Source of the DNA: Anaerolineales bacterium
GTDB taxonomy: Bacteria; Chloroflexota; Anaerolineae; Anaerolineales; Villigracilaceae
Length of the DNA: 42,969 nucleotides
Assembly (NCBI GenBank): GCA_016789365.1
Contig: JAEURH010000018.1
Coordinates: forward strand, 1 to 42,969
Reading direction: 5' to 3'
The notes beneath the pieces are model-generated. The model ran no database searches, had not been told where the DNA came from, and worked only from the letters and a program-made list of their open reading frames with translations. This document shows, in pieces, positions 1 to 42,969 of this stretch (its first letter is position 1; each line of letters begins with the position of its first letter). A program made the position numbers and the translations under genes.

Positions 1-1321
1 TCAACGGCATCAATGGATTGCCCATGACGATGCCGCCAGAAATTTCAGTGCCACCTGAATAATTGATAATCGGAATTTTTTTGTTGCCAACTTTTTCAAA
101 CAACCACATCCATGGGTCGGGATTCCATGGCTCACCAGTGGACGCAAAACATTTTAGCGAAGATAAATTATGTTTTTTGAAATGTTCTTCACCTTGCGGA
201 ATGAGTGAGCGAATCAATGTTGGCGAAACACCCATTTGATTGATTTTATGTTTTTCAGCGAGTTCCCATAAACGATTCGGTGCTGGATAATCTGGCGCGC
301 CATCATATAAAAACATGGTGGCACCAAGAATTAAACTTCCAAACACAAGCCACGGACCCATCATCCAGCCCATATCTGTCATCCAATAAATGACATCGCC
401 TTGATGAACATCAGTACCAAACGCCATATCTTGTGCGGCTTTGATTGGAAATCCGCAATGAGTATGCAAAGCGCCTTTTGGTTTACCTGTTGTGCCCGAT
501 GTATAAATAATCATCAACGGGTCTTCGGCGTTTGTTTTTTCTGTTTCACTTGAGTCGTTTTGTTTATTGAATAATTCATCCCACCAAATATCTCTGCCAT
601 CTTTCATTTTTATTTCTTGATTTGTACGCTTCAAAACAACCATGTTTTTCAAAGTTGGAATTTGTTCAGCCGCTTCATCGGCAATAGATTTCATTTCAAC
701 AGGCTTGCCACGTCGAAATGCACCATCACATGCAAACAATACTTTTGCTTCAGCGTCATTCATACGAGAGACGATTGCGCCTGCTCCATAACCAGAAAAT
801 AATGGAAGAATAATTCCACCAATTTTTGCAATGGCTAATAAAGCAATCACGATTTCAGGAGTCATTGGCATAAAAATACCAATTGCATCGCCTTTGCCTA
901 AGCTCAATGAGCGAAGCGCGTTGGCAGTTTTGTTTACTTCTTTAGAGAGTTGTTCGTAAGTTAGCGTTCGTGTAATTCCCTCTTCGCCTTCAAATATGAC
1001 CGCAGACCGTTGACCGTTGACCGTAGCCCATTTATCCACACAATTATGCACAATATTCATCTTTCCATCTACGCACCATTTAGGGAATTGAATACCTTCG
1101 GATAAATCCACTACTTTGGAATATGGTTCATAAAATTGAATATCTAAAAACTTCAAAACAGAATCAGTAAACCAAGCCACATCACTGGTAGATTTTTGCA
1201 TCAACTCATCAAAATCTTTAATGTTATGCAAATGCATAAATTTCGTGAGGTTAGCATGTTCAATTTGTTCAGGCGATGGTTTCCAAACAATGTCGCCGCC
1301 GAAAGTAAACTGTTCTGTCAT
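1..1321 (-). CDS. AMP-forming acyl-CoA (acetyl-CoA-like) synthetase, 3' end cut by window edge
   Basis: Activates a short carboxylic acid with ATP to an acyl-adenylate and then to acyl-CoA in the cytoplasm. I translated about 440 residues from the minus strand; the C-terminal domain lies beyond the left edge. The N-terminus (MTEQFTFGGDIVWKPSPEQI) resembles the ACAS N-terminal domain. The phosphate-binding motif YTSGTTGKPKG sits near residue 270 and the adenylate-binding motif NYSGGTEISGG near residue 425. The start ATG at 1321 is preceded by AGGAG. Acetyl-CoA synthetase and acetoacetyl- or propionyl-CoA synthetase are all possible, because the specificity pocket cannot be resolved by eye. It is transcribed divergently from the zinc-ribbon genes. 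Confidence 0.85.
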   Translation of the reverse strand, partial: MTEQFTFGGDIVWKPSPEQIEHANLTKFMHLHNIKDFDELMQKSTSDVAWFTDSVLKFLDIQFYEPYSKVVDLSEGIQFPKWCVDGKMNIVHNCVDKWATVNGQRSAVIFEGEEGITRTLTYEQLSKEVNKTANALRSLSLGKGDAIGIFMPMTPEIVIALLAIAKIGGIILPLFSGYGAGAIVSRMNDAEAKVLFACDGAFRRGKPVEMKSIADEAAEQIPTLKNMVVLKRTNQEIKMKDGRDIWWDELFNKQNDSSETEKTNAEDPLMIIYTSGTTGKPKGALHTHCGFPIKAAQDMAFGTDVHQGDVIYWMTDMGWMMGPWLVFGSLILGATMFLYDGAPDYPAPNRLWELAEKHKINQMGVSPTLIRSLIPQGEEHFKKHNLSSLKCFASTGEPWNPDPWMWLFEKVGNKKIPIINYSGGTEISGGIVMGNPLMPL

Positions 1322-1410
1322 ATACGAGTCGTCTCCTGAGATGAACTTGAGTCAATTCTACCAACATTATGAGAGTACAAAAGTAAGTCTATGGCAAAAC
1401 TCATCAGGCG

Positions 1411-1416
1411 TATAAT
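1411..1416 (+). promoter_or_regulatory. -10 box (TATAAT) for the zinc-ribbon gene
   Basis: A perfect TATAAT lies 29 nt before the ATG at 1446, with a GGAG ribosome binding site at 1434-1437 in between. No good -35 hexamer is visible at the usual distance. Confidence 0.5.
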
Positions 1417-1445
1417 GTAGTTATTATTAATTTGGAGATTGCGCC

Positions 1446-1979
1446 ATGTCTGATTACACTATGAAATTATTGAAATGCCCCGCTTGTGGCGGACCCGTTG
1501 ACCCGCCGAGTGGTCAGAGTTCTATGAAATGCCCGTATTGCTCAAATGCAATTGTTATTCCTGAAAGTTTACGAACAAAAGAAAAATCCAACGAATCGCA
1601 AAGCGTGTTTAGCGGAATTGAATATAGTTCAATGGTCGGGTATGGAAAGCAATGGGGTGAAGTGGTCAATTTGGCGCAAAGCGGAAACAAAGATGAAGCC
1701 ATCAAAAAATATGTTGCATTGACAGGTCAGAGCGAATCAGATGCAAGATATACAGTAGATGCATTAAGCAGTTCGCAATCGTATTCATATAATCAAAGTG
1801 GTAGTGTGTATCAGGTGTATCCAGACATGATGAAAGATGCCATGAATATGAGCAAGTCGTATATGAAATGGTCATTGTGGTTGGGGTGTGGAATCACTGC
1901 TTTTGTGATGATTATTATTTTGTTGACGATGCTTCCGATTATTATCGGAATATTTGCCAGCATTTTTGCATTCAATTAA
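1446..1979 (+). CDS. Zinc-ribbon protein with C-terminal membrane anchor
   Basis: Unknown function, 177 aa. Residues 11-32 hold a four-cysteine zinc ribbon (CPACGG, then CPYC 18 residues later). A polar middle region follows, with a short helical stretch (VNLAQSGNKDEAIKKYVAL) resembling a ribosomal-L7/L12-like or SHOCT-type segment. A strong hydrophobic helix sits near residues 145-172 at the C-terminus. The predicted topology is a cytoplasmic ribbon anchored by one C-terminal helix. The gene directly downstream has the same layout and is probably a diverged paralogue. The start is supported by GGAG eight nt upstream. Confidence 0.7.
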   Translation: MSDYTMKLLKCPACGGPVDPPSGQSSMKCPYCSNAIVIPESLRTKEKSNESQSVFSGIEYSSMVGYGKQWGEVVNLAQSGNKDEAIKKYVALTGQSESDARYTVDALSSSQSYSYNQSGSVYQVYPDMMKDAMNMSKSYMKWSLWLGCGITAFVMIIILLTMLPIIIGIFASIFAFN

Positions 1980-2026
1980 ATAAAACCAAACGCGGAATTG
2001 AAATTCCGCGTTTTTCTTAGGTAAAG

Positions 2027-2368
2027 ATGACTCAATCATTTCCATGTTCTGCGTGTGGCGCACCAAATCAAGCCGAAGCAGGTTTGAAGTATATCTCTTG
2101 TATGTATTGCGGGACGAATTTAACCATTCCAGGACACTTAAGCATTAAGTCACAGCCGAAGGTAGAAAAAAGTTTTCAGAAAATAGAATCAAGCCGCCCC
2201 GTAGAAGTTGAAGCGGTTGATATCTTAAGAAAATCTCAACCCATTGCAATCCGCGCGTGGAATTTATTTGCGATGTGGACTTGGCTGAGATGGCTCATCC
2301 CAACTTGTTTAACGATATTCATCGTTTTATGTGTTGGCTTTGTAATCGTCTTATTTGTTTTTTCGTAA
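2027..2368 (+). CDS. Small zinc-ribbon membrane protein, paralogue of the preceding gene
   Basis: 113 aa. The N-terminus has CSACGAP and, 18 residues on, CMYCGTN, giving a CxxC...CxxC zinc ribbon spaced like that of the upstream gene. Both ribbons are followed by a similar 'IP-x-x-L' turn. The C-terminus is one hydrophobic helix (about residues 88-112). The 47-nt gap to the previous gene contains a short GC-rich inverted repeat (CGCGGAATT...AATTCCGCG, 1991-2011) that could be an intercistronic hairpin. The OsmC-family gene begins 10 nt after its stop, so these genes are probably co-transcribed. Function is unknown. Confidence 0.65.
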   Translation: MTQSFPCSACGAPNQAEAGLKYISCMYCGTNLTIPGHLSIKSQPKVEKSFQKIESSRPVEVEAVDILRKSQPIAIRAWNLFAMWTWLRWLIPTCLTIFIVLCVGFVIVLFVFS

Positions 2369-2378
2369 AGGAGAAAAA

Positions 2379-2795
2379 ATGACACAACCACAAAAATTAA
2401 CATTTGATGTACGCTCAGAATGGCTGAGCCATGAAGTTTCGGTTTCGTATTGTAAAAATGCAAAAATTGATTTAGATACAAATTTAGCGGGCAACCCAAA
2501 TGCATTCAATCCAGCCGAATTACTTTTGGCGGCAATATCGGCTTGCATGATAAAAGGCATGGAACGTGTTGCGCCTGTATTAAATTTTGAATATGCTGGC
2601 GTAGAAATTAAATTACATGGCGTGCGACAAGATGTTCCACCAAAAATGGAATCTATCACCTATGAAATTATTGTTGACACAAATGAAGATGACCATCGGC
2701 TTGATTTGTTGCATAAAAACATCAAACAATACGGAACAGTTTTTAATACGGTTGCACAAGGTACAGATTTATCTGGCGAGATTCGCCGAAAATAA
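2379..2795 (+). CDS. OsmC-family protein lacking the second catalytic cysteine
   Basis: 138 aa, the usual size for OsmC/Ohr proteins, which reduce organic hydroperoxides with two cysteines. The fold signature is clear: [14 protein letters not shown] with Cys56, and the C-terminal helix region [13 protein letters not shown]. In classical OsmC/Ohr the latter carries Cys (xCPVSNT); here that place is Gly119. The canonical two-cysteine thiol peroxidase cycle therefore cannot run, and the protein probably belongs to the large non-peroxidase OsmC subgroup. The ATG at 2379 is chosen over an upstream in-frame start because AAAGGAG lies just before it. It follows the zinc-ribbon pair by 10 nt and precedes upp by 49 nt. 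Confidence 0.8.
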
Positions 2796-2844
2796 TTTTC
2801 AAAATTCAAACTATAATCAGCAAAAAAAATCTTTCGGAGGCAAT

Positions 2845-3471
2845 ATGTCCACAGTGCAAGAATCAAAACATCCGTTGGTAGCGCATAAACTTTCGCGCTT
2901 ACGCGATAAAGATACCGAGCCGAAAAAATTTCGTGAATTGGTAAGAGAGATTGCAGGCTTATTGGCTTATGAAGCCACTGCCAATTTACAAACAAACGAA
3001 ATTGAAATTGAAACCCCGCTTCAAACAATGAAAGCGCGACAATTACAAGAAAAAATTGGATTGGTTCCAATTTTGCGTGCGGGGCTTGGCATGGTAGAAG
3101 GCATTTGGGAATTGATGCCCTCTGCTGAAGTTTGGCATATTGGTTTGTATCGTGATGAAAAAACTTTACAACCTGTGGAATATTACAATAAACTTCCGAT
3201 TGACCCTCGTGTTTCGGTCTGCCTCATTCTTGACCCAATGCTTGCTACTGGCGGTTCAGCCACTGCTACGGCTGACATTTTGAAAAAATGGGGCGTGAAA
3301 AAAATTAAATATGTCGGTCTCATCGCCGCACCCGAAGGAATCAAAGCCATGCAAACTGCTCACCCTGATATTGATATTTATGTCGCCGCGATTGATAGTC
3401 ATTTGAATGAAAAAGGTTATATTGTGCCTGGGCTTGGTGATGCAGGCGATAGGCAGTTTGGGACGGGATAA
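2845..3471 (+). CDS. upp: Uracil phosphoribosyltransferase
   Basis: Salvages uracil with PRPP to give UMP and pyrophosphate in the cytoplasm. The length of 208 aa is that of the bacterial family. The PRPP-binding loop [11 protein letters not shown] is near residues 129-139, the region [10 protein letters not shown] near 72-81, and the uracil-binding end [17 protein letters not shown] closes the protein. The ATG at 2845 has a strong CGGAGG site 5-9 nt upstream; a longer in-frame extension into the OsmC gene is not credible. It probably belongs to the transcription unit beginning near 1411, since no promoter is evident in the 49-nt gap. Confidence 0.95.
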
Positions 3472-3537
3472 AAATAATCGCTTCATCCTTGATTTGTAAT
3501 TGGTCAATACTAGTTAACGACTCTTAACTGGAGATAT

Positions 3538-4083
3538 ATGGTTGCTGAAATCGGTTGTTTTGTATTAATTCTGATTGCTGGATTTATCGGCTTTCTGTTT
3601 TATCGCCGAAAGAAGTTAATAAAAGAATTAAAAGAATTTTATCAACAAGGCAATTACACCAAGCGAGATAGATTACCTCTTACAAATCCTTTTATATATG
3701 ATGATATGACTTTCATCACTTCTTTAGATGGAAACCTAAAACCTGATATGCCTTATACATTGATTTTAGGAACACGAGTAACAGGTGGTGGAAAAAACAT
3801 GCTTCAAAATGATTACATCGGATTTTACATTCCACCCCACGCTTCATTATCTGACGAGTGGCTTGGTCAATGGAAAGAGAAAGTTGCTCAACGGGGAGAC
3901 AATTGGGCGCAACATTCTGGTGCAGAAAAAGAAGAGAAAAATTGGGGCATTATGGGCGCACCTGAACATTTACCCATTCGTGCCGTCAGAATCAATAACG
4001 GAATCTTGTTGGCATGGAATGGTCTGCATTTGAGGCATACAATTGAATCAAGGATTGAGGATGTGCTGGAGTCGTTAAATTAA
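3538..4083 (+). CDS. Hypothetical protein with N-terminal membrane helix
   Basis: 181 aa and not recognised. Residues 3-22 form a hydrophobic helix followed by the positive cluster RRKK, so the remaining 155 residues should be cytoplasmic. The soluble part has a Gly-rich turn (TRVTGGGKN) and several Trp residues (DEWLGQW, NWAQH, NWGIMG). It ends in a segment suggesting an alpha+beta fold (AVRINNGILLAWNGLHL). GGAGA lies 3-7 nt before the ATG. The gene stands alone between upp and the MFS gene. Confidence 0.65.
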   Translation: MVAEIGCFVLILIAGFIGFLFYRRKKLIKELKEFYQQGNYTKRDRLPLTNPFIYDDMTFITSLDGNLKPDMPYTLILGTRVTGGGKNMLQNDYIGFYIPPHASLSDEWLGQWKEKVAQRGDNWAQHSGAEKEEKNWGIMGAPEHLPIRAVRINNGILLAWNGLHLRHTIESRIEDVLESLN

Positions 4084-4125
4084 GTTGTAAATTATAAGAA
4101 ATTAATAAACCATTTATCGGCTTGT

Positions 4126-4131
4126 TATAAT
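4126..4131 (+). promoter_or_regulatory. -10 box (TATAAT) 7 nt before the MFS start codon
   Basis: A perfect TATAAT ends 7 nt before the ATG at 4139, so transcription would start at or next to the A of the start codon. No Shine-Dalgarno sequence is present, which fits a leaderless mRNA. Confidence 0.55.
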
Positions 4132-4138
4132 CTAAATC

Positions 4139-5368
4139 ATGCCTTTCAACTTATTTCGACAATCCGACATTCCCGAAAAATATCGTTCCAACTTCACAAA
4201 CTTGTACTTAGACATTGCATGGTTCGGCGTGTTAAGTGGTACTGCTGTAAATTTTCTAAACATTTATGCCGCACGTTTAGGTGCAACTGGTTTACAAATT
4301 GGTTTGCTCACCGCTGGCTCAGCCATTGTCACATTATTTCTTGCTATCCCATCAGGACATTGGATTAGCAAACGCCACACAGGTCGCGCAGTTTTTTGGT
4401 CATCCGTTTTATTTCGCATTGGCTATCTCTTTTGGATTCCACTTCCTTGGATTTTTGATGAACAAGGTCAAATCTGGTCATTAATCGTCATCACATTTTT
4501 AATGGCAATTCCACTCACGCCGCTTGGTGTGGGTTTCAATGCTTTATTTGCAGAAGCCGTCCCAGACCAATATCGCGCACGCGTGGCAGGCACACGTAAC
4601 GTCACCTTTGCAATTGCATATATGCTCTCGTCATTAATTGCAGGCTACATTTTAGATAACACGCCATTCACTGCAGGCTATCAAATTATATTTGCGATCG
4701 GTGCTTTCGGCGCGGCGATGAGTAGTTATCATATCTATCACGTCAAACCATTGGAAGAAAGAACACCGCCTCTTTCTGAGTTGATGCCTGATTCTGCTAT
4801 CAAGCCCGAGTCTACTCTTCGGCTTGATATTTGGAAAACCCCCTTCCGTAAAGTGTTACTTGGTTTGTTATTCTTTCATTTAGCACAATATATTTCTACA
4901 CCGTTGTATCCGCTTTACAACGTCAATGTCTTACATCTTAATGATAACCATATCGGCATCGGCACAGCCTTATATTATTCAACCGTTTTGCTTTCTTCCA
5001 CGCAACTAGGGCGAATCGTGCAAAGATTTGGTCACAAGCGTGTAACAGGCTGGGGCGCGTTTGGAGTCGGTTTTTATCCACTCACTTTAGCATTCGCACA
5101 AGATGTCTTTCAGTTTTACTTGATTTCTTTCTTCGGCGGTTTTTTATTTGCACTTGTCAACGGTGCTTATGCCAATTACATGCTAGAGCATATCCCACCA
5201 CATGACCGTCCATCTCACTTGGCATGGTACACCATTATCTTAAACTTTGCTATTCTTAGCAGTTCTATCGCTGGACCATTAATCGGTGATGCTATCGGGC
5301 TCGTTCCTGCTTTAATTCTTTTCGGTTTTATGCGCTTCGCATCAGGTTTCTTTATCTTAAGAAAATAG
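4139..5368 (+). CDS. MFS transporter
   Basis: 409 aa with about 12 hydrophobic segments, the standard size for a major facilitator superfamily carrier. Substrate unknown. The family's loop 2-3 pattern is present as GHWISKRHTGRA near residue 80. The two halves are separated by a polar stretch (about residues 200-230, KPLEERTPPLSELMPDSAIKPE). The second half has the equivalent charged turn QRFGHKRVTGWG. MFS drug or metabolite exporters look similar, and nothing in the neighbourhood narrows the substrate. It has its own promoter immediately upstream and no ribosome binding site. Confidence 0.8.
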   Translation: MPFNLFRQSDIPEKYRSNFTNLYLDIAWFGVLSGTAVNFLNIYAARLGATGLQIGLLTAGSAIVTLFLAIPSGHWISKRHTGRAVFWSSVLFRIGYLFWIPLPWIFDEQGQIWSLIVITFLMAIPLTPLGVGFNALFAEAVPDQYRARVAGTRNVTFAIAYMLSSLIAGYILDNTPFTAGYQIIFAIGAFGAAMSSYHIYHVKPLEERTPPLSELMPDSAIKPESTLRLDIWKTPFRKVLLGLLFFHLAQYISTPLYPLYNVNVLHLNDNHIGIGTALYYSTVLLSSTQLGRIVQRFGHKRVTGWGAFGVGFYPLTLAFAQDVFQFYLISFFGGFLFALVNGAYANYMLEHIPPHDRPSHLAWYTIILNFAILSSSIAGPLIGDAIGLVPALILFGFMRFASGFFILRK

Positions 5369-5370
5369 TT

Positions 5371-5496
5371 ATGTCATTGCGAGCCTGTTGGTCGAGTAAA
5401 CCTGAGCGTTTGCTGTGAAGAGTGTATCAAGACCATAAAGACAAAGCAATCTCCAACATAATTATAAGATTGCTTCGGCATTCGCCTCGCAATGAC
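5371..5496. repeat. REP-like palindromic element, family A, with an internal insertion
   Basis: Begins with ATGTCATTGCGAG and ends with the inverted CTCGCAATGAC. An inner stem pairs GCAATCT (near 5447) with AGATTGC (near 5468). Compared with the copies at 7590-7691 and 9611-9692, about 55 bp of unrelated sequence sits between the left outer arm and the inner stem. It separates the MFS gene from smpB. Confidence 0.75.
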
Positions 5497-5509
5497 GGAA
5501 AAATTCGGC

Positions 5510-5515
5510 TAAAAT
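5510..5515 (+). promoter_or_regulatory. -10 box (TAAAAT) 6 nt before smpB
   Basis: TAAAAT ends 6 nt before the smpB ATG at 5522 and no Shine-Dalgarno sequence intervenes. The promoter abuts the right arm of the palindromic element, and the transcript is probably leaderless. Confidence 0.45.
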
Positions 5516-5521
5516 CACTTC

Positions 5522-5983
5522 ATGACTGAAGAAATAAAAATCGTTGCCAATAACCGCAAAGCAAGTTTTGAATATACTCTGCTTGAAAAATTTGAGGCGG
5601 GCATTGCCCTACAAGGCTCAGAGATTAAATCTATTCGCGCGGGTCAAATCAGCATTCAAGAAGCGTATGTGGATGTAGAAAATGGTCAAAACGCATGGCT
5701 AATTGAAGCACACATTGCCCCGTATGACCAAGCAGGCAAATTTTTTAATCACGACCCAAAGCGTAAACGCCGTTTGCTGTTGCATAAAAAACAAATCCGT
5801 GAATTGTGGAACAATGTCCGCATTAAAGGTATGACGATTGTGCCAACAAAAGTGTATCTTAAAGATGGGCGCGCCAAAATTGAAATTGCACTTGCCAAAG
5901 GCAAAAAAGCCTACGATAAGCGCGCTACGATTGCAAAGCGTGACGAAGCACGAGATAAAGAACGTGCTATGAGAGTTAGGTAA
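5522..5983 (+). CDS. smpB: SsrA-binding protein SmpB
   Basis: 153 aa, typical for SmpB, which carries tmRNA to stalled ribosomes for trans-translation. Family landmarks are in order: N-terminal IKIVANNRKASFEYTLLEKFEAGI, the OB-fold strand LQGSEIKSIRAGQISI, HIAPYDQAG, DPKRKRRLLLHKKQI, and the positively charged C-terminal tail (KGKKAYDKRATIAKRDEARDKERAMR) that enters the mRNA channel. No tmRNA gene was found in the window. A second rescue factor, ArfB, lies 5 kb downstream. Confidence 0.96.
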   Translation: MTEEIKIVANNRKASFEYTLLEKFEAGIALQGSEIKSIRAGQISIQEAYVDVENGQNAWLIEAHIAPYDQAGKFFNHDPKRKRRLLLHKKQIRELWNNVRIKGMTIVPTKVYLKDGRAKIEIALAKGKKAYDKRATIAKRDEARDKERAMRVR

Positions 5984-5984
5984 T

Positions 5985-6031
5985 ATGTCATTGCGAGGAC
6001 GCACTTGTTCTTTGTCCGAAGCAATCTCATG
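5985..6031. repeat. Half-copy of the family A palindromic element
   Basis: Starts ATGTCATTGCGAGGACGC directly after the smpB stop and runs into GTCCGAAGCAATCTC, that is, the left half of the element at 7590. The right arm is missing. It fills most of the smpB to 6053 spacer. Confidence 0.65.
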
Positions 6032-6052
6032 TTATGTAAAGGAAACTAAATT

Positions 6053-6835
6053 ATGCCCCCCTCAACCATTGGCGGAATCAATTTATTACCCGAACGTGAA
6101 AAACGTACAATGTATTCGCGTTATATTCCGCAAGCCTTGTTAAAAAAATTTAACATCCCACCTTTAACTTCTGCCGCAGGGCAAAGCCTTTTGCAGTTTC
6201 GTTTTGCTTCTGGCTCAACCGACGTAGAAATGAGTTTGTTTCACAAAGTAGATTTCCCTGACCCAATTCTCTACGCTCACATGACGGACACCATCAGCGG
6301 GCAGATTCATATTTTGTTATATATTCTTAATGACCCTGAAGCCCCACGCTTCGATGTAGATAAAATGCCTGATGGCTCACCAACAAAATTTGGGATTCTA
6401 AAAAGAAATGTTGAAGCCGAATCAAAAGCCTTAGAAGCAGGATTAGCCCCAGGTCAGATAAGACGCGGGCTACGAATGTTAGGTCAAGCCATTGAAAAGT
6501 TTGAAGAGTTTGCTATCACATTAGGTCACGATATGTATTTCATCGAACCTTTGTATTATCACAATGCAATTTTATTTGAACGATATGGGTTTGCATATCA
6601 AGTTGGCAAGCGATTAATGGAAAGTATTGATGTGGGTTTTAGACCCAATGGCGATTTATATAATCAATTAGATGATTCAAATGTATTTCGTAAAAAAGAT
6701 TCTGCTGAAAGCATTCGCAAACGCTCATGGGCAATTCACGATGGAATTTTAGGCGAGCCATTTACAAATGTGACCATGTATAAAAGAGTTGGAAAACATG
6801 CAGGCTTGAATACGACTAAAGATGCTGAGTGGTAA
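6053..6835 (+). CDS. Conserved protein of unknown function, possibly GNAT-related
   Basis: 260 aa with no hydrophobic helix, so probably cytoplasmic. Distinctive blocks are FRFASGSTDVEMSLFHKVDF, HMTDTISGQIHILLYILNDP, GLAPGQIRRGLRMLGQAIEKFE, EPLYYHNAILFERYGFAYQVG and RSWAIHDGILGEPF. The pattern 'aPGQIRRGLRML...HNAILFERYGF' recalls acetyl-CoA binding and the C-terminal helix-strand of GNAT acyltransferases, but this is only a resemblance. AAAGGAA precedes the ATG. It stands between smpB and the FadR-type regulator. Confidence 0.65.
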   Translation: MPPSTIGGINLLPEREKRTMYSRYIPQALLKKFNIPPLTSAAGQSLLQFRFASGSTDVEMSLFHKVDFPDPILYAHMTDTISGQIHILLYILNDPEAPRFDVDKMPDGSPTKFGILKRNVEAESKALEAGLAPGQIRRGLRMLGQAIEKFEEFAITLGHDMYFIEPLYYHNAILFERYGFAYQVGKRLMESIDVGFRPNGDLYNQLDDSNVFRKKDSAESIRKRSWAIHDGILGEPFTNVTMYKRVGKHAGLNTTKDAEW

Positions 6836-6857
6836 ATTTCAAATCTAGTTCTTTACC

Positions 6858-6904
6858 TTGACGAAAGTTAGTTTGTGCGTAAAATATGATTAATCAGATT
6901 AATC
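6858..6904 (+). promoter_or_regulatory. Promoter and tandem-palindrome operator of the FadR-type regulator
   Basis: -35 TTGACG (6858-6863) and -10 TAAAAT (6880-6885) with a 16-bp spacer. Immediately after the -10 box come two copies of the self-complementary octamer GATTAATC (6888-6895 and 6897-6904) separated by one base. They cover the expected transcription start, so a bound dimer would block initiation, consistent with autorepression by the downstream gene product. Confidence 0.65.
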
Positions 6905-6911
6905 GAATTTT

Positions 6912-7583
6912 ATGCTTAGAGAACGAATTTCACCCAACATTTCTGAATTTCTTCGTTATTTGGCTTCGCATCAAGAAGCAGATGACAAACTCCCATCTTT
7001 GAATGATTTAAGCAAAGAATTAAATATTAGTGTGGCTTCGTTGCGTGAGCAATTAGAAGTAGCGCGTGCGCTTGGCTTTGTAGAAGTAAAACCTAAAACA
7101 GGCACACGCCGTTTAGAATATTCGTTTGCGCCAGCGGTTCGGCAAAGTTTAGGATATGCACTGGCATTGAATGATGAGCATTTCAAAAAATTTGCAGAGA
7201 TGCGTAATCATTTAGAAGCGGCGTATTGGTATGAAGCCGTAAAGTTGTTAACTGACGAAGATAAAGCAGAATTGAAAAACATATTAAATAAAGCGTGGGA
7301 AAAATTAAATGGTGCCAATATTCAAGTGCCGCATGAAGAGCATCGTAAATTACATTTGATGATTTTTAGCAGATTGGACAATCCGTTTGTGATTGGCGTT
7401 TTAGAAGCATATTGGGGAGCCTACGAAGCAGTCGGCTTGAATATGTATGCTGGCAGTTATGAATATTTGCAAGAAGTTTGGAAATATCATCAAGTAATGA
7501 TTGAGTCAATTTGCAGTAACCAGTTTGAAGTCGGGTATGAAGCGTTAGTGAAACATACAGACCTTTTATATCATCGTCCATAA
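6912..7583 (+). CDS. GntR/FadR-family transcriptional regulator (FCD domain)
   Basis: 223 aa. Residues 8-75 form a winged helix (LPSLNDLSKELNISVASLREQLEVARALGFVEVKPKTGTRRL), matching the GntR DNA-binding pattern. Residues 90-215 are all-helical, like the FCD ligand-binding domain, with candidate metal-binding residues in RNHLEAAYW, EEHRKLHLMIF and YHQVMIESI. FCD regulators sense carboxylic acids or acyl-CoAs. Because it lies just upstream of korAB, control of 2-oxoacid metabolism is a reasonable inference but not shown. The start has no ribosome binding site; the 5' leader would be only about 20 nt and would be occupied by the operator. Confidence 0.85.
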   Translation: MLRERISPNISEFLRYLASHQEADDKLPSLNDLSKELNISVASLREQLEVARALGFVEVKPKTGTRRLEYSFAPAVRQSLGYALALNDEHFKKFAEMRNHLEAAYWYEAVKLLTDEDKAELKNILNKAWEKLNGANIQVPHEEHRKLHLMIFSRLDNPFVIGVLEAYWGAYEAVGLNMYAGSYEYLQEVWKYHQVMIESICSNQFEVGYEALVKHTDLLYHRP

Positions 7584-7589
7584 AATAAA

Positions 7590-7691
7590 ATGTCATTGCG
7601 AGGGCGCGTTTGTTCTCTGCCCGAAGCAATCTCCATATAATTATGAGATTGCTTCGCCACGAAAAACAAGAGCGTGGCTCGCAACGACATA
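7590..7691. repeat. REP-like palindromic element, family A
   Basis: Outer arms are ATGTCATTGCGAGGGCG and GCTCGCAACGACAT. The inner stem pairs GAAGCAATCTC (near 7622) with GAGATTGCTTC (near 7646). It lies between the regulator stop and the korA start and overlaps a spurious upstream extension of korA. Confidence 0.8.
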
Positions 7692-7706
7692 ACTAAAGAG
7701 GAATTT

Positions 7707-9605
7707 ATGCAGAAAAAAATCAATGATTTTTCAATTACCGTTGGCACAAAAAATGGTTCGGGAAGTTCCACAGCCAACAACACAATTTTGAGAGCGATTT
7801 TCAAAATGGGCATTCCAGTTTCAGGAAAAAATTTATTTCCATCCAACATTCAAGGTTTGCCAACATGGTACACGATTCGAGTTAACAAAGATGGATTTAT
7901 TGCGCGACAAGAATCGAACGACATTGTGATTGCGATTAACCCCGATTCATTTGCCAAAGACTTGGCATCTGTTTCGGCGGGTGGAGCATTTTTCTACGCT
8001 GACGATATTAAATTTGGAATCAATCGTACAGATATTGCTATTTATCCTTTGCCAATTAAGAGTCTTGTCCGCGCTGATACGAGCATCCCAAGTGATTTTC
8101 GTGATTTGGTCGGCAACATGATTTATGTTGGCGCGTTGGCTTACATGATTAACATGGATTTGGAAACGATACACACTGCTTTAAGTTTTCACTTCAAAGG
8201 AAAACAAAAACCAATTGATATGAACTTCAATATGGTTAAAGTTGGCGCAGATTATGCAAAAAATAATTTTGAAAAGAAAGACCCATTTTATTTAGAGCCA
8301 ATGGATGCGACGAAAGATTTAATCATGACCGATGGCAACACCGCCGCGGCAATTGGTTCAATTTTTGGTGGTATTCAATTTGCGGCTTGGTATCCAATTA
8401 CACCTGCTTCATCATTAGCCGAAGCCGTGATTGATTATCTGCCGATGCTCCGTAAGCGTGAAGATGGCAAGAAAACATACGCAGTCATTCAAGCCGAAGA
8501 TGAACTCGCCGCGTTAGGCATGGCGATTGGTGCAGGTTGGGCTGGCTTACGCGCCATGACTTCATCTTCGGGACCTGGCATTTCTTTGATGACTGAATTT
8601 GCAGGCTTAGCCTATTATGCCGAAGTGCCTGTTGTGATTTGGGATATTCAACGCATCGGACCTAGCACCGGCTTGCCGACTCGTACCTCACAAGCGGATT
8701 TAACCTTTGTCTATTCAATCGGTCATGGTGATACACAAACCATTATTCTTTTGCCCGGTACATTAGATGAATGTTTTGAATTCGGTTGGAAATCATTTGA
8801 TATTGCTGAACGTTTGCAAACACCTGTATTTGTATTAAGTGATTTAGATATTGGCATGAATCAATGGATGAGCAAACCCTTCCAATATCCTGATGTTCCG
8901 ATGGATAGAGGAAAAGTTTTGTGGGAAAAAGATTTGGAAGAATTAAAAGGTAACTGGGGACGTTACCTTGACAAAGACGGTGATGGTATCCCCTATCGAA
9001 CGATTCCGGGCAATAAACATCCAACTAGTGCTTATTTCACACGCGGAACAGGGCATGATGAATATGCAAGATATACCGAAGATTCTGATGTTTACATCCG
9101 CAACATGGAACGGTTGAAGAAAAAATTTGAAAGTGCAAAAAACTTTATGCCTAAGCCTGTCTTGAGAGAAGTCAAAGGTGCGGATATTGGTATTTTGGCT
9201 TTCGGTTCAACTGAAAATGCAATTCTCGAAGCACAGCATTTATTGGATAAAGAAAATGGAACCAAATCTGATTTCTTGCGTTTGCGTGCGCTTCCATTTA
9301 CAGATGAAGTAACGAAGTTTATTGAAACGCATGAACAAATTATGGTTGTGGAACAAAATCGTGATGGGCAAATGTATAAAATTTTGTTGGCGGAATATCC
9401 ACAGTTTGCGATGAAGTTTAAGTCTGTGGCATTTCATGATGGTTTGCCTGCTTCTGCAACTTGGGTTCGTGACGGAATTCTTGAAAAGTATTCAGCAAGC
9501 AGTGAGCAGAAGGCAGTAAGTGCAAAGAAAAAAGCGTCAGTTAAGAAAAATGCTAAGGTTGCAAAACCAAGTTCAAAGTCAAAGAAAGAAGCGAAGAAGA
9601 AATAA
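7707..9605 (+). CDS. korA: 2-oxoacid:ferredoxin oxidoreductase, fused gamma-alpha subunit
   Basis: With KorB it oxidatively decarboxylates a 2-oxoacid (most likely 2-oxoglutarate) to acyl-CoA and reduced ferredoxin. Residues 1-185 are the gamma domain (VGTKNGSGSSTANN..., AINPDSFAKDLASVSAGGAFFYAD). The alpha domain follows, with WYPITPASSLAEA near 228, SSSGPGISLMTEFAGLAYYAE near 286, and QRIGPSTGLPTRTSQADL. The start ATG at 7707 is chosen because AAAGAGG lies just upstream and the longer frame runs into a palindromic repeat. The last 35 residues or so are an unusual Lys/Ala/Ser tail (AKKKASVKKNAKVAKPSSKS...) beyond the normal family end. Confidence 0.93.
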   Translation: MQKKINDFSITVGTKNGSGSSTANNTILRAIFKMGIPVSGKNLFPSNIQGLPTWYTIRVNKDGFIARQESNDIVIAINPDSFAKDLASVSAGGAFFYADDIKFGINRTDIAIYPLPIKSLVRADTSIPSDFRDLVGNMIYVGALAYMINMDLETIHTALSFHFKGKQKPIDMNFNMVKVGADYAKNNFEKKDPFYLEPMDATKDLIMTDGNTAAAIGSIFGGIQFAAWYPITPASSLAEAVIDYLPMLRKREDGKKTYAVIQAEDELAALGMAIGAGWAGLRAMTSSSGPGISLMTEFAGLAYYAEVPVVIWDIQRIGPSTGLPTRTSQADLTFVYSIGHGDTQTIILLPGTLDECFEFGWKSFDIAERLQTPVFVLSDLDIGMNQWMSKPFQYPDVPMDRGKVLWEKDLEELKGNWGRYLDKDGDGIPYRTIPGNKHPTSAYFTRGTGHDEYARYTEDSDVYIRNMERLKKKFESAKNFMPKPVLREVKGADIGILAFGSTENAILEAQHLLDKENGTKSDFLRLRALPFTDEVTKFIETHEQIMVVEQNRDGQMYKILLAEYPQFAMKFKSVAFHDGLPASATWVRDGILEKYSASSEQKAVSAKKKASVKKNAKVAKPSSKSKKEAKKK

Positions 9606-9610
9606 CTATC

Positions 9611-9692
9611 ATGTCGTTGCGAGCGAAGCAATCTTCTACTTATTAACTAGAAGATTGCTTCGGACAAAGAGCAAGAGCGTCCTCGCAATGAC
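9611..9692. repeat. REP-like palindromic element, family A, in the korA-korB spacer
   Basis: Outer arms ATGTCGTTGCGAG and CTCGCAATGAC. The inner stem is a perfect 14-bp inverted repeat, GAAGCAATCTTCTA (9625-9638) with TAGAAGATTGCTTC (9648-9661). It fills the 105-nt gap between two genes that must be made in equal amounts. Confidence 0.85.
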
Positions 9693-9710
9693 CTATTAAA
9701 GGAGAAAATT

Positions 9711-10775
9711 ATGGTAACTGAAACTACTCTTCCTATGGCTGGCACGCCTTCCAATTTGAATCGCGCTGGTTTAGCAAAAAATGATTATCGCGGCAACCCA
9801 ACGACTTTGTGCCAAGGTTGTGGGCATAACTCGATTTCAAATCAAATCATCACGGCATTATATGAAATGGATATTGTGCCAGAAGATGTTTTGAAATTCA
9901 GTGGTATCGGGTGTTCATCTAAATCGCCAACATATTTTTTGAATCGCACGTTTGGATTCAATAGTTTGCATGGTCGTATGCCTTCGATTGCGACAGGCGC
10001 ATTGTTTGCAACACCCAACATGCGTGGCATTGCAGTATCTGGTGATGGTGATACAGCCAGCATTGGCATGGGGCAATTCAAACATGTGATGCGCCGCAAT
10101 GTAAACATGGTTTATATTATTGAAAATAATGGTGTGTATGGACTCACCAAAGGACAATTTTCTGCTACTGCTGAAAAAGGTTTGCAATTAAAAAAGCAAG
10201 GTGAAAACCCATACATGCCTGTTGATATTTGTATGGAAGCGATTATTTCCAATGCAAGTTTTGTAGCACGTTCATTTGCAGGTAACCCGAAACAAGTGAA
10301 AGAATTGCTCAAAGCCGCGCTTTCGCACAAAGGCATTGCCGTATTGGATATTATTAGTCCATGTGTTACTTTCAATGACGGAGCCACTGCTTATCACTCG
10401 TATGCGTGGGGCAAAGAACATGAACAACCTTTGCATGAAATTTCTTATATTCCGCCGCGCAATGAAATTATGTTGGAACGTGAAATGGAAGCGGGTGAAA
10501 TTCGTGAAGTTGCATTGCATGATGGTTCGCATGTCATTTTGAAAAACCTCGAACATGGCTACGACCCCACCAACAAAGAAGAAGCCTTGCGAATTTCAAA
10601 CGAAGCCGCGCAAAATAATTGGTTGTTAACTGGTTTAATTTACGTCAACCCTGAAAAGCCTACACTCACTGAAACTTATAACTTGCTCGATACAATTCCG
10701 CTCAATCGCTTAACCGAAGCGGATTTACGACCCGATAAAGCCGTGCTTGAAAAAGTTAATTCGTTGATGTTTTAG
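9711..10775 (+). CDS. korB: 2-oxoacid:ferredoxin oxidoreductase, beta subunit (TPP and Fe-S)
   Basis: 354 aa. Carries thiamine diphosphate and one [4Fe-4S] cluster. The four cluster cysteines are visible at residues 34 and 37 (CQGCGHNS), 68 (GIGCSSKSP) and 218 (SPCVTFND). The TPP motif is GDGDTASIGMGQ (from about 111) with IENNGVYGLTKGQFSAT further on. There is no separate delta (2x4Fe-4S) subunit in the window, so this is the two-subunit KorAB type, as in oxygen-tolerant 2-oxoglutarate:ferredoxin oxidoreductases; electrons go directly to ferredoxin. AAAGGAG precedes the ATG. A double-stem element follows the stop. Confidence 0.95.
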   Translation: MVTETTLPMAGTPSNLNRAGLAKNDYRGNPTTLCQGCGHNSISNQIITALYEMDIVPEDVLKFSGIGCSSKSPTYFLNRTFGFNSLHGRMPSIATGALFATPNMRGIAVSGDGDTASIGMGQFKHVMRRNVNMVYIIENNGVYGLTKGQFSATAEKGLQLKKQGENPYMPVDICMEAIISNASFVARSFAGNPKQVKELLKAALSHKGIAVLDIISPCVTFNDGATAYHSYAWGKEHEQPLHEISYIPPRNEIMLEREMEAGEIREVALHDGSHVILKNLEHGYDPTNKEEALRISNEAAQNNWLLTGLIYVNPEKPTLTETYNLLDTIPLNRLTEADLRPDKAVLEKVNSLMF

Positions 10776-10792
10776 ACCTCACCCAAAGAATT

Positions 10793-10860
10793 AATCCGCA
10801 GATTAAAAGATTGCGCAGATAGAAAATAAAAATCTGTGCAATCAGCGAAATCTGCGGATT
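10793..10860. repeat. Double-stem palindromic element after korB
   Basis: The outer stem is perfect, AATCCGCAGATT (10793-10804) with AATCTGCGGATT (10849-10860). The inner stem pairs GATTGCGCAGAT (10809-10820) with ATCTGTGCAATC (10832-10843), with one G-T pair. A T6 run follows at 10862-10867, so on the plus strand it could also terminate korAB transcription. Confidence 0.75.
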
Positions 10861-10872
10861 GTTTTTTGAAAG

Positions 10873-10878
10873 TATAAT
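10873..10878 (+). promoter_or_regulatory. -10 box (TATAAT) 9 nt before arfB
   Basis: A perfect TATAAT ends 9 nt before the ATG at 10888, predicting a transcript that starts 2-3 nt upstream of the start codon. Confidence 0.5.
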
Positions 10879-10887
10879 TTTTGGGAA

Positions 10888-11289
10888 ATGAAAAATCTTG
10901 ATTCAGAAATTCAATTGGAATATATCCGTGCTTCGGGACCAGGCGGGCAAAATGTAAATAAAGTTGCCACAGCCGTTCAACTGCGCTTCGACATTTTCCA
11001 TTCTCCCAACCTCTCTTCAGATACTAAGGGACGCTTGATTCTGTTAGCAGGAAAACGAGTCAATGCGGATGGCGTTCTGATTCTCGAATCGAAACGCTTC
11101 CGCACCCAAGAACAAAATCGCGAAGATGCAATTGCAAAATTTTATGAGTTGATTCAAAAAGCAAGCGTGAAACCAAAAGTTCGTAAGCAGACGAAAGCAA
11201 CAAAGGCATCGAAAGAGAAAAGATTGAAGGCGAAAAAGAGAGATAGTGAGATTAAGAAGTTGAGAGGGAAGGTAGGTGGGAATTGGTAA
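10888..11289 (+). CDS. arfB: Alternative ribosome-rescue factor / peptidyl-tRNA hydrolase ArfB
   Basis: 133 aa, the usual ArfB (YaeJ) size. It releases nascent chains from ribosomes stalled without a stop codon. The catalytic loop IRASGPGGQNVNKV carries GGQ at residues 19-21, followed by the domain core QLRFD...SKRFRTQEQNREDAI. The C-terminal 40 residues are strongly basic (KPKVRKQTKATKASKEKRLKAKKRD), as expected for the tail that fills the empty mRNA channel. Peptide release factors RF1/RF2 are excluded by size and by the lack of a codon-recognition domain. Together with smpB the window carries two independent rescue systems. Confidence 0.93.
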   Translation: MKNLDSEIQLEYIRASGPGGQNVNKVATAVQLRFDIFHSPNLSSDTKGRLILLAGKRVNADGVLILESKRFRTQEQNREDAIAKFYELIQKASVKPKVRKQTKATKASKEKRLKAKKRDSEIKKLRGKVGGNW

Positions 11290-11396
11290 TTGATAAGTGT
11301 GGCTGTATAATCATGTATATAATAGTTGTATAGAATCATTCGGTATAGACACTAAATGAAAAAACACAAATTTCGCCAATTCAAAAAGGTTCTCTA

Positions 11397-11723
11397 ATGG
11401 AATCCAAAGATAAAGATACATTCCAAGGTCTTTTCGGGTTAGATAGTGCATCTAAAGAAGTTAAGTTTTTTATCTGGCTAGCTTGTCTGATTTTCGCTAC
11501 TTATTTTGCTATTTTTGGTTATTATCGTGTGTACATGATAGGCAATTTCTTTATAATACTCTCAATCATCAGCCCAATTTTTACTGCAATAGCAATTTCT
11601 CGCCTGGCTGGTTTATCATGGCAATATTCACTTCTACTTTTGATATTTGTGCCAATATTGCTGATTTTAGCTTTCTTTATACAAATTTTCTTGTTCATAC
11701 TCTCTGGTGGGGCAAATGCTTAA
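11397..11723 (+). CDS. Small membrane protein, unknown function
   Basis: 108 aa. An acidic/polar N-terminus (MESKDKDTFQGLFGLDSASKEV) precedes three hydrophobic helices at about residues 25-45, 50-70 and 78-103. It ends shortly after the last helix. The C-terminal helices (Ile/Phe/Leu-rich) resemble Yip1-like or small holin-like domains without any diagnostic motif. A weak AAAGG site lies 9-13 nt before the ATG. It sits 23 nt before the next gene, so the two may be co-transcribed. Confidence 0.6.
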   Translation: MESKDKDTFQGLFGLDSASKEVKFFIWLACLIFATYFAIFGYYRVYMIGNFFIILSIISPIFTAIAISRLAGLSWQYSLLLLIFVPILLILAFFIQIFLFILSGGANA

Positions 11724-11746
11724 AGTAACTAAATCCGAAATAAACT

Positions 11747-12346
11747 ATGCAATTTTCAAAATCTTTACCTTTTAGTATTGCAAACCTAAACAAAGACCTA
11801 TTTCGAGTATTGCTGATTTTAGTAATCGGGATTGGAGGTCAAATTGTTGTATTAAATCCTGTTGAAATATTAGCACCTAAACATCCTATGATTTCAACAC
11901 AGGACTGGTTAGGTAGTCGTGAAGTCTCAAAATTAAAATTTTCGAGAAGCTGGCAATGGGAGAAACGCGTACTTACGATTCGATTACGAACTGTAGAATA
12001 TACCTCTGGGCATACAGGCGTAGAAATTTGGCAGAGGTCTGTTTGGTACGCAAACCCCGAATATGCTGTTCAATCTTTTGAAAGACGTGACAGCGGACAA
12101 TTTGCCAGTTTTGCTAAACAACAACCCGTTATGATAACTCCTGCCCAAGAAGGTAAGCCAGCGTCAGTTCTTTATTGCCATGAATATAATACGCATGGTT
12201 TGAAGTGTACATATTTTACTTATTTAGGGCATTGGTATACTGAGGTTTGGTTCTCAGGCGGCGGTGAAGATAATTATCCTTTAGATTCAGAAATGCAAAA
12301 AATTATTGAGATAGTAGACCAACTCTTAATATCTGCGAATGAGTAG
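11747..12346 (+). CDS. Membrane-anchored extracytoplasmic protein, unknown
   Basis: 199 aa with one N-terminal hydrophobic helix (about residues 18-38, LFRVLLILVIGIGGQIVVL). The rest is soluble and probably outside the membrane. Aromatic-rich beta segments dominate (SRSWQWEKRVLTIRLRTVEY, GVEIWQRSVWYANPEYAVQSF, GHWYTEVWFSGGGEDNY). Two Cys residues (SVLYCHEYNTHGLKCTYF) could form a disulfide. The layout recalls EpsI-type or DUF3485-like proteins but I do not recognise the family. No clear ribosome binding site is visible. Confidence 0.6.
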   Translation: MQFSKSLPFSIANLNKDLFRVLLILVIGIGGQIVVLNPVEILAPKHPMISTQDWLGSREVSKLKFSRSWQWEKRVLTIRLRTVEYTSGHTGVEIWQRSVWYANPEYAVQSFERRDSGQFASFAKQQPVMITPAQEGKPASVLYCHEYNTHGLKCTYFTYLGHWYTEVWFSGGGEDNYPLDSEMQKIIEIVDQLLISANE

Positions 12347-12362
12347 CAATGATAAACTTCTA

Positions 12363-12474
12363 AAACTTTTTGTAAGATAATCCGTAAAGAAAGCATTATC
12401 TTAACAAGGAACTTTTCAATGAATAATATTCTTATCATGAATATGGGGAAATTGATATTCTAAAAATAGAAGAA
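12363..12474 (+). pseudogene. Decayed copy of an MDR oxidoreductase gene start and its leader
   Basis: This 112-bp stretch aligns end to end with 13881-13997, the leader and first 19 codons of the intact MDR gene. The leader block AAGCATTATCTTAACAAGGA differs from its partner by one base in 20. The coding part (12432-12474) matches 35 of 43 bases. The copied frame meets TAA after 14 codons and then TAG, and homology stops before the next gene. It is a remnant of a duplicated or related gene whose body is gone, leaving a promoter-like leader 24 nt ahead of the cyclase-like gene. Confidence 0.7.
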
Positions 12475-12497
12475 TCGTCAATGGAGAATAGAAAACT

Positions 12498-13475
12498 ATG
12501 GCTCATTCACCTAAACAACAAAATTATCAACCAAACCAATTAGTGATAGACTGGTTGCTTGATTCTGACCCATCTATTCGCTGGCAAGTAATGCAAGATT
12601 TAATGGACGCGCCTGCTGATGAAGTTGCGGTTGAACGTGCAAAAGTCGCTACCGAAGGTTGGGGAGCGCAACTGCTTGCTTTACAAGGAAATGATGGCAA
12701 ATGGGCAGGCACAGCATGGAATCACGGTTGGAACTCGACAATGCATGTATTATGGCTTTTGTATCATCTAGGGCTTGACCCTGCAAGCGCAAAAGCACAG
12801 CAAGCATTAAGGCTCGTCAGTGATTATGTAACGTGGAAAGATTCAGGTCCGCCAGAGTGTGATAACAACTTATTTTTCACTGGCGAAATAGAGCCATGTA
12901 TCAATGGTCAAGTGGCGACAGCAGGCGCATACTTCGGTCAAGATGTTAGTGGCATCATTAAGAGATTGCTCCATGAGCAGTTACCAGATGGCGGTTGGAA
13001 TTGCGAAGCGGAAAACGGCTCAACGCGTTCATCGTTCAACACGACAATCTGCGTGTTAGAAGCGTTATTAGAATACGAAAAAACAAACGGAGAAAATAAA
13101 GAAGTAACTGCGGCACGTCTGCGCGGACAAGAATACATTCTTGAACGCTATCTTTTCAAGCGCAAGTCAACAGGTGAGGTGATTGAAAAAGACCGCAAAG
13201 GCGGAAATGCGTGGGCAAATTTTGCTTTCCCAACTTGGTGGCGATATGACATCTTGCGTGGGCTTGAGTATATGCGTAATGCGGACGTCATTCCTGATGA
13301 GCGAATAGCAGATGCGATTGAAGTAGTCATGTCAAAATGTAATAGTGATGGAAAATGGCTTCTTGATGTGCAATACTCAGGTGTTATGCCAATTGAAATA
13401 AACGAAGGCGAAGGCAAACCAAGTCGCTGGAATACGTTGCGTGCGTTACGAGTGTTGAAATGGTATTCAGCATGA
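12498..13475 (+). CDS. Squalene-cyclase-like alpha/alpha-toroid protein
   Basis: 325 aa, all helical, with repeats like those of prenyltransferase/squalene-hopene cyclase folds: LLALQGNDGKWAGTAWNHGWNSTMHVLWLLYHLG, then LPDGGWNCEAENGSTRSSFNTTICVLEALLEYE, then NSDGKWLLDVQY. The catalytic DxDD of class II cyclases is absent and the length is about half that of a true cyclase. A different role, or binding only, is therefore more likely than terpene cyclisation. There is no signal peptide. The leader is the remnant of an MDR gene. The next gene starts 14 nt after its stop. Confidence 0.7.
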   Translation: MAHSPKQQNYQPNQLVIDWLLDSDPSIRWQVMQDLMDAPADEVAVERAKVATEGWGAQLLALQGNDGKWAGTAWNHGWNSTMHVLWLLYHLGLDPASAKAQQALRLVSDYVTWKDSGPPECDNNLFFTGEIEPCINGQVATAGAYFGQDVSGIIKRLLHEQLPDGGWNCEAENGSTRSSFNTTICVLEALLEYEKTNGENKEVTAARLRGQEYILERYLFKRKSTGEVIEKDRKGGNAWANFAFPTWWRYDILRGLEYMRNADVIPDERIADAIEVVMSKCNSDGKWLLDVQYSGVMPIEINEGEGKPSRWNTLRALRVLKWYSA

Positions 13476-13488
13476 GGAGTTGTTTGGT

Positions 13489-13860
13489 ATGAGAATCAAA
13501 AAAGTTAAAACCAGTTCTCTCGTCATTGGGCTAATAATAGGGTTTGTATTTTCTATCTTTATCGGCATCACTGGTATTTCTAGGGGACTTGGTTCAATAT
13601 ATCCAAATCTAAATCTGATTGCAAAACCTCTTGTCTGCCCAAATCAAGAAATGACTTATGCGCAAAATATCTCTGAAATTGGCAGTGACACCTATTGGTC
13701 TGCAACATGGTTTTGTGGTGAAACAGAAATCGAAAATGTTTTCCTATATGCTGGTTCAATTTATGGATTGGTATTATTTTTGGGGTTATTAGTTATCACT
13801 TATGCTTATTGGTATTCAAGTATTGGCCCCGCGAAGAACGATGGCTTGCATTTATGGTGA
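13489..13860 (+). CDS. Small two-helix membrane protein, unknown
   Basis: 123 aa. Helix one is at residues 11-31 (SLVIGLIIGFVFSIFIGITGI) and helix two at about 87-109 (LYAGSIYGLVLFLGLLVITYAYW). The roughly 55-residue loop between them has two cysteines (LVCPNQEM, TWFCGETE) and is probably outside the membrane, where they could form a disulfide. The ATG at 13489 is chosen because GAGGAG ends 8 nt upstream; a TTG further up overlaps that site. Likely co-transcribed with the toroid protein. Confidence 0.6.
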   Translation: MRIKKVKTSSLVIGLIIGFVFSIFIGITGISRGLGSIYPNLNLIAKPLVCPNQEMTYAQNISEIGSDTYWSATWFCGETEIENVFLYAGSIYGLVLFLGLLVITYAYWYSSIGPAKNDGLHLW

Positions 13861-13940
13861 ATTGATTTACATTTTCACTGAAACTTTTTGTTAGAGAAAG
13901 CGTATAAGGAAGCATTATCTTAAGAAGGAGATTTACTTAA

Positions 13941-14909
13941 ATGAAGGCGTTTGTTTATCATGAGTATGGAACACCTGATGTTCTAAAATTAGAAGAAATA
14001 CAAAAACCAAGCCCAAAAGATGATGAAATTTTAGTCAAAGTTCGTGCGGTTTCGCTCAATAAAGCGGATGCTTATTTTTTGAAGGGCGAGCCTTTTATGC
14101 TCCGCTTTGAGGCTGGGCTTCAAAGACCGCAGAGAACAATTTTAGGGGCAGATATATCAGGAATAGTCGAAGCGGTTGGCAAGAATGTAAAACAATTCAA
14201 AATTGGGGATGAAGTGTTTGCAGATTTATCCTCCAGCGGTTTGGGCGGGTTGGCAGAATATGTATCCGCTAAAGAAAATGCTTTTGTGCATAAACCAACT
14301 ACCATGTCACATGAAGAGGCGGCGGCTGTTCCGATGGCGGCAGTCACGGCGTTGCAAAGTCTAAAAAAGGGAAATATCAAAGCGGGGCAAAAAGTGTTAA
14401 TCAATGGCGCTTCGGGCGGCGTGGGGACGTTTGCTTTACAAATTGCAAAATCTTTTGGTACAGAAGTGACGGCGGTGTGCAGTACAAAACACCTTGAAAA
14501 TGCACGCGCGCTCGGCGCAGACCATGTAATTGATTACACCAAAGAAAATTTTACAAAAAATGGAAAGCAGTATGATTTGATTTTGGCAACGAATGGCTAT
14601 CACTCGTTAGCAGACTATAAACGCACGTTAACTGAAAATGGTGTGTATGTTTGCAGTGGCGGCACGATGAAACAAATTTTTGCTTCTCTTCTTTTGGGAA
14701 GTGTAGCCACTATGGGTTCTCAAAAGAAAATTACAAACTTAACTGCAAAGCCAAGTCAAAATGACTTAATGGCTGTTAAAAACTTGATAGAAAATAAAAA
14801 AGTAAAATCGTTGATTGATAAAATTTATCCGTTTGAACAAACACCTGATGCGTTTCGTCATTTAGTGCAAGGTCATGCAAGCGGAAAGATAGTGATTACG
14901 GTTTTGTAA
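13941..14909 (+). CDS. NAD(P)-dependent MDR oxidoreductase (quinone-reductase-like)
   Basis: 322 aa, the size of zinc-free quinone oxidoreductases of the medium-chain dehydrogenase/reductase superfamily. An N-terminal GroES-like domain (MKAFVYHEYGTPDVLKLEE, GADISGIVEAVGKNVKQFKIGDEVFA) is followed by the Rossmann motif INGASGGVGTFALQIAKSFG (about 154-173) and GADHVIDYTKENF. The Cys/His ligands of the zinc alcohol dehydrogenases are missing, so NAD(P)H-dependent reduction of quinones or enones is likely. AAGGAG lies 8 nt before the ATG. Its leader is duplicated at 12363-12474. Confidence 0.88.
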   Translation: MKAFVYHEYGTPDVLKLEEIQKPSPKDDEILVKVRAVSLNKADAYFLKGEPFMLRFEAGLQRPQRTILGADISGIVEAVGKNVKQFKIGDEVFADLSSSGLGGLAEYVSAKENAFVHKPTTMSHEEAAAVPMAAVTALQSLKKGNIKAGQKVLINGASGGVGTFALQIAKSFGTEVTAVCSTKHLENARALGADHVIDYTKENFTKNGKQYDLILATNGYHSLADYKRTLTENGVYVCSGGTMKQIFASLLLGSVATMGSQKKITNLTAKPSQNDLMAVKNLIENKKVKSLIDKIYPFEQTPDAFRHLVQGHASGKIVITVL

Positions 14910-14922
14910 ACGTTTCTACCAG

Positions 14923-14969
14923 AGATGAACAAAGATAAACGAAGATATAGAGTTTATCTTTGTTCATCT
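14923..14969. repeat. Perfect 18-bp inverted repeat after the MDR gene
   Basis: AGATGAACAAAGATAAAC (14923-14940) is complementary to 14952-14969 across an 11-nt loop; flanking AGAG and CTCTG extend the symmetry with a bulge. No T-run follows, so this is a strong RNA hairpin or REP-like element rather than a textbook terminator. Confidence 0.75.
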
Positions 14970-15006
14970 CCGTGTATCTCTGACGAAATTAAAAAAGGAA
15001 TATAAA

Positions 15007-15384
15007 ATGGAAGATATACAAATCAAACTTTCAGTATTATGGATTGCCACGATGCTCACCTATTTGTTGGGCGATGTGTTAAGAATTTTTAGCGGAGATG
15101 CAAAGCCAGGCGAAATGGCAGGGCAACCCGCCACGCAGTGGATGTGGATGGTGGCGGCAGTGTTAATGTTGATACCAATTCTGATGGTGGTATTCTCTGT
15201 ATTTTTAGATTACCCCGTGAATCGTTGGGCAAACATGATTGTGGCGGCATTCTTTTTGCTGTTCAACTTAATTAGTATCCCCTCTTATCCGTCTATGTAT
15301 GATAAATTTTTGCTGGCTGTCAGTTTGGTATTTAATGGTATGGTGATTTGGCTGGCTTGGAATTGGGTTGGTGCATCTACTTAA
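15007..15384 (+). CDS. Small four-helix membrane protein (DUF6326-like)
   Basis: 125 aa with four hydrophobic segments at about 8-25, 45-65, 72-92 and 98-120. The opening MEDIQIKLSVLWIATMLTYLLGDVLRIFSGD and the proline-containing motif FNLISIPSYPSMYDKFL resemble the DUF6326 family of small integral membrane proteins found beside TetR/MarR regulators and transporters. The match is from memory and the function is unknown. AAAAAGGAA precedes the ATG. Just after its stop begins an intergenic region with two operator-like palindromes. Confidence 0.65.
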   Translation: MEDIQIKLSVLWIATMLTYLLGDVLRIFSGDAKPGEMAGQPATQWMWMVAAVLMLIPILMVVFSVFLDYPVNRWANMIVAAFFLLFNLISIPSYPSMYDKFLLAVSLVFNGMVIWLAWNWVGAST

Positions 15385-15392
15385 ACATAATA

Positions 15393-15407
15393 AAATATGA
15401 CATGTTT
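15393..15407. promoter_or_regulatory. Operator-like palindrome 1 (AAATATG-A-CATGTTT)
   Basis: A 7-1-7 inverted repeat with one mismatch, nearly identical to the perfect site at 15474-15488, 81 bp away start to start. Confidence 0.45.
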
Positions 15408-15473
15408 CTATAAAACCGTTATTAATTAAGTTTATTCCTGTTTTTAGAAGTTTAATTAACATTCGTCATAATG

Positions 15474-15504
15474 AAACATGTCATGTTTGGGATTTCGGTA
15501 TAAT
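15474..15504 (+). promoter_or_regulatory. Operator (AAACATG-T-CATGTTT) and -10 box for the EamA gene
   Basis: A perfect 7-1-7 palindrome at 15474-15488 covers the place where the -35 hexamer should be, 17 bp before TATAAT (15499-15504). The ATG at 15514 follows the -10 box by 9 nt without a ribosome binding site. Repression of the exporter by a TetR- or MarR-type dimer is the simple reading; no such regulator is encoded next to it. Confidence 0.55.
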
Positions 15505-15513
15505 CGGGGACTT

Positions 15514-16440
15514 ATGAAAAAACATGATTCATTCGCAGGTTTAATAGCAGGTCTCACTGCCGCCTCCATTTGGGGCGGCATGTATGTTGTTAGTAAAGTT
15601 GTTTTGGAAGTCATTCCGCCATTTTCGTTATTGACGTTACGTTTAATCATGGGGGCTTTGGCATTAGCAGTTGTCATTTATTTTAGAAATAATTTTGCTT
15701 CGCGGGGTCTGAGACCCCGCGAGAGCGGTAAAAGCATTCGCTACCAAGAACACAAACAATTCTTTTGGACAAGTTTTTGGGTTGGTTTTGTAGGTTATGG
15801 AATTTCATTGGGCTTTCAATTTGTGGGCACAAAACTTTCAACAGCATCGAATGGCGCGTTAATTACATCCACAACGCCAGCGTTTGTTTTGTTGTTTGCT
15901 CCATTTTTATTGGGCGAGAAAACAACTTGGCAACGAATCATTGCTTTGGTCATTTCAACAATGGGCGTGTTAGCAGTTATTGACCCACGAACTGCTGAAT
16001 TATCGTCTTCGTTGTTTTGGGGAAATATGAGTTTACTAGCCGCAGGGTTAACGTGGGCTTTGTATTCCGTGTTGGTTCGCAAAGTTTCTAAGGATTCAGA
16101 TTTGTTAACTTCCAGTACGATTATGTTATTAGGTGGTTTACCAACCAGCATTGCGTTTAGCATTTGGGAAATCAACATACAAGGCGTTGGTGAAATCACA
16201 ATTGGAATTATTGGCGGATTATTATTTTTAGGGATTATCTCAACCGCAGTAGCAATGTTTTTATGGAATTATGCCTTTGCAGAATTACCTGCCGCAGTTG
16301 CTTCTTTAACTTTTTTTGCTCAACCTGTGGTCGGCACATTATTAGGTTGGTTCTTTTTATCAGAAACAATTACGCCATTATTTATTTTTGGCGGAATTTT
16401 AATCACGCTTGGGATTTTGATTGCGACATTTGAGAAATAA
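15514..16440 (+). CDS. EamA/DMT-family transporter
   Basis: 308 aa with ten hydrophobic segments in two EamA repeats. The first repeat is about 7-145 (LIAGLTAASIWGGMYVVSKVVL...), the second about 165-305 (NMSLLAAGLTWALYSVLVRKVS...). Both share the W-G/A-x-x-Y pattern of drug/metabolite exporters. Substrate unknown; amino acids, nucleosides or drugs are typical. The loop after helix 2 (about residues 58-80) is longer than usual and contains SRGLRPRES, encoded by an inserted palindrome. The ATG at 15514 is preferred over an upstream in-frame start because the latter lies inside the operator and promoter. Confidence 0.85.
   Translation: MKKHDSFAGLIAGLTAASIWGGMYVVSKVVLEVIPPFSLLTLRLIMGALALAVVIYFRNNFASRGLRPRESGKSIRYQEHKQFFWTSFWVGFVGYGISLGFQFVGTKLSTASNGALITSTTPAFVLLFAPFLLGEKTTWQRIIALVISTMGVLAVIDPRTAELSSSLFWGNMSLLAAGLTWALYSVLVRKVSKDSDLLTSSTIMLLGGLPTSIAFSIWEINIQGVGEITIGIIGGLLFLGIISTAVAMFLWNYAFAELPAAVASLTFFAQPVVGTLLGWFFLSETITPLFIFGGILITLGILIATFEK
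15700..15722. repeat. GC-rich palindrome inserted in frame in the EamA gene
   Basis: TCGCGGGGTCT, one base, then AGACCCCGCGA: a perfect 11-1-11 inverted repeat. It is far richer in GC than the surrounding gene and encodes SRGLRPRE in a cytoplasmic loop, so it looks like an inserted palindromic element that kept the frame open. Confidence 0.75.
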
Positions 16441-16442
16441 TA

Positions 16443-16475
16443 AAGTGACAGTCATTTTGAAAATGACTGTCACTT
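16443..16475. terminator. Bidirectional hairpin between the EamA gene and pyk
   Basis: AAGTGACAGTCATTTT (16443-16458) and its exact complement (16460-16475) form a 16-bp perfect stem around one base. It begins 3 nt after the EamA stop and lies between convergent genes. There is no long T-run, so the terminator role is inferred from stem strength and position. Confidence 0.6.
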
Positions 16476-16497
16476 ATGTTGAGGTTAAAACAAATTT

Positions 16498-16535
16498 TGA
16501 TGAAACAGAATCAATTATCGGTTAAGAAAGAAGCG
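16498..16535. repeat. 38-bp dispersed repeat, copy 1
   Basis: Matches 38645-38682 at 30 of 38 positions without gaps, sharing the block TGAAACAGAATCAA. Copy 1 sits 3 nt beyond the pyk stop; copy 2 lies between convergent genes before a terminator. Confidence 0.55.
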
Positions 16536-16537
16536 GG

Positions 16538-18022
16538 TTACTTCCCAACATTATTTTCTGCAAGTTTACGCACAAGTTTTACAGTCGGTTCACTTCCAAC
16601 GGTGTGAAGCAATGCCATGTTGGGTGGGCGTTGGTCGCCGATTGGGTATCCGCATACTAACACTACTTGATTTCCTTTTTCAATTCCTGATTTCAATAAA
16701 ACAGAATCAACATCGGCAATCATGTCATCGAGCGAACCTGCATAACGCACGAGATGTGGCTCAACGCCCCACAAAAACGCAAGTTGATTCAATGTATTTC
16801 GTTCTGGTGTGAAGCCGAGAATTTGTTTTGGTGGACGCGCTTTTGACATGAGCCATGCGGAACGACCTTGCATAGTGAATACGGCGATACCTTTAACATC
16901 TGGGTCACTGGCTAAAGCATTTGCCGCGCGTGCCATAGATGCCGCATCACTCTTGCCCAAGCCTGCTCTGCCATCTTGACGACTTCCCCATTCTTTGAAG
17001 TGTGCTTCTGCTTCGATGACAATGCGTGACATCATCTCAACTGCTAAATCTGGGTATTCACCTGAAGCAGTTTCAGCAGAAAGCATGACTGCGTCAGTAC
17101 CATCAAAAATTGCATTGGCGACATCTGATGCTTCGGCGCGAGTCGGAAGCGGGTTTTGAATCATGGACTCAAGCATTTGTGTAGCGGTAATCACTAATTT
17201 TGCTTTTGCATTTGCGGCATGAATGATTGTTTTCTGTAACGACGGTACACGCTCTGGTGGAAGTTCTACGCCTAAATCTCCGCGGGCTACCATTACACCA
17301 TCTACCACATCTAAAATTTCTTCTAGTTCATCCATGGCTTCGGGCTTTTCTAATTTCGCAATTAACATCGGCTCGCGTTTGCCATTGGAAAATTCTTTTA
17401 TCGCCGCACGGACTGTGCGAACATCTTCAGCACTGCGTACAAATGAAATAGCAACTGCATCTACGCCTTGTGAAATTCCAAAATCTAAATCATTTTTATC
17501 TTTTTCGGTAAAGCCAGCAATGCGGAGTTTTACGCCTGGCAAGTTGATGCCTTTATGCGAAAACAATTCACCACCCACTAACACTTTGGCATGGACAGTC
17601 TGATTGTCGGAAGCAATCACTTCTAAAGCAAGCCGCCCATCATCTAATAAAAGTTTATCTTTCACTTGAACAGACTCAAACAGTTCACGAAAATCTACGG
17701 GGATTAATTGACATTCCGTTTTTGGTTTTTCTTCTTTGGTGGGATACAAATAGACCTCTTCACCAATTGAAAGTTGAAGCGGTGCTTCTAATCTGCCCAC
17801 GCGGATTTTTGGTCCTTGTAAATCTTGCAAAATCCCCAGCGGAGTTTCTAACCGTTCAGCAACTTTGCGAATTCGTTTTATTCTTTCGGCATGTTGTTCG
17901 TGTGTACCGTGTGAAAAATTCAAACGGGCAACATTCATCCCTGCATTCATTAATTTTTCCAATACTGCTTCTGAATCAGAAGCAGGTCCAATCGTTGCTA
18001 CAATCTTTGCGTGCCTAATCAT
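16538..18022 (-). CDS. pyk: Pyruvate kinase
   Basis: Converts phosphoenolpyruvate and ADP to pyruvate and ATP, the last step of glycolysis. 494 aa with clear signatures: IVATIGPASDS at the N-terminus, MNVARLNFSHG, DLQGPKIRVGRL, the catalytic-site segment MVARGDLGVELPPE, and TATQMLESMIQNPLPTRAEASDVANAIFDGTDA. The C-terminal allosteric domain is complete (GIAVFTMQGRSAWLMSKARPP...). Two starts are possible: the ATG at 18022 (MIRHAKIV) has AGGA at a good distance, whereas ATG 18028 is too close to it. The upstream gap holds a family B repeat. It converges with the EamA gene. Confidence 0.96.
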   Translation of the reverse strand: MIRHAKIVATIGPASDSEAVLEKLMNAGMNVARLNFSHGTHEQHAERIKRIRKVAERLETPLGILQDLQGPKIRVGRLEAPLQLSIGEEVYLYPTKEEKPKTECQLIPVDFRELFESVQVKDKLLLDDGRLALEVIASDNQTVHAKVLVGGELFSHKGINLPGVKLRIAGFTEKDKNDLDFGISQGVDAVAISFVRSAEDVRTVRAAIKEFSNGKREPMLIAKLEKPEAMDELEEILDVVDGVMVARGDLGVELPPERVPSLQKTIIHAANAKAKLVITATQMLESMIQNPLPTRAEASDVANAIFDGTDAVMLSAETASGEYPDLAVEMMSRIVIEAEAHFKEWGSRQDGRAGLGKSDAASMARAANALASDPDVKGIAVFTMQGRSAWLMSKARPPKQILGFTPERNTLNQLAFLWGVEPHLVRYAGSLDDMIADVDSVLLKSGIEKGNQVVLVCGYPIGDQRPPNMALLHTVGSEPTVKLVRKLAENNVGK

Positions 18023-18047
18023 ATTCATATCCTTTTCAAATTTTATT

Positions 18048-18112
18048 ATCACCCTGAACGAAGGGAAGGGTCTCTACTATCGTAGAGATGCTTCGCTCTG
18101 CTCAGTGTGACG
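18048..18112. repeat. REP-like palindromic element, family B
   Basis: Begins ATCACCCTGAACGAAGG and ends CAGTGTGACG. The inner hairpin TCTCTAC-TATC-GTAGAGA (18070-18087) is a perfect 7-bp stem. The left half (CACCCTGA...CGAAGG...GGTCTCTAC) recurs at 41924. It lies in the pyk leader. Confidence 0.7.
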
Positions 18113-18214
18113 TGTGTTAAAACGCCGTGATGATAGGTAAAAAGCAGATAACTGTCAAGGCGGAAGAGTTATTATCAGGTTAACAACCGAAATGGCGCGA
18201 AGTTGCGGGTGATT

Positions 18215-19927
18215 TTATTTCGCAAACACATGCTTAATGGTCTGACAAATTATCTGCGGAACAGTCTCAAAGGAATAGGGCATATATACACGCTCATACA
18301 AGCCATGTGCATCTCTACCAAACGGACCGATGTTAATCACGGGGCAATTCAAAGATTTAATTTCATTTAGTTTATTTGAATCGAGCAAATAAACTTTATT
18401 TTCCAAATCAAATAGTGGCATGTTCTTTTTCAAATTTACTGAGACATCAGAGGTATCAAGGCGCATATAACTTAAATCCGATATATATGGGAAAAAGCCA
18501 CGCAATTGAATCTCATCATCAAACTCATGGATAACAGAAGCGACAGAACGAGTCAATTCATTTTCTTGCGGCAAAACCGAAGGATAATATGGCGGCGAAA
18601 AAAATGTGATGATGGCGGGTCCGTTTATTTTTGCTAATTTTGCTAATTCTGCTACAAGTAAGCAACTTAATTCACGGCTATCTTTTGCTTGTGATGAAAA
18701 TTCATCAACTTTATTTTTCATCCATCCGCTTAAGGTATCCCCAAATTCTTGAGAGGCTTTGTGCAATAACTCATCATACGAAATGATTAATTCATTCCAT
18801 TCAAGTGGTGTTTGTGATTGACCACCTAAATTGCTAAATGCCTGATAACTCTCTTCCACCCGCCTCATTACCTGACCTAATGCCTGTTTTGCTGAATCCC
18901 TCATCTTTTTCATCGCTTCAAGCGGATTGATTTGCAACGTGAGCCAGTTGACATACACAAAGGCATCACCAGCAGTTTCGGCGTTATACAAAGGCTTCAA
19001 ATCACGCATTTGCAAAGCCACAGGCGGAACTGCAATTTCAGTGATTGTTTCATTTCCTAGTTTACCAGTCCACTTATCCATCCATGTTGGGTTGAGATTA
19101 ATTTCACGCACTAACTCAGCCGCAATGTGAGAAGCATCCACCCCACGAAAAATTTCGCCAACATGTGTGCGGACTCCTAAAATGTAAAATGATGGCAACA
19201 ACTTCCCCACCGTGCCTGAATAAATAAAACGAGTATTTTCGTTTTCATTGCGTGGCGCAGTGTAATCGGTATTAATTACACCGATGTAATTCAAATTTTC
19301 TTTTTCACGCAACTTCAACAAATTTGGCACAGCCGCTAAAACACCTGCTGATTCTATCTCTTCATCTGGGCAGGCGAGTAACAACAAATTTCCATCTAAT
19401 TCATCAATTAGGCGATTCCCATTTTCATCAGGTTTAGCAAATGCTCGCAAAATAGCAATATTGATTGCCACGCCCGACTTCATATCCACAGAGCCACGCC
19501 CAAAAAGCCAATCTCCAGTTTGCAAATGAGTCCATGCGGATTGTTCTGAAATATCTAAATCATTTTTTGACTGAAAATATTTCTTCATTTCTTCAATCAA
19601 TTGTTCAGGCTGAAAAGCGATATTCACATCGCCATAACGCGCAAAATCATCCACACCGACTGTATCAAAATGCCCCATTAAAATAATTGTTTTGGCAGAA
19701 TTTCTTTTACTCCTCAACAAACAAGCAAAGTTTTTTCTGCCGTCTTCTGTAAACCAAAAATCAGAAAACACATCAGGTTGTTTGCCATTTTGATATGGTG
19801 CTAACGTCAAATCACGAATTACATCAGCACATTTATTCTCATTTTTGATATTCGGGCTAACACTTACAATCCCCATTAAAGTTTTTGTAAAGTGCAAAAC
19901 TTCATCGAACCAAATTTTATTTTGCAT
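18215..19927 (-). CDS. RocB-like M20-family metallopeptidase
   Basis: 570 aa, matching the long RocB branch of the M20 zinc peptidases (named for Bacillus arginine utilisation; exact substrate not known). Metal-site motifs are visible: ILMGHFDTVGVDDF (His and Asp ligands), DWLFGRGSVDMKSGVAI (bridging Asp), LLLACPDEEIESAG (catalytic Glu pair). The central lid domain has RTHVGEIFRGVDASHIAAELV, and the C-terminus NIGPFGRDAHGLYERVYMPYSF supplies the last His. The ATG at 19927 overlaps the end of the upstream MBL gene by 11 bp, implying translational coupling; a more distal start would overlap by over 40 bp. Confidence 0.85.
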   Translation of the reverse strand: MQNKIWFDEVLHFTKTLMGIVSVSPNIKNENKCADVIRDLTLAPYQNGKQPDVFSDFWFTEDGRKNFACLLRSKRNSAKTIILMGHFDTVGVDDFARYGDVNIAFQPEQLIEEMKKYFQSKNDLDISEQSAWTHLQTGDWLFGRGSVDMKSGVAINIAILRAFAKPDENGNRLIDELDGNLLLLACPDEEIESAGVLAAVPNLLKLREKENLNYIGVINTDYTAPRNENENTRFIYSGTVGKLLPSFYILGVRTHVGEIFRGVDASHIAAELVREINLNPTWMDKWTGKLGNETITEIAVPPVALQMRDLKPLYNAETAGDAFVYVNWLTLQINPLEAMKKMRDSAKQALGQVMRRVEESYQAFSNLGGQSQTPLEWNELIISYDELLHKASQEFGDTLSGWMKNKVDEFSSQAKDSRELSCLLVAELAKLAKINGPAIITFFSPPYYPSVLPQENELTRSVASVIHEFDDEIQLRGFFPYISDLSYMRLDTSDVSVNLKKNMPLFDLENKVYLLDSNKLNEIKSLNCPVINIGPFGRDAHGLYERVYMPYSFETVPQIICQTIKHVFAK

Positions 19928-20822
19928 TTTTATATTTGTTCCAATAACGCAACAAACCATCGGCGCTCATGCCGATTGGGTTTGAAACAGTATAAACTTG
20001 AATCACTTCTTCGCTTAAACCTTGCTCACGGCTTTGTTGTTCCATCCACTTTGTAAATTGTTCGCGCAATTCTTCTAACGAAGGTTCGCTTGGCATTACT
20101 TGCTCCAGCCATTTTTCGGTCGCATCTAAATTTTGTTGTAAAGCATTCAAATGCCACTCTACATCATCATAAATCCCAAAATGTGTTGGCGCAATTTGTT
20201 TGAGGTTTAATTTTTTTAATTTCGCAAGGCTTTCACGCCATTTTTCAAAATGAAATTCAGGTGGTGGCATGGGTACACGCAAATATGGATAACCTGGAAT
20301 GCGAACGCCGCCTACATCGCCAGAAAAGCAAGTCTCTTCAAAGATGTATGCAAAATGATGTTCGGCATGACCTGATGTGTGAATTGGTAAAAATTTTAGA
20401 TTGCCGATTGCAAATTCTTCCGCATCATTCGGGATGTGAATTTGATTCTGTTCAACAGGCAGAATCTCACCCCAGAGTTGATTCATCCTATCGCCATAAA
20501 TGCGTGATGCGCTGGCGATTAATTTTTCAGGTCTAATTAAGTGTGGCGCACCAAGTGGATGCACATAAATTTGTGCGCCATGTTGAGCAAGTTGACCAGC
20601 CGCGCCTGCATGGTCTAAGTGGATGTGTGTGAGCAGGACGTGGGTCACATCACCCAAAGATAAGCCAAAGGCTGATAGTGCAGAATCAAGCGTGGGCAAG
20701 GTAGAAGCGGGTCCGCTTTCTATCAAGATAACGGCATCATCGCTCTTAATCAAATAAGAAGCAATGGCTTGTTTTTTATTTTGAAAATGCAAATCTATTG
20801 TGATAATTCTGGAGTTTGCCAT
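19917..20822 (-). CDS. MBL-fold metallo-hydrolase
   Basis: 301 aa. The metallo-beta-lactamase signature LLTHIHLDHAGAAGQL (HxHxDH) is near residues 64-79. Later ligands are HTSGHAEHHFAYIF and FSGDVGGVRIP, and the last His is in APTHFGIYDDVEWH. Such proteins hydrolyse thioesters, lactones or similar bonds; the glyoxalase-II-like order of motifs gives no specific substrate. The start overlaps the DUF58 gene by 28 bp and the end overlaps the RocB-like gene by 11 bp, so the run of four genes is one operon. Confidence 0.85.
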   Translation of the reverse strand: MANSRIITIDLHFQNKKQAIASYLIKSDDAVILIESGPASTLPTLDSALSAFGLSLGDVTHVLLTHIHLDHAGAAGQLAQHGAQIYVHPLGAPHLIRPEKLIASASRIYGDRMNQLWGEILPVEQNQIHIPNDAEEFAIGNLKFLPIHTSGHAEHHFAYIFEETCFSGDVGGVRIPGYPYLRVPMPPPEFHFEKWRESLAKLKKLNLKQIAPTHFGIYDDVEWHLNALQQNLDATEKWLEQVMPSEPSLEELREQFTKWMEQQSREQGLSEEVIQVYTVSNPIGMSADGLLRYWNKYKNAK

Positions 20823-22102
20823 GAATGAAAATCCTGTATCTTTGGGGCAGTTGCGCTGAGAACGGTTGAGAGGTCGTCATCACAATTGACAACGCAAACA
20901 TGAATGTGCCTTTCGCGCAAAGAATTGATGAGTGTTTCTGTGCCTGTTGTGCCGCCGAAGGTGTGCGCTTTGAGCAACACAACGACTGGATGCAAAGAAC
21001 GTAAAAGTAAATCATCTACTGCTTGTAATAGTTCTTCGCGAACGGTGGGTGTAATTAAAATCACAGTGGAACGGCGGGGCAATTGCATGGCTTGAGTAGA
21101 AACTAAGCCTGCAATTGAAACTGCGCCATCGGCTTGGACAAATGCAAGTGTTTCTAAAATTTTTGCTTCTTGTCTTTCGCCTCTATCGGCTGTGAGTATG
21201 TTATATGTTTGACCAATGCTGGCGTAACCAACCGCGCGACGTTGACGAATAAAATAATGCGCAAGCGATGCGGCAATGCTGACGGAATATTCAAGTGTTG
21301 ATGGCGGTAATTTTAACTTGGGGCGTTTGATAAATAAGATATTATGTAAAGGTAATTCATCATATTCATAAGGTTTTTGATAATGAACTTTTTTGTGCGA
21401 GTCGAGATAAATCCAAACTTCGGCTTGCGGGTCTTGTTCAAATTCTTTGACCATTAATTTGTTGCGTTTTATGCTAGTACGCCAATGGATTCTTTTCATC
21501 GCGTCGCCATGCACATATTCGCGAATACCTGCGGCGTGGGGTGTAATATCTTGTGATTTTCTTTGAATAACATGCCCGCCCGGCAATAAGCCTGGCGATG
21601 ATGGAAAAAATTGGATTTCATGAATCATTGGTAAAACAACCAATGTGTCTTGTGCTGGGATAGTTTTTGAAGTGGTGAAAATTCCAAACGGGTCGCCTAT
21701 GTTTACGGCTGTGGGTCCAAGTTGAAAACCTCCGCGCTGAGTAAGCCAAGAATAAGCGTTGTAGGTTCTTTTTTGTTTTCCCATGACCAATGTCAATAAA
21801 CGTGAGCCAGCGACATAAGGGATTTTCGATTGGTTGATAATTTCTATCCACGCGGCAGGGATGCGGCTATTATTGGTAAGTTTGTAACGTTCTTCAAAAA
21901 TATCACCCACATTGGCGCGGAGTTCACGAGCAGTGCGTTCTACCCATATTTTGTTTACAAGCCAGCGCGTCCAAACCCAAGTGAGTAGGAATAATGAAAC
22001 GCTGATGTAAATAAAGCGCGAATATAAAGATGAGTCGCTAATCAAAACCCCTAGCACACCAATCAAAAATAAAGTGGCGAGTAAAATTCGCCCTGCTGGC
22101 AT
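20795..22102 (-). CDS. DUF58-domain membrane protein
   Basis: 435 aa. Two N-terminal hydrophobic helices (residues 5-23 and 28-46) precede a beta-rich region and the DUF58 core, whose signature is REYVHGDAMKRIHWRTSIKRNKLMVKEFEQ near residues 185-215. A von Willebrand-type fold follows (AEVWIYLDSH..., STVILITPTVREELLQ). DUF58 proteins are nearly always paired with a MoxR ATPase and are thought to help assemble or activate proteins at the membrane. Here the MoxR gene is 3 nt upstream. Confidence 0.87.
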   Translation of the reverse strand: MPAGRILLATLFLIGVLGVLISDSSLYSRFIYISVSLFLLTWVWTRWLVNKIWVERTARELRANVGDIFEERYKLTNNSRIPAAWIEIINQSKIPYVAGSRLLTLVMGKQKRTYNAYSWLTQRGGFQLGPTAVNIGDPFGIFTTSKTIPAQDTLVVLPMIHEIQFFPSSPGLLPGGHVIQRKSQDITPHAAGIREYVHGDAMKRIHWRTSIKRNKLMVKEFEQDPQAEVWIYLDSHKKVHYQKPYEYDELPLHNILFIKRPKLKLPPSTLEYSVSIAASLAHYFIRQRRAVGYASIGQTYNILTADRGERQEAKILETLAFVQADGAVSIAGLVSTQAMQLPRRSTVILITPTVREELLQAVDDLLLRSLHPVVVLLKAHTFGGTTGTETLINSLRERHIHVCVVNCDDDLSTVLSATAPKIQDFHSWQTPELSQ

Positions 22103-22105
22103 GAT

Positions 22106-23074
22106 TTAGTTCTTCCTTGCCGAATCAGCAGTGAACGAGCCGCCCGGTGAAGGTGTAGCAGAAACAATCTCTTGCACGATTTTGTCTGAACTTAAATCTC
22201 TCAACCTTGCGGCTGGACTAACAATAATACGATGCGCCAATACTGGCACAGCCAACGCTTTTATATCATCTGGCAAAACATAATCACGCCCTTGTAATGC
22301 CGCCATTGCCTGCCCAGCCCGTGCTAACGATAAACTTCCTCTTGGGCTGGCACCTAAATATACATCTTGACTTTGGCGTGTCCGCACACTTAACTCAACA
22401 ACATATCGCTTAATCGTATTCGATACATATACTTTCTTAACCGCATTGACTGCTTGCAATAATTCCTTCACTTTAACAACGGGTTTCAAACTCTCAATCG
22501 GGTGAGCCAACTTTTGGTCATCAATGATGCGAATTTCATCCAAAATGTTTGGATAGCCCAAACGCATTCGCAAAAGGAAACGGTCAAGTTGCGCTTCTGG
22601 CAATGGAAACGTGCCTTCATATTCAATTGGATTTTGGGTTGCTAACACCATGAATGGTTGCGGCAATGGATGTGTGACTCCATCTACTGTGATTTGGCGT
22701 TCTTCCATCGCTTCTAATAATGCGGCTTGCGTTTTGGGTGTAGCACGGTTAATTTCATCTGCCAAAATGATTTGTCCCACAATCGGTCCCGCGCGAAATT
22801 CAAATTTCTTTTTTTGCTGGTTATAAATTGAAATTCCCGTTACATCGCTAGGGAGCATGTCTGGTGTAAATTGAATGCGATTAAACACACAATCTAATGA
22901 GCGGGCTAAACTGCGTGCTAGCATTGTTTTTCCAACGCCTGGCACATCTTCAATTAATATATGTCCTTGGCACAATAAACCAATCAAAACAAATTCAAGT
23001 GATTGATTTTTTCCAACGATGACTTTTTGTAAACTTTCTCGCACGCGCTCCCCAAACAATTTGACATCTACCAT
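22106..23074 (-). CDS. MoxR-family AAA+ ATPase
   Basis: 322 aa, standard for the family. Walker A is [16 protein letters not shown] near residues 42-57, Walker B is [24 protein letters not shown] near 105-128, and the sensor-1 region is [24 protein letters not shown]. The C-terminal lid has [32 protein letters not shown]. MoxR proteins act as chaperones in metal or cofactor insertion and in maturation of VWA/DUF58 partners. It is the first gene of the minus-strand operon; a weak promoter (TAGAAT near 23106-23111) diverges from the tRNA promoter. Confidence 0.93.
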
Positions 23075-23138
23075 TCGGCATTATCCTTTTTAATAAGATG
23101 CGCCGATTCTATCACGGCTTGGGCTTGGTGAAATCGTG

Positions 23139-23144
23139 TATAAT
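23139..23144 (+). promoter_or_regulatory. -10 box of the tRNA-Arg gene
   Basis: A perfect TATAAT ends 9 nt before the first base of the tRNA, giving a very short 5' leader. Confidence 0.55.
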
Positions 23145-23153
23145 TTTGGTTAC

Positions 23154-23226
23154 GCCTCAGTAGCTCAATGGATAGAGCGCCTGACTTCGGATCAGTAGGT
23201 TGTGGGTTCGACTCCTGCCTGAGGCG
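23154..23226 (+). tRNA. tRNA-Arg (anticodon UCG)
   Basis: A 73-nt cloverleaf drawn by hand. The acceptor arm is GCCTCAG with CTGAGGC, all seven pairs. D-arm: GCTC/GAGC. The anticodon loop is CTTCGGA with anticodon TCG. The T-arm is GTGGG-TTCGACT-CCTGC with one G-T and one T-G pair. The discriminator is G. CCA is not encoded. The top pair of the anticodon stem (27-43) is a C-T mismatch, which is unusual but leaves four pairs. The last 20 nt are repeated in tandem immediately downstream. Confidence 0.9.
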
Positions 23227-23547
23227 CCTTCTTTAACAACATTGTCAGCGGTTGCCCCCATTGAGGGGATGCCATGAGTTCGGCTCCTGCCTGAGGCGCC
23301 TTCTTTAACAACATTATCAGCGGTTGCCCCCATTGAGAGGGGATGCCATGAGTTCGACTCCTGCCTGAGGCTACTTCTTTAACAACATTGTCAGCGGTTG
23401 CCCCCATTGAGGGGATGCCATGAGTTCGGCTCCTGCTTAAGGCACCTTCTTTAAGAACATTGTCAGCGGTTGCCCCCATTGAGGGGATGCCATGAGTTCG
23501 ACTCCTGCCTGAGGCACCTTTTCTTTAACAACATTGAGGGGATGCTA
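23206..23547 (+). repeat. Tandem array of tRNA-Arg 3'-end units
   Basis: Units start at 23206 (inside the tRNA), 23278, 23352, 23424 and 23496; lengths are 72, 74, 72, 72 and a shortened last unit of about 52. Each begins with GTTCGACTCCTGCCTGAGGC or a close variant, the tRNA T-loop to acceptor 3' strand. A shared spacer of about 52 bp follows, with a CCCC...GGGG hairpin around CATTGA. Copies differ at scattered positions (GGC/GAC, TTAAGG, a 2-bp insertion, a deletion in the last). The rest of the 420-bp gap, 23548-23646, holds nothing I recognise. Confidence 0.92.
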
Positions 23548-23646
23548 TATTTGAAAGATATTTAATAACAGGCAAACTACTACGAAATGCTTACTATGAG
23601 GGATATTAAAGCGTATATCAATAAATTAAGAATCTAGGAATTTTTG

Positions 23647-25128
23647 ATGAGCGAAGAAACAAATGAAAGATATAAAGAAGTTACAAAAAAAGCGGCACGG
23701 GGTATGGGGTGGAATTATATATCTTTTGGCGCAACAAAATTTTTAAGCTTAATTACGCTTTCAATTCTGGCGCGGTTACTATTGCCAGAAAATTTTGGTT
23801 TGCTAGCGCTGGCAACCTTAACCATGGATTACTTAGCAATTGTCAGCGATTTAGGGTTTGGCGCGGCGCTCATCCAAAAGAAAGACAAAATTACCGAATC
23901 TGCTAATGTTGCTTTTTTTATTAACTTTTTCGCAAGTATTGCTCTTACCTTAGTTATATTTTTTATAGCACCGTATGCTGCGCTTTTCTTTCGCGAACCC
24001 GAACTAACTGCTGTATTAAGATGGTTAAGCCTTACCTTTGTCTTAAAATCTGGTGGTGCTATTCAAAATGTGTTACTTCAACGGGAATTAGATTTTAGAA
24101 AAAAAATCGTTCCAGAACTTAGTAGTGCAATTATCAAAGCGACTGTATCCATCACATTAGCGTCCATGGGGTTTGGCGTATGGGCATTGGTGGTTGGTCA
24201 GTTAATTGGGGTACTTTCAACATCAATTATTTTATGGATAGTTGTTCCATGGAGACCTCAATTTCATTGGGATACAAAAATAGCAAAAGACCTTTTCACT
24301 TATGGGCTTTCTATTATGGGGGTCAGCGCGTTGACATCATGGGAAGATAATTTCGATTACCTAATCATTGGTAGATTGTTTGATACAACTGACTTAGGAG
24401 TATATACAATTGCATATCGCCTGCCAGAAACATTAATCCTGAATACTATGTGGGTTATGACGGCAGTTTTATTCCCAGCTTTTTCAGCCTTACAAAATGA
24501 TAAAGAAGCGTTGAAGAAAGGATTTTTATCCACAGTTCGCTATGTTGAACTATTAGTTGTCCCGCTTTGTTTAGGCATGTTAGCAGTAGCCGACCCATTA
24601 ATCAGAGTTGTCTTTGGCGAGCAATGGGTAGAAGCAATTCCATTGTTAAGGATTATTAGTCTTTACACTCTGATTATTTCAATTGGGTTTCATGCAGGTG
24701 ATGTGTATAAAGCCATAGGGAGGCCAGATATTCTATTAAAAGTGTCTATCCCTTTATTTCCAATGCGTTTAATTTGTTTATGGATTGGCGCACAGTATGG
24801 TTTGCTAGGCGTTGCTTATGGGCATTTAGCCGCAGAAATTATTTCCTCTTGCGTAAACTTAATTATCATTAGAAAAATGATTGGCGTAAAATTATTAGAA
24901 CTTTTAAGAGAATTAAAAGCGTTTATAGCAGGGGCTGTATTATTAGTTTCGGCATTGTTAGTAGTTTATCTCAGCACACAACTTTCACCTGTTTATCAAC
25001 TAGTGCTTAGCATAGTAGCAGGTGGGTTTGGGTATTTGGTAACGGTTTGGTTTATTGAACGAGAGTCGCTTACAACCTTATTAGAAATGATGGGTCTAGA
25101 TAATTATTTTCAGAAGAGAAACTCTTAA
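23647..25128 (+). CDS. Polysaccharide flippase (Wzx/MOP family)
   Basis: 493 aa with about 12-14 hydrophobic helices. It would flip lipid-linked oligosaccharide repeats across the cytoplasmic membrane. The N-terminal pattern AARGMGWNYISFGATKFLSLITLSILARLLLPENFGLLALATLTMDYLAIVSDLGFGAALIQKKD is the classic opening of WzxC/RfbX-type exporters, and the mid-protein ISIGFHAGDVYKAIGRPDILLKV is also typical. It starts a plus-strand unit just after the tRNA repeat array. The ATG at 23647 follows AGGAA at 10 nt. It defines the left end of the polysaccharide locus. Confidence 0.9.
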   Translation: MSEETNERYKEVTKKAARGMGWNYISFGATKFLSLITLSILARLLLPENFGLLALATLTMDYLAIVSDLGFGAALIQKKDKITESANVAFFINFFASIALTLVIFFIAPYAALFFREPELTAVLRWLSLTFVLKSGGAIQNVLLQRELDFRKKIVPELSSAIIKATVSITLASMGFGVWALVVGQLIGVLSTSIILWIVVPWRPQFHWDTKIAKDLFTYGLSIMGVSALTSWEDNFDYLIIGRLFDTTDLGVYTIAYRLPETLILNTMWVMTAVLFPAFSALQNDKEALKKGFLSTVRYVELLVVPLCLGMLAVADPLIRVVFGEQWVEAIPLLRIISLYTLIISIGFHAGDVYKAIGRPDILLKVSIPLFPMRLICLWIGAQYGLLGVAYGHLAAEIISSCVNLIIIRKMIGVKLLELLRELKAFIAGAVLLVSALLVVYLSTQLSPVYQLVLSIVAGGFGYLVTVWFIERESLTTLLEMMGLDNYFQKRNS

Positions 25129-25134
25129 ATAAAA

Positions 25135-25169
25135 ACTTGCTCTCGAATTTTAAGAATTCAAGAGCAAGT
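25135..25169. terminator. Bidirectional terminator between flippase and BcsB-like genes
   Basis: ACTTGCTCT (25135-25143) pairs with AGAGCAAGT (25161-25169); after one mismatch, GAATT pairs with AATTC around a 5-nt loop. The A-run before it (25130-25135) gives a U-run on the minus strand, so it best terminates the minus-strand gene. Confidence 0.7.
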
Positions 25170-25197
25170 TGCTCACTTCCTTAGCACATCAAAAGGC

Positions 25198-27492
25198 TCA
25201 CTTTTCTTCATCATCCTCATTCACACTGGATTCAGCAATGGCTTGCTCTAACAATTTTTCTTGTTTACGGCGCAGATTGTCTTTTAGTAAAAACCGTCTA
25301 AACACATCAATTATCACTATAAGGATTACCACAGAAGTAGCAACAAGGAAATAATTAAGCCAAGATGGCGTTTCAATATCTAGTGGCGCCGCTTGTTGTG
25401 GTGTGATTTGTATTTCACTTACTTGTTGAGAGCCAGGAACACCCTCTCCTATAATCGAATAAGAGGCATTCGAGCTACCAGTAGCAATTTGTGTTCCATT
25501 TGTCACTGCGAAGACACCAGCGAGTTGGTCTTGTAAGTTACTTAAGATTAGAGTACGCCCTGCTAACAACACGCCTTCATTTGTATTACCAGAGACAATC
25601 AGTATTGTCTTTTCACTATTAAAGGGCGATTGCAACAACTCTAAGTAGCCTATGCTTTGCCCTTGTGGAATTCGGTAAGAAATTAATAGTTGCCTTTCAC
25701 TAGCAGTATTGTCTTCAAAATTAAATGGGGCAGGCAATAAATCATTAATGTCAGAAACTATCGGCAAGGCATTCGGTTTGCCAATAATAATTAAGGAGCG
25801 ATTTTCTTTTATTTCATCAGGCACGGCATCGCCAAAAGCTACTTGCAAATTTGCAATATCAGGTTGCACATTTGCACCAAGTTCATATGCAATCTGGGCG
25901 GCAATTTGCCATGCTTCTAAATCTCCAGCAGGTAGGATAAATGCCACTTCTCCTAAATCACTACTAATGGTAAACATCTCAGGGTAAAATTTCAAATCAC
26001 GCAAGAAGATTTGAGATGCACCAGATTGAGCCACTGGCATAAAAAACGAAGATTGATTTGAAACCGTAAACCAAGGTCTTAAGATATTGGCGTTTTCGCA
26101 TGTTGGGAAAGCAATCATATTCGCCTCTATCTCAAGGATATTTTCGCCTTGTCTTAGGAACCCCGGCGGTATGCGAACTTGTAGCTTTGTTACCTGTTCT
26201 GTTTCTTTTGATAAAACTTTTGTAAAAAAGACATTGCCATTTAAATACAGCGAAAAAGCAGATGACGTATATTGAGTTAAGCCTGAGTGATTGTAAACGA
26301 TTTCAAAATAAGCATCTGTTGTTGCAATTTGAGATTTTGACGCATAGAATACAATCTCTTCAGTCGAACTGCCCGACCCCTCAAGCGTCAATGACGCATA
26401 TCCTAAATCTTCAATTTTAAATTCCTCTACTGCTGGTATTTCGGTAGGCAGAAATTGCACATTTGAAACATAAGCCACATACGGCTCTTGATAAACCAAT
26501 ACGTTGCCTGTGCTAAAAGCGTGAGCCGCTTTTGATAAGCCTTCGAATGAGTTTCCACTAACAAGTAATATAGATTTAGACTGATTCCATGGTGAAAGAG
26601 CTAAATGCAATATACCGTCATCTTCAATAATATTGTTCGTTGTATCTGTTAATGATTGAAATTCAACTTCAGATAAAACAGCAAAATCCTTTTGAAAACC
26701 AACAAAAATCAGGTTGTTTTGAGAGCGGAGAGTTTCATCTAATTTACTGTAATTTAATAGTTGAAAATTATATTCATCTTCAATCATTGCACCCAACCCC
26801 GCTATTACATTCATGGCAGATTGAATCTCAACTGGGCTTGGGTTGTCATTTATAATTATTAAAGTGCTATCTTTTACAAGTGAATTATCAAGATAAAAAG
26901 GCGCAGGTAATTTTGATAAATTTAAGTTTGGGTTAGTTTTTTGATAAAACAAATCAACTACCGAATTAAGTTTGAGTGATACTGATGCGCTTAATTCATA
27001 ATTACAACTTAATTCGGCATCTAACGCTACAGAGATAATATGCCTACCGTCTGCTCGAGTAGGTACAAACGCTTCACTGGGAATAGGAAATGTTTGAGTA
27101 TAACTGCCAGATTTATCTACAGATACAACCCCTAAAACAACATTGTTAAACCGAAACACTAAATTTACACCCGCTAAGTAACTAGTATCATCATCAACGC
27201 TTAAGCCTGCACCACTGATTAAAACATCAAATTGAAACTGAATTGTGCTACCTGCGGTAATTTGCCAATCAGCAGGGGTACTAAACAATATAGCAGTTTG
27301 ACTAAAAGGGCTTAATAAAGTTCTTTCAGAGATGCCAAGGTCAGCAAAGGTAAAAGTGGCGCGGTTTTCAGTAATCTGTATATCGGGCAATATTTCAGTT
27401 GAATCAAAATAATGTTGTTGTTGAGCAAAGACATTAACAGGAGAACCTAATAATGCAATAAGTAAAGCTAAGATAATAGATTTAATTTTCAT
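25198..27492 (-). CDS. BcsB-like extracytoplasmic polysaccharide-synthase subunit
   Basis: 764 aa. A signal peptide (residues 1-23, ending VFAQQ) is followed by two repeats of a jelly-roll plus flavodoxin-like unit, recognisable as ITENRATFTFADLGI and FKIEDLGYASLTLEGSGSSTEE at their starts and IIINDNPSPVEIQSAMNVIAGLGA inside. One C-terminal helix lies at about 715-737 (WLNYFLVATSVVILIVIIDVF), with a basic/acidic cytoplasmic tail. This is the BcsB layout; BcsB guides the nascent glucan from the BcsA synthase. No BcsA with a PilZ domain is present, so the partner may be the GT2 enzyme encoded at 28910. Encoded just downstream of the Wzz-GGDEF gene. Confidence 0.82.
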   Translation of the reverse strand: MKIKSIILALLIALLGSPVNVFAQQQHYFDSTEILPDIQITENRATFTFADLGISERTLLSPFSQTAILFSTPADWQITAGSTIQFQFDVLISGAGLSVDDDTSYLAGVNLVFRFNNVVLGVVSVDKSGSYTQTFPIPSEAFVPTRADGRHIISVALDAELSCNYELSASVSLKLNSVVDLFYQKTNPNLNLSKLPAPFYLDNSLVKDSTLIIINDNPSPVEIQSAMNVIAGLGAMIEDEYNFQLLNYSKLDETLRSQNNLIFVGFQKDFAVLSEVEFQSLTDTTNNIIEDDGILHLALSPWNQSKSILLVSGNSFEGLSKAAHAFSTGNVLVYQEPYVAYVSNVQFLPTEIPAVEEFKIEDLGYASLTLEGSGSSTEEIVFYASKSQIATTDAYFEIVYNHSGLTQYTSSAFSLYLNGNVFFTKVLSKETEQVTKLQVRIPPGFLRQGENILEIEANMIAFPTCENANILRPWFTVSNQSSFFMPVAQSGASQIFLRDLKFYPEMFTISSDLGEVAFILPAGDLEAWQIAAQIAYELGANVQPDIANLQVAFGDAVPDEIKENRSLIIIGKPNALPIVSDINDLLPAPFNFEDNTASERQLLISYRIPQGQSIGYLELLQSPFNSEKTILIVSGNTNEGVLLAGRTLILSNLQDQLAGVFAVTNGTQIATGSSNASYSIIGEGVPGSQQVSEIQITPQQAAPLDIETPSWLNYFLVATSVVILIVIIDVFRRFLLKDNLRRKQEKLLEQAIAESSVNEDDEEK

Positions 27493-27531
27493 GAAAGCTC
27501 CAAATCAAGTGCTAACCTAACTATTGTTTAT

Positions 27532-28644
27532 CTAACCAAAAGGTCGAACTTTATACATATTGGTCTTGGTATTTGACTCCATAGAGATGTTTAAGGCACT
27601 TTCTGCCTGATTTATTAACACATTGATAGCTTCGCCACCTTGGCGGTCTGCATATCCAATGCGAACATCAAGGCTCACATCAAACTCACCGTCAGATTCT
27701 AAAGAGATGGGTTGGTCTAAAACCTCTTGAATATGTTCAAATCTTCTGTTTGCAGACGCGCCATCTGTTCCTAAAAGCAATACAGCAAATTGTAATTTTG
27801 ACCATCTGCCAACAATGTCATTTCCACGTAATTGATATTTTAGTGTTTCGTTTACTTTACGAAGAATTTGATTAACATAGACTTGCGGAAGCGAGTCATA
27901 AATATCTTGAATTCCATTTAGATGAATTAACCCAAGCGTAATAACAGCGTCTGGTTGCTTAATAATTTCTTGGCGCATGTGGCGGTCAAAATAGGCGTGG
28001 GTATAAGCCTGCGATTCATAGTCAATAACATTACGCTGCCCAAAGCGGCTTAGGGTAGTAGATATTTGATCTCGGAAAATTGCCAGACCAACCCCAACTA
28101 CCATACCTACGAGTAGAGCAAGAAGGGCATCTTGTAATGGTCGTGGACGTATCGCATCGTAGGAGGGTATCGCTTTGTCTAAAAACTCAATGTTATAAAC
28201 AACATATAGCTTTCTAACATAATCAATAGCATATTGCCCAATACCATTCGCAAGCAAAGCAGCCACATCAGGGTTGGGACCTCGAACACTATAACGGATG
28301 ATATTCGCATCTGGCAACAAAGTGGCAGACATTGTATAGCTACTAAAATCGGAGGCGTTTTCACCTAGCAGTTTTACCGCCTCTTCGGTGATTTGATAGC
28401 TGTTTAATACTTCTGCATACGTAGCAATAATTGAACGCTTATCGAGTGCTTCTAGGCTGTTAACTAAATCTCGGTTATCTGTACTTTGTAAGTTTGGGCT
28501 AACAATAAAGCGTGCAACAACTTCATATTGCGGTACAGCAACATAATATGAATAAAAAAGGGAAAAATTCAAGGCGAGTAAGGCTGAAATTAAAATCAAC
28601 CACCAGCCTCTTTGTAAAATTTTAAGTATGAACCTTATTTCCAT
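27532..28644 (-). CDS. Wzz-type chain-length regulator fused to a degenerate GGDEF domain
   Basis: 370 aa. Helix one is at 14-34, an extracytoplasmic coiled region at 40-170 (VVARFIVSP, then ALDKRSIIATYAEVLNS, as in Wzz/tyrosine-kinase adaptor proteins), and helix two at 172-190. Cytoplasmic residues 218-356 fold like GGDEF: VITLGLIHLNGIQDIYDSL, NDIVGRWSKLQFAVLLLGTD, VRIGYADRQGGEAINVLINQAESAL. The active-site RYGGDEF is R280-W-S-K-L-Q-F286, and the metal-binding Asp pair is His241 and Asn243, so c-di-GMP synthesis is not possible. AAGGAG lies upstream of the ATG. It is first in an operon with the BcsB-like gene. Confidence 0.8.
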   Translation of the reverse strand: MEIRFILKILQRGWWLILISALLALNFSLFYSYYVAVPQYEVVARFIVSPNLQSTDNRDLVNSLEALDKRSIIATYAEVLNSYQITEEAVKLLGENASDFSSYTMSATLLPDANIIRYSVRGPNPDVAALLANGIGQYAIDYVRKLYVVYNIEFLDKAIPSYDAIRPRPLQDALLALLVGMVVGVGLAIFRDQISTTLSRFGQRNVIDYESQAYTHAYFDRHMRQEIIKQPDAVITLGLIHLNGIQDIYDSLPQVYVNQILRKVNETLKYQLRGNDIVGRWSKLQFAVLLLGTDGASANRRFEHIQEVLDQPISLESDGEFDVSLDVRIGYADRQGGEAINVLINQAESALNISMESNTKTNMYKVRPFG

Positions 28645-28909
28645 GGAGAGAACTCCTTAAGTTTGGTGCAAATGTTATAATTACTTGAAAATAAAAATTT
28701 TACCATTGAAATATAATACTCTATTTTCACTATCTTGACAGGATTTTGAGAAATTTGACAGTTAAATTGCAATCTTATTGGAAAACGCTTGAAAATAGGT
28801 ATAAAAAGATTGCCTGTTCAACTTAAGATATAGTGTTTAACATAATGCTTTTCGGGTTGTGTAAAACCGCCTCACTACACGAAAATTATCATTGATAGGA
28901 AACCACAGC
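28645..28909. promoter_or_regulatory. Divergent promoter region of the polysaccharide locus
   Basis: 265 bp of very AT-rich sequence between divergent genes. A plausible plus-strand promoter is TTGGAA (28778-28783), 16 bp, TATAAA (28800-28805), about 105 nt before the GT2 start. Two TTGACA hexamers 20 bp apart (28735-28740 and 28755-28760) lack a matching -10 box and may be part of a binding site. I saw no riboswitch. Confidence 0.4.
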
Positions 28910-30106
28910 ATGATAACTCTCTCTTACATAGTTGCAATATTTTTTTGGTTCAGCGTTGGAGCAATTATCTACACATATTTTATTTACCCAGCACTGATTG
29001 CTATGATGCCCTCAAGAAGCACCAATAACACCAAAGAAGATTATACCCCCTCTGTTACTTTATTGATAGCGGCATACAATGAAAAAGACACCATCGAAGA
29101 AAAAATTAAAAATAGTCTGCAACTTGATTACCCAAAAGGTAAGTTGCAAATTTTGATTATCACCGATGGTTCAGAGGACGGTACTAATTTACTGGTGCAA
29201 GCGTATCAGAAGGACGGAATCGAACTGATGCATCAGCCAGAACGCAAGGGAAAAATGGCGGCGATTAACCGCGCCATGCCTTTTGCCACTGGCGAAATTA
29301 TCATATTTTCTGATGCAAATAATTTTTACAAGCCAAATACCATTAAACACCTCGTTGCACCTTTTAGCGATTCAAACGTAGGGGCAAGTAGTGGCTCAAA
29401 AACCATTCAAAAAGGGGATGGCGAGTTAGGTAATTCAGAAGGCTTATATTGGAAATACGAATCTTTTATTAAGCGGCACGAAAGTCGGGTAAGTAGTTGT
29501 ACCAGTGTGGCTGGTGAAATTCTTGCTATTAGAAAAAACTTATATACAACTCCTCCTAACAATATCATCAATGACGATTTTTTCTCTGCAATGCATGTTT
29601 TGAGAAAAGGATATCGGCTTGTGTATGCAGAAACAGCGCAATCTGTTGAGCGCATATCACCTAGTTCAAAAGATGAAATTGTAAGACGGCGCAGAATCAA
29701 CGCAGGCAGGTATCAGGCAATTTCAATGTCGTTTCAGTTATTACCCAAAAAACCAATCTTAATCTGGCAAATTTTTTCACATAAATATTTGCGCCCGTTA
29801 GTTCCTTTTTTTATGATTTTTGCTTTTATCAGTAATTTAATCGCTTTGATTCCCTACCCTCGACCAGATAGTTGGTTCTACTTAACAAATCCTCTTAGCA
29901 TTTTATTTTTTGGTTTACAAGTAATTTTTTATTTACTTGCTATACTTGGTGCAAAAATAGAAAGGCGCGCCGGCGATAGCAAATTGCGCCTCCTATTTTA
30001 TTTGCCAACTTTTTTAGTGAATAGCAATTATGCCGCTTTACAAGGGTTTTTTCAGTTTATTAAGGGTGGGCAAGGTCATTTATGGCAAAAAGTAGAAAGG
30101 CGATAG
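28910..30106 (+). CDS. Processive-type GT2 glycosyltransferase
   Basis: 398 aa. One N-terminal helix (3-25), then a GT-A domain: SVTLLIAAYNEKDTIEEKI, LQILIITDGSEDGT, IIIFSDANNFYKP (the D-x-D-like site), NIINDDFFSAMHVLRKGYRLVYAETA (acceptor-site Asp) and the arginine-rich RRRRINAGRYQ in place of QxxRW. Three C-terminal helices (about 295-375) follow, as in hyaluronan and PNAG synthases. There is no PilZ domain. The ATG at 28910 is preferred over an upstream TTG because AGGA (28897-28900) lies at 9 nt. It may elongate a glycan using the BcsB-like protein. Confidence 0.88.
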   Translation: MITLSYIVAIFFWFSVGAIIYTYFIYPALIAMMPSRSTNNTKEDYTPSVTLLIAAYNEKDTIEEKIKNSLQLDYPKGKLQILIITDGSEDGTNLLVQAYQKDGIELMHQPERKGKMAAINRAMPFATGEIIIFSDANNFYKPNTIKHLVAPFSDSNVGASSGSKTIQKGDGELGNSEGLYWKYESFIKRHESRVSSCTSVAGEILAIRKNLYTTPPNNIINDDFFSAMHVLRKGYRLVYAETAQSVERISPSSKDEIVRRRRINAGRYQAISMSFQLLPKKPILIWQIFSHKYLRPLVPFFMIFAFISNLIALIPYPRPDSWFYLTNPLSILFFGLQVIFYLLAILGAKIERRAGDSKLRLLFYLPTFLVNSNYAALQGFFQFIKGGQGHLWQKVERR

Positions 30107-30133
30107 ATTACTTGTTATGCTATCATCTCAACT

Positions 30134-31279
30134 ATGACAGTAGATTTAACAAATAACCCTAAAGTTTTAGTGGTTGACCTTTCGATAAGGTATGGTGGTT
30201 CTACATCTAGGATTCTTTCACTATTGCGCAAAGCAAAATCTAGCCAGGTGGGGCTTGCAGTTGTAGAATCAAGTGCGGTCAGCAAAGAAGCGGAAAAGTT
30301 CGCTATTCCTGTTCACTATGTTGGCAAGCATCGGCTTGATGTTAAGATACCGCAAAATATCCGCAAGACTATTCAGCAAGAAGGCTATCAAGTTGTGGAT
30401 ACGCAGAACATTCAATCAAAATTTTGGGCAAGCCTTGCAATAAAAAAAACAAATGCGGCTTTGGTTTCTACATTAAATAGTTGGTATGCCAACGAACATG
30501 GTAAGTTTTCAATTAAAGGGAAAATTTATACACTACTAGAGTTAGCCACAAATTCAAATTTGAGTGTGTGTATTACTGTTTCAGAAAATGACCGCAAGTC
30601 GGCGATTGCGGCGAACATTCCAAATGAAAAAGTTGAATTAATTTATAACGCAATAGAGACCAATATTCAAAAAATACAAAGCGATAAAGCATGGTTGGTT
30701 TCAAAATTTTCTTTACCATCAAATAAGGTTATTTGTACGGCGGTAGGCAGGCTGGTAGCAATTAAAGGACATGATGTGCTTATTAAGTCTATCGAATTAA
30801 TTAAGAAAGCAAACGAAAATTTTCATATATTGATTGTAGGTGAAGGAAAATTTAGACAAGAACTAGAGCAACTTATTCAAAGCGCAAACGTGCAAAACTT
30901 TGTAACGCTGGCAGGGTACCAAGACAGAGAAACAGCATTAGCCATCATCAACGCTAGTGATATTTTTATGATGCCTTCGCGATATGAAGGCACACCTGTT
31001 GCCTTGCTAGAAGCGGCTTCGCTAGGAGTCCCTATTATTGCTTCGCAGGTAGGTGGCATTCCAGAATTAGTGACGCATCAACAAGAAGCCTTATTAGTGC
31101 CACCCGAAAATCCTAGTGAATTGGCAAGTGCGATTCTACAATTAATCAATGATAAAAAGTTAGCCTCGCGCTTAGCAACCAATGCAAAAGATAAAGCACA
31201 AACACAATTTAGCCTTGAAAAGCAATTTGAATTAACGTGGGCGGCGTATCGCAAAGCCTATGCGCTGGCGCAAAAATAA
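30134..31279 (+). CDS. Family GT4 glycosyltransferase
   Basis: 381 aa, GT-B fold. The N-terminal half is diverged (VLVVDLSIRYGGSTSRILSLLRKA, YVGKHRLDVKIPQN). The C-terminal nucleotide-sugar domain is standard: VELIYNAIET, ICTAVGRLVAIKGHDVLIKSI, ILIVGEGKFRQELEQLI, VTLAGYQDRETALAIINASDIFMMPSRYEGTPVALLEAASLGVPIIAS, with the E-x7-E pattern (EGTPVALLE). It would transfer one sugar to a lipid-linked oligosaccharide at the inner membrane face. It follows the GT2 gene by 27 nt; a poor -10-like TATGCT is present, so read-through is likely. Confidence 0.9.
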   Translation: MTVDLTNNPKVLVVDLSIRYGGSTSRILSLLRKAKSSQVGLAVVESSAVSKEAEKFAIPVHYVGKHRLDVKIPQNIRKTIQQEGYQVVDTQNIQSKFWASLAIKKTNAALVSTLNSWYANEHGKFSIKGKIYTLLELATNSNLSVCITVSENDRKSAIAANIPNEKVELIYNAIETNIQKIQSDKAWLVSKFSLPSNKVICTAVGRLVAIKGHDVLIKSIELIKKANENFHILIVGEGKFRQELEQLIQSANVQNFVTLAGYQDRETALAIINASDIFMMPSRYEGTPVALLEAASLGVPIIASQVGGIPELVTHQQEALLVPPENPSELASAILQLINDKKLASRLATNAKDKAQTQFSLEKQFELTWAAYRKAYALAQK

Positions 31280-31303
31280 AGTGAATTATTAAGCAGGTGT
31301 ATC

Positions 31304-32317
31304 TTGTCTCTTTCAAAAAAAATACTGTCATTTTTACATAAAAGCAATGCAACTAGGTTAGCGCAAAAATTTTTCCCTAACTCGCTTACGGTGTTAAATT
31401 ATCATCGCATTGATTATCTTGAAAACAATCAAGATATGTTTCAACCGAATATTAGTGCCACACCACCAATGTTTGAATGGCAAATGGCTTTTATAAAAAA
31501 ATGGTATCGCGTTATTTCTCTACAACAATTAACTGACTGGTTAACAAATAAAGCACCTATGCCACCACATGCCGCTTTAATCACCTTCGATGATGGCTAT
31601 GCAGATAACTACACAAACGCTTTGCCGATTCTAAAAAAATATGATTTGCCTGCCGTTATTTTCTTAACCACTGGATATATCGCTTCAAACCGACCGTTTT
31701 ATTGGGATTTGGCATCCTACTGTTTTGTACACACCCAAACCGACCGTGTTCAATTCCCAGACGGTGCTGAAAAAGCATGGCAATCGGTTGAGGAGAAAAA
31801 GGCAACTCTCAAATCATGGATTGAAGCGATGAAGAAATTAAGTGAAAACGAAAAGCAAACTTGGGTATCTCAATTGCCTGAAGCGTTAGGCGTTTCTATC
31901 CCTCATGATTTTTTTGAAAACAAAATGTTGACGTGGGAGCAAATTCGTGAAATGCGAAATGCAAATATCGAATTTGGCGCACACACAATCAACCACCCCA
32001 TCTTAACGCGCATTTCATTAACACAAGCCCGAGAAGAAATCATTGGCTCAAAACAAAAAATTGAGCAAGAACTTGAAGAACCTGTAACTAGTTTGGCATA
32101 CCCAAACGGAATGCAAACAGATTTTAATACGGATATTGCCGCCATAGCAAAAGAAGTGGGGCTTGCTAGCGCGTTTACATTATTAAGCGGTCCTACTTTA
32201 AATTCAACTGCGAAGAAGAATCCTTACACGATAAGAAGAATTTTTATTTCGCACAACCACAGCTCGGCTCATTTTTCATTGCTCGCCAGCCCACTTAACC
32301 GCCTTCGTAATTCGTAA
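31304..32317 (+). CDS. NodB-type polysaccharide deacetylase
   Basis: 337 aa. The NodB homology domain has LNYHRID (31-37), LITFDDGYADNYTNALPIL with the catalytic Asp-Asp at 96-97, and the metal-binding HTINHP near 228. It would remove N-acetyl groups from hexosamine units of the polymer or its precursors. The frame can only start at TTG 31304 (AGGTG upstream at 31295-31299); no ATG occurs before the conserved region, so TTG is the start. No signal peptide is visible; the N-terminus is amphipathic (SLSKKILSFLHKSNATRLAQKF), so it may act in the cytoplasm or at the membrane. Last gene of the plus-strand unit. Confidence 0.87.
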   Translation: MSLSKKILSFLHKSNATRLAQKFFPNSLTVLNYHRIDYLENNQDMFQPNISATPPMFEWQMAFIKKWYRVISLQQLTDWLTNKAPMPPHAALITFDDGYADNYTNALPILKKYDLPAVIFLTTGYIASNRPFYWDLASYCFVHTQTDRVQFPDGAEKAWQSVEEKKATLKSWIEAMKKLSENEKQTWVSQLPEALGVSIPHDFFENKMLTWEQIREMRNANIEFGAHTINHPILTRISLTQAREEIIGSKQKIEQELEEPVTSLAYPNGMQTDFNTDIAAIAKEVGLASAFTLLSGPTLNSTAKKNPYTIRRIFISHNHSSAHFSLLASPLNRLRNS

Positions 32318-32339
32318 AATCTTTTTTTGTAGTTCTAAA

Positions 32340-33566
32340 TTAATCTACATCATAAGCAGATAAAATTTGGGAGGCGACTGTATCCCATGCAAAACGGGTC
32401 TGAGAAAGGTGTTTTGCATATTTACCCATTTCTTTCACTTTCTGCGGGTTTTTAACGAAGAAAATTATTTTTTCAGCAATTTCAATAGGTGCATGAGGGG
32501 ATACTAAAAATCCGCTTTTGCCATCTTCTACAACTTCGGCAATTCCGCCAGCGCGTGTGGCAATGACGGGTTTACCAAAGGTATAAGCAATTTGTAACGC
32601 GCCGCTTTGTGTGCTGGTATGGTAAGGATATGCCGCAACAGTGGCTATTTCCATCAATGCTCCAATTTCATTAGAAGGCACATATCGAAAGTCAAATATC
32701 ACTTTATCGCTAATATTTAATGTTGCTGCTAAAGATGTAAGAGATTCGGCGCTCATATGCTTAGTCGGGTATCCCGCTATCATCAATTTAGCATGGCAAT
32801 CTTTTGAAGCCAACGCAAAGGCTTGAATTAAATCTTCTATACCTTTGCTAGGTGCTAGTAAGCCAAAAAATAATATGATTGAATCATCCGCTTCGATGTT
32901 AAAACGCCTTCGTATTGCATCCGCGTTTTGCGATTGAATGCCTAATAGCCATTCTGAGTTTCCATGTGGAATAGAATAAGTTGCATTTTCAGAAATGGTG
33001 GGGTAGAAAGTTAAAAATTGACCACGGGCATGGTCTGAAAGAAAAAAGATTTTTGAAAAAGAGCGGTATGCTAATTTATCGGTCTGATGAAAAAATTTAT
33101 TAATAAAAGTATTGCCTTCGCGCTCTTCAAATTCATGGCAAATTTGGCTAAGGCGAATCCCTTTCGTTTTTAATAGCCAAATAAAAAAAGATTGAAAAGG
33201 ATATTCTAAAACGGAAAATATAACCCAATTGGGCTTTACACGAAGGATATAAATGGTTAGTCTTATCCAAGCCCAAACAGCGCGGATGGCTCTTACACCC
33301 CTGCGCATGGTGCGAAATAAAGAAAGGGTGGCTTTTTGAAGAGAGTTTAAAGAGGTGATTTCAGAACGGTTTTCAAATAGTTTCCATAACTTCAACATTT
33401 TATTTACCCGAAATAGATGCGGTAAAGAATCTAGTTCATACTCTGAACCTGTAATTAACTCTATTTCGGCACCTAAACGAGATAAGGCGTTACATAATTG
33501 ATAACTAAAATGGACTAACCCGCCCCCATTGGCTGGTTCGACAACAATAATGTGTGTGTGTTTCAT
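32340..33566 (-). CDS. Family GT4 glycosyltransferase
   Basis: 408 aa, GT-B fold. The N-terminus VVEPANGGGLVHFSYQLCNALSRLGAEIELITG matches the glycine-rich acceptor domain. The C-terminal part has IILFFGLLAPSKGIEDLIQAFALA, KLMIAGYPTKHM, and VAAYPYHTSTQSGALQIAYTFGKPVIATRAGGIAEVVEDGKSGFLVSPH. The usual E-x7-E is partly replaced (TQSGALQIA), as in several mannosyl- and fucosyltransferase subgroups. A central stretch (RMRRGVRAIRAVWAWIRLTIYIL) is hydrophobic and basic, suggesting membrane attachment. It is encoded 3 nt downstream of the next GT4 gene, in the same operon. Confidence 0.88.
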   Translation of the reverse strand: MKHTHIIVVEPANGGGLVHFSYQLCNALSRLGAEIELITGSEYELDSLPHLFRVNKMLKLWKLFENRSEITSLNSLQKATLSLFRTMRRGVRAIRAVWAWIRLTIYILRVKPNWVIFSVLEYPFQSFFIWLLKTKGIRLSQICHEFEEREGNTFINKFFHQTDKLAYRSFSKIFFLSDHARGQFLTFYPTISENATYSIPHGNSEWLLGIQSQNADAIRRRFNIEADDSIILFFGLLAPSKGIEDLIQAFALASKDCHAKLMIAGYPTKHMSAESLTSLAATLNISDKVIFDFRYVPSNEIGALMEIATVAAYPYHTSTQSGALQIAYTFGKPVIATRAGGIAEVVEDGKSGFLVSPHAPIEIAEKIIFFVKNPQKVKEMGKYAKHLSQTRFAWDTVASQILSAYDVD

Positions 33567-33569
33567 AAT

Positions 33570-34724
33570 TTAAGAAAGCAATCTCAGATATAGATTTTCT
33601 AATTGTGCTACTTGCGATTTGATGTTAAATTTTTCTTCGACAATTTGCCTGCCCACATTACCCATTTGACGCAAGGCTTCCATATTGTTAAGCATTTCAA
33701 GGGCGACACTTGTAAGAATCTCTGGTTGCGCTGGTGGAATTAACCTACCATTTATTCCATCTTGAACCATTTCAGGTACGCCACCTACATGACTAGCAAG
33801 AATGGGTAACCCTGAAGCCATTGCCTCGGCAAGTACAGTTGGTAGGGCTTCGGTAAGCGTAGGTAAGACGAATAAATCACCAGCAGGCATTAATTCAGGA
33901 ATATCTGTCCTTGCGCCAGCAAAAATGATATGTTCACCAACACCAGATTTTTTCGCTTCGTTTTGCAAGGCTTGGGCATGTTCACCTGAACCGATAATAA
34001 GATAATATACATTTGGCTTTGCAGAAACGATTGCTGGCATGGCTTGAATCATATATTGAATGCCTTTAAGTTCACGCAACACAGCAACTGTTATTAATAC
34101 GATAGCATCAGGTGGAATACCAAACTTCCGCAAGATAGAGGCGCGGTTTTGCTGATTGGGAGTAAACAAATTTAAGTCAATGCCGTTGTAAATTACACAA
34201 GATTTACCATCTCGAATTTTTGCAAAATGTTTATAGGCTATGCGGGTTTCTTCAGAAACAGAAATGACTGGATTAAAAAAATTACGCAAAAAAAAGTTTT
34301 CAAGAGAGTCATGTAATCGTAATTTAAGGTTTTTCTTTTGTAGAGGTAAAGTATGCAGTGTAGCTACTGCTGGGATACCCAGCCATTTGGTGGCTACCCC
34401 ACCAAACACAGTCGCAAATTCTAGTTGAGCATGAAGCAAATCGGCATTCGTTTCTTGAAGGTAGTTAATAATTTTTTTTAGTCCATTAACTTCTCGTAAA
34501 TGGCGAATCAAAACAGTATCTACTGGTATGTTTATTTTTTGTAGTTCGGTAGCAACGGGGTTGCCATCTTTATTTTGCAACACACAAACACGGGGTTGGA
34601 AATGTTCACGATTAATATTGGATAATATTGGTATCATTAATCGCTCTGCCCCTCCCCAGCCTAGCCCATCAATCAAGTACACAATAGTATGTTTTTTATT
34701 ATCAGCGCGGTCTGGTTGATTCAT
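33570..34724 (-). CDS. Family GT4 glycosyltransferase
   Basis: 384 aa. It opens with TIVYLIDGLGWGGAERLMIPILSNI, the GGAER motif of GT4 enzymes. Further along are VISVSEETRIAY, VIYNGIDLNLFTP, LITVAVLRELKGIQYMIQAMPAI, YLIIGSGEHAQALQ, and LPTLTEALPTVLAEAMASGLPILASHVGGVPEMV with E-x7-E intact (EALPTVLAE). The donor sugar is unknown. The upstream neighbour (the Wzy-like gene) ends 57 nt away and the downstream GT4 gene begins 3 nt after its stop. Confidence 0.92.
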   Translation of the reverse strand: MNQPDRADNKKHTIVYLIDGLGWGGAERLMIPILSNINREHFQPRVCVLQNKDGNPVATELQKINIPVDTVLIRHLREVNGLKKIINYLQETNADLLHAQLEFATVFGGVATKWLGIPAVATLHTLPLQKKNLKLRLHDSLENFFLRNFFNPVISVSEETRIAYKHFAKIRDGKSCVIYNGIDLNLFTPNQQNRASILRKFGIPPDAIVLITVAVLRELKGIQYMIQAMPAIVSAKPNVYYLIIGSGEHAQALQNEAKKSGVGEHIIFAGARTDIPELMPAGDLFVLPTLTEALPTVLAEAMASGLPILASHVGGVPEMVQDGINGRLIPPAQPEILTSVALEMLNNMEALRQMGNVGRQIVEEKFNIKSQVAQLENLYLRLLS

Positions 34725-34781
34725 TTGTTTTCATGTATATACTTAAGGGATGTTTTAGTGGTGATATAAAATACCTTATTA

Positions 34782-36209
34782 CTAATTACGTTTGTAAGTG
34801 GTAGCATTGATTTTTTCGTAAAGGACCTGGATTAATGCCAAAGCAAGCGCTACAAAAATCCAGAAAAACCGAATAAAAGCACCGTGCAAAAAAATGGCGG
34901 CAAACAAATAGCCAATGAGAGAAACTTGAACAGCAGAGATATGATATGACCATTCTTGGTAATATTCTGTATGCCGTAAATTCGATTTTATATTGGATAA
35001 ACCACGAAATAGAGCCAAAATAATTCCCATAAAAGTAATAAAGCCAAACAAGCCTGTTTCTGCTAATATTTCTACATATAAAGAGTGCGCTTCTCTCTCT
35101 TCAATGCGGGTTTCAATACCAACAATTTGTGCATACTTTTGATAATTAACGGCATAATTGCCTGCCCCAATGCCCAACAGCGGATGTTCTGCAAACATGG
35201 TCATCCCTGTAATAATTTCACTAGTTCTACCTCGAAATGATTCATCTTGATAAATATTACTTTCTGAGCCGGAAGAAAATACGGTAATCGTTTGAAAACG
35301 ACTTATATAGGAGGCTGGAAGAAATGGAAGACCCAAAGCACCTACCAAAAGAATTGAGGCGATAACCATAGGGTTGGTTCGCACAAAGAAGAACAGAATA
35401 AAAAACACAGTAACAAAAAAACCGAGGTATCCTCCGCGGCTATAAGTATTAAGTAATTCGATAAGCATAATAATAAACACCCCTAAAAATGCCAATCTAG
35501 TACGAGCAGAAGTTCTTAAGAAACCAAAAATAGTGAACGGCATAATAGAAATTAAAATCTGCCCCCACATATTTGGCTCATTAATGGGTCCACCAACGCG
35601 TTCATCGTGATTGATTTGAGAAAGTCCAAAAAAAGTTTCTTCGTAGTTCCCGCTTGATATTTGATATATCCCTAGAATACTGATAAAGGTCGTAACCACA
35701 ATTATAACAATAACAGTCTGCTTCCATTCCTCCAAGTTGCGGACGCAAAACAAAATACAATACATAATCACAATGTCTTTTACTAAATCAATTATTCTTT
35801 CTAAGGCATCGTCTTTATCAATCGCAATAAGGTAAGAAGCCGCTACTGCAAAGAAATATAAGATAACAAAAAGTTCAATGCGCTTCGTTTTTGGGCGGTC
35901 AACTGGGATTTGCCCGACGTAATAATTCCTAACTAAAATAGAGACAAATACGATTGCTACTAAAGGTTTAATAACGCCTGGTAGGTCGTTTTCTGTAAGA
36001 TATGCAGAAATGTTTAAGAAAACAGCAATGATTAATATATTTGCCCCTAAGCCAGGGTAAATAATAATCATCATAACAACTACAATACCTATTAACCCTA
36101 AAAGTGCAAACGTCCCAGCAGATTCGCTAGGGTTTGAAACTGCTGTGGCAATTAAAGCCGAAAGCAAGATAGCCAGTAAAATATAGGGATAATCTTTTCT
36201 TAGTACCAT
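34782..36209 (-). CDS. O-antigen polymerase/ligase family protein (Wzy/WaaL-like)
   Basis: 475 aa, about 12 hydrophobic helices. The Wzy_C region has the large external loop with GGPINEPNMWGQILISIMPF and RGGYLGFFVTVF before it and LLGIGAGNYAVNYQKYAQIVG with EAHSLYVEILAETGLFGFITFMG after it, the last being the family's histidine signature. It would polymerise flipped oligosaccharide units on the outer face of the membrane. With a flippase and a Wzz-like protein in the same locus, polymerase (Wzy) is more likely than ligase. Encoded after the sugar-transferase gene, with a perfect hairpin in the 83-nt gap. Confidence 0.87.
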   Translation of the reverse strand: MVLRKDYPYILLAILLSALIATAVSNPSESAGTFALLGLIGIVVVMMIIIYPGLGANILIIAVFLNISAYLTENDLPGVIKPLVAIVFVSILVRNYYVGQIPVDRPKTKRIELFVILYFFAVAASYLIAIDKDDALERIIDLVKDIVIMYCILFCVRNLEEWKQTVIVIIVVTTFISILGIYQISSGNYEETFFGLSQINHDERVGGPINEPNMWGQILISIMPFTIFGFLRTSARTRLAFLGVFIIMLIELLNTYSRGGYLGFFVTVFFILFFFVRTNPMVIASILLVGALGLPFLPASYISRFQTITVFSSGSESNIYQDESFRGRTSEIITGMTMFAEHPLLGIGAGNYAVNYQKYAQIVGIETRIEEREAHSLYVEILAETGLFGFITFMGIILALFRGLSNIKSNLRHTEYYQEWSYHISAVQVSLIGYLFAAIFLHGAFIRFFWIFVALALALIQVLYEKINATTYKRN

Positions 36210-36246
36210 TTTATTTTTCTATAATTATCATTTAAGAATATGCTTA

Positions 36247-36285
36247 TCAATACAAAGTTTATAAACGAGAAAAACTTTGTATTGA
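36247..36285. terminator. 14-bp hairpin between the sugar transferase and Wzy-like genes
   Basis: TCAATACAAAGTTT (36247-36260) and AAACTTTGTATTGA (36272-36285) are exact complements with an 11-nt loop. It lies just after the stop of the minus-strand sugar-transferase gene. On the minus strand no long T-run follows, so it may be an attenuator or RNA-processing site rather than a full terminator. Confidence 0.55.
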
Positions 36286-36292
36286 TTTCTTT

Positions 36293-36982
36293 CTAACGAG
36301 CTCCGCGCTGCCTTAAGACCGTCTGCGCCGTTTTAATCAAAATCAATGTATCAAACCACAAAGACCTTTTTTCAAGATACCGAATATCCCATCTCAACCA
36401 ATCGTTAAAATCTTCGCTTCCACGCCCGCAAACTTGCCATAACCCTGTGATACCGGGTAATACATCCAAACGTTCTGTTTGCCAAAGTTTGTAAGATTCC
36501 GGACTCCATGAAGTTGGGCGCGGTCCTACCAAACTCATCTCACCTTTAAGAATGTTGAGTACTTGTGGTAACTCATCTAGGCTGGTTTTACGAAGAATCC
36601 TTCCAATTTTAGTAATGCGTGGGTCATGCGCAAGTTTTAGTGGACCAGATAACTCACCACGTTCATTCAATTGAGCAAGTGTGCCTTTTAATGCCTCAGC
36701 ATTCGGAACCATAGAGCGGAACTTTAACATCCGAAAACGCTTTCCGCCTTTACCAGTTCGGTTTTGAATAAAAATAACAGGTGCGCCCGGTGAAGTAACC
36801 CATATCAAACAAGCTATTAACAACATAACAGGCACCCAAAAAGGTGAAAGCAAAATTACAAATGTAAGGTCATAAATACGTTTTGCAATTAAGTAAGATT
36901 TACCTGTTACCAAACGCTTATTGGGGTTAAACTTTTTTACCCAATCTTCTTCTACAATTCTGCGTGAAGTTGTAACACTCAT
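36293..36982 (-). CDS. Polyprenyl-phosphate sugar-1-phosphate transferase (initiating enzyme)
   Basis: 229 aa, the short form of the WcaJ/RfbP/ExoY family. It transfers a hexose-1-phosphate to undecaprenyl phosphate, the first step of repeat-unit assembly. Motifs are [22 protein letters not shown] (membrane segment), [49 protein letters not shown] (core with the catalytic DE pair), [12 protein letters not shown] and [15 protein letters not shown]. The ATG at 36982 is preferred over ATG 36997, because GGGAG lies 6 nt before it and the longer start overlaps the upstream gene. The stop of the pseudo-GGDEF gene is 1 nt away. Confidence 0.93.
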
Positions 36983-36983
36983 A

Positions 36984-37847
36984 CTATGCTCCCTCATTTG
37001 TAGATAAATCAGAAATCTTTTTTACTCCGGGGGTAGCCAAGCGCTTTTGTGCCGTTTGCAGTAAATCTTCAAATGTCAATGCCTCATCAGGGAAAGCCGC
37101 AGTGCCCCAATCAATCTTGGCATTAATGCTTTCTTCTACTGCCGCTTCCATTCTTTCAGCAAGAACACTAATGTTATTGAGGTTCGTTTCCGGACAAAGC
37201 AAAATAAACTGACCATCACGGTCATATAAAATAATATCGGTACTACGAGCCAAATCACTTAATATCTGGCTCACTTTCGCAATAGCAAACCGCTCATACA
37301 TATCACTTGCCAACGATTCCAACTCCCTCCAACCCTCTTTTCCTGTCGGCTTCCCTAACTTAATCGTCAATAAAGACAACGGATGATGATAACGACGACT
37401 TCGCGTAATTTCAGCGGCAATTAAATCACGCGAAGATTGCATATCTCTTGCGCGGTTTGGGTATGCACTAGAAGACAACCCCTCCAAAGTTTTATCCAGA
37501 TCACCAATTCGCCTGCCTACATCATAAGCAAGGATAGCAGAAAGAATAAGCAGAAGAAATTGAATAACATGAACTTCGATGGTCGTCCGTGGGCTTGAAT
37601 AAAATGCCCATATAACAGCATAAACAATTATCCAAAAAACTATCACTGAATAGTAACGTAACTTGACACCAGAGCGAATTAACAAACTAACAAGGATTAA
37701 CTCTGAAAATATAACAATGGCAATCAAAATAAAAAAAATGGGGCTAAAATCTATATAGCTTTCTTGAAATTCATCAATATTCGCAACGCCAAGAATAGCA
37801 ATTACATAAGAAACCAAAATTGTGATAGATATTCTTAAGTCATTCAT
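36984..37847 (-). CDS. Membrane protein with degenerate GGDEF domain
   Basis: 287 aa. Four hydrophobic helices at about 7-24, 36-58, 67-84 and 92-110, a short linker coil (RRIGDLDKTLEGL), then a cytoplasmic GGDEF-type domain (about 138-280): RDLIAAEITRSRRYHHPLSLLTIKLGK, STDIILYDRDGQFILLCPET, ERMEAAVEESINAKIDWGTAAFPDE, LLQTAQKRLATPG. The active-site signature should read RYGGDEF; here residues 208-214 are Y-D-R-D-G-Q-F, and the DxD metal site is K163-G165, so no cyclase activity is expected. It may sense nucleotide or serve as a scaffold. It is first in the operon with the initiating sugar transferase. Confidence 0.8.
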   Translation of the reverse strand: MNDLRISITILVSYVIAILGVANIDEFQESYIDFSPIFFILIAIVIFSELILVSLLIRSGVKLRYYSVIVFWIIVYAVIWAFYSSPRTTIEVHVIQFLLLILSAILAYDVGRRIGDLDKTLEGLSSSAYPNRARDMQSSRDLIAAEITRSRRYHHPLSLLTIKLGKPTGKEGWRELESLASDMYERFAIAKVSQILSDLARSTDIILYDRDGQFILLCPETNLNNISVLAERMEAAVEESINAKIDWGTAAFPDEALTFEDLLQTAQKRLATPGVKKISDLSTNEGA

Positions 37848-37979
37848 AATATTAACTCAGCATCATAATCCTAAACTTACAATATATTACTATATCATTA
37901 TAAATCAAAAGCCTGCAAAAATACTCTTAATTTAGTAGCAAATTCGTTCCTAAAAGTGCTTCAACACCAATAGCAGAGG

Positions 37980-37985
37980 TATAAT
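37980..37985 (+). promoter_or_regulatory. -10 box (TATAAT) 7 nt before the lipoprotein start
   Basis: A perfect TATAAT followed by 7 A-rich bases and then ATG at 37993. There is no Shine-Dalgarno sequence, which fits a leaderless transcript. Confidence 0.55.
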
Positions 37986-37992
37986 AAAAAAA

Positions 37993-38631
37993 ATGAAAAA
38001 GACCCTTTCACTCCTTTTTCTACTCTTCCTCACAGCATGTGACACATGGGGTGTTGCCCCTCAACCTTTCCCTGTATGGACGGCGATACCATCCTCCACG
38101 CCAAGCATTGTGACAGCCACCCCATTGGTGATTCCACCACCTGCGCTGACGGTCATCTCACCGGTGACTGAAACCACCTCCCCAATTCCGCCTCCCACTT
38201 TCACGCCCACAGTTGCTGTGCCCACTACAACCTTTACCTTAGCCCCCATCCAGTCGGTAGATATTGTCATCCTCGGATGTAATACTAGCATAGATATTCT
38301 ACGCGGCATGGGCGAAGTGACAAATGCCTATGTAACGCTCAAGAACACAGGTACAGTAGATTTACCCAATGCCTGTGGCTTTTTACGTGCCATTGATGAA
38401 GACCGCGAACACCCAGATAAAAAAGTATGTGTGAGCAATTTACCAGCTCAAAACCAAGTGACACTAAAACTGACCGTAGATTCTACTTATCGAAAAGATA
38501 CAATTATTCAAGTGGATGCATTATCAAACGAAGTTGTATTGCTAAGAATCGATAAGCAATCTTGCCGCGATATTAGTTTGTTTGGTGGCGCGCCAGTCGA
38601 TGTTGGAGTTATCAAGCCGATTCAGCCGTAG
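37993..38631 (+). CDS. Thr/Pro-rich lipoprotein
   Basis: 212 aa. The signal peptide ends in the lipobox LTAC (Cys16). A long low-complexity linker (about 24-85) rich in Pro, Thr, Ser and Val follows, of the kind common in Chloroflexota surface lipoproteins. The rest (SVDIVILGCNTSIDILRGMGEVTNAYVTLKNTGTVDLPNACGFLRAI...) looks like an immunoglobulin-like beta domain related to CARDB/FxLYD modules, with cysteines that may pair. Likely an extracellular ligand-binding or structural protein. It faces the pseudo-GGDEF gene divergently and converges with the Cache-HAMP gene. Confidence 0.8.
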   Translation: MKKTLSLLFLLFLTACDTWGVAPQPFPVWTAIPSSTPSIVTATPLVIPPPALTVISPVTETTSPIPPPTFTPTVAVPTTTFTLAPIQSVDIVILGCNTSIDILRGMGEVTNAYVTLKNTGTVDLPNACGFLRAIDEDREHPDKKVCVSNLPAQNQVTLKLTVDSTYRKDTIIQVDALSNEVVLLRIDKQSCRDISLFGGAPVDVGVIKPIQP

Positions 38632-38644
38632 TTAAGATAATGAT

Positions 38645-38682
38645 TGTTGAAACAGAATCAACTAGCAGTCAAGTATGAGGCG
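38645..38682. repeat. 38-bp dispersed repeat, copy 2
   Basis: Matches 16498-16535 at 30 of 38 positions without gaps. It lies between the lipoprotein stop and a strong terminator. Confidence 0.55.
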
Positions 38683-38685
38683 CAG

Positions 38686-38717
38686 AAAAAGTCCGCAACT
38701 TGTGTTGCGGACTTTTT
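38686..38717. terminator. Bidirectional rho-independent terminator
   Basis: AAAAAGTCCGCAAC (38686-38699) and GTTGCGGACTTTTT (38704-38717) form a perfect 14-bp stem around 4 nt, with an A-run before and a T-run after. It serves the convergent lipoprotein and Cache-HAMP genes. Confidence 0.9.
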
Positions 38718-38720
38718 ATC

Positions 38721-39833
38721 TTAATCTTCTTTTGTGAAACGGTTGCGCATGTCTTTGACTTTGGATTGTAAATCTTGGAAGAATTCGCTTTCGACAATTT
38801 CGGTCACTTGTTTGGTAAGTTTGGATTTGTCAATCATAATTTCCAATTGATGTACACGAGCGCGCAATGATTGTTCACGTTGGGCAACTTTATCAACCAT
38901 TACTTTGAATACGTCGGTGAGGGTATCAATTTCGTCTTGATAGTTGCCACCGTTTTTGCTTAGTTCTTGGTCGTAATCGCCTTCACCAATTTTCTTAGCA
39001 ACATCTGCTAAACCAATGATTGGGCGTGTGAGAAAACCTGCCAGCCAATAGACAAGCACAAATATAATTGCGAATGTGACTGCAAATGCAATCATTCCTT
39101 GTTGTAGTATTTCAGCGGCAACTTCATCTACATAACTGGCTTGAATATCAACACCAATTGCGCCAATGGGTTGACCTTTCTCGTCCAGAATCGGTGCATA
39201 GGAGGTAATCCATGTACCAAATCTATCTTGATATGGCACCCAAGAATCTACTCTTTGTTGTAAGCCGTCATAAATTCGAGTAGATGGTGTGCCATCTTCA
39301 TTTAACGCAGGTGTGTATCTCTGACAAAAACGAAAGCCGCCACGTGTTTCACGGAAATAGCCCGTGCTTCCGATGGCGATGACTTCGCCATCATCAGGTC
39401 CTTTAATATAAGTATAAAGACGTGTATTTTCTTTGGTGGGGTCGCCGAATGGGTCTTCATTTAATTGGGTAAATTGCACAGCCCGCAACCAATTGACATG
39501 TTCAAGGTATAACGGATTATCGGGGTAATATCCGTTTTGTTCTGGTGGGGTATCGGCAGTTGGCTTTTCAGGCGGACACATTGGGTTGTCCGCGCTTTCT
39601 TCTGCATACAATTGCAAAAAGCCTTCTCTATCTATCCCTGCTAAAGCACCATGCAAAGTTTGGCTTAAGTCATCGGTGATGGTTTGGAAAACGCGGTCTC
39701 TTGTATAGTTATAAAACCAAGCATAACTGCCGATAAAAATTGGAATAAAAATTAATGTAAAACCAATCCATATTTTTAGTCTTAAACTAAAAAAACGGGA
39801 GGCGGGTTTCGCGGGTTGGGTTTGTTCACTCAT
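38721..39833 (-). CDS. Cache-HAMP membrane sensor without output domain
   Basis: 370 aa. Helix one is at 23-43 (LKIWIGFTLIFIPIFIGSYAW). A large extracytoplasmic sensor follows, with the Cache-like end WITSYAPILDEKGQPIGAIGVDIQASYV. Helix two is at 246-268. A HAMP segment covers about 269-325 (RPIIGLADVAKKIGEGDYDQEL...DEIDTLTDVFKVMVDKV). The last 50 residues are coiled coil only, ending in RNRFTKED; no kinase, GGDEF, methyl-accepting or phosphatase domain follows. It must signal through a partner. Encoded 8 nt downstream of the GNAT-like gene. Confidence 0.85.
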   Translation of the reverse strand: MSEQTQPAKPASRFFSLRLKIWIGFTLIFIPIFIGSYAWFYNYTRDRVFQTITDDLSQTLHGALAGIDREGFLQLYAEESADNPMCPPEKPTADTPPEQNGYYPDNPLYLEHVNWLRAVQFTQLNEDPFGDPTKENTRLYTYIKGPDDGEVIAIGSTGYFRETRGGFRFCQRYTPALNEDGTPSTRIYDGLQQRVDSWVPYQDRFGTWITSYAPILDEKGQPIGAIGVDIQASYVDEVAAEILQQGMIAFAVTFAIIFVLVYWLAGFLTRPIIGLADVAKKIGEGDYDQELSKNGGNYQDEIDTLTDVFKVMVDKVAQREQSLRARVHQLEIMIDKSKLTKQVTEIVESEFFQDLQSKVKDMRNRFTKED

Positions 39834-39841
39834 GGGTTCAC

Positions 39842-40552
39842 CTATATTTTTATAGAATTAAGTGTCTCAAGAACTACAGGATGGGTCTCTGGCAAGCCAT
39901 AATGGTCTACTAAAAATGCTAGAACAAAATCGGTAATCATCTCGCGTGTGTATGCTTCAACTTTTGCTTCTGGGTTTGGCAAAAAGCCCATGTGCATTGG
40001 TGAGAAGCGAACTTTTGCTAATTCGTCTTCACGGTTTATGCTTTCTGGTGCAAAAATCGGTTCTACATATTTTAACGGCAATTGTATCAGACCGTTACGT
40101 TGGTAATGCTCCATTAGTCGGCTGGTTTCTACTTCGTTGACCATGCCCAAAACTGGAGGGTCGCCGTTTTCTTTGGCATCGCGAATAATTTGATGCAAAC
40201 ATTCATAAATAATAAAAACTGATAATTTTTTATTATCAACAAGTACTTCACGAAAATCTGGATGAATGGCTAAAGCATGAGCCAGCCCACAATGGCGATG
40301 GCGTACATAACGAAAAGTGCGTAAGCCAGCAGGTTTGCCATCAATTTCGATTAACCAATAATGAACGATATTATTTTCTCGATGCTCATTACCAAATCTT
40401 GCTCTGCGCCTCATTCTCTGAACGTAATGCTGGTACTGCGGAAACAGGCTTTGATATAGCCCAAGCATTGACTCTACGCGTTGTTCGTCACCTGAACCCA
40501 ATAATTCGTAAATGGCGGCGTTGTCTTTTTGAATCACCAAACGGGCAGGCAT
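39842..40552 (-). CDS. GNAT-like acyltransferase-fold protein
   Basis: 236 aa, cytoplasmic. Strands and turns in HYWLIEIDGKPAGLRTFRYVRHRHCGLAHALAIHPDFREVLVDNKKLSVFIIYECLHQIIRDAKENG resemble the GNAT core, with the V-x-x-x-H-P-D-x-R pattern where acetyl-CoA pyrophosphate would bind, and RLMEHYQRNGLIQLPLKYVEPI resembling the C-terminal helix-strand. The classical Q/R-x-x-G-x-G/A loop is altered (DNKKLS), so the substrate is unclear and enzymatic function is not certain. Its ATG overlaps the stop of the upstream carrier gene (TAATG), so translation is coupled. Confidence 0.65.
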   Translation of the reverse strand: MPARLVIQKDNAAIYELLGSGDEQRVESMLGLYQSLFPQYQHYVQRMRRRARFGNEHRENNIVHYWLIEIDGKPAGLRTFRYVRHRHCGLAHALAIHPDFREVLVDNKKLSVFIIYECLHQIIRDAKENGDPPVLGMVNEVETSRLMEHYQRNGLIQLPLKYVEPIFAPESINREDELAKVRFSPMHMGFLPNPEAKVEAYTREMITDFVLAFLVDHYGLPETHPVVLETLNSIKI

Positions 40553-41898
40553 TATTTTCCACTATCCCCAAAGTCAAGTTTATCTAATACGCTGGCTCCG
40601 CGTGTGCGACGTTTGAGTTGCCAATTTAACATGCTTTGCTCATACGTCGCACGGACTTTATAAGCGGCATACACAGCCACAAGTGCAATGGCAATGCCTA
40701 CGCCAATATAAATTAATGAATATTGCTCACGCGGAATTCCGAAATATAAACCAACTGAAATAATAGCAAAGGTGATTAAACTGCCAATAATTGTTCCGCC
40801 TGACGGAAGATAACTATCTAAGAAAATGCTGACGCGCCCGCGCTTTTCATTTGGCACCATGGCTTGAAAGGCTTTGCGAGCAGATAAATCTACGGTGTCA
40901 TAAGTCACACGCGAAACGCCTTGTGCAACGCCACTGCTCATGTAACCAGGGATGAAAAAGTTTGCAATCATTGAAAACAACATCACAAACGGTTGAATAA
41001 AGAAACTGCGTTTCAATGTGAAGCGTTCAATAATTCTTGCTGAAATACCTTGCATAAAAATAGAAGCAATTGCAATTAATAAGTTATATGTTGCATAAAA
41101 AGATTGGAAACCAGTGCCTAAATCAAGTTTGGCATCGGAAAGTACATCAAAAAGAAGCACGGTCATCACACTTCCAGCGGCGAGCATTCCTAAGGCAACA
41201 TAAGCAAAAGCAGGCACTGTTTTGATAAATTCCCAACCTTCGGTGAGTGTTTCTTTCATAGTATCTTCGTGTGCGCCAATCGGTGGCGGGAGTTTAACAG
41301 CCCGCAAACGAAATTGTGAAATAGCAAAGGCAACGAAAAATATGGTGGCATTGAGCAATAATAAGTTTATTGTGCCAAATTTCATTTGAGCATCTACTGC
41401 GGCGATGGCTAAACCGACGATGGTGCCAATAAAAGCAAAGATGCCAATCACTGGCATCACACGCCGACCTGTGCCTGGGTCGTAAATATCGTTGACGAGA
41501 ATCCAAAACACGACGGGGAAGAAACGCCATTGCTGGTCGTTTAGTAGATAAATTAAGGTGTATGAAACAGAAGCAGGCATCCACGAAGAAAGAAACGAAA
41601 ACGGCAATATGGCATATAAAATCCCGAAGATGAGTAAAACTCCGCCAATTAGTTTGACTCGGTCAAATCTATCTACGATTAAGGATTGCAAGCCTGTGGC
41701 GAGAATCAATAAGACCATATCTATTGCCCAAACTAATAAAATGTAATGGTCTTTGACTTCACTCAAAAAGCCACTAACGGACACAACTTTGGTTATACCC
41801 ATAGCGGCGTAGTTTGCAAATAAAATAAAACCAAGTGTAAGAACTAACCCACCTTCACCTGCTCGTAATGGAAACCATTTTTTGAACCGTTCTTGCAT
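40552..41898 (-). CDS. Npt1/Npt2- or MFS-like carrier protein
   Basis: 448 aa with about 12 hydrophobic segments. The opening RAGEGGLVLTLGFILFANYAAMGITKVVSVSGFLSEV and the helix-5 region FWILVNDIYDPGTGRRVMPVIGIFAFIGTIVGLAIAA resemble the Npt1/Npt2 (ATP/ADP carrier-like) fold, in which 'F...D...R..FG..G..G' is typical. The last half (FQAMVPNEKRGRVSIFLDSYLPSGGTIIGSLI) fits the same group. The charged residues that bind nucleotide in true translocases cannot be confirmed, so transport of ATP is not claimed. It is the first gene of a three-gene operon with the GNAT-like and Cache-HAMP genes. Confidence 0.75.
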   Translation of the reverse strand: MQERFKKWFPLRAGEGGLVLTLGFILFANYAAMGITKVVSVSGFLSEVKDHYILLVWAIDMVLLILATGLQSLIVDRFDRVKLIGGVLLIFGILYAILPFSFLSSWMPASVSYTLIYLLNDQQWRFFPVVFWILVNDIYDPGTGRRVMPVIGIFAFIGTIVGLAIAAVDAQMKFGTINLLLLNATIFFVAFAISQFRLRAVKLPPPIGAHEDTMKETLTEGWEFIKTVPAFAYVALGMLAAGSVMTVLLFDVLSDAKLDLGTGFQSFYATYNLLIAIASIFMQGISARIIERFTLKRSFFIQPFVMLFSMIANFFIPGYMSSGVAQGVSRVTYDTVDLSARKAFQAMVPNEKRGRVSIFLDSYLPSGGTIIGSLITFAIISVGLYFGIPREQYSLIYIGVGIAIALVAVYAAYKVRATYEQSMLNWQLKRRTRGASVLDKLDFGDSGK

Positions 41899-41923
41899 AG
41901 ATGCGCCTCTGATTTTTTTATGC

Positions 41924-42003
41924 CACCCTGAGTATAGCGAAGGGTCTCTACATTATATTAGGAGATTGCTTCGTCGGACTAAAGTCCTCTTCGCAATGAC
42001 ATG
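41924..42003. repeat. Chimeric palindromic element (family B left half, family A right half)
   Basis: The left part CACCCTGAGTATAGCGAAGG, followed by GTCTCTAC, matches the family B element at 18048. The right part AGATTGCTTCG...CGCAATGACAT matches the right half of the family A elements. A small stem GGACT-AA-AGTCC (41977-41988) lies between. It sits in the divergent promoter region. Confidence 0.7.
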
Positions 42004-42064
42004 AACGCCAGTATACCCGATGAATTTGTTTTAATGACGTTGCGATATGTTTACAATCAAAAGG

Positions 42065-42070
42065 TATAAT
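42065..42070 (+). promoter_or_regulatory. -10 box (TATAAT) 6 nt before the NYN gene
   Basis: A perfect TATAAT ends 6 nt before ATG 42077, so the first transcribed base would be the A of the start codon. It also argues against the in-frame ATG at 42047, which lies upstream of the promoter. Confidence 0.55.
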
Positions 42071-42076
42071 GATGGT

Positions 42077-42829
42077 ATGGCAGATGAAATCAAATCTCTT
42101 GTTCGAAACAAAATTGCAATGTTGATTGACGGCGACAACGCCCAAGCCTCTTTGCTCCCGCAAATGTTAGTAGAAGCAGGCAGGCATGGTCAGGTGACTG
42201 TGCGCCGTATATATGGCGATTGGACAACGAATAGCATGAATTCATGGAAAGATGTTTTGAACTTTCATGCGTTTCAACCGATTCAACAATTTCGATACAC
42301 TGTTGGCAAAAATGCCACAGACAGTGCCATGATTATTGACGCGATGGACCTTTTACATTCAGGCGTAGTTGATGGTTTTTGTTTGGTTTCAAGTGATAGT
42401 GATTACACTAGACTGGCTACGCGCATCCGTGAGACGGGGATATTTGTGATGGGTATTGGAAAAAAGAATACGCCCAAAGCGTTTGTGAACGCATGTGATT
42501 TATTTGTTTACACAGAAAATTTGGTGACAGAAAAAAAATCAGCACAGAAACAATCGCAAGCAAAAAGTGGAAAGAAAAAAGATGAAAAAGAAGACTCTGA
42601 CCCACTACCCATTTTGACTCAAGCCTTTGAAATGGCAGTTGGTCAAGATGGTTGGGCGCCTCTGGCTGGAATGGGAAATGCTTTATATCAACTCGACCCT
42701 GGTTTTGACCCGAGAACGTATGGTCATAAACAACTTTCGCGCATGATTACGAGTTTGAAAGATAAGTTTGAGATGCGAACTCAAAACTTGGATGGAACGA
42801 GTATTTTGTATGTGAAGATGAAGGAGTGA
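42077..42829 (+). CDS. NYN-domain (PIN-like) putative RNase with C-terminal LOTUS/OST-HTH domain
   Basis: 250 aa. Residues 10-155 are a NYN domain with the acidic residues expected for metal binding: AMLIDGDNAQ, TDSAMIIDAMDLL, VSSDSDYTRLATRIRE. A Lys/Gln/Ser-rich linker (about 157-182, KKSAQKQSQAKSGKKKDEKED) joins it to a winged-helix domain at about 186-248 (LPILTQAFEMAVGQDGWAPLAGMGNALYQLDPGFDPRTYGHKQLSRMITS...), which matches OST-HTH/LOTUS RNA-binding modules. This NYN-LOTUS layout is common in bacteria, with presumed RNA-cleaving function and unknown targets. It has its own promoter and is divergent from the carrier operon. Confidence 0.9.
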   Translation: MADEIKSLVRNKIAMLIDGDNAQASLLPQMLVEAGRHGQVTVRRIYGDWTTNSMNSWKDVLNFHAFQPIQQFRYTVGKNATDSAMIIDAMDLLHSGVVDGFCLVSSDSDYTRLATRIRETGIFVMGIGKKNTPKAFVNACDLFVYTENLVTEKKSAQKQSQAKSGKKKDEKEDSDPLPILTQAFEMAVGQDGWAPLAGMGNALYQLDPGFDPRTYGHKQLSRMITSLKDKFEMRTQNLDGTSILYVKMKE

Positions 42830-42854
42830 ATTGGGATTAGAGGGTAGGGAATAG

Positions 42855-42896
42855 TAATCAGTGTTCAGTAATCGGTGGTCGGTGATCAGTTATCAA
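42855..42896. repeat. Degenerate 14-bp tandem repeat at the integrase stop
   Basis: Three units: TAATCAGTGTTCAG (42855), TAATCGGTGGTCGG (42869), TGATCAGTTATCAA (42883). The last overlaps the final codons and stop of the minus-strand integrase. The units share a T-R-ATC-R-GT core. Confidence 0.65.
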
Positions 42897-42969
42897 GTGG
42901 GGATTTGACGGCGAGTCCGCCGCGTTGAAGGACGTGGGTGTATATCATGGTGGTTTTTACGTCTTTGTG
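42886..42969 (-). CDS. Integron-type tyrosine recombinase, last 27 codons only
   Basis: Reading the minus strand from the right edge gives HKDVKTTMIYTHVLQRGGLA followed by VKSPLDN and TGA. The block 'GH.DVKTTMIYTHV' holds the catalytic His of the tyrosine recombinases and the nucleophile Tyr (codon 42942-42940). The ending 'L.RGG.GV.SPLD' is typical of integron integrases (IntI) rather than XerC/D or phage integrases. Everything upstream, including the IntI-specific insert, lies outside the window, so the integron assignment rests on this C-terminus. Any attI site and cassettes would lie to the right. Confidence 0.75.
   Translation of the reverse strand, partial: HKDVKTTMIYTHVLQRGGLAVKSPLDN

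Follow-up and report, generated by a model that had tools for sequence, protein, structure and literature searches.

Four complete 72–74 bp units and one truncated unit stand in tandem 3' of the tRNA-Arg(TCG) gene of an Anaerolineales bacterium. In each complete unit a short conserved hairpin module is followed by a copy of the 3' part of the tRNA, which runs from the T-loop as far as the mature 3' end. We read the array as a member of a family in the Anaerolineales which, as judged from sequence comparison, has the anatomy of the tRNA-linked repeats (TLRs) of Escherichia coli with an unrelated core. The array could well be a cluster of such TLR-like repeats, giving rise to a read-through RNA in which the tail would serve as a 3'-end signal of the tRNA type and be maintained for that reason.

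The array behind tRNA-Arg(TCG)

The features of the array are collected in Table 1; the window is the whole stretch of DNA that was analysed, a contig of 42,969 bases (G000:C99). Tandem Repeats Finder reported a repeat at 23206-23536 (period 72, 4.5 copies, 91% matches, score 556). The tail, GTTCGACTCCTGCCTGAGGC, begins at 23206 in the tRNA and again at 23278, 23352, 23424 and 23496, with 1, 0, 3 and 0 mismatches and start-to-start spacings of 72, 74, 72 and 72 nt. An earlier note on this DNA had described five units of about 72 bp beginning inside the tRNA, which agrees with five tail copies (that of the tRNA included) and four full spacers, the fifth spacer being internally deleted and ending near 23550. 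The CCCC/GGGG hairpin which it placed in the spacer is present in all four complete spacers, and two of the four tail copies (23352 and 23496) are exact over 20 nt, as it had stated. Since the array is interior to its contig and similar arrays occur in G017 and G026, which are two- and one-contig assemblies, an assembly artefact is unlikely.

Table 1. Features of the tRNA-Arg(TCG) locus and its array (positions in the window)
Feature	Position	Strand	Basis and details
TATAAT, candidate -10 box of the tRNA-Arg promoter	23139..23144	+	direct reading; not called by consensus scan
tRNA-Arg, anticodon TCG	23154..23228	+	ARAGORN; Rfam RF00005, 64.7 bits
Own 20-nt tail of tRNA-Arg(TCG)	23206-23225	+	inside the tRNA
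Unit 1	23229..23300	+	AT-rich linker; left flank 23241-23254; hairpin module 23255-23275; tail copy 23278-23300, 1 mismatch in 20 nt
Unit 2	23301..23374	+	left flank 23313-23326; hairpin 23327-23349 with 2-nt insertion; tail copy 23352-23374, 20 nt exact
Unit 3	23375..23446	+	left flank 23387-23400; hairpin 23401-23421; tail copy 23424-23446, 3 mismatches in 20 nt
Unit 4	23447..23518	+	left flank 23459-23472; hairpin 23473-23493; tail copy 23496-23518, 20 nt exact
Unit 5, truncated and internally deleted	23519..23550	+	linker and right half of hairpin module, no tail; direct reading, partial match to hairpin core

Neither unit 1 (23226-23299; z -0.41) nor the tRNA together with the array (z +0.71) folded better than shuffled sequence. 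A relaxed Rfam scan of the window stretch found no known RNA family besides tRNA, the other matches being weak and below gathering scores. The array is crossed by an antisense open reading frame of 95 amino acids (23192-23479). This depends on the spacing in the window and would be broken by the tail spacing of 64–66 nt found in relatives; it was therefore taken as an artefact, and a protein-coding array was rejected.

The tRNA-Arg(TCG) locus in relatives

All 61 genomes searched matched the window query, many of them through the tRNA sequence alone. The flanks were read at 31 tRNA-Arg(TCG) loci, the present one included, two of which had fewer than 120 nt downstream. Full units follow the gene at six: the present genome (4), G017 (4, spacing 64–66 nt), G034 (4, at a contig end), G026 (3), G033 (1 and a part) and G035 (1). 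Outside this set, one unit was found at the tRNA-Arg locus of G072, two in an Anaerolineae record (L101) and one split unit in an Anaerolineales record (L103), the last two being from metagenome-assembled genomes. Decayed single units were recognised by eye at tRNA-Arg(TCG) in G011, G010 and G032, and decayed or truncated units, also by eye, at L010, L014, L016, L131, L140, L153 and L167. The linkers within several arrays are nearly identical, which points to recent duplications. A TATAAT 5' of tRNA-Arg can be read directly in the congeners G009, G072, G016 and G036 as well.

The comparison of copy number among relatives that the earlier note had proposed gave 1 to 4 full units per array, with several loci per genome. 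Local slippage or unequal crossing-over very probably alters this number, and to that extent the slippage which the note offered as a simple explanation holds. It fails for the tRNA-derived part, which is kept and tracks the tRNA allele of each genome (see below); by the note's own distinction between a plain slippage repeat and one whose tRNA-derived part is conserved, the array is more than a slippage repeat.

Distribution of the hairpin module

The consensus of the hairpin module is CCCC-ATTGA-GGGG-ATGAYAT. Using the pattern CCCCCATTGAGGGGATGAYAT with at most 3 mismatches, a search that misses unit 2 of the window owing to its 2-nt insertion, matches were obtained in 40 of the 57 genus genomes, among them the present one, and in none with the reversed pattern; the remaining 17 have no match. 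In three of the 40 (G021, G027 and G071) the sole match has no tRNA upstream. A class-wide search at no more than 2 mismatches gave matches in 18 of 396 genomes, of which 10 belong to the genus (the present one included; G021 through its tRNA-less match only), four are among the 14 family members of other genera and four lie outside the family. The last four (L216-L219) have no tRNA upstream and were taken as chance, as was a match in a Phycisphaerae record (L105) with no tRNA-like context by eye. In G217, of the same class, tail copies were found at none of 36 tRNAs (20 stretches, part of its 47 tRNA matches). A phage origin was rejected on finding no match to the hairpin patterns in viral contigs.

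The genus matches, the class-wide matches and eight earlier loci, identical ones being merged, make up 132 distinct sites. At 117 of these a tRNA lies less than 800 nt upstream on the same strand: Ser(GGA) at 37, Ser(GCT) at 26, Ser(CGA) at 18, Arg(TCG) at 14, Lys(TTT) at 8, Pro(TGG) at 5, Val(CAC) at 3, Glu(TTC) and Pro(GGG) at 2 each, and Gln(CTG) and Glu(CTC) at 1 each. One hairpin module is thus common to 11 anticodon types, with unit spacings of 56–111 nt across sites. The 15 sites without a tRNA comprise seven whose contig extends less than 210 nt upstream, L201 (which has a tail but no called tRNA), L147, L155, L166 and L216-L219. The matches at L166 (G029:C57) and at L155/L156 (G071/G021), where no tRNA was found upstream, are hairpin-like.

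Within the present genome a tail copy lies within 500 nt of 4 of the 40 tRNAs, with four copies at Arg(TCG), three at Ser(GGA) and one each at Lys(TTT) and Pro(CGG), the Pro(CGG) unit having a different hairpin. The one-contig assembly G026 has tail copies at 6 of its 48 tRNAs, namely Met, Glu(CTC), Glu(TTC), Ser(CGA), Pro(GGG) and Arg(TCG). Those behind its tRNA-Met (L242) and tRNA-Glu (L257, L260) differ in their inserts or hairpin loops, and a search by the CCCC/GGGG pattern may therefore underestimate how common the design is.

At six sites (L143, L161, L172, L185, L142 and L201) a second hairpin, such as CCCGCAAGGGGACGATGT, stands between the first hairpin and the tail, and the module itself seems able to duplicate. 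Several arrays (L140, L153, L167 and L175) close with a partial unit stopping at or just past the 3' end of the hairpin module.

Tails follow the local tRNA

One of the 117 tRNA-linked sites was dropped, leaving 116 with enough sequence for the 19-nt tail of the upstream tRNA to be scored against the unit. There were 0 mismatches at 52 sites, 1 at 28, 2–5 at 21 and at least 6 at 15; since the hairpin was found by pattern and tails by a mismatch cut-off, conservation appears higher in these counts than it is. The tail of the local tRNA was the strictly best match, against the other isotypes in the set, at 99 of the 116 sites, the tails of the others having mostly 6–10 mismatches.

The tails also follow the allele of the tRNA. 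At allele-variable positions, each counted once per unit, 192 of 208 letters equal the allele of the unit's own tRNA, 13 another allele and 3 neither, and in comparisons between genomes the unit has the letter of its own genome in 244 of 266, all of these being phylogenetically non-independent counts over units with at most 4 tail mismatches. Unit trailers have a mean identity of 0.79 to the tRNA's own trailer (gapped alignment), so part of the tail identity may reflect recent duplication. Among the 36 of 97 units in which trailer identity falls below 0.70, the own allele is nevertheless found in 58 of 67 cases. At 0.55–0.70 (23 units) the count is 41 own, 3 other and 1 neither; in the 13 units below 0.55, where identity is no higher than between random pairs (0.57), own letters outnumber other ones by 17 to 5. 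Plain slippage would have all parts of the unit diverge alike with none tracking the tRNA, and this is not the pattern observed. A sharp conservation boundary at the mature 3' end was hinted at by the ungapped profile, was weaker in the gapped one and was dropped.

Structure of the units

At the 117 tRNA-linked sites taken together, 463 of the 468 stem cells of the hairpin are paired. The earlier note had called for a covariation test on the units, and this came out in favour of the stem: 12 cells are changed on both sides and yet paired, as against a mean of 1.2 and a maximum of 5 in 1000 shuffles. Ascertainment should oppose this result, because single changes cost fewer search mismatches than double ones. 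A T-A variant of one stem pair occurs at eight loci, behind Ser(GGA), Ser(GCT), Ser(CGA) and Val. RNAalifold predicted this hairpin alone in 17 Ser(GGA) first units, with double changes in one of the four pairs.

The left flank of the hairpin, which played no part in site selection, is 0.80–0.90 identical between species in first units of five tRNA types, as against 0.21–0.73 for the linkers and 0.31–0.51 for the next 60 nt. In most Ser and Lys units the sequence left of the hairpin resembles the variable loop and T-stem of the tRNA. The resemblance is high in a gapped test for Glu(CTC) (one unit) and Val (two units; low ungapped), weak for Glu(TTC), ambiguous for Pro(TGG) and absent for Pro(GGG); for Arg such homology is unsupported ungapped (6.77 vs 6.91 in controls) and weak gapped. 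Pairs 1–3 and 5 of the T-stem are kept in 77–93% of 70 Ser units, while pair 4 is kept in 6 and mismatched in 64, for which reason T-stem conservation was left out of the support. Inspection by eye revealed, within the Anaerolineales units, no stretch with which the acceptor strand could pair.

Terminators and transcription

Terminators were called as a stem of at least 6 bp followed by a T-run, a combination found in 9% of dinucleotide-type shuffles. In first units behind tRNAs other than Arg, one lies between the tRNA and the unit in 52 of 58 cases and after the tail in 50 of 57. Each set includes about 50 different stem sequences, and the pairing has thus been kept through sequence change. 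A laxer scan gave a much weaker contrast (53/61 vs 35 and 36/61 in shuffled sequence; 82/97 vs 54–57). Terminators kept on both sides suggest that the non-Arg units are transcribed, with polymerase running across the unit to reach the terminator maintained beyond it.

The tRNA-Arg arrays have no terminator before the first unit (0/7) and one after the tail in 4 of 13 cases. A consensus scan of both strands of the window from 22950 to 24000 yielded no terminator-like site, nor was a promoter-like one called on the + strand. Lacking a first terminator, as Arg arrays do, the window array is probably continuous with the tRNA transcript. The earlier note had the array read by the tRNA promoter; this is plausible, the TATAAT in Table 1 being a candidate -10 box that the consensus scan did not call.

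Comparison with E. coli TLRs and other known systems

According to the portions of PMC8144298 cited here, E. coli has 22 TLRs at ten loci, one to five at each, first described in 1978; each closes with 18–19 bp that duplicate exactly the 3' end of the tRNA or rRNA gene before it, those at three rrn operons sit between two terminators, and no function is given as known. For the 173-nt form of RrB, the same portions place the 3' end 3 nt past the repeated tail, its authors suggesting an RNase E cut. Covariation partly supports the RtT structure (PMC8250186, in part), and rtT-like elements are found among the BIMEs (PMC2965389, in part); tRNA disruption in archaea is the subject of PMC3293823 (in part). 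A literature search on tRNA-linked repeats (TLR, tRNA) yielded nothing beyond PMC8144298, and no report of such repeats in the Chloroflexota was among the literature matches listed.

As a control, a related script was run on stretches of E. coli K-12. It recovered three tail copies at tyrV and others at the argVYZQ cluster and proK, whereas leuQPV, glyVXY, serV, argX-hisR-leuT-proM and proL had none. On alignment, the tyrV and proK units are tRNA 3' halves interrupted in the T-loop.

Like the E. coli TLRs (tyrT/tyrV rtT RNA, RF00391; rrA/rrB/rrF), the Anaerolineales units, which belong to another phylum, form short tandem series behind tRNA genes at a number of loci, end in a copy of the 3' end of the gene before them and combine one core with tails that differ from locus to locus (in E. 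coli tyrV, the arg cluster and proK, by reading). The cores differ: that of the Anaerolineales is one short CCCC/GGGG hairpin with ATGAYAT, whereas that of the E. coli TLRs is long and multi-hairpin, and units are spaced at 56–111 nt as against 178 at tyrV. Rfam found RtT (RF00391) in the E. coli control (L128) only, and neither in the window stretch nor at seven unit loci; apart from tRNA, the relaxed scan of these loci gave matches that were weak and fell short of their gathering scores. As the E. coli RtT core is unmatched in the Anaerolineales units, these are called TLR-like and not proven homologues.

RrA, RrB and RrF of the E. coli rRNA operons likewise carry a copy of the mature 3' end (PMC8144298, in the portions cited). 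They bind Hfq and CsrA. CsrA (PF02599) was not found in 49 of the 57 genus genomes, the present one included, so a role for it in this genus is unlikely; a CsrA sponge, considered since the module has GGGGATG, was rejected on the same count. The portions cited of PMC8144298 also name 3'-ETS-leuZ and other tRNA-derived sponge fragments. The likeness lies in a functional RNA derived from the 3' side of a tRNA transcript, as is proposed here. 3'-ETS-leuZ itself originates in the external spacer and is not known to carry a copy of the tRNA tail.

Proposed explanation and alternatives

In the TLR-like reading, polymerase that passes the first terminator would transcribe the units; at tRNA-Arg, where none is seen, it would simply continue. 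The tail would be held identical to the tRNA since it acts in the RNA as a tRNA-type 3'-end signal, and the read-through RNA would be cut or trimmed after each tail, releasing a short hairpin RNA made in step with tRNA synthesis. Copy number would shift through local duplication and deletion between tails. Of the three readings in the earlier note (slippage, attachment site, and putative tRNA 3'-end mimics), that of mimics fares best: the same type of unit stands behind many tRNAs, and the non-Arg ones lie between maintained terminators. The interpretation in that note is partly supported as a whole. Counting against the TLR-like reading are the 15 of 116 sites with at least 6 tail mismatches, the diverged tail of unit 3 in the window, and the Arg arrays, that of the window included, which differ from the others in having no first terminator (0/7).

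The main rival, possible though doubtful, is neutral tandem duplication, in which the tRNA tail and trailer are copied by template switching between short direct repeats, aided by the hairpin, and gain and loss of units homogenise the tails to no function. Copy numbers of 1 to 4, the recent duplications indicated by near-identical linkers, the 17 of 57 genus genomes without a match and the decayed or truncated units noted by eye all sit well with it. It accounts poorly for one hairpin module behind many unrelated tRNAs, which goes beyond local slippage alone, for tails that track the tRNA where trailers are at the random level or near it, and for hairpin stems and terminators that still pair despite sequence change. 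Selection could also act on the terminators, which are present on each side of about 90% of non-Arg first units, as a fail-safe series insulating the next gene, the unit being a by-product of duplicating the tRNA end with its terminator; this is improbable, as it leaves the tracking by tails and the conserved hairpin unexplained and the tRNA-Arg arrays mostly lack such terminators.

It is very unlikely that the units are attachment sites, whether decoys or leftovers, of integrative elements whose targets are tRNA 3' ends. The tRNA-Arg(TCG) gene does look like an integration target in congeners, and a Phage_integrase gene adjoins an array in G009. The G009 elements that use this tRNA, by reading, join at its anticodon side and share a core there that is missing from the units, the G009 units failed to prevent integration into the tRNA, no recombinase was recognised by eye among the window open reading frames of at least 90 amino acids, and viral contigs gave no hairpin match; the attachment-site reading offered in the earlier note thus gains little. 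Equally slight is the chance of a strand-exchange attenuator, in which the unit tail would, within the read-through transcript, bind to the tRNA's T-stem and 5' acceptor strand, so that the transcript misfolds and less tRNA is made. The tail does track the tRNA allele and no other partner for its strand was seen by eye, but the tRNA's own tail is transcribed first and lies nearer.

If the TLR-like reading holds, the Anaerolineales units form a second large TLR-like set in a distant phylum (>100 units, eleven anticodon types) and so provide comparative material for the E. coli TLRs. The comparison would then identify the parts that are kept, namely the tail, which follows the tRNA allele, the hairpin and the flanking terminators, and would show the E. 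coli core itself to be dispensable to the design. An old curiosity would thereby yield testable predictions on RNA 3' ends. On a wider and less probable view, which we hold to be rather unlikely, TLRs would be a design general to bacteria, with origins in two phyla or more, in which a hairpin peculiar to the lineage interrupts tRNA 3' halves near the T-loop, tails co-evolve with the tRNA allele through the tRNA 3'-end enzymes, and the released hairpin RNA reports or feeds back on the output of that tRNA gene.

Probable integrative elements at tRNA-Arg(TCG)

In G009 a four-unit array (G009:C70; L118:7212-8312, L119) adjoins genes with Phage_integrase (PF00589, E 4e-28) and ERF (PF04404) domains. 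On the same contig and strand, at a distance of about 40 kb, is a tRNA-Arg-like gene whose 5' part matches, and an integrative element has probably parted the tRNA from its units. On another contig of this genome (G009:C67; L121/L122, at 26901 and 79557), about 52 kb separate an intact tRNA-Arg(TCG) from a displaced tRNA 3' half that carries a single decayed unit; this is likely a second integrative element. The attR repeats of tyrosine-recombinase elements in tRNA genes are likewise displaced tRNA 3' parts downstream of the gene. Unlike the units, the attR-type copies in G009 start at the anticodon side and lie 40–52 kb from the tRNA, the hairpin module being outside the displaced tRNA half.

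At L120 (G009:C84:5386), L126 (G036:C33:2412) and L026 (G016:C21:110213) there are tRNA-Arg 5' halves which end at the anticodon and have a TATAAT upstream. The sequences past the anticodon cut are mutually similar by eye, and another type of element may use the tRNA-Arg site at these three loci.
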